Assembly: GCA_947588825.1 (NCBI GenBank)
Contig: CANPZU010000001.1
Span: 50,237-114,236 of the forward strand
From: an uncultured Clostridia bacterium
GTDB lineage: Bacteria > Bacillota > Clostridia > Oscillospirales > CAG-272
Reading direction: 5' to 3'
DNA length: 64,000 bases
Made by a program: the position numbers and the translations under genes. Position 1 is the stretch's first letter; every line of letters starts with the position of its first letter. Shown piece after piece: positions 1-64,000 of the stretch. The notes beneath the pieces were generated by a model. That model did no database searches and had not been told where the DNA came from. It saw nothing but the letters and a program-made list of their open reading frames with translations.

Positions 1-1
1 G

Positions 2-1003
2 TACAACGAGAAGCAGAAACGAGCCGACCGACGCATCGAAGATTACTACGAAAAGATCAGCACCGGCAGGCAGGAAAAACCGTTCCACGAAGTCATCTTG
101 CAGATCGGAAACTTCGAGGACATGAACGCTCAAAGCGAGAACGGACAGCTTGCGAAGCAGATTTTGGACGAGTATTTCCACGGCTTTCAGGAGCGCAATC
201 CCCACCTGTATGTGTTCTCAGCGCACCTCCACATGGACGAAGCGACGCCCCATATCCACATTGATTTTGTACCGTTCACCACCAGAAGTGAGCGTGGATT
301 GGAAACCCGTGTATCGCTGAAACAGGCGCTCGCCGCACAGGGATTTCAAGGCGGAAAGAAGCGGGATACGGAATGGAACCAATGGGTACAGTCCGAAAAG
401 GAGCAACTTGCCGCCGTCATGGAGCGCCACGGAATCGAGTGGGAGCAGAAGGGTACGCACAACAAGCATCTGGACGTTCTTGACTTCAAGGTGCAGGAGC
501 GAGAGAAGGAACTGGAAGCGCTGAATGAACAGGTTGCGGCGAAAACCGATGAAGTCAAATCCCTCTCTAACCGTGTGGCGATTTTCGATGACGGGCTGGA
601 ACGCTTGCAAACGATCAGCGATGGGCTGGATACTGCGCCGGAATACAATCTGCCGGAACCGATGGGACTAATGAGCGCAAAATCCTATAAGACCAAGTTT
701 GTCGATCCGCTGATAAGCAAGCTGAAATCGCTAATCAAATCGGTATTCGCCCGCTGTTTTGCGGCGCTGGATGACTACCACAGGCTCAATGTTACGAACG
801 GAGAACTCTATCGTGAGAACGAGAAGCTGACCAAAATCAACGACCTGCTCAAAGGTGAAAACGACAACCTTCGGGGTGAAAACAGGGATTATAAGCTGCT
901 CCGAAAGGTATTCGGGAGCAAGCAAATCGACAGCCTGTTGGAGCAGGCAAAGCAGTCTAAACAGCGTGAAAAACGCTTTAGAAATAATAATTTTGAAAGG
1001 TAG
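2..1003 (+). CDS. MobV/Pre-type plasmid mobilisation relaxase, 5'-truncated by the window edge
   Basis: Frame is open from base 2. Contains HLHMDEATPHIHIDFVPF (His-rich relaxase motif III type) and a C-terminal coiled coil. Confidence 0.85.
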   Translation, partial: YNEKQKRADRRIEDYYEKISTGRQEKPFHEVILQIGNFEDMNAQSENGQLAKQILDEYFHGFQERNPHLYVFSAHLHMDEATPHIHIDFVPFTTRSERGLETRVSLKQALAAQGFQGGKKRDTEWNQWVQSEKEQLAAVMERHGIEWEQKGTHNKHLDVLDFKVQEREKELEALNEQVAAKTDEVKSLSNRVAIFDDGLERLQTISDGLDTAPEYNLPEPMGLMSAKSYKTKFVDPLISKLKSLIKSVFARCFAALDDYHRLNVTNGELYRENEKLTKINDLLKGENDNLRGENRDYKLLRKVFGSKQIDSLLEQAKQSKQREKRFRNNNFER

Positions 1004-1012
1004 GAACAGACA

Positions 1013-1390
1013 ATGAAAAACCACATCACAGACAAAAAGACGGGGATCGGCTACACCCTGCAAGGCGACTACTATCTGCCCGATCTTGCATTACCTGCCG
1101 AGGAGGAACAGTCCATAGGCATTTGGGGGCAGCGGCACTTGCGGTATCTCCGGCAGCACAAACGGCTGCTTTATACCAACCTGCTGACTTCCTGCAAGCT
1201 GAACGGCTATCTTGCAGACATCGACCGACAGGCAGAGGAAATGTTTTCCCGGCTGGTAAAGCAGATGGCAGAGCGTGAGGGCGTAACCGAAGCGCTCAAA
1301 GCGCAAGATCAGATGGCTTGGGTCGGACGGATGAACAATATCCGCAACCGAGCCGCCGAGGTCGTTTACAGCGATTTGATTTACAACTGA
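1013..1390 (+). CDS. TnpV-like transposon-encoded protein
   Basis: Typical TnpV layout: 'GIGYTLQGDYYLPDL...RHLRYLRQHKRLLYTNLLTSCKLNGYL...IRNRAAEVVYSDLIYN'. Lies directly after the relaxase. Confidence 0.75.
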   Translation: MKNHITDKKTGIGYTLQGDYYLPDLALPAEEEQSIGIWGQRHLRYLRQHKRLLYTNLLTSCKLNGYLADIDRQAEEMFSRLVKQMAEREGVTEALKAQDQMAWVGRMNNIRNRAAEVVYSDLIYN

Positions 1391-1542
1391 TACCCGTTTA
1401 ACAGGGAATTGCCGCTGTCAACCGATGGCGGCTTTTCCTTTTCAGCAGGTGTTCAAGAAGTCATAAAGTCGGCAGTATAGTCGAAGGGGGTATTCTCAAG
1501 GGTTTTGATTTTTGAACAATGTGTGATTTTTTCAAAACTCTC

Positions 1543-1571
1543 TTGACAACTACTACGGTTAGTGATATACT
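1543..1571 (+). promoter_or_regulatory. Sigma-A-type promoter for the PadR gene
   Basis: TTGACA - 17 bp - TATACT, followed by AAGGAGG and the TTG start at 1605. Confidence 0.8.
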
Positions 1572-1573
1572 TA

Positions 1574-1588
1574 TTACGGTAACCGTAA
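1574..1588. promoter_or_regulatory. Putative PadR operator
   Basis: Perfect dyad TTACGGT-A-ACCGTAA just downstream of the -10; a related half site TACGGTTA lies within the spacer. Confidence 0.6.
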
Positions 1589-1604
1589 CAAAGGAGGCGT
1601 AAAA

Positions 1605-1931
1605 TTGCGTGACAATATAAAGGGCGGCGCACTGACGGAAGTAACATTCTTTGTTTTGCTTTCGGTTTATCAGCCGAGGCACGGATATGCAATCATGCAG
1701 TTTATTGAAGAAAAAACGAACGGTCGCCTGGTGCTTGGAGCGGGAACGCTGTATGGGGCGCTCACATCTTTGGAAGAGAAAGGGTGGATCATACCGTGCG
1801 GCAATGCAGGTGGACGAAAAAAAGAATATCTCATCACAGAAGCAGGAAAAGAAATCTGCAATAAAGAAATTGTTCGATTAAAAGAACTGGTCAAAATAGC
1901 CGGGGAAATTATGGAGGAAAATGATGGGTAA
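1605..1931 (+). CDS. PadR family transcriptional regulator
   Basis: Winged-helix PadR pattern 'HGYAIMQFIEEKTNGRLVLGAGTLYGALTSLEEKGWI...GRKKEYLITEAGKE'. Confidence 0.9.
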   Translation: MRDNIKGGALTEVTFFVLLSVYQPRHGYAIMQFIEEKTNGRLVLGAGTLYGALTSLEEKGWIIPCGNAGGRKKEYLITEAGKEICNKEIVRLKELVKIAGEIMEENDG

Positions 1932-2742
1932 AAAATATTATCGCTTCTTTTGGGGCTTTCTGAAAAAACAGGAAAACTGGCTGAATGAAATGGCGGATAA
2001 AGGCCATCGCCTGATTCGTACAGGCAGGGCATGGTATGAGTTTGAGGATTGTGAACCGGGTAAATACCGCTATGCAGTAGAATTTGTCGGAGAAAAATCG
2101 AAACAGAACGCCAAAGAGTATGTGTCTTTTTTAGAGGATTTCGGCTATCGTGTGTTATTTAAGAATTTGAATCTTGATTATTCTGTGGGGAAAGCTGTTT
2201 TTCGCCCGTGGGCAAAAAAAGGCGGTAAAATCGCAACGACCGGAGGCTCTTACAACAAAGAACTTCTTCTCGTAGAAAAGGAAAACGACGGGAAGCCGTT
2301 TGAATTGCACACTACCGACGAGGACATCCGAGAGTATAAAAAAACGCTGCGCAGGCCTTGGATTTTTTGTATCGTTACCATCCTTATTGTTCTTTTCATC
2401 TCTTTTGGAAGCGGTTTCTTGGCGACGAATTTGGGCTTTGCCAGTGTCAAAAGCGCTACAAGAATCGGTTATGTTGGCAACGAAGGGTATAGCAGTTGGA
2501 CAGGCAGATATAGTTCTCTTGATGGAACTATGAAGAAAAGCATTCACCCAAAGACTGATATGCTTCACATTGATGTAACGACCGACGGTGGGACAATCTC
2601 CATTGAAATACAAGATGCGGATGGGAATGTCATTTTTGATGAGCACGATATCGGAACCGAATCTTTTGATGTAGCCGTGTCTGGAAAGGTTGTTGTCAGA
2701 ATTATAGCTGACAGTCATAAAGGCAGTTTTGATATTCATTGA
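1921..2742 (+). CDS. DUF2812 domain-containing membrane protein
   Basis: N-terminal 'FWGFLKKQENWLNEMADKGHRL' is DUF2812-like, with a central TM segment. Overlaps the PadR gene. Confidence 0.75.
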   Translation: MMGKKYYRFFWGFLKKQENWLNEMADKGHRLIRTGRAWYEFEDCEPGKYRYAVEFVGEKSKQNAKEYVSFLEDFGYRVLFKNLNLDYSVGKAVFRPWAKKGGKIATTGGSYNKELLLVEKENDGKPFELHTTDEDIREYKKTLRRPWIFCIVTILIVLFISFGSGFLATNLGFASVKSATRIGYVGNEGYSSWTGRYSSLDGTMKKSIHPKTDMLHIDVTTDGGTISIEIQDADGNVIFDEHDIGTESFDVAVSGKVVVRIIADSHKGSFDIH

Positions 2743-2908
2743 GAGTTCTATCACACGGAAAGATAAACAACAATCGAAATCGAGCCGCCGAGGTGATTTA
2801 CAACTGACTTCCGACCATAGCGGTAGATTTCTTCACAATTCGAGTGTATAATATTTGTTGTTGAATGGGTGTCTGTTCGACAACTCGGGATTTGATGAGG
2901 CGAAGATT

Positions 2909-3178
2909 ATGTGCGAAATATGTAAAAAAGTAAGAACGATTGATGATTTTACCACTCCCAGAGTATATCTTGATTGTTTGAAATACATACAATCTTTGGT
3001 AGATAGCGGGTATTTTCAATTTGAGTCAAAGGATTGTAATACCGATAAAGTAAAAGATGAAAATGGACGTTGGTTTGCAGATGTTATTAGTCATGTGATT
3101 AAATGCAAAAATTGTGGTCAGAGATTTTCTTGTGTTGCCGTTCCATATCGAGGCGGCGGAAGTTTTAGTAAAGAATAA
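2909..3178 (+). CDS. Small hypothetical protein with two Cys pairs
   Basis: ORF 2855-3178; ATG at 2909 is the more plausible start. CEICKK and CKNCGQRFSC suggest metal binding. Confidence 0.45.
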   Translation: MCEICKKVRTIDDFTTPRVYLDCLKYIQSLVDSGYFQFESKDCNTDKVKDENGRWFADVISHVIKCKNCGQRFSCVAVPYRGGGSFSKE

Positions 3179-3338
3179 TAGTCAACTTCTCGTTTATTAG
3201 AAAACACCTTCTCGGACTGGCGCTCAAGAAGTATGTTATGTGGAAAAAAGAAACAAAAAAGTAAATTCCCGTCTGCTGAGAAGCGAAAAATCCCCGTTTG
3301 TCGAGAAGTGAATTGGAACTGTATGAGAGGTAAACACC

Positions 3339-4106
3339 GTGCAATATAATTGGTTTACTGTTGAAAAAATTGATGCTCAGACATTTGCAATCAGCGAATA
3401 TAAGCATTGGGAAGAAACGCATTGCTATTTACTTTTAGGAACAGAACGAGCCGTTTTGATTGACACCGGTTTAGGCGTTGCAAATATCAGAAAGGTAGTC
3501 GAAAATTTGACCGACCTGCCTGTTACCGCTATTACGACACACGCACATTGGGATCACATCGGCGGGCATAAGTATTTTCCGAATTTCGCCGTACACGAAG
3601 ATGAAGTAACTTGGATTTCCGAGCAGTTTCCTATTCCGTTGCAAGTGGTCAAGAAAAATCTAACGCTGAAACCGTGTGAGTTTCCTACCGGTTTTTGTTT
3701 GGAAGAATATCAAATTTTCAAAGGCAACCCCTCAAGCGTGCTGCACGACGGCGACTTCATAGACTTAGGAAATCGAACGTTGCAAGTCATTCATACGCCC
3801 GGTCATTCGCCCGGACATTGCTGTTTCTATGAGCAGGACAGAGGGTGGCTGTATTCCGGGGATTTGATTTATCAAGGGTGCTTGGATGCTTTTTATCCGA
3901 CTACCGACCCGCTTGCGTTTATGTACTCTGCCCAGAAAGTGAAAACGCTAAATCTTCAACGAATTTTTCCGGCGCATCATTCGCTGGATATTCCTGCTTC
4001 GCTGGCTTGTGAAATTGCAGACGCTTTTGCGTCTTTGTATCGGTTGGGCAAACTGCAACAAGGCAACGGTGTATTTGATTTCGGAAAGTTTCAGATACAT
4101 ATTTAA
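3339..4106 (+). CDS. MBL-fold metallo-hydrolase
   Basis: THAHWDHIGG (HxHxDH), GHSPGHCCF, YSGDLIY, PAHH. Confidence 0.9.
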   Translation: MQYNWFTVEKIDAQTFAISEYKHWEETHCYLLLGTERAVLIDTGLGVANIRKVVENLTDLPVTAITTHAHWDHIGGHKYFPNFAVHEDEVTWISEQFPIPLQVVKKNLTLKPCEFPTGFCLEEYQIFKGNPSSVLHDGDFIDLGNRTLQVIHTPGHSPGHCCFYEQDRGWLYSGDLIYQGCLDAFYPTTDPLAFMYSAQKVKTLNLQRIFPAHHSLDIPASLACEIADAFASLYRLGKLQQGNGVFDFGKFQIHI

Positions 4107-4343
4107 GCCGTAAAAATGCGCCAACCCTCTTGCTTTTCTAAGCAAAATCGCTTATAATAATTATGTTCTGATATTTCATTAGCTACACTTGATAGACATT
4201 TGGTGATAGCTATTTGATAGCAGAAGGCAGGATACCTAATAGAATGAGGATAATACATATCATTTTGTGTCAAACAAAATCAAAATCCCTAAGCAAAAAC
4301 AGTTAATATCTGTTTTACACTTAGGAGTGGGAATAAATTTCAA

Positions 4344-5177
4344 ATGCAAATGAAAGAAACAAAAATCTTCAGCAAAAACAGCGCCTTTCAAAAATTTGAA
4401 GTGCTGAAACGGAACCGAAACAAGCGATATAAATACCGCGAATTTTTGGTGGAAGGCGTTCGCAGTCTGAACGAAGCGGTAAAAAACGGTTGGAAAATCA
4501 ACGCTTTTCTCTATGACAGGGACAACCTTTCAAACTGGGCAAAGGACATGATCTCTCATGTCGACTCGAAAATGAATTACTGTTTGACGCCTGACCTTAT
4601 GAGGGCGTTAAGCGGGAAAGAAGACACATCGGAACTGATGGCGGTCATTGAAATGCGAAAGGACAGGCCGGAGGATATCGCGTTGTCCGAAGTGCCTTTG
4701 GTTGTATTGTTTGATCGCCCGTCGAACAAGGGAAATCTCGGCACGATAATTCGTTCCTGCGACGCGCTCGGGGCGGACATGCTGATTGTTACCGGCCATG
4801 CGGTCGATCCGTATGATCCCGATGTAATCGTTTCGGCAATGGGTTCGTTTTTCAATTTACCCGTAGTCAGAATCGCGGACAACACGGTTTTGTATGAATA
4901 TATTTCTAACCTCAAAGCCTTATATCCTGAGTTTAAAATCATAGGTACGACGGCGCACAATGAGTATCCGATCTACAGCGCCGATTTGAGCGGTCCGCTC
5001 TTGCTTATGATCGGAAATGAAACTATGGGGTTAAACAAGGCGTTTAAGGATTATTGTGATATGCTGTGTACCATTCCTATGTCCGAAAAATCTTACGCGT
5101 CATCTTTTAACGTCGCTTGCGCCGCTTCTATCATGCTGTATGAAATAACAAAGCAAAGAGGCGCGGCAAAACGGTGA
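4344..5177 (+). CDS. TrmH/SpoU-family RNA methyltransferase
   Basis: 'DRPSNKGNLGTIIRSCDALGAD...LLLMIGNETMGL...IPM...SFNVACAASIMLYE' SpoU motifs. Confidence 0.9.
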   Translation: MQMKETKIFSKNSAFQKFEVLKRNRNKRYKYREFLVEGVRSLNEAVKNGWKINAFLYDRDNLSNWAKDMISHVDSKMNYCLTPDLMRALSGKEDTSELMAVIEMRKDRPEDIALSEVPLVVLFDRPSNKGNLGTIIRSCDALGADMLIVTGHAVDPYDPDVIVSAMGSFFNLPVVRIADNTVLYEYISNLKALYPEFKIIGTTAHNEYPIYSADLSGPLLLMIGNETMGLNKAFKDYCDMLCTIPMSEKSYASSFNVACAASIMLYEITKQRGAAKR

Positions 5178-5287
5178 AAAATTTTTATTGATAACGGCGA
5201 GACATTCAAAACTATAAAACTAAAAAATTTTTACTTTATATTATTTAGCGGCGTCACCACCGAAGACGGCGGCAGTGCGCTCAGCGC

Positions 5288-5372
5288 GGGAGCATTGCGG
5301 CAAATGGTGTTTTCTCGGGCGTTATCGCCTTTGGCAATCCCGCTCTGCTCATAAAAAAGTTAAAAAAGTTTA
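5288..5372 (+). pseudogene. Relic of a hexapeptide O-acetyltransferase C-terminus
   Basis: The frame starting at 5288 reads GSIAANGVFSGVIAFGNPALLIKKLKKF, resembling the 'GAGSvvtkdvp.gviaaGNPAkvIkkl' tail of LacA/Maa-type acetyltransferases. No start or N-terminal body present. Confidence 0.45.
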
Positions 5373-5408
5373 CCAAGATAAACAGTATCCGTAAGAAGGC
5401 AAAGAGGT

Positions 5409-6044
5409 ATGATCATGACAAGTAAAGAGAGAAGAGAAAAAGGATTATTATTTATTGCCGATGAGTCAGATTGGGTAAAGATGAAAGAGGCAAGAGGTCT
5501 TACCCAGGAACTTAATACCGTAGATCGACGGGATTTTGACAAGATACGTTCAATTGTAAATCGTCTTTTCGGGAAATCCGATGAGACTACATTTGTCAAT
5601 CCTCCGTTTTACTGCGATTACGGCTCTAATATCGAGGTGGGTAAAAACTGTTTTATAAATTATAACTGCGTGATTCTCGACAATGCTAAAGTGAAAATAG
5701 GGGATAATTGCCTGATAGGGCCTAATGTGGCCATTTATACCGCCGGGCATACAATGCATCCCGACGCACGAAGCCTGGGATATGAATACGGGATAGATAT
5801 TATTATAGGGGATAACGTATGGATCGGCGGAAACGCCGTGCTTTGCCCCGGCGTGCATATCGGCGCAAATGTCGTGATCGGCGCGGGAAGCATTGTCACT
5901 AAAGACGTCCCCGATTGGTCTTTCGCCGCCGGGAATCCTTGCCGAGTTATTCGCAAAATAACCGAGGAAGACAAAAAATATTATTTTAAACGGCGAGAAA
6001 TAGACAAGGAAACGGCGTCGTATTTGTCAGACCGGCGCAAATAA
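5409..6044 (+). CDS. Sugar O-acetyltransferase (hexapeptide repeat, Maa/LacA-like)
   Basis: 'NPPFYCDYGSNIEVGKNCFINYNCVILD...IGDNVWIGGNAVLCPGVHIG...GAGSIVTKDVPDWSFAAGNPCRVIRKI'. Confidence 0.92.
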   Translation: MIMTSKERREKGLLFIADESDWVKMKEARGLTQELNTVDRRDFDKIRSIVNRLFGKSDETTFVNPPFYCDYGSNIEVGKNCFINYNCVILDNAKVKIGDNCLIGPNVAIYTAGHTMHPDARSLGYEYGIDIIIGDNVWIGGNAVLCPGVHIGANVVIGAGSIVTKDVPDWSFAAGNPCRVIRKITEEDKKYYFKRREIDKETASYLSDRRK

Positions 6045-6144
6045 CAAAAAAACAGGTATGATAATACGTTTTTACATAAGATACGCGCAACGACATTAAA
6101 ACAACATATGTTGAAACCAAAACAGTAAAAGGAGGACCAAACAG

Positions 6145-7719
6145 ATGAAGCCGAATATTGTTATAATCATGTCTGATCAGCAGCAGGCTGCCCTGCGCAG
6201 GGGCGAGGGTTATGCGCTTGATACCATGCCGAATCTTGATCTTTTTTGCAAAGAGGGAGTCGACTTTGCCAACGCCTATACCACAAATCCCGCCTGCGCC
6301 CCGGCGCGGTGCAGTATGCTTACAGGAAGATATACCTCTTCTCACCGTGTGCGTACCAACCACAATCTAAGGGACGCCTTATATACGGCGGATCTTATAG
6401 ATTTGTTGAAGCAGGAGGGGTATACAACTGCGCTTTGCGGGAAAAATCACACCTATCGGCATCCCGACCTGTGTTTTGATTTTCACGCAGAATCCGACCA
6501 TCTCGGAGCTGAAAAGGGAAAGGATAAAGAGCCTGACAGCGATATCATGCGGGAATTTCGCCAATTTATGGGGAATACCCGCTTTATTGACTGGCAGGAG
6601 CCTTCTCCTTTTCCGCTTGAATGTCAGATGCCGTATCGAAACGTTTCCTCCGCCCTTCGCTTTTTGGATACGCGTCCTAAAGACCGTCCCTTTTTTCTGT
6701 GGCTGTCCTTTGCGGAGCCGCACAATCCCTATCAGGTGCCAAAGCCGTATTTTGACCTTTTTCCTTTAGAGGCTCTGCCCGTGCCCGCCTCTTGGGGGAT
6801 CGATCCGAGCGTCAAAGGAGAACGTTTTACTTGGCTTAAAAACGTTTGGGATCGCGTGCTCGGGGATGATTTGAAACGCATTGAGCGTATGCGCTCAAAC
6901 TATCACGGAATGCTTCGCCTTATAGACGATCAGCTGGGCAGATTTCTTAACGGTATCAGGGAGCGCTCTCTAAATGAGAGCACGATCATAATATACCTGT
7001 CCGACCACGGCGATTTTGCAGGTCAGTACGGTATGATGCGCAAAGGGGGAGATTTGTGCGAGGCTCTTACTCGCATACCTATGATTTGGAAGGTCCCCGG
7101 AATGAGGCCGGTCGGCCGTCTTGAAGGCAAATTCGTCAGCATCGCGGATATTTTCCCCACCCTGTGCGATCTGCTCGATTTGCCCATTCCGTTCGGCGTA
7201 CAGGGAAAAAGCATATTGCCCCTGCTGAAGGGACAGACAAACTCTCTTCCTCGGGATTTTGACACGGCATATTGCGAATCGGGTTACGGCGGACTTTATT
7301 TTAACGAGCTTGACCCGCTCACGCCGGAAAAAGAGGGAGCGACCGACGGCGCTTATTCCCGTTTTGACTGTTTGAACACTTGGACGCAAAGCGGAACGCT
7401 GCGTATGCTTCGAATGGAAAACTTCAAGATACAGCTTGATATGACGGGCAAAGGATATCTTTACGATTTGAAAAACGATCCCGAAGAGATATTTGACCTT
7501 TGGTCTGATCCTAAGTATTCGGATATAAAAGCAAAAATGCTTACCGAGCTTGCCGCCGCTCAAATGCGCTTTTGCGATCCACTGCCGTCGCCCCATTTTC
7601 GTTATCGCGTCAAACGCCATCCGAAAAATTACTTCTTTGCAAACGACGGGGCGGCATACGAGTACTTTTTTGATTCGAAAATGCAGACGCTCTCCTCAAA
7701 AAAAGAGGACGAAAAATAA
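6145..7719 (+). CDS. Sulfatase (Cys-type, formylglycine-dependent)
   Basis: 'NIVIIMSDQQ', sulfatase signature CAPARCSMLTGRY (CxPxR), 'LSDHGDFAGQYGM'. Confidence 0.92.
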   Translation: MKPNIVIIMSDQQQAALRRGEGYALDTMPNLDLFCKEGVDFANAYTTNPACAPARCSMLTGRYTSSHRVRTNHNLRDALYTADLIDLLKQEGYTTALCGKNHTYRHPDLCFDFHAESDHLGAEKGKDKEPDSDIMREFRQFMGNTRFIDWQEPSPFPLECQMPYRNVSSALRFLDTRPKDRPFFLWLSFAEPHNPYQVPKPYFDLFPLEALPVPASWGIDPSVKGERFTWLKNVWDRVLGDDLKRIERMRSNYHGMLRLIDDQLGRFLNGIRERSLNESTIIIYLSDHGDFAGQYGMMRKGGDLCEALTRIPMIWKVPGMRPVGRLEGKFVSIADIFPTLCDLLDLPIPFGVQGKSILPLLKGQTNSLPRDFDTAYCESGYGGLYFNELDPLTPEKEGATDGAYSRFDCLNTWTQSGTLRMLRMENFKIQLDMTGKGYLYDLKNDPEEIFDLWSDPKYSDIKAKMLTELAAAQMRFCDPLPSPHFRYRVKRHPKNYFFANDGAAYEYFFDSKMQTLSSKKEDEK

Positions 7720-7752
7720 AAAACAAAGCTGCTTATACTTTTAAAACGGAGA

Positions 7753-8397
7753 ATGAAACTTATGCGAGAAGAAGAAAAAATAGACGCGGGCGTGCTTTTT
7801 TGTCCCGGTGACAGCGAACTGAGGGCGATGAAGCTCAGAGCCCACAATCTGAGCGCCGAGTATAACGGCACCTTTGAGGATGAGACCGAAAAAAGAAGTC
7901 TGATACTTCAAAAGCTTGTAGGAAATCTCGGCGAGAACGCTTTTATGCAGGGGCCGGTGTATTTTCATTACGGCTGCCACACAGCTATCGGCAAAAACTT
8001 TTTTGCAAATTTCAATCTTACGATCCAGGACGACGCGAGGGTGACAATAGGCGACAATTGTAATTTCGGACCGGGAGTGACAATAGTCACCCCGCTTCAC
8101 CCGATGCTTGCAAACGAGCGTCTTGCAATGAGAGATAAAAACAATGTAATAAAGCGCATGTGCTACGCAAAGCCGGTATCGATCGGCAGCGACTGCTGGT
8201 TCGGCGCAAATGTAACGGTCTGCCCCGGGGTAAAAGTGGGGGACAGGTGCGTTATCGGCGCGGGAAGCGTTATAACGCGCGATATACCGAGCGATTGCTT
8301 TGCCGCCGGAGTGCCGTGCAGGGTGATTCGCACGCTCGGCGAAAAAGATAGTATGCAAAATATGCCTGAGGTGCTGTCCGACAACTCTGTGATATAA
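7753..8397 (+). CDS. Sugar O-acetyltransferase (second copy)
   Basis: Hexapeptide repeats and 'GAGSVITRDIPSDCFAAGVPCRVIR'. Confidence 0.88.
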   Translation: MKLMREEEKIDAGVLFCPGDSELRAMKLRAHNLSAEYNGTFEDETEKRSLILQKLVGNLGENAFMQGPVYFHYGCHTAIGKNFFANFNLTIQDDARVTIGDNCNFGPGVTIVTPLHPMLANERLAMRDKNNVIKRMCYAKPVSIGSDCWFGANVTVCPGVKVGDRCVIGAGSVITRDIPSDCFAAGVPCRVIRTLGEKDSMQNMPEVLSDNSVI

Positions 8398-8495
8398 AGA
8401 CGCACAAGACATATTAAAATTAAAAACGGAGCTGTTTTTGAAGCTGTTGTGCTTCGCTCACGGCTCCGATGTCAATTGAGTCTTGAATTTTGTGA

Positions 8496-10247
<1,752 letters not shown>

Positions 10248-10256
10248 AAAAAGATA

Positions 10257-11693
10257 ATGTCATTACATGAAGAGTGCGGAGTATTCGGGGTGATTTCCTC
10301 CGGGGCCGCCGCCGATGTGGCGGAGATAGTATATTACGGCCTTTACGCCTTGCAGCACCGCGGTCAGGAGAGCTGTGGAATAGTCGTAAACGACGACGGA
10401 GTGTTTTTCTCCCGCAAGGATATAGGACTTGTCGGCGAGGTCTTTACGCACGATACGCTTGCCCGCCTTCCGAAGGGCAGCATGGCAGTTGGGCATGTGC
10501 GTTACGGCACCACCGGGGCAAACAACCGCAGCAACTGTCAGCCTATCGAGGTGAACCATCAAAAGGGGAGAATGGCGCTTGCACACAACGGAAATCTCAG
10601 CAACGCCGCGGAGCTTCGCAACGAGCTTGAGCTTTCGGGAGCGATTTTTCACACCACAAGCGACACCGAGACGATAGCGTATATAGTCACAAAGGAACGC
10701 CTCAAGACTCCCTCGATCGAGGACGCGCTGAGCGAGGCAATGAACAAGCTTGACGGGGCGTATTCGCTCGTGCTAATGTCGCCTCAAAAACTGATATGCG
10801 CCCGCGACCCTTACGGTTTTCGTCCGCTTTGCTACGGAGTGACCGAGGACAAAACTTACGTCGTAAGTTCGGAAAGCTGCGCCCTAAAGGCGGTTGGCGC
10901 CGAGTTCGTTCGGGACGTCGAACCGGGTGAGATTATAGTGTTCGGCAAAAACGGAGTCACATCGCGAAAGGAGCACTGCGGCAAGAAGGACAAAAAGCTG
11001 TGCGTGTTCGAGTATATATATTTTGCCCGTTCCGATTCGATAATCGACGGTGTTTCGGTTCACGCCGCCAGGATGCGCGCGGGTATGGTGCTTGCGAAGG
11101 AACACCCGGCCGATGCCGATGTGGTGATTGGCGTACCCGATTCGGGAATTGACGCGGCTCTCGGTTTCAGTCGGGAATCGGGCATACCCTACGGCGTGGG
11201 ACTTATAAAAAATAAGTACGTCGGCAGGACCTTTATATCTCCCGGCCAAAGCACGAGGATGGATCAGGTAAAAATAAAGCTGAGCGCTATTGAGGAGAGC
11301 GTAAAGGGCAAAAGGGTCGTTTTGATAGACGATTCAATAGTGCGCGGGACCACCTGCGGCAGAATAGTTAAGCTGCTGCGCGACGCTGGGGCAAAGGAAA
11401 TCCACATGCGCATATCCTCCCCTCCGTTTTTGCACCCGTGTTACTACGGGACTGACATTGATTCAAGCGATCACCTTATCGCCTGTAAGCACAGCGTATC
11501 AGAGATAGCAAGTATGATAGGCGCGGACACTTTGGGATATCTTCCCGTGTCCGATCTCGCAACTCTGACGAACGGGCATCCGTATTGCAGCGCCTGTTTT
11601 ACCGGCGATTATCCGACGTCAATACCCGCCGACACAAGAAAGGACAGGTTTGAACAGAAGCTCTCGGAAGTCAATGCGAAAAAAGACAGTTGA
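10257..11693 (+). CDS. purF: Amidophosphoribosyltransferase
   Basis: 'EECGVFGV...ALQHRGQESCGIV', PRTase loop 'VVLIDDSIVRGTT'. Confidence 0.96.
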   Translation: MSLHEECGVFGVISSGAAADVAEIVYYGLYALQHRGQESCGIVVNDDGVFFSRKDIGLVGEVFTHDTLARLPKGSMAVGHVRYGTTGANNRSNCQPIEVNHQKGRMALAHNGNLSNAAELRNELELSGAIFHTTSDTETIAYIVTKERLKTPSIEDALSEAMNKLDGAYSLVLMSPQKLICARDPYGFRPLCYGVTEDKTYVVSSESCALKAVGAEFVRDVEPGEIIVFGKNGVTSRKEHCGKKDKKLCVFEYIYFARSDSIIDGVSVHAARMRAGMVLAKEHPADADVVIGVPDSGIDAALGFSRESGIPYGVGLIKNKYVGRTFISPGQSTRMDQVKIKLSAIEESVKGKRVVLIDDSIVRGTTCGRIVKLLRDAGAKEIHMRISSPPFLHPCYYGTDIDSSDHLIACKHSVSEIASMIGADTLGYLPVSDLATLTNGHPYCSACFTGDYPTSIPADTRKDRFEQKLSEVNAKKDS

Positions 11694-11740
11694 ATTTTAC
11701 AAAAAAAACAGTTTTAAACGTACAGAAAGGAAATGATGTT

Positions 11741-12472
11741 ATGCGTGATTACAAAATTGAACTTGAAAAAAGAATTGCTTTTATTAAAGACGTTTTAAAG
11801 AACTCGGGCGCTTCGGGCATAGTTTTCGGAAACAGCGGAGGCAAAGATTCCGCGCTTGTAGGTATACTTTGCAAAATGGCGTGCGATAATACGGTCGGCT
11901 TGATCATGCCTTGTACCACGAAACGCAATTACGGGCAGGATACCGACGACGCGCTTAATCTTGGACGCCAATACGGTATAGATACCCGCTCCGTTGACCT
12001 TGGCCCCGTCAAGGAAGCCGTCACGGCCGCGCTTGCCGCCGCGACCGATCTTAACTCCGCCGCCCTTTCAAATATCGCTCCCCGACTTAGAATGATCGCT
12101 CTTTACGCCGTTGCTGCCTCGGAAAACAGACTTGTAGCCGGCACGGGCAATTTGAGCGAAGCTTACGTCGGTTATTTTACCAAATGGGGAGACGGCGCCC
12201 ATGATTTTAACCCGATATCCGACCTCACGGTTACCGAAATCTACGAGTTTTTAAGGTATATTGGCGCGCCAAAGGCGATAATCGACAAAGCCCCGTCCGC
12301 CGCTCTTTTTGAAGGTCAGACCGATGAAGGTGAAATGGGCGTTACCTACGCCGAGCTTGACTCCTATATCATGGGAGGCGCTCTGCCGGATGACAAAAAG
12401 GCGATAATCGATAAAATGCATTACAAGAGCGAACACAAAAGACGCGGTATAGTCAAGTATTCGGATGTTTGA
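11741..12472 (+). CDS. nadE: NAD(+) synthase
   Basis: 'VFGNSGGKDSALV', 'GTGNLSEAYVGYFTKWGDGAHDFNPI'. ATG at 11741 after AAAGGA. Confidence 0.93.
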   Translation: MRDYKIELEKRIAFIKDVLKNSGASGIVFGNSGGKDSALVGILCKMACDNTVGLIMPCTTKRNYGQDTDDALNLGRQYGIDTRSVDLGPVKEAVTAALAAATDLNSAALSNIAPRLRMIALYAVAASENRLVAGTGNLSEAYVGYFTKWGDGAHDFNPISDLTVTEIYEFLRYIGAPKAIIDKAPSAALFEGQTDEGEMGVTYAELDSYIMGGALPDDKKAIIDKMHYKSEHKRRGIVKYSDV

Positions 12473-12544
12473 TAATTTTGATGAGCGCCGCGCGCCAAAA
12501 CACTTCAAACATTTAAAAATAAAAAATAAAAAATGAATAAAAAA

Positions 12545-12588
12545 ACTTGCGCATGCTTTCGGGACGGACACTGTAAGCATGCGCAAGT
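12545..12588. terminator. Bidirectional terminator between convergent genes
   Basis: 14-bp perfect inverted repeat ACTTGCGCATGCTT...AAGCATGCGCAAGT. Confidence 0.75.
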
Positions 12589-12637
12589 CTTTGATTTTAT
12601 TATTTGGACCTTTCAGGAAAGATGTCAGCTTGTTTTG

Positions 12638-13699
12638 TTACTGATCTTTAAAGGATGAGGCGTTTATCGCCACCACAAAACCGTCCGAGTTGTTTCCGGA
12701 TATGCTGTAGGAGGAGCCGACAATGTTGAATTCGGTGGTGCTTCCCGTGCCGGGAACGTAGTATACCCACCATTCGTCGCCGCTTTGCGAGGTAGTCACA
12801 AGACGGTTTTCAAAACGGTAATCTTTTATGAATTCGAGGTACGCGGCAAGATTCATGTTGTTATTGGTTATATAGGACGCGTGCGCCTCTCCGACATACC
12901 GAAAGGTACTGTAGCTGTCTTCGCCGGTCGAGCTTTTACCGTTGCCGGTATGGATAAACCCGTATTTCGCGCAGTTTGAGATAAACCAATTGTAATAGGT
13001 AGCTCTCATTGAGGCGTGACTCAGCGAATAAAGTCCCTTTTCATTGTAAACCTCAAGGTCGACCACATAGCCCGTCGCGTTGAGACAAACTGCGCTTTTT
13101 GCGTCGTAATAATACGCGTTGCGCAGCTGTACGTCTTTTTTGCCCTGCTCTTGTACAAAAGCCGCCATCATTTTATTTAAAGCGTCGAGAGCTTCGACAT
13201 TCAGGTAGTAGCCGGTGTAGCCCTTTACCTTGTAATTGCCGCCTGTCGTGCCGTAGACGTTTTTAAAATTGTAGGTCTTAAGCAGCGCGTCGGCTGTGAG
13301 CTTTCCCATCTCGGTCCTTGAGAGCAGGAGATCGGCGCTCATTTTGTAAGAATTGCTCTCGTCGATTTGCAAAAGAGAGCCTTTATATACTTCGCTTGTC
13401 GGTATACTCGCCTTTGCAACCGACGGGATATTCGGATCGGTGTTTCCGGTGCTCGGGTCGCTTGGATTGTCGCCCGCCTCGGGAGTAGTCGTCTGCAAGT
13501 TGTCGTTATTTTGTTCGTCTTTATCTGATTTTACGGTTGAAGAGGTGTTTTCGGCGCTTTTATCGCTTGTTGTATTTTTGCCGCTTGCAAACACCGCGAC
13601 TGCCACAATCAGCACCGCCACGACAAGGATAAGCAGCATGGCGGCAAGTGCCAAACCGGTTGATTTCGGTCTGTATACGTTGTCTTTTTTATCGTTCAT
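12638..13699 (-). CDS. Membrane-anchored protein with a degenerate M15/VanY-like C-terminal domain
   Basis: N-terminal TM plus low-complexity linker. The C-terminus 'TGYVVDL...YNWFISNCAKYGFIHTG...FRYVGEAHASYI...NLAAYLEFIK' resembles the VanY layout but lacks SEH...D and EPWH. Confidence 0.5.
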   Translation of the reverse strand: MNDKKDNVYRPKSTGLALAAMLLILVVAVLIVAVAVFASGKNTTSDKSAENTSSTVKSDKDEQNNDNLQTTTPEAGDNPSDPSTGNTDPNIPSVAKASIPTSEVYKGSLLQIDESNSYKMSADLLLSRTEMGKLTADALLKTYNFKNVYGTTGGNYKVKGYTGYYLNVEALDALNKMMAAFVQEQGKKDVQLRNAYYYDAKSAVCLNATGYVVDLEVYNEKGLYSLSHASMRATYYNWFISNCAKYGFIHTGNGKSSTGEDSYSTFRYVGEAHASYITNNNMNLAAYLEFIKDYRFENRLVTTSQSGDEWWVYYVPGTGSTTEFNIVGSSYSISGNNSDGFVVAINASSFKDQ

Positions 13700-13747
13700 A
13701 AATCATCCGCCTTTCTTTAAATATGTAAAACGCGGCGTGAGAAAGAA

Positions 13748-13969
13748 TCAGTTTTGCTTTTGCACGCTTTTGTATTCGTCATAAAACCTAAAATACGGGC
13801 AGGAGTCGGTATTGTGGCTGACAAACGCGGCAAGTTCGTCCTGATCGAGCGAGGCGATGCATTCAAACTGCTCGCTCTCCTCGTTATAGTCGTAAAACTC
13901 GCACATCTCACAGGGCCCGCCCTTGTTTTTCTTGATGCCGCTTTTGTTTTTACTGTTCTTTTGGTTCAT
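13748..13969 (-). CDS. Small Cys-containing protein (DUF6472-like)
   Basis: 'CEMCEFYDYNEESEQFECIASLDQDELAAF...CPYFRFYDEYKSVQKQ'. Confidence 0.6.
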   Translation of the reverse strand: MNQKNSKNKSGIKKNKGGPCEMCEFYDYNEESEQFECIASLDQDELAAFVSHNTDSCPYFRFYDEYKSVQKQN

Positions 13970-14183
13970 GCTTTTTGTCGGTGTGGCGGTGTCGGTCGTC
14001 GGTGCGGTTTTTCATGACCATGTACATTCCTGTGAGGGCGGCGGCACAGGCAAGCAGCCAGGCGGGGGTCAGCACCCAAAGCCATCTCAAAGTGACGATA
14101 CCCGCGGTTTTTAAAATCGCAAGAACAGTCTGTAAAATTACAAGCAAAATTATACCGCAAATAACCGTTTTTTTCATTGGCAC
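13950..14183 (-). CDS. Small two-TM membrane protein
   Basis: Two hydrophobic segments; start overlaps the neighbouring small gene in a divisome-free minus-strand cluster. Confidence 0.5.
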   Translation of the reverse strand: MPMKKTVICGIILLVILQTVLAILKTAGIVTLRWLWVLTPAWLLACAAALTGMYMVMKNRTDDRHRHTDKKHEPKEQ

Positions 14184-14439
14184 CTCCGAAAGAATTTGAA
14201 TTAATAAATCAAGTCGGCACAGGATATTTCTCCGCCATTAACCATAATTGGCGTCCCGTTTTACCTTCCTAAATAATTTTATCACACAAATGATGCAAAG
14301 TCAACTTATACTTAATGTGATTTTGTAAGCATTTATGTACTAAATGTTTAATTTTTTTGCACTGTATTATATCATTTGACCGTTTTTGCGTTTTTTTGCT
14401 ACTCTGCGGCGGTCAGGTCTTTTTGTTTTGCCGCGCAAT

Positions 14440-15408
14440 TTATTGCCGCTTTTGAAAGGAATCTCTTTTGGAAGGAATCCTTTTGAAAAGATTTGCGGCA
14501 AGAGTTTTGGGGGAATACTCGTCAAGAAGAAGGGAAAAGATTATTGCAAGGAACATAAGAAAACATCCCGCCACCTCTTTGAGAGTCGGTATTTGAGAGA
14601 GGATGATCGCCCCCGAGAGCAGGGAAAAGACCGCTTCAAGGCTGAGTATCATGGAAGCAGTCGTAGGACTTGTGCTTTTTTGCCCGACAATTTGAAGGGT
14701 GTAAGCCACGCCGCTTGAAAGGACCCCGGCATACAGCAAAGGAATATACGCGTCGGCGATCATCGATATTTTCGGCTCCTCGAACGCGAGCATAAGCAGC
14801 GCGGACAGCCCTCCCGCGACAAACATTTGAATACAGGACATCTTTACGGGATCAACCTTTTGGACAAAATGGTCGACAATGAGTATGTGTCCCGAAAAAA
14901 TCAGCGCGCAAAGGAAAATATAAAAGTCGGACGCGGATATTCTAAAGCCCTCGCCTATGCATAAAAGATACAGACCTGCAAGAGCGACAATGACGCATAC
15001 AATATTGTGTATTTTAACTTTTTTGCCGATAAAAAAGCCCAAAAGGGGAACAATAACGATATACAAAGCGGTTATAAAGCCCGCCTTGCCCACGCTTGTT
15101 TTAAGAAGTCCGACCTGCTGAAAGTTAGTGGCGCCGCACAGCGCGATACCGCAGAGCACACCGCCGAGCACGAGACTTTTACGATCGGATTTGGTCATCT
15201 TATTATAGACTCCTTTTTTCTTTTTGATACGGTCGGATATCATAAAGACCGGAATCAGCACAAAGCCGGCAATCACCGTACGGACCGCTTGAAAGGTAAA
15301 AGGACCGATATGATCCATACCGACGCGTTGGGCCACAAAGGCGCAGCCCCAAATTATCGATGTAAGTAAAAGAAGGAGATTTCCTTTTATTCTCTTGGCG
15401 TCTTTCAA
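14440..15408 (-). CDS. DMT/EamA family transporter
   Basis: 'LLLLLTSIIWGCAFVAQRVGMDHIGPFTFQAVR', 10-TM pattern. TTG at 15408 after GGAGG is the likely start (ORF extends to 15501). Confidence 0.85.
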   Translation of the reverse strand: MKDAKRIKGNLLLLLTSIIWGCAFVAQRVGMDHIGPFTFQAVRTVIAGFVLIPVFMISDRIKKKKGVYNKMTKSDRKSLVLGGVLCGIALCGATNFQQVGLLKTSVGKAGFITALYIVIVPLLGFFIGKKVKIHNIVCVIVALAGLYLLCIGEGFRISASDFYIFLCALIFSGHILIVDHFVQKVDPVKMSCIQMFVAGGLSALLMLAFEEPKISMIADAYIPLLYAGVLSSGVAYTLQIVGQKSTSPTTASMILSLEAVFSLLSGAIILSQIPTLKEVAGCFLMFLAIIFSLLLDEYSPKTLAANLFKRIPSKRDSFQKRQ

Positions 15409-15669
15409 AAGTCCTCCGATACAACTTATTATAAATAATTTTATTTTGTTCCGTTTTGCAGGAAACATATTAATTGTATCACAAAACGATTTAGTTTGCA
15501 AGGGCGCATAAAAATTTACATAATGTTTAAAATTTACTTTCTCAAGTGTGATATAATAACACGGTTTATGTTTTTAGACTTGAGGTATCTTACACTCGTT
15601 ATATTGTTAACTTGTTTAAAACTGCGCATAATAGTCAAATGAAATGGACGATGAAAGGATAAATAAGAC

Positions 15670-17196
15670 ATGGAAATATCGTTAATAAGTGTTCTCAAGG
15701 TTCTTCTCAACAAAATATGGATACTCCTTATTGCCACGGTGGTCGGCGCGCTCATTTTAAGCGCGTATACCGTTTTTGCCGTTGACAAACAGTATACTAC
15801 CTCGGCAAAGCTTTACGTACGTGTGGAAAACAGAAATTCGGTTTCTCCGGGAACGATTGACGCATCCGATATAAACCTTGCGAAAACGCTTGTCAACACA
15901 TATCTTGAGATATTGAAAAGCACTACGGTGTTAAATCCGGTAATTGAAAGTCTTGATGAAATATACGACGGCATAACTCCCGAACTTATAAAAAGTTGGT
16001 TCAACGGAGAGTCGCTCAACGGCACTGAAACGTTTCAGATCACTATCACGACCGACGATCCTTCGCTTTCTTACGATGTCATGACCGCCATACTTGAGGT
16101 TGCTCCCGAAAGGATCAAATCGGTCATAGGAGCAAGCGAGGTGAGCATAATCGAGGAGCCCGTTTATCCCGAGTCCTATTCATGGCCTTTGGCGAGAAAT
16201 ACCGCGATCGGAGCAGTTGTCGGGCTGATTCTTTCGGCGGCCGTCTGCGTTCTTATTTCCTTCCTTGATACCTTCGTATACACCAGAGAGGACCTGACGG
16301 AGAGCTTCAAGCTCCCCGTTGTCGGCGCGATCCCTCTTATGAAGGACCACGAAGAGCTTCAGCGCATACACGGAAGGCGCACCCTTATTCAAAGACTTAT
16401 GGGTAAGAATCCCACGACCGACGAGCGCAGCTTTAAGACCGAAAAGAATATGATAATAAACAGCGCCACTCCGTTTAGCGTTACAGAGGCATACAGAATG
16501 GCCAGAACCAACATTCTCTACCTCCCGTCCTCCACATCCGGCTGTCCCAAATTTGCCTTTACCAGTTCCTTTGCGATGGAAGGTAAGACAATTTCGACTA
16601 TAAACCTTGCAATTACCATGGCGCAAAACGGTAAAAAGGTGCTTCTGATAGACGCGGATATGAGAAAGCCGAGAATCGCAAAAAACCTCGGCATCAAAGC
16701 GGAAAGCGGACTTTCGGAATTTCTTGCAAAGCTGACCGGCACCGTCACGGTAAGCCGCAGCAGCATTGATAACTTCTATGTTATCACGTCGGGCAAAGCG
16801 ACTTCGAATTCCTCCGAGCTTTTGGCTTCCGACAGGATGAAGCAGCTTATTTCCCAGCTTGAAAACGAGTTTGACTATATATTTATAGATACTCCTCCAA
16901 TGAATCTTGTAACCGACGCGTCCGTCATAGCCGATCTTGTCGACGGATATTTTGTCGTTACATTTTCCGGATTTTCGGATAAGAACGCGGTGGCTGACGC
17001 GCTCGAATCGCTCTCTCAGGTTCATGCTAATGTCATTGGTTTTATCTTAAACGGCGTGGATCCCAAAAGCTCATACGGTAGATACGGAAAATACGGCAGA
17101 TACGGAAAATACGGCAATTACCGCAGCTACGGTTCGTCGGGAGCATATCAGACTGCCGAACCGTATGTTGAAGTACTTGACAAAGAGGATGAATGA
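15670..17196 (+). CDS. Fused Wzz-type chain-length determinant and BY-kinase (tyrosine autokinase)
   Basis: N-terminal Wzz domain with two TMs; kinase 'AMEGKTISTINLAITMAQNGKKVLLIDADMRKPR'; 9-Tyr C-terminal tail. Confidence 0.92.
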   Translation: MEISLISVLKVLLNKIWILLIATVVGALILSAYTVFAVDKQYTTSAKLYVRVENRNSVSPGTIDASDINLAKTLVNTYLEILKSTTVLNPVIESLDEIYDGITPELIKSWFNGESLNGTETFQITITTDDPSLSYDVMTAILEVAPERIKSVIGASEVSIIEEPVYPESYSWPLARNTAIGAVVGLILSAAVCVLISFLDTFVYTREDLTESFKLPVVGAIPLMKDHEELQRIHGRRTLIQRLMGKNPTTDERSFKTEKNMIINSATPFSVTEAYRMARTNILYLPSSTSGCPKFAFTSSFAMEGKTISTINLAITMAQNGKKVLLIDADMRKPRIAKNLGIKAESGLSEFLAKLTGTVTVSRSSIDNFYVITSGKATSNSSELLASDRMKQLISQLENEFDYIFIDTPPMNLVTDASVIADLVDGYFVVTFSGFSDKNAVADALESLSQVHANVIGFILNGVDPKSSYGRYGKYGRYGKYGNYRSYGSSGAYQTAEPYVEVLDKEDE

Positions 17197-17304
17197 AAAA
17201 ACAATAAATAAGGTCGTACCCTGCGCATGGCTTTTGTATAATACGCAAAAGTTTTAAATTCGAGGAATTTTCATATATTCAGGTATTCAGGCAGGTGACA
17301 ATTA

Positions 17305-18015
17305 ATGATTATGACAAAATATACTGACTGGCATTCGCATATACTTCCCGGCATTGACGACGGGTCTCAGCATCGCCAAGACAGTATAGAGGCACTGCAG
17401 GCTGCCCTTGAATGCGGCATAGGCCGTATCGTTGCTACTCCTCATTTCTACCCGCACAAAAACTCTGTGGATCGATTTCTCGAACGCAGAAATAATTCCT
17501 ATGACCATCTGATGAGAAAGGTAGTCTCTTTGGAGCTTACGGGTCTGCCCGAGATAAGAAAAGGAGCGGAAGTGCTGCTTTGCGGGGGCCTTGACAATAT
17601 GGAAGGCTATGAAAAGCTTTGCATAGAAGGCACAAATATTATGATGGTTGAGCTTCCTTTTGTGGAAAGCGAGCATACCGACGAAATGTTTGAAACGGTA
17701 TATCGTTTAATCAACGATAGCAAAATATCGGTAATAATGGTGCATCCGCACAGATACAGCGACCGTTCGGTCATGCGTATGCTGGATCTCGGCGCGATGC
17801 TTCAGCTCAACGCCGGGGACGTTACATCCCTGTCTGGCAGGGGAAGGGCGAAAAAGTACATAGAAATGGGAAAGGTTTGTTGTATCGGAACCGATTTTCA
17901 CAGGGATGTCAAGGTATTTGAAAAGTACCGAAAGGCGATGCGGACTTTTGGAGACCGGCTTGCAGTAAAGGATCCCTCCTTCTCGCTTGATGTTATCAAG
18001 GACGATCTTAAATAA
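17305..18015 (+). CDS. CpsB/CapC-type PHP tyrosine-protein phosphatase
   Basis: 'DWHSHILPGIDDGSQHRQDSIEAL...ATPHFYPHKNS...CIGTDFHRD'. Confidence 0.9.
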   Translation: MIMTKYTDWHSHILPGIDDGSQHRQDSIEALQAALECGIGRIVATPHFYPHKNSVDRFLERRNNSYDHLMRKVVSLELTGLPEIRKGAEVLLCGGLDNMEGYEKLCIEGTNIMMVELPFVESEHTDEMFETVYRLINDSKISVIMVHPHRYSDRSVMRMLDLGAMLQLNAGDVTSLSGRGRAKKYIEMGKVCCIGTDFHRDVKVFEKYRKAMRTFGDRLAVKDPSFSLDVIKDDLK

Positions 18016-18024
18016 ATGCAGTAC

Positions 18025-18068
18025 AAGAGCAAGGGGAATAAAATGGCGCTCTCCCTTGCTCTTTTTTT
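18025..18068 (+). terminator. Rho-independent terminator
   Basis: AAGAGCAAGGG...CCCTTGCTCTT followed by a T run. Confidence 0.85.
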
Positions 18069-18127
18069 GTGCGGCAACGCTCTTATGCGCATGTCAAAAG
18101 CCAAAGACGAATTTGGGGTAAAATAAA

Positions 18128-18838
18128 ATGGCAAACAAAAATGACATTTACGGTTATATCCATTCCTTTCAAAGCCTGGGCACAGTTGACGGTCCGGGAG
18201 TGCGCTCGGTGATTTTCATGCAGGGCTGTCCTCTTCGCTGCGCCTGCTGTCACAATCCCGACACATGGGAGTTTTGCCGTGGAGAGCGGCAAAGCGCAGG
18301 CGAGATGTTTGACAGGGTGTACCGCTTTAAGGAGTATTTTAAAAGTGAAGGGGGTCTTACCGTTTCGGGCGGCGAGCCGCTGATGCAGCCCGAGTTTGTC
18401 ACGGCGCTTTTTGAGCTTTGCAGGAGCGCCGATATAAACTGCGCCCTTGACACATCGGGCTGCATAATGAACGATGGGATAAAGGAGCTTCTTTGTCATT
18501 GCGATCTTGTGCTTCTTGACTATAAGTATACGAACGCTCGGGATTACAAAAAGTATACCGGCATGGAAATGGAGCAGGCGGATATCTTTCTCGGCGTACT
18601 TGACGATATGAAAAAGGTGACTTTTATAAGGCAGGTTATAATACCGACGGTAAACGACTCGAAGGAATCGATAGATAAGCTCTTTGACCTTGGAAAAAAG
18701 TATTCATGTATAAAAAAAATAGAGCTTTTGCCTTTTAAAAAGCTATGCGTGGAAAAATACAGAAATATGGGAATTATCTTTCCGTTTGAAAACATGGAGG
18801 AGTGCCCCGATAATTTTTGCTTTGACAAAATTTTTTAG
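18128..18838 (+). CDS. pflA: Pyruvate formate-lyase-activating-type radical SAM enzyme
   Basis: 'YIHSFQSLGTVDGPGVRSVIFMQGCPLRCACCHNPDTW' (CxxxCxxC), 'GGLTVSGGEPLMQPEF'. Confidence 0.88.
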   Translation: MANKNDIYGYIHSFQSLGTVDGPGVRSVIFMQGCPLRCACCHNPDTWEFCRGERQSAGEMFDRVYRFKEYFKSEGGLTVSGGEPLMQPEFVTALFELCRSADINCALDTSGCIMNDGIKELLCHCDLVLLDYKYTNARDYKKYTGMEMEQADIFLGVLDDMKKVTFIRQVIIPTVNDSKESIDKLFDLGKKYSCIKKIELLPFKKLCVEKYRNMGIIFPFENMEECPDNFCFDKIF

Positions 18839-19014
18839 TACGACGGTCACGTGTTTATGTTTATGAATATATATGGGCAAAAGCGCATAAAATGTACAAA
18901 GTAAGGAAAAGGTCAACACTCAAATATCGGCACATAAAAAGTTAAGCGCGTTGCAGGTCAAAATGCCTCTGTCAATTTAAATTTAAAATTAAATGATGAT
19001 TTTTTAAAATAGTA

Positions 19015-19043
19015 TTGACAGACCGTATAAAGAGTGGTATAAT
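19015..19043 (+). promoter_or_regulatory. Consensus sigma-A promoter of the tRNA operon
   Basis: TTGACA - 17 bp - TATAAT upstream of tRNA-Leu. Confidence 0.88.
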
Positions 19044-19118
19044 ATTTATGCTGTAAGGCAGGATGCTTTGTAATGCCTTATATATGCGACGGTATTCGCC
19101 GCTCACAGGTAAGTGTAC

Positions 19119-19207
19119 GCCGGTGTGGCGGAACAGGCAGACGCATGGGACTTAAAATCCCACGGGACTAACATCCCGTACCGGTTCGACCCCGGTCACC
19201 GGCACCA
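19119..19207 (+). tRNA. tRNA-Leu (TAA)
   Basis: Acceptor GCCGGTG/CACCGGC, anticodon loop CTTAAAA, long variable arm, encoded CCA. Confidence 0.95.
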
Positions 19208-19261
19208 TCTGCATGTGGGTTTGGCTTGCGGCGTCGTTCATATTATAATATCTTATAATAT

Positions 19262-19338
<77 letters not shown>

Positions 19339-19379
19339 AGTAAAATGACAGACGCCTGACAGGCGTCTGTCATTTTACT
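19339..19379. terminator. Perfect 19-bp inverted repeat abutting the tRNA 3' end
   Basis: AGTAAAATGACAGACGCCT-GAC-AGGCGTCTGTCATTTTACT. Confidence 0.7.
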
Positions 19380-19390
19380 ATGGAAAGAAT

Positions 19391-19494
19391 GGTGGGACTT
19401 GAAGTAGGCGCGGGAGTGAATGACGCCCCGGTGGGGCGTCAGAGCCGCGCCTGACTGAGCGCCGCAGCGCGAGAGTCAAGTCCCACCTTTTTTT
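19391..19494 (+). ncRNA. Multibranched structured element ending in a T7 tract
   Basis: Outer stem GGTGGGACTTGA/TCAAGTCCCACC; inner stem AGGCGCGG/CCGCGCCT; hairpins TGACGCCCC-GGT-GGGGCGTCA and GCGC-CGCA-GCGC; then TTTTTTT. Confidence 0.5.
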
Positions 19495-19594
19495 AGGCGC
19501 GGCAATTCTTTCGGTCAATCTTTTTATATAAATATTTGGTTTAAAGTATAAAACTACGCGTTAATAACTGATAAGTATAAAGGAGGGCGTCTTA

Positions 19595-20260
19595 ATGTCA
19601 GGCAATCCTGAAATCAAAAAAACAGTCGACGGGGCTCTTTTGCGTGAATTTTATCTTCAAGACGCCAACACCGTTGCAGCGAGTCTGCTTGGAAAGTTGT
19701 TGGTGCACAAGAGCAAAGAGGGAACGACCTCCGGCATGATCGTCGAGACTGAGGCGTACCTTGGTTGGTGCGACAAGGGCGCGCACTCTTATCCAAACAA
19801 AAGAACCGCAAGGACGAGCGTACAGTTTGGAGATGGCGGGCACGCGTATGTGTATCTGATATACGGTATGTATTCGTGCTTCAACGTTGTTACAAACAAG
19901 GTCGACGTGCCCGAGGCTGTGCTTATTCGCGCTCTTGAACCAATAGAAGGAATCGAGCTTATGCGGGCAAGACGCCCCAAAACAAGAGATGAGCGGCTGT
20001 GCAGCGGCCCCGGCTGTCTGTGCAGCGCGATGGCGATAACAAGAGAGCTGTACGGCTGCGATCTTTGCGGCAACGAGCTTTACATCCTGCCGTTTTCCGA
20101 TGTGAAAAAGGAGGATATCATGGTATCCCCCAGGATCAATATAGATTACGCAAAGGAATGCAAGGATTACATGTGGCGCTATTTTATAAAAGATAACAGG
20201 TATGTTTCAAAGGTGGCAAAACGGTACGATGATAAGAAGAAAGAATATGCCATTTTATGA
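19595..20260 (+). CDS. DNA-3-methyladenine glycosylase (AAG/MPG family)
   Basis: 'VAASLLGKLLVHKS...IVETEAYLG..DKGAHSY..KRTART..QFGDGGHAYVYLIYGMYSCFNVV'. Confidence 0.93.
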   Translation: MSGNPEIKKTVDGALLREFYLQDANTVAASLLGKLLVHKSKEGTTSGMIVETEAYLGWCDKGAHSYPNKRTARTSVQFGDGGHAYVYLIYGMYSCFNVVTNKVDVPEAVLIRALEPIEGIELMRARRPKTRDERLCSGPGCLCSAMAITRELYGCDLCGNELYILPFSDVKKEDIMVSPRINIDYAKECKDYMWRYFIKDNRYVSKVAKRYDDKKKEYAIL

Positions 20261-20473
20261 ATATGAAGATAAAGATAAAAAAACGGCTGTGCAAAAGCTT
20301 GCACGGGCCGCAGACAGCGAGTAAAATGTGCAAAGTATAACGGATGATTTTATTGGCGGAGCGTATAAAACCCGAGTCAAAATATAAAAATTCAAAAAGA
20401 AAGCATTTACTTTTTGTCAGTTTTATAGTAAAATAACACACGGTACTCTAAATCGAAAGGAATCGAGTTTATT

Positions 20474-21703
20474 TTGGAATGTGCTGAGCTTCTTCTTCCC
20501 GCGGGAAATTTCGAAAAACTCTGCTTTGCACTGCGCTTCGGAGCCGACGCGGTTTATATTTCGGGAAAGCGTTTCGGTATGAGGGCGGCGGCGGACAATT
20601 TCACCGTCGAAGAAATTCATAAATGCGTCGAGTATTCCCATAATCTCGGCAAAAAGGTGTATTTGACGCTCAACACCATGCCTCACTGGTATGAGTATGA
20701 GGACATTAAAAAGTATCTTTGTGAAATTGCCGGCGCCTCTCTTGACGCCATGATCGTCGCCGACGTAGGGGTTCTTGACCTTGTAAAGGAGGCGGCGCCG
20801 AACATTCCCGTTCACATATCGACTCAAGCGGGGGCGGTATCTCACGCCGACTGCATTCACTGGTACAAAAGCGGCGCCTCAAGGGTGGTGCTTGCAAGAG
20901 AGCTTTCTTTTGAAGAGATAAAGAACATAAAAAGCCGGATACCGAGCGAGCTTGAGCTTGAGTGTTTTATACACGGTTCCATGTGCGTTTCCTACAGCGG
21001 CAGATGCCTGCTGTCAAATTATTTGACGGGCAGAGACGGCAACAGAGGTTTTTGCGCGCAGCCATGCAGATGGGAATACAGAATTTTTGAAATAGAGGAG
21101 GCGAAGCGGCCGGGAACCCGCATTCCGGTCGAGCAGGACAAATTCGGGACCTTTGTCATGAGCTCAAAGGACCTCTGCATGATAGAGCATATACCCGAGC
21201 TTATGGAGAGCGGGATCTCCTCTTTTAAGATAGAGGGCAGGATGAAAAGCGCATACTATACAGCCGTGTGCGCCAATACTTATAAAATGGCAATGGACGC
21301 GTATGTCCGCTCCAAGGACGGCTATCGCTTTGACCCTTTGTGGTTGCGGGAGCTTGAGAGCGTCACTCACAGAGAATACTCGACTGGTTTTTACTTTGAT
21401 TCCCCGGGGGAAAACGCACAGATTGTATCTTCGCCCGGATATTTGCTTGAAAAATCATATCTTGCCTTTGTCGAAAGCTATGACCCCGAAAACGGCAGAG
21501 CCACTCTTATACAAAAAAATAAAATGTTTGATTGTTCCTATGCCGAGTTGTTGACTCCCGGTTCGCTTGGGAAGCGCTTTTATGTCGAGGATATGAGGGA
21601 CGCTGACGGCAACAAAATAGCAGACGCGCCTCACCCCGCGATGCGTTTTACAATCAAGGCTCCCTTTATGTTTAGAGCGGGAGATATCGTGCGCATGGCG
21701 TAA
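20474..21703 (+). CDS. Peptidase U32 family protein
   Basis: 'LLLPAGNFEKLCFALRFGADAVYISGKRFGMRAAADNFT...ELECFIHGSMCVSYSGRCLLSNYLTGRDGNRGFCAQPCRW'. TTG start. Confidence 0.92.
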   Translation: MECAELLLPAGNFEKLCFALRFGADAVYISGKRFGMRAAADNFTVEEIHKCVEYSHNLGKKVYLTLNTMPHWYEYEDIKKYLCEIAGASLDAMIVADVGVLDLVKEAAPNIPVHISTQAGAVSHADCIHWYKSGASRVVLARELSFEEIKNIKSRIPSELELECFIHGSMCVSYSGRCLLSNYLTGRDGNRGFCAQPCRWEYRIFEIEEAKRPGTRIPVEQDKFGTFVMSSKDLCMIEHIPELMESGISSFKIEGRMKSAYYTAVCANTYKMAMDAYVRSKDGYRFDPLWLRELESVTHREYSTGFYFDSPGENAQIVSSPGYLLEKSYLAFVESYDPENGRATLIQKNKMFDCSYAELLTPGSLGKRFYVEDMRDADGNKIADAPHPAMRFTIKAPFMFRAGDIVRMA

Positions 21704-21808
21704 GCGTCAAAAAAATCGCTTTGCGTAAAATATTTCGGTTGACAAATAAACGGTGTTAGTGTAAAATATATATATCTGTAAATTTAGGATTTGCAAAGGA
21801 GAACTTTT

Positions 21809-22951
21809 GTGGAACTTTATATAATAATTCTTTTGGTGTTTGCCTCTTTGGCTATTTCGGCAGGCGTAATATTCGGGGAATATATTTATACAAACAAGAA
21901 GAATCCGTTTTACTCTCTTATTCCCGCCGGAGCGGCGTGGGGCTTTGATTTTATATTGCTGATCATAATGCTCATCGCGGGCGCCGAGCTGTCCACATGG
22001 GCCACGACGTTCTACATTTTTCAGATCCCTGTCCTATTGGGAGTCATAAGTCTTGTGTACTTCAGAAGAAAGAGACGCGAAGGAGCCATTGCCGAACAGC
22101 AAAAGGAGGCGCGTATCAAGACCGCGCGTAAGATGGAGGAGGACAAGCACCGCAGACTGCTTGAGACTCTTCGAGGCTTTTACTGCGCGGAAAGCAAGAT
22201 GAAAGCGGAAGGACAGCGCGAGATAGTCATCCTTTCAAATTCGGGAAAAAGTGTGGAGGAAATAGCGGCTCTTTCCGGGGCGAATGAAAAAGAAGTGCAG
22301 CTTATTGTCAAAGCTTTCGAGCGTTACAACTCGAGAATAAACGGCGAGGCGGGCACGTCGGATCTCATTTTTACCCCCGAGCAGGAAGAAGCAATTGTCA
22401 CAAACGTTATAAACGGTCTGCCCTATGAGCACTCGATAGACGCGCGGCTTTGGACAAAACAGTCGATACGCGCTCTCGCGGCCGATCTTGTTGACAGCAG
22501 CGTTTCGATAAGGATCATAGCGGCGTATATGAGGCATTGGGGATTTACCGTCCCCGTAAGACAAACCATAAAGCACAGAAGCAGCCAGCCTAACGTGCGC
22601 GCTTGGCTTGCGGGCGAGTTTGAAAACATACGCAAAAAAGCCTTCGAGGAAAACGGAGAGATAATGTGGATATACACCGTCCCGCTCGACGCGGTGAACA
22701 GCATCTCCGCCTTTATGCCCGCAAATCCGGTAATGATCTGCGCCGTCAGTAACGACGGTTCGATAGGTTTTAAGGTTTATGACAGCGCCGACAAACGCGC
22801 CTTTGACGATTTTATAGACGCGCTTTCCGAATCATTTAAATACAAGATATTTGCCGTGGTAAATGAAAATTACGACGAATACAGCAAATCTGTGGGTAAG
22901 GAAAAACTCAAGCTGCTTTCTAATAAGATAGAGCTATTTCCTTCGGCGTGA
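21809..22951 (+). CDS. Membrane-anchored, catalytically degenerate IS630-like transposase derivative
   Basis: GTG start after AAGGAG. Three predicted TMs, then an IS630-type HTH and wHTH layout ('LWTKQSIRALAADLVDSSVSIRIIAAYMRHWGFTVP...VRAWLAGEFENIRKKAFEENGEIMWIY') and a truncated DDE-fold remnant ('KIFAVVNENYDEYSKSV...KIELFPSA'). Confidence 0.65.
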   Translation: MELYIIILLVFASLAISAGVIFGEYIYTNKKNPFYSLIPAGAAWGFDFILLIIMLIAGAELSTWATTFYIFQIPVLLGVISLVYFRRKRREGAIAEQQKEARIKTARKMEEDKHRRLLETLRGFYCAESKMKAEGQREIVILSNSGKSVEEIAALSGANEKEVQLIVKAFERYNSRINGEAGTSDLIFTPEQEEAIVTNVINGLPYEHSIDARLWTKQSIRALAADLVDSSVSIRIIAAYMRHWGFTVPVRQTIKHRSSQPNVRAWLAGEFENIRKKAFEENGEIMWIYTVPLDAVNSISAFMPANPVMICAVSNDGSIGFKVYDSADKRAFDDFIDALSESFKYKIFAVVNENYDEYSKSVGKEKLKLLSNKIELFPSA

Positions 22952-23198
22952 AAACATCTTTACAAAGCAAAACACAAAACAAAACACAACAATCACTCCC
23001 TGCCATGGTAAAACACGGCGGGGATAGTCGGTTTTTCGGGCGTGATTTTGTTAAAAAACTATAAATTTTATTTAAATCTCCGAATCACTATTGACTTAAT
23101 TGCTTATAAATATTAAAATAGTATATAGGTAATTATCATATATTAAACTACCTGATAATATTAAAATAAAAAGAAAGTACAAGGAGGTGTAAAGTCAT

Positions 23199-24740
23199 AT
23201 GGATTACATAATTGCAATAGCGGCCGCCGTAATAGCTCTTGTCGTCGGATTTGTCATCGGTATTATGTACAGAAAGAAAATCGCAGAGGCGGAGATCGGT
23301 TCTGCCGAGCTTGAGGCCAAGAGAATCGTTGACGAGGCTGTCAAGACGGGCGAGACAAAGAAAAAAGAGCAGCTGCTTGAAGCAAAAGAAGAAATCGTCA
23401 GGGCAAATAAGGAATTTGACCGCGAGGTCAAGGAACGCAGAAACGAGTTGACAAGGCTTGAAAACAGATGCGTAGCCAGAGAAGAGGCCCTTGATAAGAG
23501 AATTGAACAACTGGAACGCAAGGAAAGCACGCTTGACCGAAAAATCAAGGAAAACGAGGAGCTGAAAGCCAAGATCGACAATATACGCGAGGAACAGCTT
23601 AAAAAGCTTGAGGAAATCTCGGGCATCACATCCGAACAGGCAAAGCAGGAGATCATAAGTCAGATAGAAGAAGAGGCGAGATACGACGCCGCCGAGAAGT
23701 TGGTGGAGATTGAAGCGCGTTTAAGGGAGGAGGCTAACGAAAAGGCAAAGAACATTATTTCACTTGCCATAAGCCGCCTTGCTTCGGAGCATGTGGCCGA
23801 ATCCACGGTTTCGGTCGTGAGCTTGCCAAATGACGATATGAAGGGAAGGATAATAGGACGGGAAGGACGAAACATAAGAACGGTCGAAACGTTGACGGGC
23901 GTCGATCTTATAATCGACGACACGCCGGAGGCCATAACCGTTTCTTCGTTTGACCCGATAAGGCGCGAGGTCGCAAGGCTCGCTCTTGAAAAGCTCATAG
24001 CCGACGGAAGAATCCATCCGACACGCATTGAGGAAATGGTGGAGAAGGCTAAAAAGGAAGTCGATATTCAAATCAAACAGGCGGGGGACCGCGCGATATT
24101 CGAAACGGGCGTACACGGAATAAACGGCGAGCTTGTAAAGCTGCTCGGACGACTCAGATACCGTACAAGCTACGGACAGAACGTGCTTGACCATTCAATT
24201 GAGGTTTCGCTTATCGCCGGAATGCTTGCCGATGAGATAGGGGCCGACAGCACCGTCGCCAAACGCGCCGGACTCCTCCACGACATAGGTAAGGCGCTCA
24301 CTCATGAGACGGAAGGAAGTCATGTGCAAATAGGCGTCGACGTGGCAAAGAAGTATAAGGAAAGCAAGGAAGTGATTCACGCGATCGAAGCCCATCACGG
24401 AGACGTAGAGCCAAAGAGCATCGTAGCCTTCGTAGTACAGGCGGCAGACGCAATATCTGCGGCAAGGCCGGGCGCAAGGCGCGAGAATCTTGAAAACTAT
24501 ATTAAGCGTCTGCAAAAGCTTGAAGAGATAGCAAACAGCTATCCGGGAGTCGAAAAATCCTTTGCTATTCAGGCGGGAAGAGAAATAAGAATACTTGTGC
24601 GCCCTGAAGCGGTTTCCGATCAGCAAATGGTTGTTGTGGCAAGAGATATCGTAAAACAGATAGAGGGCGAACTCAAATACCCCGGTCAGATTAAAGTTAA
24701 TGTCGTTCGCGAAAGTCGGGTAACCGATTATGCTAAGTGA
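23199..24740 (+). CDS. rny: Ribonuclease Y
   Basis: N-terminal TM and coiled coil, KH domain '[31 protein letters not shown]', HD domain '[15 protein letters not shown]'. Confidence 0.97.
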
Positions 24741-24863
24741 CAGTATTTTTTCCGTATCACACGGTTGACATATATATTTGATATAAAACCAAAACGAAAA
24801 AACTGTTGTAACAACTTGATATATATTTAAAATAATACTGGATTTACTTGCAGCAAATACCTG

Positions 24864-24898
24864 TGTCCGACAATCTTTGATTGTCGGACAAGCTTTTG
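24864..24898 (+). terminator. Hairpin between rny and ymdB
   Basis: TGTCCGACAATC-TTT-GATTGTCGGACA followed by a T-rich tail. Confidence 0.65.
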
Positions 24899-24935
24899 TA
24901 AAAAAACGCGCCGCGGCGCGGAAATAAGGTGCGAT

Positions 24936-25706
24936 ATGAAAATACTTTTACTCGGCGATATAGTCGGTCCCGATTCCGTAGGGCAGATATCGCGCAATCT
25001 TTGGAATTACAGAAAACAAAAGGGAATTTCGCTTGTTGTAGCAAACGGAGAAAACGCCGAGGCGGGAAACGGACTCCTTCCCGAAACGGCAAAATTGCTT
25101 GTTAAACGCGGTGTGGACGTAATCACCTCTGGCAACCATATATGGAAACACAACGCACTGCGCGCTTATCTTGACGAAAGCAGCAGCCTTGTAAGACCGC
25201 TGAATTATCCCGGCCAATGTCCCGGCAAGGGCTATACGCTGCTTGAGGCCGACGGCTTTCGCTTTCTTGTGATGAACGTGCAGGGAACGGTTTATATGGA
25301 GTCGCTTGCCTCGCCGTTTGAAAGCGTCGAAAACGCCCTTGCGATCAATAAGGGCAAATACGACTTTGCAATCCTTGATATACACGCCGAGGCGACCTCC
25401 GAAAAACTTGCCCTGGCTTATTGTTTCGACGGCAGAATAAATATAATGGCGGGGACCCATACGCATGTTCAAACGGCAGATGAACGTGTACTCCCTAACG
25501 GCAGCGGTTATATTACCGATCTCGGTATGTGCGGCGTACAGGACGGGATTCTCGGCGTAAAAAACGAAATAATAATAGAAAGAATGAAAACCAAACTACC
25601 CGCTAAATTTGTCCTTAAGGAAGGAAATCCTGTTTCCTGCGGCGCGTTGTTCGATCTTGATGTGTCAAACGGCCGCGTTATCTCGGTGAGCCGCGTCTTA
25701 TTTTGA
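24936..25706 (+). CDS. ymdB: YmdB-type metallophosphoesterase (TIGR00282 family)
   Basis: 'MKILLLGDIVGPDSVG..........VVANGENAEAGNGL...GNHIWKH...AGTHTHVQTADERVLPNGSGYITDLGMCG'. Confidence 0.93.
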   Translation: MKILLLGDIVGPDSVGQISRNLWNYRKQKGISLVVANGENAEAGNGLLPETAKLLVKRGVDVITSGNHIWKHNALRAYLDESSSLVRPLNYPGQCPGKGYTLLEADGFRFLVMNVQGTVYMESLASPFESVENALAINKGKYDFAILDIHAEATSEKLALAYCFDGRINIMAGTHTHVQTADERVLPNGSGYITDLGMCGVQDGILGVKNEIIIERMKTKLPAKFVLKEGNPVSCGALFDLDVSNGRVISVSRVLF

Positions 25707-25975
25707 TACTTGATTTGAAATGTGTCTTAAATTGATGTTTCTTGCGTCACGACGCAGGAAATGGCGCCGTATTTGAAAAGCCGACTTAAAGACAGGCCCG
25801 CAAACGCTCCGCCCTTATCAAAGGCGAAGTTTTTTAAGGGCATTTGGCAAGATCTTTCGGGGCAAGCTCACAAAAAAAGCAAGGACGGTGCACAAACACA
25901 TCGTCCTTATCATTGCTAAAGCTTTTGAATGGGGTCGGGCAAGCTTTTTTGACAAGCCTGCTGTATTCGGTAATA

Positions 25976-27040
25976 TCAGATTTTAACGGTCCAGCCGAAG
26001 GTATCTTCGATCTTACCGTACTGAATGCCGGTCAATATGTCATAGAGCATATGGGTAGTCTCGCCGATTCTGCCGCCGCAGACGGTGTATTCGACGTCCT
26101 TATATATAAGCGCGCCTATAGGTGAGACGACTGCCGCGGTGCCGCAGCCCCAAGCCTCTTGCAAGCTTTTGTCGGCCATTGCGTCCTTAAGTTCGTCCAC
26201 CGAAATAAGTCTTTCGCTTACTTTATAGCCTTTGCTTTTCAGGACCTCGATGCAGGACTTACGGGTTATGCCGGGAAGAATGGAGCCGGTGAGGGCAGGT
26301 GTGACGATCTCGTCGTTTATTTTGAACATCACGTTCATTGCTCCGACTTCTTCGATGTACTTTCTTTCGACGCCGTCCAGCCAAAGAACCTGAGAATATC
26401 CCTTTTTCTCGGCTCTGTCTCCCGCTCTTGTAGAGGCGGCGTAGTTTCCGCCGCATTTGATATAGCCGGTGCCTCCACGTACCGCGCGGACGTCCTTATC
26501 CTCGATCATGATCTTGACCGGGTTGATGCCCTCTGCGTAGTAGCTTCCGCTGGGAGAGGCTATTATTGCAAAGACGGCGTTTTGAACGGTATGTACGCCG
26601 AGATGAGGGTCGTTTCCGAACATAAAGGGACGCAGATACAGGGATGTTCCATCGGAGTGCGGAACCCAATCCTGCTCTGTCTTAACGAAAGTTTTGATCG
26701 CGTTCAGCGCGTCTTCCTCGTTTATTGTGGGCAGGCAGAGTCTTTCGGCGGAGCTGTTTAGACGTTTTACATTTTGATCCGGACGGAAAAGCTGAACGCT
26801 GCCGTCGGCAAGGCGATAAGCTTTAAGCCCTTCGAAAATTTCGGCGCCGTAGTGAAGTACGGTAGATGCGGGATGGATGCTGAAGTTTTCAAAAGGCACT
26901 ATTCGCGCGTCATGCCAGCCGTTTTCGTGATCGTAGTTCATAAGGAACATGTGGTCGGTAAAAACTCTGCCGAAGCCGAGCGACGCATCATCGGGCTTTT
27001 CTTTGGGACAAGTGGTTTTAGTGATTTTAATGTCTATCAT
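25976..27040 (-). CDS. ilvE: Branched-chain amino acid aminotransferase
   Basis: 'IHPASTVLHYGAEIFEGLKAYRLADGSVQLFRPDQN...LRPFMFG...KCGGNYAAS', PLP class IV. Confidence 0.93.
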   Translation of the reverse strand: MIDIKITKTTCPKEKPDDASLGFGRVFTDHMFLMNYDHENGWHDARIVPFENFSIHPASTVLHYGAEIFEGLKAYRLADGSVQLFRPDQNVKRLNSSAERLCLPTINEEDALNAIKTFVKTEQDWVPHSDGTSLYLRPFMFGNDPHLGVHTVQNAVFAIIASPSGSYYAEGINPVKIMIEDKDVRAVRGGTGYIKCGGNYAASTRAGDRAEKKGYSQVLWLDGVERKYIEEVGAMNVMFKINDEIVTPALTGSILPGITRKSCIEVLKSKGYKVSERLISVDELKDAMADKSLQEAWGCGTAAVVSPIGALIYKDVEYTVCGGRIGETTHMLYDILTGIQYGKIEDTFGWTVKI

Positions 27041-27094
27041 TGCGGTTTTCCTCAACTTCCTTTAATTATATTATTAATTATTATATGACATTCA

Positions 27095-27628
27095 TTAAAT
27101 ATTGTAACCCAATGTGACGGCGGCAAGGTTGCTGTCATAAAGATTGCGGTGTCTTTCGGATACCACTTTTGAAAGCGCGGCCTCGACGTAAGCGTTGCCA
27201 AGGGCCGGGCATTCTTTTATGACCTTACCCATGATTATCATGTTGGACAGCCCTGAATAACCGTTTTGCGAGGCGAGTTTTGTGGCGTCTATATTATGCA
27301 TCTTTACATCGTTTCTTTCTATCCCGCGAGAAATCAGGGTGCCGTCTATAAAGATCATACCGCCCGAGGCCACCGAGCTTTCGTATTTATCAAGAGAGGG
27401 AAGATTCATAGCGATCAGAATATCCGGGGCGCTTACAATGGGGGAGCCGATGCTTTCGTCGCTGATTATAACCGAGCAGTTTGCCGTGCCGCCTCTCATT
27501 TCGGGGCCATATGAGGGCAGCCAACTGACCTGCTTGTCCTCCATTAGTCCCATATACGCGAGAAATTTACCCGCAAACAGTACGCCCTGACCGCCAAAGC
27601 CGGCAATAAGAATCTGTGTCGTGCCCAT
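27095..27628 (-). CDS. 2-oxoacid:ferredoxin oxidoreductase gamma subunit
   Basis: '[51 protein letters not shown]'. Confidence 0.92.
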
Positions 27629-28392
27629 TACGCTTTCACCTCGCTGTCCTTTTGTGCGCTTTTGTCCTTGTATACCCCGAGAGGGTAATACGGGATCATT
27701 TTTTCATCTATCCATGCAAGTGCCTGATCGGGAGTCATCCCCCAGTTTGTCGGGCAGGAGGATATAACCTCTATAAGCGAAAATCCCTTTTTATTTATTT
27801 GATTTTCAAATGCTTTTTTTATTGCCCGTTTGGCGTTTTTTACGTTTTTAACGTTGTTTACCGCTACTCTTTCGAGATATTCGGGGCCGTCAAGATTTGA
27901 AAGCAGCTCGCATATCTTTATGGGGTATCCGCACACATTCACGTCTCTGCCGTAGGGCGAGGTCTGTGTGACCTGGCCGGGAAGGGAGGTGGGGGCCATC
28001 TGACCGCCCGTCATACCGTAAATTGCGTTATTTACGAATATGACCGTGATATTTTCGTTTCTGGTCGCCGCATGCACGGTCTCTGCCATACCGATTGAGG
28101 CGAGATCGCCGTCGCCTTGGTATGTAAATATTATATTGTCGGGCATTGCGCGTTTGAGACCGGTCGCAACGGCGGGGGCGCGTCCGTGAGCGGCTTCTAC
28201 CATATCGCAGGCAAAATAGTTATACGCCATTACCGCGCAGCCCACAGGAGCGACTCCGACGGTTTTGCCTTCAATTTTCAAATCGTCGATTGCCTCTGCC
28301 ACAAGGCGGTGAATGATTCCGTGCGTACAGCCCGGGCAGTAATGCAGCGCGGCGTCTGTAAGCGCGTGTGGTTTTTCAAAAACTATGCTCAT
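27628..28392 (-). CDS. 2-oxoacid:ferredoxin oxidoreductase beta subunit (TPP-binding)
   Basis: '[13 protein letters not shown]...[50 protein letters not shown]'. Confidence 0.93.
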
Positions 28393-28455
28393 ATTTGTTT
28401 ATATTTTTTGTCCTTTCAGGGCAAATACTCCTTTCTTGCAAGGTGGATCAAGCAA

Positions 28456-29538
<1,083 letters not shown>

Positions 29539-29550
29539 TTCCTTTCTCTT

Positions 29551-29757
29551 TCACTTTTCCACGGTGATGACGCAGTCCGGGCACATGGTGGCGCAGAATG
29601 CACAGCCGATGCATTTTTCTTCGTCGGTCATCTCGGCGGGAGAGTGTCCTTTTTTGTTTAGTTTGTCTTTTGAAAGTACGATCAGTTTTTTTGGGCACAC
29701 GGTGACGCAAAGACCGCATCCCTTGCAAAGATCGGTTTTAAAAGTGACTTTTGCCAT
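29551..29757 (-). CDS. 4Fe-4S ferredoxin (delta subunit)
   Basis: Two CxxCxxCxxxCP clusters. Confidence 0.92.
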   Translation of the reverse strand: MAKVTFKTDLCKGCGLCVTVCPKKLIVLSKDKLNKKGHSPAEMTDEEKCIGCAFCATMCPDCVITVEK

Positions 29758-29759
29758 AC

Positions 29760-30458
29760 TTAGTTTTCCTTTTTCTCCTTTATATCGTAGTACCTTTCGT
29801 CAATGACGAGAGGAAGAACGTCTTCGTTTTCGTACCCGGGAAGAGGGCAGAGCCTGATATCGGCGCAGGTAAAGTGCAAAGGCAGCTTTGAAAGTTCACA
29901 CAGCTCTCTTATAAAATCCCGCGAAGCGAGAATATCGTCTGAGGCGGTATCTCTTCCTATGTTGGAGTTGTTGACGATTCCCGTGAATTTTAAGGAGCAG
30001 GCGCCTTCAATCTCCCTCAATACCTCATATGCCTCGCGGGCGTTTCTTGTCAGCGGACGGTAGCAGCTTGCGACGAAAAGCATGTTATAATTGTTTTCCT
30101 CACGAATATAGGGTACATATCTGCCGAGAGCAAGCGCGCCGCGATCATCTCCGCCGATATCGAGTACCGCGTATTTGTCCTTTCGGTCAAATATTCCGTA
30201 GGTCTCCTGAGGCATTGCGGGAAGATCGACATTTGAATTTGCAAAGCGTGAGGATATGAGCTCTATTTTTTCTTTTTCCAGCAGGTTTGCGCTGTCTTTT
30301 GTGCGAAAATAAGGGTTAACAATGTCAAGGTCGGCAATGACAACCTGACTTCCTTTTCGCTTAAGGTAAAGCGCGAAATTAACGGCGATGCTTGTTTTGC
30401 CGCTTCCGTAGTGACCGGCAAAGAGTGTAATTCGTTTTTGTTCTTTCATAAATGACAC
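29760..30458 (-). CDS. MinD/CobQ-like P-loop ATPase
   Basis: 'ITLFAGHYGSGKTSIAVNFALYLKRKGSQVVIADLDIVNPYFRTKD'. Confidence 0.8.
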   Translation of the reverse strand: MSFMKEQKRITLFAGHYGSGKTSIAVNFALYLKRKGSQVVIADLDIVNPYFRTKDSANLLEKEKIELISSRFANSNVDLPAMPQETYGIFDRKDKYAVLDIGGDDRGALALGRYVPYIREENNYNMLFVASCYRPLTRNAREAYEVLREIEGACSLKFTGIVNNSNIGRDTASDDILASRDFIRELCELSKLPLHFTCADIRLCPLPGYENEDVLPLVIDERYYDIKEKKEN

Positions 30459-30502
30459 ATAAGAATCCTTCTGCCCATTTACCGTTATAAATAATAGAGC
30501 TG

Positions 30503-32770
30503 TCAGAGCTTGTTTCTTTGTATTTTGCCGCTTATGGTTTTAGGCAGTTCATCTCTGAACACCACTATTCTCGGATATTTATATGGCGCTGTGTGGGTCT
30601 TGACGTAGTTTTGGATTTCTTTCTTGAGTTCTTCGGTAGGCTCAGTCCCTTTTGTGAGCACGATAGAAGCCTTGACCACCTGACCGCGTATTTCATCGGG
30701 CGCGGCGGAAACCCCGCATTCAAGGACATACGGAAGCTCCATAATGACGTTTTCAATCTCAAACGGTCCTATTCTGTAGCCTGAGGATTTTATAACGTCG
30801 TCGACTCTTCCGACATACCAATAGTAGCCGTCCTCGTCCTTCCACGCAGTGTCACCCGTGTGATACATGCCGTCGTGCCAAGCTTCGTTTGTAAGTTCCT
30901 CGTTGTTATAATAACCGGTAAAGAGCCCGCAGGGAGCGCCTTTGTCCGTTCTTATCACTATTTCTCCCGTCTCTCCTATCGGAACGGGTCTGCCCTTGTC
31001 GTCAACTATATCGACGTCGTAAAGGGGAGAGGGCTTTCCCATCGAGCCCAGCCTTATCTCCGTTCCGTAAAGGGTGCCTATAACAAGAGTGGTTTCGGTC
31101 TGTCCGAAGCCTTCCATAATTTGAAGGCCGGTTGCCTTTTCAAACTGTTTGAATACCTCGGGATTGAGGGCCTCGCCCGCGGTCGTCATATTATGTATTG
31201 ACGAAAGATCGAACCTCGAGATATCTTCCTTTATCATCATGCGCAGCATAGTCGGAGGAGCGCAGAAGGTGGTTATATTGTACTTTTTGAACATCGGAAG
31301 TATCAGGTTGGGATCAAAACGGTCAAAGTCGTAAACGAATATCGCTCCTTCGGAGAGCCACTGACCGTATATCTTCCCCCAAAGCGCCTTGCCCCAGCCT
31401 GTGTCCGAAATGGTGAGGTGCAGACCGTCGCGTTCGACGCAGTGCCAGTATTTTGCTGTTATGAAATGCCCGAGCGAGTATTTGTGAGAATGCATCGCGA
31501 TCTTCGGATAGCCGGTGGTGCCTGAAGTGAAATACATGACGCAAGGCTCGTCTCCGCAGGAGGATTCCTCGGTCCTTGTAAATCTGCCGGTGTAAAGTAT
31601 ATATTCTTCGTCGAAATTATGCCAACCCTCGCGGCATCCGCCTACCATGATCTTTGTTTTGAGAGTGGGAGAGAGCTTTTCGGCGTTTTCCACATGCTTT
31701 GACACGTCGCCGTCGGCGGTGCACACTATCGCCGAGACTCCGGCGGCGTTAAAACGGTATTCAAGGTCGTGAGTCACAAGCTGATATGTGGCGGGTATCG
31801 CCACGGCGCCCAGCTTTTCAAGAGCTACCATACAGAACCAAAAATGATAATGCCTTTTCAGGATCAGCATCACCCTGTCTCCCTTTTTTATTCCGAGCGA
31901 CTTAAAATAGTTTGCCGTCTGATTAGAGGCTCTTTTGATGTCGGCAAAGGTAAAACGCCTTTCGACAAGATTTTTATCGACATGAAGCATGGCAAGCTTG
32001 TCGGGATAGACCCTTGCCAGCTCGTCCACGCAGTCGAAAGCAAAGTTGAACTTGTCTTCGTTTTGAAAGGCTATCGAGACAAGCTGCCCTTTTTCGTTCT
32101 CTGTTGTCTTTATGAATTTGTCGCAGAGCAGCTTGTAATTGTCTCTTGCGTGAGCTATGCTTTCGCCCGCTTTCTTTTCCTCGACGTTCTCGTCTCCGGG
32201 AAGAACAATCGCCACAAAGTTGCAGGGAGCGTTGTCGACGGCTATCATGCCGTGGGGTGTTGACGAATTGTAAAGTATCGAGTCGCCTGCCGAAAGCACC
32301 TCGGTGTGATCTCCAACCCTTACCTTGAGCGAGCCGGATATGATATAGTCAAACTCCTGACCCGAGTGGGTGTCTGTGCGTATCGGCTTGTTCTGAAGCT
32401 CCTCTTCATAGTCGTAAGTGACATAATATGGCTCGGCAATTTTCCCTACGAACTGTGAAGCGAGATTTTTTATAAGTATCCCGTTTTCATCCACGGTTAC
32501 CTTGCCATCCCCCGCCCGAGTGACTTGATACGAGGTCAGACGAGGGCTGTAGCCTTCGAGCAGATCCGCGATGTTTATTCCGAAAATCAGGGCGCATTTA
32601 TGCATAAATGAAAAGGGAAAGTCAAAGTTGCCGCTTTCATAGCATGCGTAGTCTTCCGGCGAGACCTCGGTTTTTTGTGCCATTTCCTGTTGGGACAGTC
32701 CCAGTATCTCACGCATTTCGCGGATTCTTGCGGCCACGTCTCTTGCGGAGCTTGTCTGATTGCTGTTCAT
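30503..32770 (-). CDS. XRE HTH - cupin - AMP-dependent acyl-CoA synthetase triple fusion
   Basis: N-terminal XRE HTH 'IREMREILGLSQQEMAQKTEVSPEDYACYE', cupin 'HSGQEFDYIISGSLKVRVGDHTEVLSAGDSILYNSSTPHG', ANL domain 'MYFTSGTTGYPKIAMHSHKY...YHTGDTAWKDEDGYYWYVGRVDDVIKSSGYRIGPFEIE...KTISGKIQR', one uninterrupted frame. Confidence 0.9.
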   Translation of the reverse strand: MNSNQTSSARDVAARIREMREILGLSQQEMAQKTEVSPEDYACYESGNFDFPFSFMHKCALIFGINIADLLEGYSPRLTSYQVTRAGDGKVTVDENGILIKNLASQFVGKIAEPYYVTYDYEEELQNKPIRTDTHSGQEFDYIISGSLKVRVGDHTEVLSAGDSILYNSSTPHGMIAVDNAPCNFVAIVLPGDENVEEKKAGESIAHARDNYKLLCDKFIKTTENEKGQLVSIAFQNEDKFNFAFDCVDELARVYPDKLAMLHVDKNLVERRFTFADIKRASNQTANYFKSLGIKKGDRVMLILKRHYHFWFCMVALEKLGAVAIPATYQLVTHDLEYRFNAAGVSAIVCTADGDVSKHVENAEKLSPTLKTKIMVGGCREGWHNFDEEYILYTGRFTRTEESSCGDEPCVMYFTSGTTGYPKIAMHSHKYSLGHFITAKYWHCVERDGLHLTISDTGWGKALWGKIYGQWLSEGAIFVYDFDRFDPNLILPMFKKYNITTFCAPPTMLRMMIKEDISRFDLSSIHNMTTAGEALNPEVFKQFEKATGLQIMEGFGQTETTLVIGTLYGTEIRLGSMGKPSPLYDVDIVDDKGRPVPIGETGEIVIRTDKGAPCGLFTGYYNNEELTNEAWHDGMYHTGDTAWKDEDGYYWYVGRVDDVIKSSGYRIGPFEIENVIMELPYVLECGVSAAPDEIRGQVVKASIVLTKGTEPTEELKKEIQNYVKTHTAPYKYPRIVVFRDELPKTISGKIQRNKL

Positions 32771-32823
32771 ATTCTACCTCTTTCAAAGTGATTTAATGAA
32801 TTATGAAAATAAATGATCAAATT

Positions 32824-33621
32824 TCAATTAAAGTTGATATTAAAAAGCCTTGCGGCGTTTTTATACAGTATGTCCTCGCGTTCCTTTTCACTAAAATCAA
32901 GCTGCATAAAGCGGCCCACTTCTTCATACGGATTCCACATTGGAAAGTCGCTTCCGAACATGACTCTTGACGTACCGTACTTCATTATTATTTTTTTCGC
33001 GCTCGCAGGGTCGAGTGCGTAAAGTGAGGAGGAGCAGTCGACAAGGAGATTTTCGTATCCCGAAAGCTCCTTTGCGGCGTATTCCCAAAGCGACCATCCG
33101 CCAAGATGGGCGCCTATGACGGTTAGACGCGGAAAGGCCTTGAGTACGGGGATTATGTTTTGAGGGTTTGAATAGCTGTATCTGCTGTCCCCCATATGTA
33201 TGCATACCGGCAGACGTCCCTGCACAAGCTCAAATATCTCCATGGCCTTTTTGCTGTCCGTTTTGAATCTCTGTATATCGGGATGCAGCTTTACTCCCAC
33301 AAGGCCGAGCGATATTATTTCATTTACGTCGGCTTCTATATCCCCGCTTTCAGGGTGGAGCGTTCCCATACCGATAAAAACGCCGAGTTTTTCATTTACG
33401 GTGGAGGAAATATAGGAGTTTATAGCGTGTACCTGCTCGGGAGTAGTTGCAACCGAGTTGACAATATACTTCTCTATTCCCGCTTTTTTCCCCTCGCTGA
33501 GCAGGGTCTCTACCCGTCCGTCAAGCCTTGGAGTCATGTTATAGAACGTGCCTGTGGCCGCAGTAGCCTTTTCAGCAATTTTATCGGGGTATATGTGGCA
33601 GTGTGTGTCTATGATTTTCAT
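32824..33621 (-). CDS. Amidohydrolase-family metal-dependent hydrolase
   Basis: 'MKIIDTHCHIYPDKIAEK...GVKLHPDIQRF...VIGAHLGGWS...MFGSDFPMWNPYEE'. Confidence 0.88.
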   Translation of the reverse strand: MKIIDTHCHIYPDKIAEKATAATGTFYNMTPRLDGRVETLLSEGKKAGIEKYIVNSVATTPEQVHAINSYISSTVNEKLGVFIGMGTLHPESGDIEADVNEIISLGLVGVKLHPDIQRFKTDSKKAMEIFELVQGRLPVCIHMGDSRYSYSNPQNIIPVLKAFPRLTVIGAHLGGWSLWEYAAKELSGYENLLVDCSSSLYALDPASAKKIIMKYGTSRVMFGSDFPMWNPYEEVGRFMQLDFSEKEREDILYKNAARLFNINFN

Positions 33622-33650
33622 GTTTTCTCCCGTTCCAAGCGTTATGCGGT

Positions 33651-33684
33651 AAAAAAGAAGGCCCACAACATCAGCTGTGAGCCC
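33651..33684 (-). terminator. Rho-independent terminator of the small-peptide unit
   Basis: Minus strand GGGCTCACAG...TTGTGGGC then TTCTTTTTT. Confidence 0.75.
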
Positions 33685-33716
33685 ATGAAGCATTTAAAAC
33701 GGTCTTGTAAATGCTC

Positions 33717-33824
33717 TTATTTCTGTGCACGACAACCGACGCTATTAATGTCCTTACGTATTATCGGGACAATAATAATAGCGTTGATAATAATGGATAT
33801 CACTATTACAGCGTTTCCTGTCAT
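33717..33824 (-). CDS. 35-aa hydrophobic peptide (candidate type I toxin-like small membrane protein)
   Basis: MTGNAVIVISIIINAIIIVPIIRKDINSVGCRAQK, preceded by AAGGTG and a consensus promoter, followed by a terminator. Confidence 0.55.
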   Translation of the reverse strand: MTGNAVIVISIIINAIIIVPIIRKDINSVGCRAQK

Positions 33825-33858
33825 CGCGTCAAGCACCTTATCTAAATTACTTTGTAGG

Positions 33859-33887
33859 ATTATACCACATGTTCGGCCGTATGTCAA
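33859..33887 (-). promoter_or_regulatory. Consensus sigma-A promoter for the 35-aa peptide
   Basis: Minus strand TTGACA - 17 bp - TATAAT. Confidence 0.85.
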
Positions 33888-34123
33888 TATCTTTTTTGAG
33901 TTATTTATGTTTTTTTGATATAATCGGCGCTCTTTTAGCATTTAATATCTATATCCTGCTCTTTATCTGGCACTCTTGGGCAAGAAACATTCGTATTGAG
34001 CTTTTTTTCGATAACTATAATGTTTTTTCCTTGTATTTTCAAGAGTGATTCTTTACTTTTGGAATTATTTATGTTATTATAAAATCAGTAAAAACGATAA
34101 AAATTAAAAGGAGAAATAAAAAT

Positions 34124-34759
34124 ATGACACCTGAGGAAATGAGAAATCAAAAGGCGGCAAAGGCGGTAGTCGACGCCCTCAAAAACAGACATTTTGAGGC
34201 GTATTACGCCGAAACAAGCCAAGAGGCGCTTATTCTCGCTCTTTCGCTTATACCGAAAGATCACACGGTATCCTTCGGAGGCTCGGCGACGCTTGATCAG
34301 ATAAAAATAAAAGAAGCGCTGCATGAGAGAGGACAGAAATTTATAGACCGTTCAAAAGCCGCAAATCAGAATGAGGCGATTGAGCTTCAAAGACAGGCGC
34401 TTCTTTGCGACACATACCTTATGAGCGCCAACGCGTTAAGCGCAGACGGTATTCTTGTCAATATCGACGGAAACGGCAATAGGGTCGCTGCCCTCTGCTA
34501 CGGACCAAGGCAGGTAATAGTGGTAGTCGGCGCTAATAAGATATGTTCCGATCTTTCCTCCGCCATAGAGAGGGCGAGAAATCACGCCGCGCCCATAAAC
34601 GCTCAACGCTTTGAAATCGACACGCCTTGCAGAAAAAACGGATTTTGCGCAAACTGCAAGCGAGAGGACAGCATATGTGCGCAGATAGTTATAACAAGGC
34701 TTTGCAGGAGAGAGGGCAGAATAAAAGTCATAGTAGTTTCAAGCGAGCTTGGCTTCTGA
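34124..34759 (+). CDS. LUD-domain (LutC/YkgG-like) lactate utilisation protein
   Basis: 'KNRHFEAYYAETSQEALILALSLIPKDHTVSFGGSATLDQI...DTYLMSANALSADGILVNIDGNGNRVAALCYGP'. Confidence 0.85.
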   Translation: MTPEEMRNQKAAKAVVDALKNRHFEAYYAETSQEALILALSLIPKDHTVSFGGSATLDQIKIKEALHERGQKFIDRSKAANQNEAIELQRQALLCDTYLMSANALSADGILVNIDGNGNRVAALCYGPRQVIVVVGANKICSDLSSAIERARNHAAPINAQRFEIDTPCRKNGFCANCKREDSICAQIVITRLCRREGRIKVIVVSSELGF

Positions 34760-34798
34760 AGGGACGGTACATAAAAATAAGGCGGTAAATTAGCTTTT

Positions 34799-35677
34799 AT
34801 GTGGCTTGTTCTTGCACTTTCTTCGGCGGCTTTAGCGGGAGCCGTATCTGTGATAATAAAATACGGCCTTGGCCAAATGTCTCCCGATATCTCCCTTTTT
34901 ATACGCACGCTTGCAGTGCTTCTTTTTACCTTATGTTTTACAAAATTCAAAATGCCCGGTTTATGGGATCTTGTATTTATAATTTTATCGGGCGTTGCAA
35001 TGGGGCTTTCTTGGCTTTGCTATTACCGTGCGCTCGAGAAGGGAAGCGCCGGTATGGTGGCGTGTGTCGAAAAGCTGTCAACGCCTGTCACCATTGTGGG
35101 AGGAGCGCTGATTTTGCATGAAAGCTTCGGCCCCGCAAAGCTTCTCTCGGTCTTGCTTATTATTCTCGGTATATTTGTAATGCAGGAAAAAAGGGAGATA
35201 TCCGCCGTAAATTCAAAAGAAAAAGACGGCGCTCAAGGCAGGGAAGTTAAAAAAGAGAGGGGATGGCTCTTTTTTGCCCTTGGGTGTGCTTTTTTTACCG
35301 CCGCATCTGTCCTGCTTTCCAAATCCGGACTTAAAAACACCGATAGCGCCCTGTCGCTCTTTTTGAGGACCTGCGTTGTGCTGCTTATCAGCTTTTTTGT
35401 CGCTTTGTTTAAAGGAGAGTTTAAAGGATTAAAAAAGGTGCCCGCAAGGACGTTTGTTATAGTCGTACTTTCTGGTTTTGTGAGCGGATTTTCATGGCTG
35501 TGCTATTTTAACGCTCTTAAACTTAAGGACGCGGGTGTTGTGCAGTCAATCGATCGCCTCGGCGTTCTTGTCACGGTCGGCCTTTCCGCGCTGATATTTA
35601 AGGAAAAGGTAAGAAGACGGCAGTGTATCGGGCTGCTTTTGCTCACGGCGGGCATACTTTTTCCCGTTATAGCATGA
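34799..35677 (+). CDS. EamA/DMT transporter
   Basis: Two EamA repeats, each with 'G...SWLCYYRAL/GFSWLCYFNAL'. Confidence 0.88.
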   Translation: MWLVLALSSAALAGAVSVIIKYGLGQMSPDISLFIRTLAVLLFTLCFTKFKMPGLWDLVFIILSGVAMGLSWLCYYRALEKGSAGMVACVEKLSTPVTIVGGALILHESFGPAKLLSVLLIILGIFVMQEKREISAVNSKEKDGAQGREVKKERGWLFFALGCAFFTAASVLLSKSGLKNTDSALSLFLRTCVVLLISFFVALFKGEFKGLKKVPARTFVIVVLSGFVSGFSWLCYFNALKLKDAGVVQSIDRLGVLVTVGLSALIFKEKVRRRQCIGLLLLTAGILFPVIA

Positions 35678-35735
35678 AAAAAAGGAAAGAATGCGAAAAT
35701 TTTTTCGTATTAACATTTAAAGAAGGTATAAAGCA

Positions 35736-36299
35736 TTGGAAGATAAACTGATACTCGAGTTGTACAGGCGCGATCCTTCTTCGGCACTTGAAGAGGTGAT
35801 GAAAACTTACATGAAGCTCGTGACGCATATAATGAGCAACTCTCTTATTCCTCCCTTTACCAATGAGGATGTGGACGAATGTGTAAGCGACGTGTTTATG
35901 AAGTTTTACAAAAGCGCCTCGTACATAGACCTTAACAAGGGCAGCATACGCGCCTATCTTTGCGCCGCGGCAAAAAACAGGGCGATCGATTTCAGAAGGG
36001 TCAACCCATACTCAAAGATAACGTCATCTTTTGATGAGATGCTTGAAACGGATGAAGAAAGGGACTTTTGCGCCGCAGATATTATAGAGGACCGTGAAAG
36101 GATGGAGCTTCTCGCAAACGCCATAGGCGCGCTTTCTCCAATGGACAGAGAAATAATAGTGCGCAAGTATTACTATCTCGAGCGTTCAAAGGATATAGCG
36201 GCCCTTTTAAATATCAGCGCGAACGCCGTGGACCAAAGGGCGTTCAAAGCGCTCAAAAAGCTTAAAACAATACTCGGAGGTGATTTCCTTGAGAGTTGA
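35736..36299 (+). CDS. Sigma-70 family (ECF-like) RNA polymerase sigma factor
   Basis: Region 2 'DVDECVSDVFMKFYKSASYIDLNKGSIRAYLCAAAKNRAIDFRR', region 4 'LSPMDREIIVRKYYYLERSKDIAALLNISANAVDQRAFKALKKLK'. Confidence 0.9.
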   Translation: MEDKLILELYRRDPSSALEEVMKTYMKLVTHIMSNSLIPPFTNEDVDECVSDVFMKFYKSASYIDLNKGSIRAYLCAAAKNRAIDFRRVNPYSKITSSFDEMLETDEERDFCAADIIEDRERMELLANAIGALSPMDREIIVRKYYYLERSKDIAALLNISANAVDQRAFKALKKLKTILGGDFLES

Positions 36300-37074
36300 A
36301 ACAGCCAAGACAAAACAACATGTCGGCGTTATTTCACTCCTTTCGGCTATGGATGAGAAATGTCTTAATCTCTTTTTGGGAAATTACGAGCCGATAGATA
36401 ACGTGAGTATTGATGAACAAAGGCTGAATGCAATATCCTTGAAAATACGGGCAAGGATAAAAACGCAAAGAATGAAAACCGCCCGCACAAAAAAAAGACG
36501 ACTGTATGCTGCGCTCTTTATTTCTGCGGCGACGCTGTTTGTCATACTATCCTTAGCGTTTGTAATCGCAAATACCTCCAAAGCATCGGACGCATCGGAC
36601 GTTAAAAACTCCTCGCCGAATATTGAGAGGGAAAACAGCATAAACGAACTGAGCCTTTGGATAAACAGCGAGGAAAATATAGATTACTGCGCCGAATGGA
36701 TGCGCGAAAACGGTATACCTGTGCTTACAAGTCTTGCAAAAGCAGATGAATGCCGCTTTGTCCCCTGCCATAACGCGCTTAAAGTGATATATCAAAAAAG
36801 ACCATACATGATTTATCTGCTCGACGGCGAGAAAAACTCGGTAAACGACGCATGCCTTGAAGCGGGGATAGATATTTACGCGGAGTACAAAAATGACGGG
36901 TACTCTTTCGGACAGACGTATGTGAACGGTAAGGCATGTGACAGTATCATGACATCCGATGACGAAAACGGCGAATTTTGCAGATATTATATTCTCTCGG
37001 GAAATGTGCTGCTTGTGATTGACGCCGAAAACGGCGAACAGATTTCAAATCTTACACTTGAGTATATAAAATAA
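36289..37074 (+). CDS. Probable cognate anti-sigma/membrane protein
   Basis: Overlaps the sigma gene; single TM 'LYAALFISAATLFVILSLAFVIA' with cytoplasmic N-terminus and extracellular C-terminus. TTG start likely. Confidence 0.6.
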   Translation: MRVETAKTKQHVGVISLLSAMDEKCLNLFLGNYEPIDNVSIDEQRLNAISLKIRARIKTQRMKTARTKKRRLYAALFISAATLFVILSLAFVIANTSKASDASDVKNSSPNIERENSINELSLWINSEENIDYCAEWMRENGIPVLTSLAKADECRFVPCHNALKVIYQKRPYMIYLLDGEKNSVNDACLEAGIDIYAEYKNDGYSFGQTYVNGKACDSIMTSDDENGEFCRYYILSGNVLLVIDAENGEQISNLTLEYIK

Positions 37075-37107
37075 ACTATAAACAAACTTTTCTTAATTAT
37101 ATAAAAG

Positions 37108-37133
37108 GACGGCCTTGCAGAAACAAGGCCGTC
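37108..37133. terminator. Bidirectional terminator
   Basis: GACGGCCTTG-CAGAAA-CAAGGCCGTC between convergent genes. Confidence 0.75.
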
Positions 37134-37241
37134 TTGCAGATTTTAAAGGTTTAAGTTTTATAAGACTTATAAGGGGCAAGCTCAAAAGTTTTGGTTATTT
37201 TGGGGCGGATTTTAAAAATCTCCCGCAGGTTTTGCAGAATC

Positions 37242-37568
37242 TTAAAGCTTTTCCATTCGGTCTACGTTGAGCACAAACACGGTTGCTCCGCTGACCGTTA
37301 CTTCCTTGGGAATACTGAAATTTTGCAGTCCCGCACCGAATGTGGCAGTTGGTTTGTTTGTCTGTTTACGGGTGGTGCAATGCTTTTTAAGTATTTTTAC
37401 TGCCTCTTCAACGCCTGTGTCTTCCGTTCCGATAAGAAGAGTCGTGTTGCCCACCATGAGAAAACCTCCGGTGGTGGAAAGTTTTGTAACGAAGAATCCG
37501 GCCTCGGTAAGGGCGGCGGCAGCTATGGCGCTGTCGTCGTTGTTTACAATTGCAAGAATAAGCTTCAT
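37242..37568 (-). CDS. darA: PII-like cyclic-di-AMP receptor (PstA/DarA family)
   Basis: 'MKLILAIVNNDDSAIAAAALTEAGFFVTKLSTTGGFLMVGNTTLLIGTEDTGVEEAVKILKKHC'. Confidence 0.88.
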   Translation of the reverse strand: MKLILAIVNNDDSAIAAAALTEAGFFVTKLSTTGGFLMVGNTTLLIGTEDTGVEEAVKILKKHCTTRKQTNKPTATFGAGLQNFSIPKEVTVSGATVFVLNVDRMEKL

Positions 37569-37610
37569 GTTAAAGACTCCTTTTCATATTATTGTATTTC
37601 GTTATTTGGA

Positions 37611-38099
37611 TCACAGGAAAGTATCGATTTTGGCGCGGCTTTTTTTATCAAGTCGATTTATATCGGGTATTTCATAGCGGTTGTCGTTGTTATCTCTGAA
37701 CAGGACTCTTGTGCGGTACATAAGCTTTATACCGTGAATGATGTTTCTTATTTCGATTGAGGCGTTTCCCTTATCGGTTTCCACTTCGATGGTCAACAGG
37801 CCGAATTTCTCCCTGCAATCGATGATTTTGGTGATTTTAGGGATCAGGTAATATTCTTCAAGGCAATCTTCTATTATTTTACGGTCTTTATCCGGAAGTG
37901 TGGCGAGATTACGAATTATTGCCTTCTCGACTCCTTCGGAGTCGAGAAGGGTGATGTATTTTTGAAGCCCCGTAAGGGGGAAAAGGCGTCTCGGTTCAAG
38001 GTCGGTGAAGATTCTTCCGTCGTAAAGCTGCATATCCACAAGGGTGATATCCTTGCGGGTAAAGCGAGCCATATCGTTATCAATATATAAACGCGACAT
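37611..38099 (-). CDS. DUF1854 domain-containing protein
   Basis: 'DGRIFTDLEPRRLFPLTGLQKYITLLDSEGVEKAIIRNL...VETDKGNASIEIRN'. Directly downstream of the ABC exporter. Confidence 0.78.
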   Translation of the reverse strand: MSRLYIDNDMARFTRKDITLVDMQLYDGRIFTDLEPRRLFPLTGLQKYITLLDSEGVEKAIIRNLATLPDKDRKIIEDCLEEYYLIPKITKIIDCREKFGLLTIEVETDKGNASIEIRNIIHGIKLMYRTRVLFRDNNDNRYEIPDINRLDKKSRAKIDTFL

Positions 38100-40511
38100 T
38101 TATTCAAACCTCTCTTCCTCTTTTGTTTTTTGTATTTGGTCAGCCATCGTCTGTATCTGGATGAGCTTATAATACTTGCCCTTTTTGGCCATAAGCTCTT
38201 CCGGGGAACCCATTTCAATGATTTCGCCGTTGTCCACGACGATTATTTTATTGGCTTTACGCAGAGTGGAAAGGCGGTGTGCGATCATAAGAGTTGTGCG
38301 TCCGCGTATAAGGCGCTCGATGGCGTCCTGAATAAGACTTTCGGTTTCGGAGTCGACTGAAGCCGTGGCCTCGTCAAAGAAAAGAATGCTTGGATTTTTC
38401 AGGACGGCGCGCGCGATCGAAAGTCTTTGACGTTCGCCTCCGGAAAGGCCGGTTCCTCTTTCGCCGAGCACGGTATCATACGCGTCGGGAAGGCGGGCGA
38501 TGAACTCATGAGCATTTGCCACTTCGGCGGCGTGAATTATCTCCTCGACATGCGGATTGTCACAACCGTAGGCGATATTATTGTAAATGGAATCGTGGAA
38601 CATCATCGGCTCCTGCTGTACGTAACCGATTTCCGAGCGGTAAAATTGCAGGTCCATGTCGCGTATATCGATGCCGTCCACAAGTATTTGCCCGTCATAA
38701 CTGTCATAATACCTCATAAGCAGGTGGATGAGGGTGGATTTTCCTGCTCCGGTGGTTCCCACGATACCGACTATGTCTCCGGGTTCGATTGTTATGTTTA
38801 TGTTGGACAGTGTTTTTTTCGAACGGTCAAAGGAAAAATTGACATTGCGGAATTCTATCTTTCCCTTGAGTCTGTCCGGGTGTTTGCCCGCAGCAAAATT
38901 GCTTTCCGGCTCCGCGTCGATGATATCCATAACTCTCTCGACGGCGTTTAGCGCCTGTTGATAGGAGTCGTTGAGGTTGGCAAAGAAGTTGACGGGTCCG
39001 TAAAACATCGACGTATATGAGATAAATGACATGAGCAGACCGGGAGAAAATTCAGTGGGATTTCCGATTACCAGTTTTCCTCCCACTCCCCATATAAGAA
39101 GGGAGCCGCATGTTATCACAAGGTTGACTATATTGGGAAACAGAGTGGTTATTCTTGAGGCTTTAACATCGGTGCGCAGCCACTCGCCGTTATAGCTGCG
39201 GAAGTTTTCGACGCTGCTTTTCTCGTTTGTAAAGGCTTTGATGACCCGTATTCCGGGAATTGTGTCGGTAAGAATTGAGGATACAGCCGACCATCTGCGC
39301 CATATTCTTCGGTAAAAGGGGGCGATTTTTTTCCCGAATATACGCGATCCCACGACTACAAAGGGAACGGGAATAAGGGAAAGAAGCGTCAGCTTCCAGT
39401 TCATGGCGAACATTATTATGATAATACCGATGAGCAGGAAGAACTGTACCACAACCTCTTGAGTGATACGCAGCATAAAGCTTTGAATTGTGTTGGTGTC
39501 TCCGCTGATACGGTTAATGACAGAGCCTGTGGAGGTTCGGTCATAAAAACGCATGGGAAGGTGCTGGGCCTTTTCATACACGTCGTTTCTCAGGTCGGCG
39601 ACAATGCTGTCACCGCTCACCTTAAGCATGTACGAACGTATCGCGCCGATACCGTACTGTACAAGATATGTGGCAAGCAGCACGCCCACGCACACAATAA
39701 GCATATCGCTTCGTCCATTCGGCAGCACCTCGTCGACCAACGTTTTGGTCATATACGGCGGCACAAGAGAGGCGGCCGTTGTTATGCCGGAAAGAACGAG
39801 GCAGAAAAGCAAAATGAACTTGTACGGCATCACATAAGATGCTATCTTTGAGATGACCTTTTTCTTTGATTGGCAGTTCATGCAGGGCGCGCCGGGACGT
39901 ATGAGATTTCTGCCGCAGCGCGGGCAGACGCGAAATTGCTTTTCAAACGAAGCTTCAACTACCGCCATTTCCTCGTCCATATCCTTACCGGCGGCGATGC
40001 TCTCGATAAAATGCGCTGCCGCGTCGTAAAGAGAGGCAACCTTGTATGAAAAGCGGATAAAGCCCACGTGCTTTTTCGAGAGATCGATCTTGTCGCCCTC
40101 AAAGTCATCCTCGAAAAAGACAAGCATGGCGTTTCCGTAATAGCGTTTTACATACGCTCTTTTGATACTGTCGTATCCGTATACCTTGACTTTGTCCTCA
40201 AAACTGTCGTCAAAGCCGTAAATATGTTTGTCGGTTACCGCAAGGATGGATTTTGCGTACTTGCTGCCGAGGCTCAAATCTCCGACTATGACAAATTTCA
40301 AGATCTCGTCGCTCGGTATGGTTTTTTCAAGTATTTCACGGTCGGATGCCTCGAGGCGTTTGTTTGCAAGGAGCTTTTCGCCTCTGAACGGTTCGTTTAC
40401 AAGAGAATCGTCTTTCTCCTGACTTCGGGGAACCTCTGAATTTCCCAAGCCTTTTTTGCCTGGGTCAATACGGTGGATGTCGGTATGTTTTGTCTGTTTT
40501 TCTTTCGTCAT
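38100..40511 (-). CDS. ABC exporter (fused permease/ATPase) with extra N-terminal domain and zinc-ribbon segment
   Basis: Walker A 'GTTGAGKSTL', 'LSGGERQRLSIARAVLKNPSILFFDEATASVD'; preceded by 'CPRCGRNLIRPGAPCMNCQ'. Confidence 0.9.
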   Translation of the reverse strand: MTKEKQTKHTDIHRIDPGKKGLGNSEVPRSQEKDDSLVNEPFRGEKLLANKRLEASDREILEKTIPSDEILKFVIVGDLSLGSKYAKSILAVTDKHIYGFDDSFEDKVKVYGYDSIKRAYVKRYYGNAMLVFFEDDFEGDKIDLSKKHVGFIRFSYKVASLYDAAAHFIESIAAGKDMDEEMAVVEASFEKQFRVCPRCGRNLIRPGAPCMNCQSKKKVISKIASYVMPYKFILLFCLVLSGITTAASLVPPYMTKTLVDEVLPNGRSDMLIVCVGVLLATYLVQYGIGAIRSYMLKVSGDSIVADLRNDVYEKAQHLPMRFYDRTSTGSVINRISGDTNTIQSFMLRITQEVVVQFFLLIGIIIIMFAMNWKLTLLSLIPVPFVVVGSRIFGKKIAPFYRRIWRRWSAVSSILTDTIPGIRVIKAFTNEKSSVENFRSYNGEWLRTDVKASRITTLFPNIVNLVITCGSLLIWGVGGKLVIGNPTEFSPGLLMSFISYTSMFYGPVNFFANLNDSYQQALNAVERVMDIIDAEPESNFAAGKHPDRLKGKIEFRNVNFSFDRSKKTLSNINITIEPGDIVGIVGTTGAGKSTLIHLLMRYYDSYDGQILVDGIDIRDMDLQFYRSEIGYVQQEPMMFHDSIYNNIAYGCDNPHVEEIIHAAEVANAHEFIARLPDAYDTVLGERGTGLSGGERQRLSIARAVLKNPSILFFDEATASVDSETESLIQDAIERLIRGRTTLMIAHRLSTLRKANKIIVVDNGEIIEMGSPEELMAKKGKYYKLIQIQTMADQIQKTKEEERFE

Positions 40512-40677
40512 ATCGAAATTACACCTCCCGTCTCTCTGGGAAAACATATTGTGCCTTATTTGGTTTGTTGCCCGGCGCAAGGCTTTTTATCGTCGCCGCG
40601 CCCGTTCATGTAAATATACCACTCTTTTATCCTAATTTCAATAGTTTTTTTAAAAAAAAGGACATTTTTTTAAAAAT

Positions 40678-40703
40678 GAGCCGATGCGTTTTTGCATCGG
40701 CTC
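40678..40703 (-). terminator. Terminator hairpin
   Basis: GAGCCGATGC-GTTTTT-GCATCGGCTC with T-rich tail on the minus strand. Confidence 0.75.
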
Positions 40704-40738
40704 CAAAGGTTGTTTTTGCTGATATTAAATCTTTATAA

Positions 40739-42235
40739 CTATTGGTCCATTTTCTCTATTTTTTCAAGTATTGCCGTAAGGCCGTTGTTCCAAAGCGTCA
40801 CGCTTCTTTTGATGCTTGAGGCGGCGTTATTCTTGCTGACGTTGTTTCTCAGGAAGTGCCCGAGTCCGTGCATATCGTCAGCGAACTGCCAGATGAATAC
40901 GAAGTCGGTATACACGTTGTCGTGCATGATATCGATCATTTCAGCGGCCTCGGTATCGCGGGTGTACTTGAACTTAAGGAAGCTGTCATAGTATATCGGG
41001 CGAATGTTGTAATAGCTCTCGTACGCCATAGCTTCAAGGGTCGCGGCGGAGGCGGCGATTCTTTCGTCTGATATATTGTAATTGATGCCATAAATTACCA
41101 CAGCGTCATGAACTCCGGTATAATATTGTCCCTGATTTTCATCAAGCATAGGGCAGGGGATAACATAATAGTCGTCGTTCATATCGCGCAGATATATTTC
41201 TGCCTGATTAAGTCTTGCGGACACAAACACCGCTTTGCCTGACGCAAAGTTGGTCATAGCCTCGGGATAGGAAGCGCTGGGAGGATTAAAGCTGTAAACG
41301 CCCTTGGTATTTATAAGCTCATAGCACTTATTCATGAAGTTTATAAGGGTACTGTTGTTGGCGGTGGCGTTGTTCATGGGAGTGCCGTCTTCGGCGTATC
41401 TTGTGAAGACGACTCCGGCTGAAATTGCGAGACCGTTGGTGTTGTCCCATACGGGAAACAAAAGACCTATCTGATCCTCAAGCCCTATTTTGTCGTCGCC
41501 GTCGTCCTTATACGATTCGGTCGCCATTTGCATGAGCATATCGTATGTCCACTGTTTGTTTCTCACGATATCGTATATGCTGCCGTATTTGGGCTTTAAG
41601 ATGGTGTCGTAAAGGTTGGCGTTTACGAATATTGCGTAATAGCCGCTGGTATAGCGCAGCGAAAGGTCGCCGGTGAGCCAAAATGTCTTGTTTCCAAAGG
41701 AAAGAGCGTCTATATAATTTGTTGCCCAATATTCTCTGTCCCAGTTGATATAATCGGCGCCGTACTGATCAAGTTTATTGATGTCGACAAGGACGCCGTC
41801 AAGGGCAAGCTGAATGTCGTCATACTGACGCGCAGCTATGATGTCGTATTCGTCAAGTCCTCCGAGAAGTGAGGGCCCCATCCATGCTTTTATGCTGCGG
41901 TCCTCTGCGGCTCCCATGACAATTTTCACATTCAAAAGCGCCTCGATTCTCGTATTTCTTTCATAGAGCGCTACATTGAGAGCGTCGCCGTCCGCCGATT
42001 CCTCGTCTACATAGATCGACTTGTAATTGAGGTCGTCGACAGGCGGGTTGGAAGCGATATAGGTTATCTCCTGTCCGCCGAAATCAAGCCCGTTTAGGTG
42101 CTCAAGACCGGAGGATACTTTCTCGCCTTGTTTGTTGTCCCCCTCGCCGCGGGCGCAGGAGACAAGCATAAGTATCGACGAAAGAAGGCATATAAGGGCC
42201 ATCAGTAAAGATAAAAATCTTTTTTTCATTTTCAT
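40739..42235 (-). CDS. Extracellular solute-binding lipoprotein
   Basis: Lipobox 'LLSSILMLVSCA' and SBP-1-like body; no permease adjacent. Confidence 0.75.
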   Translation of the reverse strand: MKMKKRFLSLLMALICLLSSILMLVSCARGEGDNKQGEKVSSGLEHLNGLDFGGQEITYIASNPPVDDLNYKSIYVDEESADGDALNVALYERNTRIEALLNVKIVMGAAEDRSIKAWMGPSLLGGLDEYDIIAARQYDDIQLALDGVLVDINKLDQYGADYINWDREYWATNYIDALSFGNKTFWLTGDLSLRYTSGYYAIFVNANLYDTILKPKYGSIYDIVRNKQWTYDMLMQMATESYKDDGDDKIGLEDQIGLLFPVWDNTNGLAISAGVVFTRYAEDGTPMNNATANNSTLINFMNKCYELINTKGVYSFNPPSASYPEAMTNFASGKAVFVSARLNQAEIYLRDMNDDYYVIPCPMLDENQGQYYTGVHDAVVIYGINYNISDERIAASAATLEAMAYESYYNIRPIYYDSFLKFKYTRDTEAAEMIDIMHDNVYTDFVFIWQFADDMHGLGHFLRNNVSKNNAASSIKRSVTLWNNGLTAILEKIEKMDQ

Positions 42236-42590
42236 AGTTCTCCTAATTTATAATAGCGTTTTTCTTATTATATCACAGCGATAGCGTTTTAGTAATGTAA
42301 AAACAGACTATTTTACCCGATTTTTATTGTAAATGTATTTAAATCGTAATCATATGCAAGTCCGCCGCGCTGATCGGGGCAAATAAGAATCCGACCGATA
42401 AATACGTTAAATTTGTTTCGCATTTTCAAATTTTAAATTTTAAAGCTTCAAAATGCGCGCGCTGTTTTGATGGACAAAATTCCAGGCAAGTTAAATGATA
42501 GGACCGTCGCCGATGTACCCCTGCATCGGCGGCGATCCTATATAAGTGATGATAATTTAATTTTAATTAAAGCATAAAGCCGAATGAGAT

Positions 42591-43625
42591 TTACTGCTCG
42601 GGAGTGTAGGTCTCCGTAATCTCGACAGATCTGTTGCAGCAGACGGGATCCGACTCGCCGCCGAGGTTAGTGCTCGGCCACATAAGACCGTCGGATGTGA
42701 GATTTTCGGGAGGACATACGTTCAGTATGGCGGTGGAAACGCAGCTTGCAATTGTCAGAGTTCCCGCTTCGGGAAAGGTCCCGAGAAGACCGGCGGCGTT
42801 GAATTTTACGTTTGTCGAAGTATCGACCGTGCCGGAGACGGTGCAGTCATAAATCACCACGCTGTTTTTGGCGCAGGACATCAGAACGGCCGCGTATCCG
42901 ACATTTCCCTGGTTTGTGTTTACCGCGTCGGGCACGTTGACGTTGACGTTTTCCATTTTGCAGGAGAGCACCTTGCCGTCGGTTGCCATTGCAACCATAC
43001 CGGCGGTGTACAGCTGATAGTTTTTGTTGTATGAGCAGACGATATTTGTCGACGAGTCCTTGATTGTCAGATTTTTGATTGTTCCGCCGTTAAGGTGAAT
43101 GACAAGAAGTGCGGCTCCCGCCTCCGCATAGCAGTTTTCCACTCCTCCGTCGGCGCTTGAGATTATATACGTGCCGTCTGCGAACGTACCCGCCGTGGGC
43201 ATGTTGCTTGTCGCGTCGTTAGCCATTGTAAAGGTCCAGTTGAGGTTGCTTATTGTATGGTCTGCTCCGTCGAACACGCCGCTGAATTCATATATCGGCT
43301 CGTAATTACTCGGGTCGGAATAAGCGCTCATGTCGATATCCGCGGTCAGGGTGATGTTTGAATTGAGTGCGACTTCCCAATTGTTGATTTTTGTGATGGC
43401 GTCGATAAGCTCCTCGGCCGTGCCGACTTTAAAATCGGTAAATACGGGATCATTATCGACGATATCACCGGGATTTTCTGTGTTATTGTCTCTTCGTGTC
43501 GTTGTTATCTTTGGTGTTGTAACTGTTTGGTTGGGGTTGTCGTCGGATTTACCGCCGCACGAGACAAAAAGCGCGCCAGAGATGACAAGCAAAGCCGCCA
43601 AAAGCACTGATAAAAGCTTTTTCAT
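42591..43625 (-). CDS. Secreted lipoprotein with GLUG/beta-helix-like repeats
   Basis: Lipobox 'LLVISGALFVSCGG'; 'FDGADHTISNLNWTF', 'GGTIKNLTIKDSS'. Confidence 0.6.
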   Translation of the reverse strand: MKKLLSVLLAALLVISGALFVSCGGKSDDNPNQTVTTPKITTTRRDNNTENPGDIVDNDPVFTDFKVGTAEELIDAITKINNWEVALNSNITLTADIDMSAYSDPSNYEPIYEFSGVFDGADHTISNLNWTFTMANDATSNMPTAGTFADGTYIISSADGGVENCYAEAGAALLVIHLNGGTIKNLTIKDSSTNIVCSYNKNYQLYTAGMVAMATDGKVLSCKMENVNVNVPDAVNTNQGNVGYAAVLMSCAKNSVVIYDCTVSGTVDTSTNVKFNAAGLLGTFPEAGTLTIASCVSTAILNVCPPENLTSDGLMWPSTNLGGESDPVCCNRSVEITETYTPEQ

Positions 43626-43739
43626 GGTGAATTATGCCTCCTTATTTTTTTGTTTTACAGTTCTATTATAATTTAGAACATATCGGGGAATATATGTTCA
43701 AGTATTTACCTTATGTTCGGTATCGCGGTTCATCAGTCG

Positions 43740-44510
43740 TCAGTCAGCTAATGCGCGAATAATACCCATGGGCGTGGACTGATGGCCCTGTCCCAGGGGG
43801 TTGTCCGAAAGCAGCTTGGCAAGACTGTCCTTTGAAAGCGTGGGGTCCGAAACGCCGAGAATTTTTCCGCCGAGATCGTTTATGTCGACTATTATGCAGC
43901 GGCATCCGATCCTTTCCGCGACCGATATCGCCACCTTGTCGGGCTTGTCAGGAGCGAGCACAACGCATTTGTTATAGGGCGGGATGGTGCCGGAGGTGGG
44001 TCCGTCTATTGAGGCCGCTTTTTGACCTGCCACAAGATAGAACCACCCTTTTTGGCGAAACAACTTTCCTATGACGCTGATAAATGCGGCCAAAAGTATG
44101 CGCAAAACGCCGCATTCGCGTATTGCCATCTCCATTGTTTCGGGAATTCCGAGTCCGATGCCGTGCTTTGTTTTGGTCACGTACTTTGAAAGAAACACGG
44201 CAAGTTTTCTCGGCTTTATTTCATTTAGGGGAATAGCCCTGCCCTGTGAGCAAGCGACCGCTTTTTCGGATATAAAAAGTATGTCGTCGGGAAGCAGATA
44301 CGGCATCGCGTATTTTTCCGCAACGTCGCATATGTCGTCGTCGGCGGTAATGAGATGCGTCCTTATGGGCAGTCTCTCAAACTTTACGTTCTCTCTTTCC
44401 AGTATACGATTTTTGCCCGTATTGGCCTGCAGTTCCGGAAGCTCCTTTGGTTTCTCCTGCTGCGATTTATCTTCGGTATCATAGCTCTCGCTGTAGTTTG
44501 TGTCGGTCAT
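43740..44510 (-). CDS. CofE-like F420-0:gamma-glutamyl ligase domain protein
   Basis: 'LPDDILFISEKAVACSQGRAIPLNEIKPRKLAVFLSKYVTKTKHGIGLGIPETMEMAI'. Confidence 0.7.
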   Translation of the reverse strand: MTDTNYSESYDTEDKSQQEKPKELPELQANTGKNRILERENVKFERLPIRTHLITADDDICDVAEKYAMPYLLPDDILFISEKAVACSQGRAIPLNEIKPRKLAVFLSKYVTKTKHGIGLGIPETMEMAIRECGVLRILLAAFISVIGKLFRQKGWFYLVAGQKAASIDGPTSGTIPPYNKCVVLAPDKPDKVAISVAERIGCRCIIVDINDLGGKILGVSDPTLSKDSLAKLLSDNPLGQGHQSTPMGIIRALAD

Positions 44511-44567
44511 TTTATATTGCGTCGTCCTTTTCCTTTGTTTTAACTTTAACCTATGGTCGGTTATTGG

Positions 44568-45509
44568 CTATTGCTGTTTTTTACCGTTATTTTCGTTACT
44601 GTCTTTTTTGCCCGGAGACGGGCAGATTAAATTTAGAGCGTGCGGGATATTTTCGACGATTGCGTCGGAAAATTCGCCGGCGTCCTCTCCGTCAAGAGTC
44701 CACGCGACCTTGTTTTTTGTGTGTATTTCAATATGTGAGCCCTGCATGAAGATTATATCGGGGTCGCCGAGCTTACTTTGCAGGAGATTTGAAATGAGCA
44801 TTCCGAGGTGCTGAAGATCCCGGGGCATCCTTATCAGTATAAGCTCGTGCTTTCCGTCGGAAAGGTCCGCGGCTTCGGGGGATATTTTAATCATTCCGGC
44901 GACAGAATGTGTGTTCATTACCGCGGCAAAGCAGATATCCTTATAAGACGTTTGCACTTCGTCGCAGACGATTGTGACCTCCTCTTTTTTTATTGATGTG
45001 AGTTCCATCGCTCCGTTCATGATATATGACAGCGAGCCGAAAATGTTTTTCACATCCTGAGGCGTCGAATAGGAGGCTTTCGTAAACGCTCCGAAGCTTG
45101 CGATGTACATGAACTTTTTGCCGTTGAAGCTTCCGATATCTATGCATGTTGTTTTGCCGAGGCAAACGTCTTTTATTGCCTTTGGTATGTTTCTTTGCAG
45201 CTTCATGGTTGAGGCAAAGTCGTTAGTGGTCCCGCAAGGAATATAGCCGACGGTGAGCGGACGTTCGCTCAGGGGATATCCGTCGATCACCTGACTCAGG
45301 GTGCCGTCCCCTCCGCAGCATATGACGGTACTGAAATCTCCCGCCTGAGAAGCGGCGATGCGAGCGTCATCTGCGCCTTGTGTAATATAGGTGGTCAAGG
45401 TGTATTTCATTGACAAGCCGTTTACGATCGCAAAGAAATATCTCTTTGCCCCCTGTTTTCCGGCCTTGGGGTTGATTATAAGCAGTGCTTTTTCTTTTTT
45501 GAGTGGCAT
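44568..45509 (-). CDS. Diacylglycerol kinase-family lipid kinase (YegS/BmrU-like)
   Basis: 'ALLIINPKAGKQGAKRYFF...VICCGGDGTLSQVIDGY...GYIPCGTTNDFASTM'. Confidence 0.9.
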   Translation of the reverse strand: MPLKKEKALLIINPKAGKQGAKRYFFAIVNGLSMKYTLTTYITQGADDARIAASQAGDFSTVICCGGDGTLSQVIDGYPLSERPLTVGYIPCGTTNDFASTMKLQRNIPKAIKDVCLGKTTCIDIGSFNGKKFMYIASFGAFTKASYSTPQDVKNIFGSLSYIMNGAMELTSIKKEEVTIVCDEVQTSYKDICFAAVMNTHSVAGMIKISPEAADLSDGKHELILIRMPRDLQHLGMLISNLLQSKLGDPDIIFMQGSHIEIHTKNKVAWTLDGEDAGEFSDAIVENIPHALNLICPSPGKKDSNENNGKKQQ

Positions 45510-45670
45510 ATTGCAGCTTCCTATTTAATCCAAACAAATAATATTAAATTAATGAATTAATATTTATTTTCAGTGCTTTTATTTAATTTTATGTCGTTGT
45601 CGTTGTAGGCTGGAAATTGCATACACTTGCTTTTATTATAACCTTTTTCCTTTTGTTTGTCAAGCATAAA

Positions 45671-45716
45671 AAAAGCTTGGACCGGCGCGTATTTTTTGAC
45701 GCCGGTCCGAGCTTTT
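45671..45716 (-). terminator. Rho-independent terminator
   Basis: Long stem around GGACCGGCG/CGCCGGTCC with flanking A/T tracts. Confidence 0.8.
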
Positions 45717-47047
45717 TAATATTCGGTAAGGCAGCTTTCTGTTATAACAATGTTAACATCCATGCTTTGACCGTTTCTTATTATTGAGAATGTCACCGTA
45801 TCTCCGGCCCTTGCGTCCAGCATGGCGTCGATAATATGGTGCTGCCTTGTTATATTTGTCGTCGAGCCCCCGACTGTTATGCTGACGAGAGTGTCGCCCG
45901 CCGCCAAATGACCGTCGCAAAGAGAACCGTTTGTGACTTCGTTTACTTTTATGGTTTCGATGATATCGACAAGTCCGTTTTCTGTGTTGTACTTTGCTAT
46001 TGAGGAAGCGACTTCGACGGTGATTCCGACGATGGCTCTCATAACTTGGCTGTGCGTGCCGTCGGCGCAGTAGTAGATTATGTTATCGGCCACGGCTCTT
46101 GCCACATTGGAGGGGATAGCATATCCGATGTTTTCAACCTGAGATTCGTTATTTTTTGCGTTTACTATTCCTATAAGGTTTCCTTCGCAGTTGAAAAGTC
46201 CGCCGCCGCTGTTTCCCGAGTTCACCGCAGTGTCGACTCTTATGACGCGCAGCGACATGCTTGTTGTGTTATCCACCGACATCATTGTAATATATTCGGA
46301 TTCTTTGCTGATTATTCCGTTTGAGACCGAAATGCCGCCGTTTTCGGGGTTGCCTATGGCGATTGCCGTTTCGCCCACGTGAAGTGCGTCGGAGTTGGCA
46401 AATGTGGCCGCCTCGGCAGAGGAATTTTTAATTATGTCGCTGTTTTCCACGTACAGCACCGCAATGTCGTAGTACATAGATCCTCCCACATAGGAAGCGT
46501 CTATCGCCATGCTTGAAGTTTCGCTTCCGTAAAGGTAGACCTTAATGTCGTCGCTTATTCTGTCATTTCTCGAGGAAGCGTCATATACCACATGATAGTT
46601 TGTGATTATAAGTGCGTTCCCCAAGGATTTGTCAATTTTGTAAATGACCCCGGAACCCGCGCTTCCGCTGCTTGAGCCGTACCACGAGCTGACGTTTGAG
46701 GTGCATACTATCTTTACCGAGCTGAGAAGCCCCTTTGCGCAGGCAAAGGTTATGTCCGAAGGGGAGCTTTCGATTGTTATGTCGTTATTGCCGGTGGCAG
46801 AGGTACTGCTGTCATTGTCAGAAGCATTGGTATCGCCGATATTACCGCTGCTTTCGGCGTCGTCTTTGTCTTTGTCATTGTCAAGACTGCCGAGCCATTC
46901 TTCAAGCGAACCGTCAAATCCGTTTTCCACTGCCAAATCATACGCGCTTTTTCCGTCAAGACTTACGCAGGACATACAAGTGAGTGACATCAAAATCAGG
47001 CACATTGCCGAAATAAGTATTTTTGAAATTGAAAATTTGTTTTTCAT
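45716..47047 (-). CDS. S1C (HtrA/DegP-like) secreted serine protease with PDZ domain
   Basis: Catalytic 'ITNYHVV', 'DIAVLYV', 'GNSGGGLFN'; C-terminal PDZ; N-terminal 'SAYDLAVENGFDGSLEEWLGSL' motif. Start at 47047 preferred. Confidence 0.85.
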   Translation of the reverse strand: MKNKFSISKILISAMCLILMSLTCMSCVSLDGKSAYDLAVENGFDGSLEEWLGSLDNDKDKDDAESSGNIGDTNASDNDSSTSATGNNDITIESSPSDITFACAKGLLSSVKIVCTSNVSSWYGSSSGSAGSGVIYKIDKSLGNALIITNYHVVYDASSRNDRISDDIKVYLYGSETSSMAIDASYVGGSMYYDIAVLYVENSDIIKNSSAEAATFANSDALHVGETAIAIGNPENGGISVSNGIISKESEYITMMSVDNTTSMSLRVIRVDTAVNSGNSGGGLFNCEGNLIGIVNAKNNESQVENIGYAIPSNVARAVADNIIYYCADGTHSQVMRAIVGITVEVASSIAKYNTENGLVDIIETIKVNEVTNGSLCDGHLAAGDTLVSITVGGSTTNITRQHHIIDAMLDARAGDTVTFSIIRNGQSMDVNIVITESCLTEY

Positions 47048-47160
47048 AATACCTGTTTGCTCCTTTTTCTTTTTTGCTGTCCTCATTATAATCAAAGTAT
47101 GTTTATTTTTTTCAAAAATAATCGGAATTATATCTGTTTTTTGTGTGAACAAATGTGAAA

Positions 47161-48078
47161 TCATGTTTGGATTTTAAGAGTCACTATATAGTTGCCGCAG
47201 TTGTCGGGCGATATTACGGCGCCGATATAATCCACGGGCAGCAGCAAAGTGCCCTCAAGCGGCGCCTGCCTTGTTATTATATAGTCCCCGAAGGTGTAAA
47301 AACTGCCGACCTCAAGGCTATCTATATATTTTTCAAGCGAAAGCTGTTTTTTGGTTATAATTTCGGCGTGAGGAAAACCAACATATCTTATATGCCAGGG
47401 CTCGTACGCTATTTTTGTCTGCTCCACATTGTAGTACTGATATCTGATAATAAAACCGTGCTTCCAACCGTCGCTTGCCGTATACTGTCCCGCTTTGCTC
47501 TGCACAAAGGCATAGCCCGCATGATACGGCACGTAAACGTCGAGCGCCAAACCCGCCTGATGCTCCGACGATCCGATGGGAGCGGCAAGATCGCTTGAGC
47601 TTTCTATTTCCTCAAGCTGCTGCTCATATGTGCGGTACGCGCTCTTTATATACAGCTTTGTGTCAAACCTTTCTGAGATATCAAGGGACAAAGAGGCGTA
47701 AGCGTCAAAAAGACAACAGTTCATATAAACGCCGCTGTCTCGGTATTCGCCCGTCTTCGCCTCAAAATCATCTGCAAGCGGATGCTCGGCGTTTATAAGC
47801 ATCATCGACTGATCGAATGTGACTTTAGGATCATTTATAAACTCTTCTACCACGATCGTTTTGGTATCATATTTATCTGCTTGTATTTTGTCAAGCCGAA
47901 CCGTGCAGTTCAATATGCCGCTGACAAAGGTCTTTACTCTGTAGGACGCCTCGGGTACAAAGTGAAAAAGAACGAAAGCCGAGCACACACCGACCGCGAG
48001 TATTAAAGAAATGAGAGAAAGTACAAACAGCTTTTTGTTTTTAATCATTTTTTTGAAAATATTCTTTATCTTGTTCAT
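47161..48078 (-). CDS. D-alanyl-D-alanine carboxypeptidase, M15/VanY family
   Basis: 'SAYRTYEEQ...GSSEHQAGLALDVY...YEPWHIRYVG'. Confidence 0.88.
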   Translation of the reverse strand: MNKIKNIFKKMIKNKKLFVLSLISLILAVGVCSAFVLFHFVPEASYRVKTFVSGILNCTVRLDKIQADKYDTKTIVVEEFINDPKVTFDQSMMLINAEHPLADDFEAKTGEYRDSGVYMNCCLFDAYASLSLDISERFDTKLYIKSAYRTYEQQLEEIESSSDLAAPIGSSEHQAGLALDVYVPYHAGYAFVQSKAGQYTASDGWKHGFIIRYQYYNVEQTKIAYEPWHIRYVGFPHAEIITKKQLSLEKYIDSLEVGSFYTFGDYIITRQAPLEGTLLLPVDYIGAVISPDNCGNYIVTLKIQT

Positions 48079-48102
48079 AAGAAACAACTTCCTTTTGATT
48101 TG

Positions 48103-48137
48103 TCGGATATCGGATATCAGATATCGGATATCGGATG
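48103..48137. repeat. Short tandem/palindromic GGATATC microrepeat
   Basis: tcggatatcggatatcagatatcggatatcggat. Confidence 0.8.
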
Positions 48138-48490
48138 ATAAAAAAACTTGTCTGCCGTCTAAGTCGTAGTTTGTAAGCAGATTGCCTCATAATGAGATTA
48201 AAACACATATGAAAAAATTATAGCATATCAACGCGCGTTTGTCAAATTAGAGGGCGTTTTACGGGACGTCTCATATTTTATCGGGCGCGTTCATATCTAT
48301 TAATAAGTGTAAATAATAAACTCGGGTCAAATGTAAAGCCGCCGTATTTTGCAGTTTGTATTTTGATCGGCCATCCAAATATAAAAATATGAAAACGGTC
48401 GATTTTTTGTGCAATATGACAAAAAAGCCGAATATCAAACGCGAAAAAGAAAACAAGAAGGACAAAATCAAAAAAAATCGAAAAAAGCTA

Positions 48491-48519
48491 TTGACAAAAG
48501 TAAAAAGACGTAGTATAAT
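48491..48519 (+). promoter_or_regulatory. Consensus sigma-A promoter of the feo operon
   Basis: TTGACA - 17 bp - TATAAT. Confidence 0.85.
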
Positions 48520-48525
48520 GATATC

Positions 48526-48541
48526 GTTAGTTAAGGCTAAC
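48526..48541. promoter_or_regulatory. Putative metal-repressor operator 1 (DtxR-like)
   Basis: GTTAG-TTAAGG-CTAAC immediately downstream of the -10. Confidence 0.65.
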
Positions 48542-48604
48542 AAAAAAACGATTCTTCGGTGATCGGCGCCGATGTTTGCCGCTTGCCGATTTTTAAAAGC
48601 CTGT

Positions 48605-48624
48605 ATGTTAGATAATGCTAACAT
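48605..48624. promoter_or_regulatory. Putative metal-repressor operator 2 (DtxR-like)
   Basis: ATGTTAG-ATAATG-CTAACAT; same half-site and same 6-bp spacer as operator 1. Confidence 0.65.
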
Positions 48625-48689
48625 CAAAAAACACCGTAAAATTATTAAAAACAGCAAAGCCGCGATGCGGCGGAACGGAGTAAGCAGTG

Positions 48690-48899
48690 ATGCCATTGTT
48701 ATTTGCCGAAGTAGGCGAGGAAAACATAATAAAGAGAATAGGCGGAACGCCGGAAGTAAAAAAACACCTTGAAAATCTCGGATTTGTGACGGGAGGTCGA
48801 GTAACCGTTGTAACAGCCATGGCGGGTAATCTCATTGTCAACGTCAAAGAGGCGAGAATCGCCATCAGCAAGGAAATGGCGCAAAAGATCATGATCTGA
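48690..48899 (+). CDS. FeoA-domain protein
   Basis: 'IKRIGGTPEVKKHLENLGFVTGGRVTVVTAMAGNLIVNVKEARIAISKEMAQKI'. Confidence 0.88.
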   Translation: MPLLFAEVGEENIIKRIGGTPEVKKHLENLGFVTGGRVTVVTAMAGNLIVNVKEARIAISKEMAQKIMI

Positions 48900-48955
48900 C
48901 ATGTCATAAAGACGGTCATACAAAAAATCAAAAAATAACACATAAGGAGGATAAT

Positions 48956-49177
48956 ATGAAAACGCTGAGAAATGTCAAGATCGGCGAAAGCGCGACTGTG
49001 GTGAAAATACACGGCGAAGGCGCGGTAAAGCGCAGAATCATGGATATGGGCATAACTAAGGGAACGGCGGTATATGTGCGCAAGGTCGCTCCTTTGGGCG
49101 ATCCCATTGAGATCACCGTTCGCGGCTATGAGCTTTCCGTGCGAAAGGCGGACGCGGATATGGTCGAGGTAGAGTGA
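48956..49177 (+). CDS. feoA: FeoA-family protein (second)
   Basis: 'IHGEGAVKRRIMDMGITKGTAVYVRKVAPLGDPIEITVRGYELSVRKADADMVEV'. Confidence 0.92.
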   Translation: MKTLRNVKIGESATVVKIHGEGAVKRRIMDMGITKGTAVYVRKVAPLGDPIEITVRGYELSVRKADADMVEVE

Positions 49178-49263
49178 CATATCCGCGCATATATAATGTG
49201 TTTTAGAACTTGTTTTTAACTGTTTAAAATTTTATTGATTTTATTGAAAGAGAGGAAAAAATC

Positions 49264-51765
49264 ATGGATTTAAGGATCGCCCTTGCGGGTAACCCCAACA
49301 GCGGCAAGACCACTTTGTTCAATGCTCTTACCGGTTCAAATCAGTTTGTTGGAAACTGGCCGGGCGTTACTGTTGAAAAAAAAGAGGGCAAGCTGAAAAA
49401 GCATGACGGCGTGACCATCACCGACCTTCCCGGTATCTACTCGCTTTCTCCCTACACGTTAGAGGAGGTCGTGGCGAGAAATTACCTTATAGGAGAGCGT
49501 CCCGACGCTATTTTGAACATAATTGACGGCACCAATCTCGAAAGAAATCTCTACCTGACAACACAGCTTACGGAGCTTGGGATACCCGTCGTCATCGCCA
49601 TCAACATGATGGATACGGTGAGAAAAAACGGGGATAAGATAAACACGGCCGAGCTCTCGCGTCAGCTCGGGTGCCCCGTCGTTGAGATATCGGCGCTTAA
49701 GGGAAATGGCGTCGCGGAAGCGGCGGAGGCCGCGATTAACGCGGCAAAGAATTGCAAGACCGTTCCAATGCACACCTTCTCCGGCGCGGTGGAGCACGCT
49801 ATTGCCCACATTGAGGAAGCGGCGGTCCACAAGCTGCCGGAGGAACAGCAGAGATGGTATGCCATTAAGATTTTTGAACGTGACTCCAAAGCGCTTGAAA
49901 GTTTGAATATTTCAAAGCAGGTCATGGAACACATAGAAAATGATATTGCGGCGGCGGAAAAAGAGCTTGACGACGACGCGGAGTCGATAATAACAAACGA
50001 GCGTTACATATACATAGGTCAGCTCATAAAAAGCTGCTACAAGAAGAACAATGCGGGCAAGCTTTCCTCCTCGGATAAGATCGACAAGATAGTTACCAAC
50101 CGCTGGCTCGGCCTTCCCATTTTCGCCGTCATTATGTTCCTTGTTTACTACATTTCGATGGTCACCGTTGGATCGGCGGCAACCGATTGGGCAAACGACG
50201 GCCTCTTTGGCGACGGATGGCATCTTTTGGCCATCGGCTCGGGAGAATATAACAAGGCTGCCGAGCAATTTAGCGACGCGTCAAACGCCGTAAATGCTTT
50301 TATCGGCCTTGGAAAAGAGGGAAGCGAGGAGCTTTCAAAATCGCTTGATTTCGAGTCGCCAAGCTTTGATCCCAGTGTCGCGCTTGATTCTTTGAAGGCT
50401 TATGCGGCAAAGTTTACCGCCTCTGACAGCGCCTCAATTGAGATTGAAGACGAAGAAACGCTTGCAACAGAGACGCTGATATTCAGGCAATCGGATCTTG
50501 CAGATGCTGTTTCCGTTTACGAAAAGTATAGTTGCGCCGCTCCGGATCCCGCCGATTACGGAGTTTGGGTGCCGGGAATTCCCGTGCTTGTCGAAAACGG
50601 TCTTAATGCTATAAACTGCGATGTGCGTCTTCAGGGGCTCATTCTTGACGGAATAATCGCGGGAGTCGGAGCGGTGCTCGGCTTTGTTCCTCAGATGCTT
50701 GTGCTCTTTATACTTCTCGCTTTTCTTGAAGCGTGCGGATACATGGCACGTATCGCCTTTGTTATGGATAGGATATTCCGCAAGTTCGGACTTTCGGGAA
50801 AATCCTTTATTCCCGTGCTTATCGGAACGGGATGCGGTGTTCCCGGCATCATGGCCTCGCGCACCATTGAAAACGAGCGCGATCGCCGAATGACGGTAAT
50901 GACGACCACTTTTATCCCTTGCAGCGCGAAAATACCTTTTATCGGTATGATCGCGGGCGCTATATTCGGCGGTTCGCCGTGGATTGCCACCGGCGCGTAC
51001 TTTATAGGTATGGCCGCAATCATTTGCTCGGGTATAATGCTTAAAAAGACGAGGATGTTTGCGGGAGAACCTGCGCCCTTTGTCATGGAATTGCCCCCGT
51101 ATCACCTTCCGACAGTCGGCAACATTTTAAGGTCGATGTGGGAACGCGGCTGGAGCTTTATCAAAAAAGCGGGCACAATCATACTTCTGTCAACCATACT
51201 CGTATGGTTTGCGACATACTTTGGTTTTGCTGAGGACGGCTTTAGGATGCTTGCCGAGGATGAAATAGACAAAAGCATACTTGCTGCCATAGGCGGAGCT
51301 ATAGCGTGGATATTTGCGCCTTTGGGCTGGGGAAGCTGGCAGGCGGCGGTGGCTTCCATCACCGGACTTGTCGCAAAGGAAAACATTGTGGGAACAATGG
51401 GGATACTTTACGGCGGCGGCTCTTCGGCTTATGGCGGTCTTGCGGCGGCGTTCACGGCTGTCAGCGCATTCTCATTCCTTGTGTTTAACCTGCTTTGCGC
51501 CCCCTGTTTTGCTGCCATAGGCGCGATAAGGCGTGAAATGAACAGCGCAAAATGGACTTGGTTTGCCATCGGATATCAGAGCGTATTTGCTTATCTTGTC
51601 GCACTTGTTGTAAATCAGGTCGGAAATGTCTTTACGGGCAATACAAACGTCATAGGACTTATTGCGGCAATCGCCGCGGTGGCGCTCGGAATTTACCTGC
51701 TGTTCAGACCTTATAAGGACGCCGCCTCACCTTCACGCAAGGTAAAGATAAGGGCAAAATCTTGA
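49264..51765 (+). CDS. feoB: Ferrous iron transport protein B
   Basis: 'IALAGNPNSGKTTLFNALTGSNQFVGNWPGVTVEKKEG', Gate motifs, C-terminal TM core. Confidence 0.97.
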   Translation: MDLRIALAGNPNSGKTTLFNALTGSNQFVGNWPGVTVEKKEGKLKKHDGVTITDLPGIYSLSPYTLEEVVARNYLIGERPDAILNIIDGTNLERNLYLTTQLTELGIPVVIAINMMDTVRKNGDKINTAELSRQLGCPVVEISALKGNGVAEAAEAAINAAKNCKTVPMHTFSGAVEHAIAHIEEAAVHKLPEEQQRWYAIKIFERDSKALESLNISKQVMEHIENDIAAAEKELDDDAESIITNERYIYIGQLIKSCYKKNNAGKLSSSDKIDKIVTNRWLGLPIFAVIMFLVYYISMVTVGSAATDWANDGLFGDGWHLLAIGSGEYNKAAEQFSDASNAVNAFIGLGKEGSEELSKSLDFESPSFDPSVALDSLKAYAAKFTASDSASIEIEDEETLATETLIFRQSDLADAVSVYEKYSCAAPDPADYGVWVPGIPVLVENGLNAINCDVRLQGLILDGIIAGVGAVLGFVPQMLVLFILLAFLEACGYMARIAFVMDRIFRKFGLSGKSFIPVLIGTGCGVPGIMASRTIENERDRRMTVMTTTFIPCSAKIPFIGMIAGAIFGGSPWIATGAYFIGMAAIICSGIMLKKTRMFAGEPAPFVMELPPYHLPTVGNILRSMWERGWSFIKKAGTIILLSTILVWFATYFGFAEDGFRMLAEDEIDKSILAAIGGAIAWIFAPLGWGSWQAAVASITGLVAKENIVGTMGILYGGGSSAYGGLAAAFTAVSAFSFLVFNLLCAPCFAAIGAIRREMNSAKWTWFAIGYQSVFAYLVALVVNQVGNVFTGNTNVIGLIAAIAAVALGIYLLFRPYKDAASPSRKVKIRAKS

Positions 51766-51857
51766 TTTTTGCGGTATAATCTTTTTATATCAGTATTTCA
51801 TATGTCATACATGTTTTAAAAATTGAAAAATTGAAAAGGTAAAAAAGGAGTAAACCG

Positions 51858-52031
51858 ATGCTTACTTGGATAACGGCAAATATAGGAACGATACTTGTGG
51901 GGCTTTTGCTCCTTGTCGCGGTGGTTCTTATAACGCTCAAACTGATAAAAGATAAACGCAAAGGACGCTCCTCCTGCGGCTGCGGCTGCGCCGACTGCGC
52001 TCTGCGCGGTAAATGCGGCAAAGGAAGATAA
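51858..52031 (+). CDS. FeoB-associated Cys-rich small membrane protein
   Basis: MLTWITANIGTILVGLLLLVAVVLITLKLIKDKRKGRSSCGCGCADCALRGKCGKGR (57 aa, below the ORF-track cutoff); GGAG RBS; directly after feoB. Confidence 0.85.
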   Translation: MLTWITANIGTILVGLLLLVAVVLITLKLIKDKRKGRSSCGCGCADCALRGKCGKGR

Positions 52032-52305
52032 GAGAGCGGTTTTCCTTATATTTTACTGCCCTTTATAAAACCGTGCTTTTTGTGCTGCGCTATTTATATT
52101 TATGAAGATAAACGCCTCTTTCGTTATGTGTTCTTTCGTTTTGACATCATAACGTATTTGAGGCTGTTTGTCTTCATTTTTTTGTAAGATATCTGTTGTA
52201 TTATAACTGTGATATTGTTTTCTGCCGGTTGCCGCCCAATAAAACTCCTGTTTGTTACGCTTTACAGGCAAAAGACAGATGCGAATGATTAAATCGGATA
52301 TTATT

Positions 52306-52340
52306 GAAGAGTTATATTGAAATTGAAAAGGTTTATTGAT
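52306..52340 (+). repeat. 35-bp direct repeat, left copy, flanking the R-M island
   Basis: GAAGAGTTATATTGAAATTGAAAAGGTTTATTGAT, identical to 56643-56677. Confidence 0.93.
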
Positions 52341-52595
52341 GAGTTATACTAGATAGGAACAAAAAAGAAAACAATCGTGTTTTATGGCAGCGGAATGGGT
52401 TTTGAAGTGAAAACTTATTTTTTAGGATTACACTTGGATTGCCCATAAGGTTGCAAGCTGAGGTAACCACTACCAATTTATAGCCACAAAATCCGTTCTT
52501 GCACGAGCAGTTTGCAAAGAAAAACTGACCCAGAGAGGCTTAGTCAGTCTTTCCGATTACTATCTAAAGGTAGCACATACTTAATTTTGAATTGA

Positions 52596-52660
52596 ACCGC
52601 CGCATGCCGAACGTCAGGTACGGTGGTGTGAGAGGACGGTGCATTTTTGCTCTACTCGAT
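52596..52660 (+). ncRNA. Group II intron 3'-end remnant (domains V-VI)
   Basis: ACCGCCG-CA-TGCC-GAAC-GTCA-GG-TA-CGGTGGT then GTGAGAGGACGG...CTCTACTCGAT, the DV/DVI layout of bacterial group II introns. No intron-encoded RT nearby. Confidence 0.75.
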
Positions 52661-52757
52661 TCAGCAGGTACTCTAGAAGTTATAAGTATCAGGCATAATC
52701 GAAGCGCATTAGTATGTGGTGTAAACAGATATTTCTTCTCGATATACGCATATAATA

Positions 52758-52786
52758 TTGACATTTGCAGAACTCTATGCTATACT
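52758..52786 (+). promoter_or_regulatory. Promoter of the R-M operon
   Basis: TTGACA - 17 bp - TATACT. Confidence 0.85.
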
Positions 52787-52802
52787 ATTTATGGTTTAGT
52801 AT
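52782..52802. promoter_or_regulatory. Putative operator overlapping the -10
   Basis: ATACTA-N9-TAGTAT inverted repeat. Confidence 0.5.
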
Positions 52803-52820
52803 GCACAGGAGGAAAGCCCA

Positions 52821-53042
52821 ATGTCTGTAAGCTATAATAAATTGTGGAAGTTACTGATTGATAAAGGTATTACCAAAACAGAAATGAGAAAAAAGGCGGG
52901 ATTAAGCACCAGCGTGCTTGCGAAAATGGGAAAAAATGAAACCGTTTCAATGGACACACTGGCAAAAATAACTCTTACTCTGAATTGTGGCATTGATGAT
53001 ATTGTAGAGTTCACCGCCACGCAAAACACGGAGGGCGAATAA
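52821..53042 (+). CDS. XRE-type HTH regulator (candidate R-M controller)
   Basis: 'YNKLWKLLIDKGITKTEMRKKAGLSTSVLAKMGKNETVSMDTLAKITLTLNCGIDDIVEF'; abuts the methylase gene. Confidence 0.85.
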   Translation: MSVSYNKLWKLLIDKGITKTEMRKKAGLSTSVLAKMGKNETVSMDTLAKITLTLNCGIDDIVEFTATQNTEGE

Positions 53043-54221
53043 ATGGCACTTACACATATAGATTGTTTTTCCGGGCCCGGTGGTATATGTACTGGCTTTC
53101 ACGCAGCAGGGATAAATACTTTGGTTGCAATCGAATATATTAAAAGCTGTGTTGAAACGTATTCAGCTAATCATCCTGAAGTACACGTGATTCATTCAGA
53201 TATACGTGATGTCGGTGCGGATCAAATATTGCCTTACATCCCTGCTGAGGGTGTTGATATTGTTTCATCGGGAATGCCCTGTGAAACTTTTTCCACCGCA
53301 GGGAATACTTCGAGGTCATTTTATGATGATAGGCAGTTCTTATTTAGGGAAGGAATAAGAATTGCAAAAATTGCAAAGGCAAAAATGATTTTATTTGAAA
53401 ATGTACCCGGAATAACCACTAAAACAGTTGAAAAGGGAGCAAAAGAACTTATTGTTGATATACTCAAACGGGAACTCAAGGCAGCAGGATATGACAATTT
53501 TATTGAGGTTGTCCTTAACTCAACAAATTATGGTGTACCACAACGTCGAAACCGTTTCTTTATTCTTGCTTCAAGAATAAAAGGGCTGACGCTTTCTTCT
53601 CCACCGCCTACACATGATGTTGAGGTAACGGTTGCAGATGCTTTTGCTGAACTTCCAAATATAAAACCGAATACAAAAGAAGAAGGAAAAACCTATGTTG
53701 GTGGTAGCTCTTCATTTTCGGAATTAATGCGCAATAATGAGTTTTGGAAATTGGGAAAAGGTAAAAACATGGATTTGACTTACCAAACCCCAATGAAGCA
53801 CCGAGCTTGTACGCTTGAACGATTTGCCCTATTGCATCAAGGAGAGAGCTTAAAAGATCTTTTCGAGAGATATGTTGGCAAGGAAAGAGATAAATTGCAG
53901 GCACAAAAAATTCTCCCCCAAAAAATGTTTATTAAAAGGAATTATAGGTTAAAGCCAACTGAAGCTTCTCCAACTGTCACAAGTCATTGCTTAGATGAAT
54001 TTGTTCACCCTATTTATGATAGGGCTTTGACCGTAAGAGAGTGTGCAAGATTGCAGTCGTTTCCAGATTGTTATGATTTTGCGGGTGGACCGTTTATAGT
54101 TCCACATATTGACAGAACGATTCAAGATAAGTATGAACAAATAGGAGATGCTGTTCCGCCGCTTCTTGCTTATGCGTGGGGAAAACAAATTATTGAAATA
54201 CTAAGAGGTGTGAAAGAATGA
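53043..54221 (+). CDS. DNA (cytosine-5) methyltransferase
   Basis: Motif I 'HIDCFSGPGGICTGF', IV 'GMPCETFS', VI 'FENVPGI', VIII 'GVPQRRNRFF', X 'IGDAVPPLLA'. Confidence 0.95.
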   Translation: MALTHIDCFSGPGGICTGFHAAGINTLVAIEYIKSCVETYSANHPEVHVIHSDIRDVGADQILPYIPAEGVDIVSSGMPCETFSTAGNTSRSFYDDRQFLFREGIRIAKIAKAKMILFENVPGITTKTVEKGAKELIVDILKRELKAAGYDNFIEVVLNSTNYGVPQRRNRFFILASRIKGLTLSSPPPTHDVEVTVADAFAELPNIKPNTKEEGKTYVGGSSSFSELMRNNEFWKLGKGKNMDLTYQTPMKHRACTLERFALLHQGESLKDLFERYVGKERDKLQAQKILPQKMFIKRNYRLKPTEASPTVTSHCLDEFVHPIYDRALTVRECARLQSFPDCYDFAGGPFIVPHIDRTIQDKYEQIGDAVPPLLAYAWGKQIIEILRGVKE

Positions 54222-55105
54222 CCATTGGGGAAATTCGTGATTTTTGTGGGCAAATATATGCTGACACTTATACTTGTGAACGACAGAGGATTGAAGACGA
54301 AATAATATCATCTTCAAGAGCGGGAATTATTCCTGCATCCAAAGAAGGCGAAATAGAAACAGCATCACAAAAGGAAGCTATCAAAATCGCTACTATTGAG
54401 GGCATAAAGCATTTTCCGAATGTTGAAGCTGCATTGATTTGGCGTGCTGTGTATGAAACTCACGTTCACAGGAAAAGCGGAATAAATGATGCTGATACTA
54501 TTTCAAAGGTTATAAGTGCTGACCAAAGCTGGAAGAAATCAAGTGGACACGCTTTTGAGGAAATGATTAAGATATTGGGTACAGCTGCCCTGCATGATAG
54601 CGGGATAGACATTTTATTGCAGCGAGATCTAAACACTTTAATTAAGGCGCAAGAATTGAGCAACGAACCGCGTGATATAAGTTGGCTCAAAGAACAAATC
54701 AAAGCAAGTATCTTTGATTTATATGCTATCGTTCATACACCTGATGGTAAGCAATTCTGCTATGGTTGTATTCAAAGCAAAACGAGTGTTCGGGACAGAG
54801 TTACAAGAGACAGAGAGCCGTCAATGCAAGCAATGCGGTCATTCTTTTGGAGTACAATAATTGTTCTTGACGGAGACTTTCTCAAATTGCCTAAATTTAT
54901 TTCAATGGTCAACGGAGGAACTTCGGAACACGTTGAGAACGGTTGGCACGGGATGTATGTATTTTCAGAACAGTATTCGCAGGATAGGATTTATTCTATC
55001 GATCTTGATTTAAAGAATTTCAAAGAACACGCAATTATAGCGGCAAATTACTGGTTGTCACAGAGACAATGGTTCAATGGTCAATGGCGAGCTGATAATC
55101 CGTAA
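54218..55105 (+). CDS. Type II restriction endonuclease, PDDEXK-like (possible CCGG-family relative)
   Basis: 'FEEMIK...FDLYAIVHTPDGKQFCYGCIQSKTSVRDRVTRDRE' gives a D-(x)n-QxK core and an R-D-R motif; 4-bp overlap with the methylase gene. Confidence 0.75.
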   Translation: MTIGEIRDFCGQIYADTYTCERQRIEDEIISSSRAGIIPASKEGEIETASQKEAIKIATIEGIKHFPNVEAALIWRAVYETHVHRKSGINDADTISKVISADQSWKKSSGHAFEEMIKILGTAALHDSGIDILLQRDLNTLIKAQELSNEPRDISWLKEQIKASIFDLYAIVHTPDGKQFCYGCIQSKTSVRDRVTRDREPSMQAMRSFFWSTIIVLDGDFLKLPKFISMVNGGTSEHVENGWHGMYVFSEQYSQDRIYSIDLDLKNFKEHAIIAANYWLSQRQWFNGQWRADNP

Positions 55106-55146
55106 TGTCACCATATTAATTGATCGCAAGAAGGTAGAGCATATAT

Positions 55147-55287
55147 ATGGAGAAAAGCATTCCTGTAATGCTTACACCAGAAATATTACGATGGGCAAGA
55201 AACCTTGATATGATTACAGTTGAAGAAATCGTTAGAGAAATAACAGACCTGTTTGAACAAAGGGGTTGGTCGGTGATTCGCATTTGA
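55147..55287 (+). CDS. 46-aa ORF resembling an HTH/ImmA-antitoxin N-terminus
   Basis: MEKSIPVMLTPEILRWARNLDMITVEEIVREITDLFEQRGWSVIRI; 'LTPEILRWAR' recalls XRE-ImmA proteins. Probably a remnant. Confidence 0.35.
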   Translation: MEKSIPVMLTPEILRWARNLDMITVEEIVREITDLFEQRGWSVIRI

Positions 55288-55364
55288 GAGTGCGAACTAA
55301 AGAAAAAGAACCGAGAAATTTTAACTAAAAAGTTGATTTATTTATTATAAGGATAGTTGAAAAT

Positions 55365-56494
55365 ATGAGCTTTGATTTTACAGTTGCGATTGTGCCGAAT
55401 AATACAAGTCTAGATCGGGAGCTTGATTATATTAAATCTGCATTGCTTTATGCAGATAAAGTAACACTAATAAGCCCTTTGGCCTATATGTTTGATAGAT
55501 TAACCGATAAGAAAAACGGCCTTAACGAAAAAACTATGCTTCAATTAGTTGAACAGATTTTACCTCTTGCTAAGTTAAAAGATAAAGATTTTTATGATAA
55601 TTCATATCCTGTAATAAAAAGATTTTCTCAGATAATTCATAGTAAACAATACAAGTCCATTCCCTATGTAATAAACTTGAAATCCAACGACAATTAAGGG
55701 ATTTTACTGCTCAAATAAGCGGAGTGATGCTTTCCTTAGTGGGCGAGAAACAGGGAGAGGAATTACAGACACTGATTGATAATGGTCAAGTTTATATAGC
55801 AAAATTTGAACATTCATTGGGCGACTTGGATTTGTGTGTTCAGGATTATTTTAATTTGTTAAAGGAATCCGTACATTCCAGTTATCCGTTGTTTGACCCA
55901 CAGTCTAATGATTTGATGAAAGCCGCTGTAAATAGTAGAATTATCAATTTGAGTGCAAGCGATAAAAGAAAAATCACACACGCCAGCTTAACAGATAATT
56001 ATATTCAACGCCTTCCGTCCTTTTCTGAAGCATCAATGAAAGAATTAATAGACATAAAAAAGGAACTATCCAATCCATTAGTAAGATTTCGCAAAAAAAT
56101 GTTGGAATATTCCGAATCAATTCAATCTATGCCGTGGGACAAAGATTTTGAGGCTGAATGTGAATTGCTTTATGAAAAGGAAGTAATGCCAGCTTTATTA
56201 GAAATTGATGAATGTACAAAAGATGGAAGCTTTATAAAAAAATTGGGAAGTAAATTTTTTACAGATGAAGGACTATGGAAATCAACCGGCGGACTTGTTG
56301 TGAGTATTGCAGCTGGTGGGGTAATATCATCATTTAACAATGTGATTTCAGCAGATGCTGCAATGTTGACCGCAGGAGGAGCGTATGTAATAGCAAAAAT
56401 TGCAACTACATATCAAGAACATAAAGCAAAGCGAAGGGAAATTCAGCGAAAGGATTTGTATTTCTATTATAAAGCAGGTAAATTGATTAGTTAA
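55365..56494 (+). pseudogene. Frameshifted gene of unknown function with C-terminal hydrophobic hairpin
   Basis: ORFs 55365-55697 and 55724-56494 join by a -1 shift in 55643-55697. The second frame is open upstream of its ATG (NKLEIQRQLRDFTAQISGVMLSLVGEK) and lacks its own well-spaced RBS. Confidence 0.7.
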
Positions 56495-56642
56495 TGGGTA
56501 TCAAATCTTTGAAAAGATTTCCGTGGCAACACAATGGCAACAAAAAATTGGATAGCGTATGCTTTACCGATAATACAAATAATGTAGATACGCTTTGTTA
56601 AAATCCATAAACAAAATTGCTTAGAATGGGTTTCAAGGAAGC

Positions 56643-56677
56643 GAAGAGTTATATTGAAATTGAAAAGGTTTATTGAT
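56643..56677 (+). repeat. 35-bp direct repeat, right copy, flanking the R-M island
   Basis: Identical to 52306-52340. Confidence 0.93.
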
Positions 56678-56754
56678 ATGCTGTTAATCACACATAATGT
56701 TCTAATTTATTTTACAATAAACTGTCGAATAAACGTGAATAAAGTTACAAACTA

Positions 56755-56783
56755 TTGAAATTCTTTGAAAAACAGTGTATAAT
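56755..56783 (+). promoter_or_regulatory. Promoter of the gspF-gspE operon
   Basis: TTGAAA - 17 bp - TATAAT. Confidence 0.7.
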
Positions 56784-56877
56784 GAAATCGTAAACTGTGG
56801 TTTGCCTTATTGCTTCAGTGCCGGGGTGAGCCCTTTAAAAATGTAAAAATATGAAAAGGCGTTTTTGGGGCTGTTTG

Positions 56878-58086
56878 ATGAAAAAATATAAGTACACCGC
56901 ATACGATAAAATGAGAAGAAGGGTAGAGGGCGTGATGAACGCGGTTGACGAAACGCACCTGAAAAGCGAGCTCCGAAAAAAGGAGCTCTATCTTGTAAAC
57001 TGCCGCGTCATAGACAGTGTGGCCTCGGCGAGTACGGCGTTCAAGCGCGGCCGAATGAAACGGGACGAGTTTTCGTTTTTTTGCAGACAGTTTTCAATCA
57101 TGTTACAGGCAAGCGTGCCTATTAGTGAATGTCTTGACACTCTTTGCGACCTGCAGTGCTCCAAAGCGCTTAAAAAAGCTCTGCTTCAGGTGAACTCGGA
57201 TGTTCGCGCCGGGATCGGCCTTTGCGAGGCTTTTGAAAAGCATCCGAATATATTTCCCGAGTATTTTATCGGAATGGTGAGGACGGGTGTTGAGGGAGGA
57301 CGTCTGCCGGAGACGCTTGAAGACGCCGCTTTTTACTATGAAAAGGAGCAAAAACACAGAAAGAAAATTTCCCATGCAATTTCATATCCCATTTTGGTAT
57401 TTTCTCTTATTGTCATTTTGATTGCTCTTCTTGTGCTGTTTGTAGTTCCGATATTTGAGAATACGTTTAACGAGATGGGTATATCCGATCCTCCCGTTAT
57501 AACCCGTGTGCTTTTTGACGTCTGTCGCTTCTTAAAAACCAACGCGCTTTTTATTGCGGCTTGCGTCTTTTTGCTTGCTGTTTTGATTTATGTGTTTTTT
57601 ACCTCGAAAAAGACCGGATATTACCGAGATGTCTTTATTTTAAAGCTTCCTATGATCGGAAATTTGTATTCAAGTGTGATCGCACTTCGTTTTTCAAGGG
57701 GCATGGGCGTACTGCTGAAAAGCGGAGTAGACATACTTGAGGCTTTTGACATCGTGGCCTCCCTTACATGCAGCAGGTATGCCGAAAGGGTGCTCCATAC
57801 GGCCGCTATGAGCCTTGAAAGAGGGAAAAGCGTGTACGATGTACTAAATGAAACCCACCTGTTTCCCGTTATGTTGCTTCAGATGGTACGCGTTGGAGAA
57901 AAGAGCTCTGACATTGACGGCGCGCTTTTAAAGTCGTGCGACTTTCTTGACGGCGAAATAGAGGGAAAAATCGACCGTGCTGTCGAATTTTTGCAGCCGA
58001 TTGCAATAATAGCTGCGGGTTTGTTTGTGGCGCTTATCTTTCTTGCGGTATACATTCCTATAATAGGGATCATGAACGGCATTTAA
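56878..58086 (+). CDS. Type II secretion/type IV pilus inner-membrane protein (GspF/PilC)
   Basis: Two GspF repeats: 'FFCRQFSIMLQASVPISECLDTL', 'MGVLLKSGVDILEAFDIVA'. Confidence 0.92.
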   Translation: MKKYKYTAYDKMRRRVEGVMNAVDETHLKSELRKKELYLVNCRVIDSVASASTAFKRGRMKRDEFSFFCRQFSIMLQASVPISECLDTLCDLQCSKALKKALLQVNSDVRAGIGLCEAFEKHPNIFPEYFIGMVRTGVEGGRLPETLEDAAFYYEKEQKHRKKISHAISYPILVFSLIVILIALLVLFVVPIFENTFNEMGISDPPVITRVLFDVCRFLKTNALFIAACVFLLAVLIYVFFTSKKTGYYRDVFILKLPMIGNLYSSVIALRFSRGMGVLLKSGVDILEAFDIVASLTCSRYAERVLHTAAMSLERGKSVYDVLNETHLFPVMLLQMVRVGEKSSDIDGALLKSCDFLDGEIEGKIDRAVEFLQPIAIIAAGLFVALIFLAVYIPIIGIMNGI

Positions 58087-58122
58087 AGCGCCCTCGAATT
58101 TGAATCGGGAGAAGTTATAAAT

Positions 58123-59859
58123 ATGAAGCACATAAAGGGCATGTACATGCGATTAAAGCTTTTCAGACTTCTAAGGTCTGAAGGGATACTTTTAAAAGGT
58201 GAGACTTTAGGCCATAAATATTTTGAGCAAGGTTTTGGGCGAGCTCTTGACGATTATCTTATTAAAACGGGCAGATGTACAGAAAAAGAGCTGGGCCTTA
58301 TACTGCAAAAGCATTTTAACCTTCCGTATATAAATTTGTCCGAAGTAAGGGCGGATGACAGAATACTCGAACTTTTTGACAGACAGGCTCTAAAGCAGTT
58401 GTCTGTCCTTCCTTTGCGCGTGCTTTCCGACGGTTCGCTTCAGGCCGTTATGAGCGACCCGTGCGACGAGGCGGTCATGTCGTATCTGAGATCGGAATAC
58501 TCTTATAAAATTACCCCGGCTGTTTCCACGGCAGGCGAGATAGACAGGTGCATTGACGAGCAATACTCATCTCTTTCCATTGATAATGATAATATTGATA
58601 ATAAAGCCGATTTGGACGGGGAAGAAGACAATGCGGATATGAAAAACGTCGTTTTCGATAATCGTCAAGACGCGGGGCAAATTTGCGAGGAAAATATTAA
58701 AAACATTCCGCTGGTGAATCTTATAGAAATGATTATAAAAGAGGCGATACTCAAAAGAGCCGACGACATACATATCGAGCCGTTTAAAAACTGTAGCAAG
58801 ATCAGGCTAAGAATAGACGGAACTCTTAGGCATATGTTGACGCTTACGATTAAATCGCATGCCGAGATAATATCGCGCATCAAGATATTGGCGGGGATGG
58901 ATATCGCCGAAAAACGCATACCTCAGGACGGACATATGAATATCGCCGTGAAAAACTGCGAATACGACGTGCGTATCTCAACCTTTCCCACGATTTACGG
59001 TGAAAAGGCGGTTGCGAGGATATTAAACAAAAATACCCTCAAAATGCATCGGCGAGAAATAGGCTTTAATGAGAGAAACAACGTGATAGTCGACGACATT
59101 CTTTCAAAGCGCTGCGGAATGGTGCTGTTGACCGGTCCCACGGGATGCGGCAAATCAACCACTCTGTATTCTTTTCTGAGCGAGATCAACAAAGACGATA
59201 TAAACACGGTAACGATCGAGGACCCTGTGGAATACATGATAGACGGGATAAATCAGTCGCAGGTCAATTTAAAGATTAATTTTACATTTGCGGCCGCGCT
59301 GAGAGCCGTTTTGCGTCAGGATCCCGATGTTATAATGATAGGAGAAATAAGAGACGAGGAGACCGCAAAGATCGCGACTCGCGCTGCGATAACGGGACAT
59401 CTTGTTTTCAGTACCCTGCACACAAACGACGCTCCGGGAGCGATAACGCGGCTTATCAACATGGGAGTGAACCGATACCTTGTGGCGGATGCTCTTGTTG
59501 CGGTTATATCGCAAAGGCTTGTAAAAAGACTATGCCCCGATTGCAAGGAAAAAACAATTCCGAGTTATCGTGAGGCCGCCATACTCGGCTTTGATACGGC
59601 AGCTGATGACCCGCCTTTAATATACCGTCCCAAGGGCTGCAAAAAGTGTGACGGTACGGGGTATTACGGACGCATAGCCGTGCATGAAATAATGTATGTA
59701 AGCGAAAAGATAAAGAACGTTATCGCAAGCGGAGACGTCGGATCGGGAAAAATACGTGAGATCGCGTTAAGCGACGGAATGGCCTCTCTTTCCGAAGTTT
59801 GCAGGGAATATGTTTTAAGCGGAATAACCGATATAAGCGAGATGAAAAAGCTGCTTTGA
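58123..59859 (+). CDS. GspE/PilB-type secretion ATPase
   Basis: MshEN-like N-terminus, Walker A 'LLTGPTGCGKSTTLYSFL', Walker B 'ALRAVLRQDPDVIMIGEIRDEETA', tetracysteine 'CPDCKE...CKKCDGTGYYGR'. Confidence 0.94.
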   Translation: MKHIKGMYMRLKLFRLLRSEGILLKGETLGHKYFEQGFGRALDDYLIKTGRCTEKELGLILQKHFNLPYINLSEVRADDRILELFDRQALKQLSVLPLRVLSDGSLQAVMSDPCDEAVMSYLRSEYSYKITPAVSTAGEIDRCIDEQYSSLSIDNDNIDNKADLDGEEDNADMKNVVFDNRQDAGQICEENIKNIPLVNLIEMIIKEAILKRADDIHIEPFKNCSKIRLRIDGTLRHMLTLTIKSHAEIISRIKILAGMDIAEKRIPQDGHMNIAVKNCEYDVRISTFPTIYGEKAVARILNKNTLKMHRREIGFNERNNVIVDDILSKRCGMVLLTGPTGCGKSTTLYSFLSEINKDDINTVTIEDPVEYMIDGINQSQVNLKINFTFAAALRAVLRQDPDVIMIGEIRDEETAKIATRAAITGHLVFSTLHTNDAPGAITRLINMGVNRYLVADALVAVISQRLVKRLCPDCKEKTIPSYREAAILGFDTAADDPPLIYRPKGCKKCDGTGYYGRIAVHEIMYVSEKIKNVIASGDVGSGKIREIALSDGMASLSEVCREYVLSGITDISEMKKLL

Positions 59860-60003
59860 CGATTTATTCCCGTTTGTTTTTTTAACACGGTCGACATAAA
59901 AACTGTTTACAATTATTTTACCGAATCTGTTGATAATATGACGTTTTGGGATGATATAATTTACTCTAAGAGAGTTTAACACTCAATCGGAGAGCGATAT
60001 GCA

Positions 60004-61671
60004 ATGAAAAACAACGAAAAAAAGAAAAAATATCCTTGGTACGTGCTTCTTATTGCCGATATTTTGCTGGCGGGAGTGATTCTGTGCACATTCAGCTATT
60101 TTCACCATGTCAGAATGTTTTTGTACGGCGATATGGCATCAGACAATGTCATTGAGAGCTTTGCCAAGAATGACAAAGACGACGCCGGCGGCGAGCGGCT
60201 TGCCGGTCATATAAATCACAAGTGGCTTCTTGAGGAAACATGCGAAGCCACCTGTACCGAGGGCGGCTACAAAAAATACGTTTGCGAGTGCGGAGAAATA
60301 AAGTATGAGGAGCGCACGTCTCCTACCGGGCATCAAAGGACGCAAATACGAAACGCCGTTCCGGCAACAGATAAAAGCAAGGGTTATACCGGCGATCTGT
60401 ACTGCCTTGACTGCGGCACATGTATAGGCGTGGGCTCGGAGATACCCGCAACAAGCCATGAAAATCTCGTTCTTATAAACGAAAGAGAATCCACCTGCTA
60501 TGAAAACGGGTATTCGGGCGACTGGTACTGCTTTGACTGCGGGGAGATCGTGGCTTACGGCGGCCCGACGCCTCTTAAAGAGCACAGCTATCTCATAAAG
60601 GAAACGATTGATCCGACATGCCTTGCCGAGGGATATACGCTTAAGGTATGCTCGATATGCGGAGCAGAGTTCAAAGATAATTATATGCCGAGGATAGACC
60701 ATGCGGCGGGCAAAGACGGCAGGTGCGTCATGTGCGGTATAAACATGCTCGACGACTCGGGCGATTTCGGAGACTCCTTTCCCGGCGTGTTTTTGCAGAA
60801 CGCCGATAGGGTGACTCTTTCAGACGATAAATCAATAAGGAATTATGCAAATGAAAACGGCATAAGTCTTAAAGATCACGCCGACGGGAAATATATCGGT
60901 CTGTACAGAAGTCATGACATATTTATATCCCTGCTTGAGGTGAATACCGATCTGTATTACGAGGGAACAAAGAAGACCTATTATGTGCAGTACTATGTCT
61001 ATGACATTTATGTGAGAAACATAGAAAACCTCTTTACCGTATATAACTCCTCGGGCAGAAAAGATGCCGAGGATCTTATTGAAAAAGGAGAGAATGCTAA
61101 CGGCAAAGAGGTTATCGCCGCGATAAACGGTGATTATATGGGAAATCTCAATCACTGTCTTGTCTGTGAAAGAAACGGCGACCTTTTGAGAATGCCCGAC
61201 CATGTCGAAAGCGACGTCTGCGTGCTGTATTACGACGGAACTATGGAGACTGTCAGTCCTAATAAGTATGACAAAGATGAGATTGCCGCGAAAAGACCTT
61301 ATCAGATATGGAACTTCGGCCCGGCGCTTATCGGTTCTGACGGTAAAGCAATAGAAAAGTACAGCAATTCCTCTTATGACGGAAACGTCATAGATTCACG
61401 GCATCCTCGCTCTTCGATAGGATACTATGAACCCGGGCATTACAGCTTTATAATGGTGGACGGCAGAAGCGACGATTCTCAGGGGGTAAGAATGATACAG
61501 CTTGCAAGGCTGCACGAGGAGTTCGGCAGCGTCGCGGCGTACAATATGGACGGCGGAGACAGCGCTCAGGCGTACTTTAATGATACAAGGATACGTGTGG
61601 ACGAGGACCGGGGCAGCGATCAAAGAAAGCTTTACGATATAATTTGCATAGGGGAGGTATCCTCCAAATGA
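60004..61671 (+). CDS. Phosphodiester glycosidase (NAGPA-like) with four N-terminal Cys-rich modules
   Basis: N-terminal TM; four CxxC/His modules; C-terminal 'VIAAINGDYM...WNFGPALIGSDG...HPRSSIGYYEPGHYSFIMVDGR...NMDGGDSAQAYF'. Confidence 0.82.
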   Translation: MKNNEKKKKYPWYVLLIADILLAGVILCTFSYFHHVRMFLYGDMASDNVIESFAKNDKDDAGGERLAGHINHKWLLEETCEATCTEGGYKKYVCECGEIKYEERTSPTGHQRTQIRNAVPATDKSKGYTGDLYCLDCGTCIGVGSEIPATSHENLVLINERESTCYENGYSGDWYCFDCGEIVAYGGPTPLKEHSYLIKETIDPTCLAEGYTLKVCSICGAEFKDNYMPRIDHAAGKDGRCVMCGINMLDDSGDFGDSFPGVFLQNADRVTLSDDKSIRNYANENGISLKDHADGKYIGLYRSHDIFISLLEVNTDLYYEGTKKTYYVQYYVYDIYVRNIENLFTVYNSSGRKDAEDLIEKGENANGKEVIAAINGDYMGNLNHCLVCERNGDLLRMPDHVESDVCVLYYDGTMETVSPNKYDKDEIAAKRPYQIWNFGPALIGSDGKAIEKYSNSSYDGNVIDSRHPRSSIGYYEPGHYSFIMVDGRSDDSQGVRMIQLARLHEEFGSVAAYNMDGGDSAQAYFNDTRIRVDEDRGSDQRKLYDIICIGEVSSK

Positions 61672-61886
61672 AATATTTAAAAAAGGCGGCTTCCCTTTTT
61701 GTCTCGCTCCTGCCTCACATAAACGTATCGATGTCGCTTTTCATGCTCACATTACTTATAACCGACCGATTTAACCGTGCGATGGCCTTCATCAACAACG
61801 ACATAACAAAGGGCATTATGTTTTTATGGTGCTTTCTGATTATCTTGCAGTCGGCGATTTTCATTTACAAGAGGCGCAGAGAGTAA
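61668..61886 (+). CDS. Small two-TM membrane protein
   Basis: MKYLKKAASLFVSLLPHINVSMSLFMLTLLITDRFNRAMAFINNDITKGIMFLWCFLIILQSAIFIYKRRRE; ATG overlaps the upstream stop. Confidence 0.65.
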   Translation: MKYLKKAASLFVSLLPHINVSMSLFMLTLLITDRFNRAMAFINNDITKGIMFLWCFLIILQSAIFIYKRRRE

Positions 61887-62144
61887 AAAAATACGGCGAT
61901 TTTCTTGGCTGCCGCAGATATATATTATCGGACCCTGACGGTAAAATAAAAAAGGGCACAGCATTTTTGAATTTTGCTGCAGCCCTTTTTTATACGGCTT
62001 TTTTATTTGTTTGTCTAACGAATATACGGCAGAAAATAGCCCCGCGCTGTTTTAAACGGGGTCGGCCGCGCTTTTTCGTCCGCATTTGCCGAAATAATAA
62101 TTGATATTTTGACCGGCGAGGACGCGGAAGAATAAAAATAATTT

Positions 62145-63089
62145 TTATTTAAACATTTTAAGCTTGATAAACAGAAAAATCACAATGGCGCTCATGACAA
62201 GGGAAATGGCGATTATGATGGCAAACCCGTACGGGCTTTGCGCAAACGGCATGCCAGAAATATTTACGTTCATACCGTAGGCGCTGAATATCATCGTTGG
62301 GATGGAAAGCACTATTGTGATAATGGCGAGCACCTTCATGACTATGTTCAGATTGTTGGATATTACAGAGGCGAAGGCGTCCATGGTTCCGCTAAGAATG
62401 CCGCTGTAGATATTTGCCATCTCGATTGCCTGTTTGTTTTCGACGATCACGTCGTCAAGCAGCTCGGAGTCCTCGGGATACTTTTTTATCATATCGTTTC
62501 TGAAGAGCTTCTCCATGACCGATTCATTTGAGCGAAGGGCGGTCGTGAAGTAAACAAGGCTCTTTTCAAGCTTCAAAAGCTCGATAAGCTCGTGATTTTT
62601 GGTGGAGCGGTGAAGCTTATTTTCGACTTCTTCGCTCTTTCGGTCGATTATGCGAAGGTATTCAAGGTACAGCCTTGCCGAGCGATACAGAATTTGGAGC
62701 ACAAAACGCGACTTCATTTGGGTGTGAAAATCCCGTATTTTGCCCTCGGCAAAAGGGCGAAGCAGCGGAGTGTCCTCACTGCAAACGGTTATGACCGCGT
62801 CGTGAGTTATGATAACCGACAGAGGTATGGTGCTGTACAGTTCCTTTTCATTGTCCGTTTCGACGGTGGGTATGTTTGTGAGAATCATCGTGTAATTTTC
62901 ATCGACCTCGATTCTCGAACGCTCGTCGATATCCAGCGCCGCCTTCAGCGCGTCGGCTTCGATAGCGTGTTCAAGGGCGATGTTTTTGATTTCGACGTCG
63001 CTCGGGGCGATCATCGATATCCAGCATCCGGGGCGGTAGACTTCAACGGTATTTACCGCACATTCCTCAGAGAGATAAAACTTTGTCAT
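62145..63089 (-). CDS. CorA-family divalent cation transporter
   Basis: C-terminal 'IPTMIFSAYGMNVN' (YGMN) and two terminal TMs. Start at 63089 preferred. Confidence 0.92.
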   Translation of the reverse strand: MTKFYLSEECAVNTVEVYRPGCWISMIAPSDVEIKNIALEHAIEADALKAALDIDERSRIEVDENYTMILTNIPTVETDNEKELYSTIPLSVIITHDAVITVCSEDTPLLRPFAEGKIRDFHTQMKSRFVLQILYRSARLYLEYLRIIDRKSEEVENKLHRSTKNHELIELLKLEKSLVYFTTALRSNESVMEKLFRNDMIKKYPEDSELLDDVIVENKQAIEMANIYSGILSGTMDAFASVISNNLNIVMKVLAIITIVLSIPTMIFSAYGMNVNISGMPFAQSPYGFAIIIAISLVMSAIVIFLFIKLKMFK

Positions 63090-63503
63090 GTTTCTCGTTT
63101 CCTTTCCATACGGCACAAACTCCGTATGAAAAAGAACGGAGTTATGTACCCTATTTTATTTTTGAATTTGATAATCGAACGGTATCGGGGGCAGGGTCCA
63201 TAAAAGCAAATCCTTTCTCTGAAATAAAAATTGGTTCGATGATTTTTAGCACCTCATCGGCACTTTAATAATGATAACATACAAAGGAGCGTTTGTCAAT
63301 CGATTTTTGCGCCTGAGTAAAAAAAATGTAGTGCTGCAAAAGATCATTAACAAATTTAAATGTTGTCTTTGCTTAAATCGGGCGACGCTCTTTTGAGTAA
63401 CGGTTTTTAACTGATCGGAAAGTACTCTCTTGACAAGGCGGCGTTTAGTGTGATACAATTTTAATCGGAAGCTGAAATTAAATACTAAAAGGCGGGTGTA
63501 CTC

Positions 63504-63941
63504 ATGAACGTGCTTGTTATAGACGCGCAGGGAGGAGGAGTAGGCAAGCAGCTTGTTTCTCTGATAAAACAGAAAATACCGACATTAAAAGTCGTCGCCG
63601 TCGGAACCAACAGCGCAGCTACCTCGGCGATGCTGAAAGCGGGGGCTGACAGCGCCGCTACAGGTGAAAACGCGGTTGCGGTTGCATGCCGCAAAGCGGA
63701 TCTGATCGTCGGTCCGTTTGGAATAGTTATAGCCGACTCAATGCTTGGAGAGGTGACGCCTAAAATGGCGCTCGCCGTGGCGCAAAGCAGCGCCAAACGC
63801 ATTTTGATACCGTTCAATCACTGCGACAACGTGCTTGTCGGAGTGCCCGACTTTGCCACGGGCAAGCTTATTGAGAGCGCCGTTGCCGAAATATTAAAAG
63901 CAGTGGGTCAAAAATCGCCGTCAGTGTATGTGTTAAAATGA
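63504..63941 (+). CDS. DUF3842 family protein
   Basis: 'MNVLVIDAQGGGVGKQLVSLIKQ...VAVGTNSAATSAMLKAGADSAATGENAV'. Confidence 0.85.
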   Translation: MNVLVIDAQGGGVGKQLVSLIKQKIPTLKVVAVGTNSAATSAMLKAGADSAATGENAVAVACRKADLIVGPFGIVIADSMLGEVTPKMALAVAQSSAKRILIPFNHCDNVLVGVPDFATGKLIESAVAEILKAVGQKSPSVYVLK

Positions 63942-64000
63942 TATGAACCAATAAAAAATAAAAAGAGAAAATCTATCTTTGGTATGGTATAATTAAGTTG

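Follow-up and report, generated by a model that had tools for sequence, protein, structure and literature searches.

A predicted membrane protein fused to a catalytically dead IS630 transposase in three genera of one Clostridia family

The fused gene and its expression signals

The window, by which is meant the whole stretch of DNA that was analysed, is 64,000 nt of the genome of an uncultured Clostridia bacterium (Oscillospirales; CAG-272; assembly GCA_947588825.1), namely positions 50,237-114,236 of the forward strand of contig CANPZU010000001.1. The features of the fused gene and of the region upstream of it are as follows.

20474..21703, + strand: U32 family gene, the conserved upstream neighbour (PF01136 and PF16325; TrhP is the nearest NCBIfam model, with a score below its cut-off)
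21739..21767, + strand: promoter TTGACA-17-TAAAAT of sigma-A type, past the stop of the U32 gene and before the fused coding sequence
21795..21801, + strand: ribosome-binding site of the fused gene, AAAGGAG
21809..22951, + strand: fused coding sequence from a GTG start to the stop at 22951, encoding 380 aa (membrane domain with three spans, stem, and truncated, catalytically dead IS630 transposase)
21815..22063, + strand: membrane domain with spans at aa 3-21, 38-56 and 67-85, predicted N-out, C-in from the distribution of K and R
22064..22198, + strand: basic stem, aa 86-130, family-specific, aligning to IS630 at its end only
22169..22186, + strand: family signature LxxFxC, just before the first HTH (HTH1)
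22208..22330, + strand: IS630-type HTH1 (aa 134-174), now acidic
22370..22558, + strand: winged HTH of IS630 type, aa 188-250, with its charge lost
22655..22948, + strand: IS630 RNase H-like part (aa 283-380), which ends short of the third acidic residue
22667..22678, + strand: WIYT where IS630 has WxDE, the first catalytic D replaced by Y
22859..22870, + strand: VNEN where IS630 has xDN, the second catalytic D replaced by E

The open reading frame of the initial annotation is right in its GTG start, its AAAGGAG ribosome-binding site and its 380-residue product. The three N-terminal hydrophobic spans followed by RRKRRE are likewise present, and the spans are found at matching positions in 14/14 members of the fused family.

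In genera g1 and g54, the fused gene is predicted to have a dedicated strong promoter of its own. A match at 11-12 of 12 positions is located 69-82 nt before the start codon in seven other homologues examined from these genera (G004, G001-G003, G057, G250 and G168), and when seven upstream regions (those of the window, G004, G001, G002, G057, G250 and G168) were resampled, 0-15 of 2000 resamples were as good. Genus g7 is as a rule without such a promoter; there the fused gene follows close behind the U32 gene and has a strong ribosome-binding site. Within the coding sequence, positions 22491-22518 of the window also resemble a promoter (TTGACA-16-GATCAT), which is one of five such matches in the window versus 3.3 expected by chance. 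In L036, L003, L038, L039, L040 and L041, a GGATGTG stretch is conserved approximately 10-20 nt 5′ of the start codon; no good Shine-Dalgarno sequence was seen at these starts, and the choice of start is uncertain.

Relationship of the soluble part to IS630 transposases

The soluble part had been described as following the domain order of an IS630 transposase (HTH, winged HTH, RNase H-like), and three kinds of comparison bear this out well above chance. The NCBIfam model for IS630 (NF033545) matches the window protein with E=4.9e-8 and 32.8 bits, below its curated cut-off of 100 bits, and it matches 13/14 fused-family members. A tblastn search against plasmids returned 50 records; among the matches listed, nearly all are annotated as IS630 transposases, down to E=9e-15, and the alignments span residues ~121-377, never the first ~120. 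Profile comparison by HHalign of the soluble part with four IS630 sequences gave a probability of 99.5% and E=3e-23 over 234 columns, and the RNase H-like part by itself gave 92.8% and E=3.9e-7. When the family is aligned jointly with 11 IS630 transposases, the core landmarks P205, W215, L223, W266 and F335 do not vary. In Pfam, the window protein has only sub-threshold HTH matches; a profile search of the PDB returned no relevant match, PADLOC and PHROGs returned nothing meaningful for the fused protein, and the phage records searched contained no match to it. An AlphaFold2 model built from two sequences has a mean pLDDT of 45, which is too poor to judge surfaces.

The motifs WIYT and VNEN and the stop before the third acidic residue, pointed out in the initial annotation as departures from IS630, are real in the alignment with IS630. 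No close homologue with an intact DDE triad was found, the first catalytic aspartate being Y, F or Q in every fused-family member tabulated. The second is E in the window and in most members from g1 and g54, is kept as D in L040 and L007, and is lost in the remaining g7 members. In g1 and g54 the C-terminus stops before NPxE, the window protein ending just before LPxYSPxxNPxE, and members from g7 keep only a scrap of the third-acidic region (YIPENP, DIPE). Among the reference IS630 transposases, 10/11 have all three catalytic residues, and L145 has N at the first position. By this evidence, no member of the fused family can be a working DDE transposase. The search for inverted repeats found no IS-type pair flanking the open reading frame, as had been noted by eye; the only pair that brackets it is 75% matched and has one arm inside the U32 gene.

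As judged from its sequence, the gene almost certainly occurs once, on the chromosome, and encodes an inner-membrane protein that consists of a three-span domain and an IS630 transposase without its catalytic site. The likeness to IS630 transposases (Tc1/mariner superfamily) is in the order of the domains and in the homologous residues ~121-377. Unlike them, the fused protein has no DDE triad, a truncated C-terminus, three N-terminal spans and an acidic DNA-binding half, and its gene has no terminal repeats that could be found and is present as one copy per genome with the same neighbour.

Charge of the DNA-binding half

The net charge of HTH1, the linker and the winged HTH (aa 134-262), only a proxy for DNA binding, is -7 to 0 in nine family members versus +6 to +16 in 11 IS630 transposases. 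The two ranges do not overlap (Mann-Whitney p=2e-4, only indicative because the rows are related). In the joint alignment, the fused family lacks the basic GR(P/R)xG-type linker that joins the HTHs of IS630, and the recognition helix of HTH1 carries acidic residues. R235, R242 and H243 remain in the recognition helix of the winged HTH of the window protein, a helix that is not conserved in genus g7. Some HTH regulators are acidic overall. The loss of charge and of the basic linker argues against the ancestral IS630 mode of DNA binding, which has probably not been retained. The stem before HTH1 is basic, with a net charge of +3 to +12, and may allow some nucleic-acid contact.

Truncated, dead transposases can inhibit active copies, and on this general ground the fused protein might be a domesticated transposase retained to repress IS630 elements in a dominant-negative way. 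Such a role is very improbable: no IS630 transposase scores over the cut-off in the window's own genome, IS630 is rare in the order (2/99 genomes over the cut-off), the charge for DNA binding is lost, and a membrane anchor would hinder the repressor.

The membrane domain and its relatives beside DUF2089

From counts of K and R, the soluble C-terminal part is predicted to be cytoplasmic. At the junction of the stem with HTH1, residues L121, F124 and C126 of the LxxFxC signature are invariant in 14/14 members. A match of 1/14 members to the flippase model TIGR00374 (E=6e-4) was rejected as a match to membrane composition, and L011 and L031-L033 were rejected as non-homologous membrane proteins.

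When genomes of the order and class were searched with a profile of the fused family, seven short proteins with the membrane domain only (E<=1e-6) were found besides IS630 transposases. Four of the seven are encoded directly beside a DUF2089 gene, and three of these four overlap it as open frames. HHalign of the fused-family membrane domain with the short family gave a probability of 97.4%, E=1.3e-11 and a score of 65 over 86 columns; in the controls, the reversed alignment scored 18, 60 local column shuffles scored at most 30, and 11 other neighbouring families, multi-span ones included, scored 9-15. Further members of the short family, mostly adjoining DUF2089, turned up when 247 genomes of the order were searched with it, and the two-gene version (small membrane protein and DUF2089) is present in genera g27 and g64 of the same family as the window. 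Because the short-family profile (A5) by itself failed to match the window's own protein at E=1e-3 in a search of its own genome, the evidence for the link is the profile-profile result together with the genomic pairing. By these two lines, the membrane domain of the fused protein is related to the ~105-aa three-span proteins whose genes adjoin those of DUF2089 HTH-SHOCT regulators in other Clostridia.

The small partners of DUF2089 have the homologous three-span domain and a GLIxP-like stretch after span 1, as does the fused protein; they differ in being separate proteins of ~105 aa, often with a KMNIQDL-type tail, whereas the fused protein has the IS630 part and no tail. The fused gene is not beside DUF2089, for which no match was found in the genomes G000-G004 (g1) or G010 (g7). 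Mutual exclusion of the fused gene and DUF2089 is not claimable, and no overlap is expected anyway, because DUF2089 is present in only 11/198 genomes of the window's family.

DUF2089 proteins are ZnR-HTH-SHOCT proteins linked to membrane-stress operons, and their systems are predicted to couple membrane stress with transcription (PMC11237479). The fused protein resembles these DUF2089/PSP-linked systems (PMC11237479) in coupling a membrane component with an HTH-containing one, but its HTH part is of unrelated, transposase origin.

The initial annotation compared the fused protein, as a membrane-tethered DNA-binding or signalling protein, with CadC and ToxR. If it is a tethered DNA-binding regulator, the IS630 HTH pair would bind DNA, perhaps at new operators, under the control of the membrane domain, and the protein would be a one-protein version of the DUF2089 and small membrane protein pair. 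Both HTH domains keep their fold and are under selection, and the related small membrane proteins partner HTH regulators of systems predicted to tie membrane stress to transcription; nevertheless, in all members compared, both HTHs have lost their positive charge and the basic linker is gone, the recognition helix of HTH1 contains acidic residues, and that of the winged HTH is not conserved in g7, whereas the HTHs of DUF2089 proteins keep a basic recognition helix. CadC and ToxR have an N-terminal cytoplasmic winged HTH, one span and a C-terminal extracytoplasmic sensor. The fused protein shares with them an HTH on a membrane protein and is unlike them in its reversed order, with three spans first, in having almost nothing outside and no extracytoplasmic sensor domain, and in its acidic HTHs. 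DNA binding by the HTH pair is weakened as a proposal by these observations, and a tethered regulator of this kind is possible but disfavoured, being on the whole unlikely.

Distribution, neighbourhood and selection

The fused gene is present as one copy per genome in 15 genomes of uncultured gut Clostridia belonging to three genera (g1, g54 and g7) of one family, in 5/5, 3/4 and 7/7 genomes searched of the three genera; the window's own genome has a single copy, and the reading frames are intact in 14 complete copies. No fused copy was found in the other genomes searched, which are 397 of the family, 396 of the order and 392 of the class (partly overlapping sets, approximately a thousand genomes). 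The location before rny and ymdB had been taken as a sign of a stable chromosomal gene. These two genes do follow in the window, but a survey of synteny showed rny as a neighbour in only part of one genus, and rny adjacency was rejected as the conserved arrangement. What stays constant is the U32 gene on the upstream side: in 12/15 genomes it directly precedes the fused gene, in two others a single gene intervenes, and in the remaining one its position falls past the end of the contig. In G001 and G003, U32 and the fused gene are separated by a gene for an esterase-like secreted protein, and in G002 such a gene immediately precedes the fused gene (L036 3179-4495, L038 282-1589, L003 1-1338).

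Pairwise dN/dS by the NG86 method, where the closer pairs weigh most because several pairs approach saturation at synonymous sites, is ~0.03-0.1 for the window versus L002 where dS is estimable (0.07 for the membrane domain, 0.10 for the winged HTH and 0.03 for the RNase H-like part), 0.07 overall for L003 versus L004, and 0.04 for the RNase H-like part of L044 versus L045. In the most divergent pair, L046 and L047, the membrane domain is relaxed. Purifying selection acts on every domain, the RNase H remnant included. In a tree of U32 proteins, a single change accounts for the carriers of the fused gene, although support for the branch uniting these carriers is weak (56/79). A single fusion with retained function is very probable; the fusion would most likely have happened once, in the ancestor of the three genera and beside the TrhP-like U32 gene, and would then have been kept by purifying selection. 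The earlier descriptions of a stable chromosomal gene and of a domesticated transposase both stand, in that the gene is transposase-derived, immobile, single-copy, vertically inherited with the same upstream neighbour, and selected.

A decaying pseudogene or chance fusion without function, to which the degenerate motifs and the great divergence of the g7 homologues might point, is scarcely credible given the intact frames, the low dN/dS of every domain, the conserved promoter and the presence of the gene in nearly all genomes of the three genera.

The constancy of the U32 gene raises another alternative, namely that the fused protein is a partner of this TrhP-like enzyme that anchors or regulates tRNA or RNA modification machinery, its RNase H-like fold and stem contacting RNA or protein. 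The adjacency holds across very divergent homologues and is operon-like in g7, where the two genes are 25-135 nt apart. Against such a partnership, the U32 gene is present in 74/81 family genomes searched, most of them without the fused gene, the fused gene has its own promoter in g1 and g54, and the adjacency may be mere inheritance from the insertion site, so that this explanation is rather improbable. In the other genera examined, the genes behind U32 include uppP-like, pgk and galactokinase-like ones (named by eye) among others, and no membrane protein of the fused kind was seen there.

Proposed function of the fused protein

The tentatively preferred explanation is that the protein may be a membrane-anchored, non-catalytic docking or output module with the IS630 fold. 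The spans and the basic stem would hold the fold at the inner face of the membrane, where the HTH and RNase H-like scaffold would offer another protein a non-enzymatic platform for docking or signal output. It would not be a cutter of DNA, and probably would not act by the old IS630 mode of DNA binding. The best candidate for a coupling or contact site would be LxxFxC. A more speculative history, somewhat less likely than not, is that a membrane domain of the DUF2089-partner type might have exchanged its separate HTH partner for a fused IS630 scaffold, which might then have lost catalysis and DNA binding to become a protein-protein output module.

Most known cases of transposase exaptation in bacteria involve nucleases and DNA binders. 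The fused protein presents a DDE transposase fold at the membrane, with catalytic residues and DNA-binding charge gone, yet selected across three genera, and raises the testable question of what role is left to a transposase fold that has stopped cutting DNA and, probably, binding it. How prokaryotes exapt the genes of mobile elements has been well reviewed, and a search of the text of that review showed no membrane-anchored DDE transposase (PMC8987985); nor was a report of one found in the openly searchable literature. TldR is a nuclease-dead derivative of TnpB used as an RNA-guided regulator (PMC13418256). Like TldR and other exapted transposon proteins (PMC13418256, PMC8987985), the fused protein is a mobile-element protein kept after the loss of catalysis; unlike it, TldR binds DNA under RNA guidance. 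If the output-module explanation is true, a DDE transposase fold would serve as a membrane signalling domain, a use of which no report was found.

The unnamed family of small three-span proteins

The analysis also brings to light an unnamed family of small membrane proteins that go with DUF2089 regulators, a group likewise uncharacterised. The ~105-aa proteins scanned matched no family in Pfam or NCBIfam. Members are located as follows.

L053 502-858, - strand: ~105-aa three-span protein
L054 1453-1785, + strand: ~105-aa three-span protein
L055 1465-1809, - strand: ~105-aa three-span protein
L059 1453-1815, + strand: ~105-aa three-span protein
L097-L100, L102-L106, L108-L112 and L135-L137: further loci of the family

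These genes often overlap their DUF2089 neighbour, and many of the products end in the KMNIQDL-type tail. A second type of DUF2089 protein in the window's family (L127-L134) has a zinc-ribbon-like N-terminal part, and no adjacent small membrane gene was found for it. Tandem duplicates of the small membrane gene are located behind one DUF2089 gene in L102 (1034-1459 and 1480-1818, + strand) and L103 (1480-1836 and 1840-2265, - strand).
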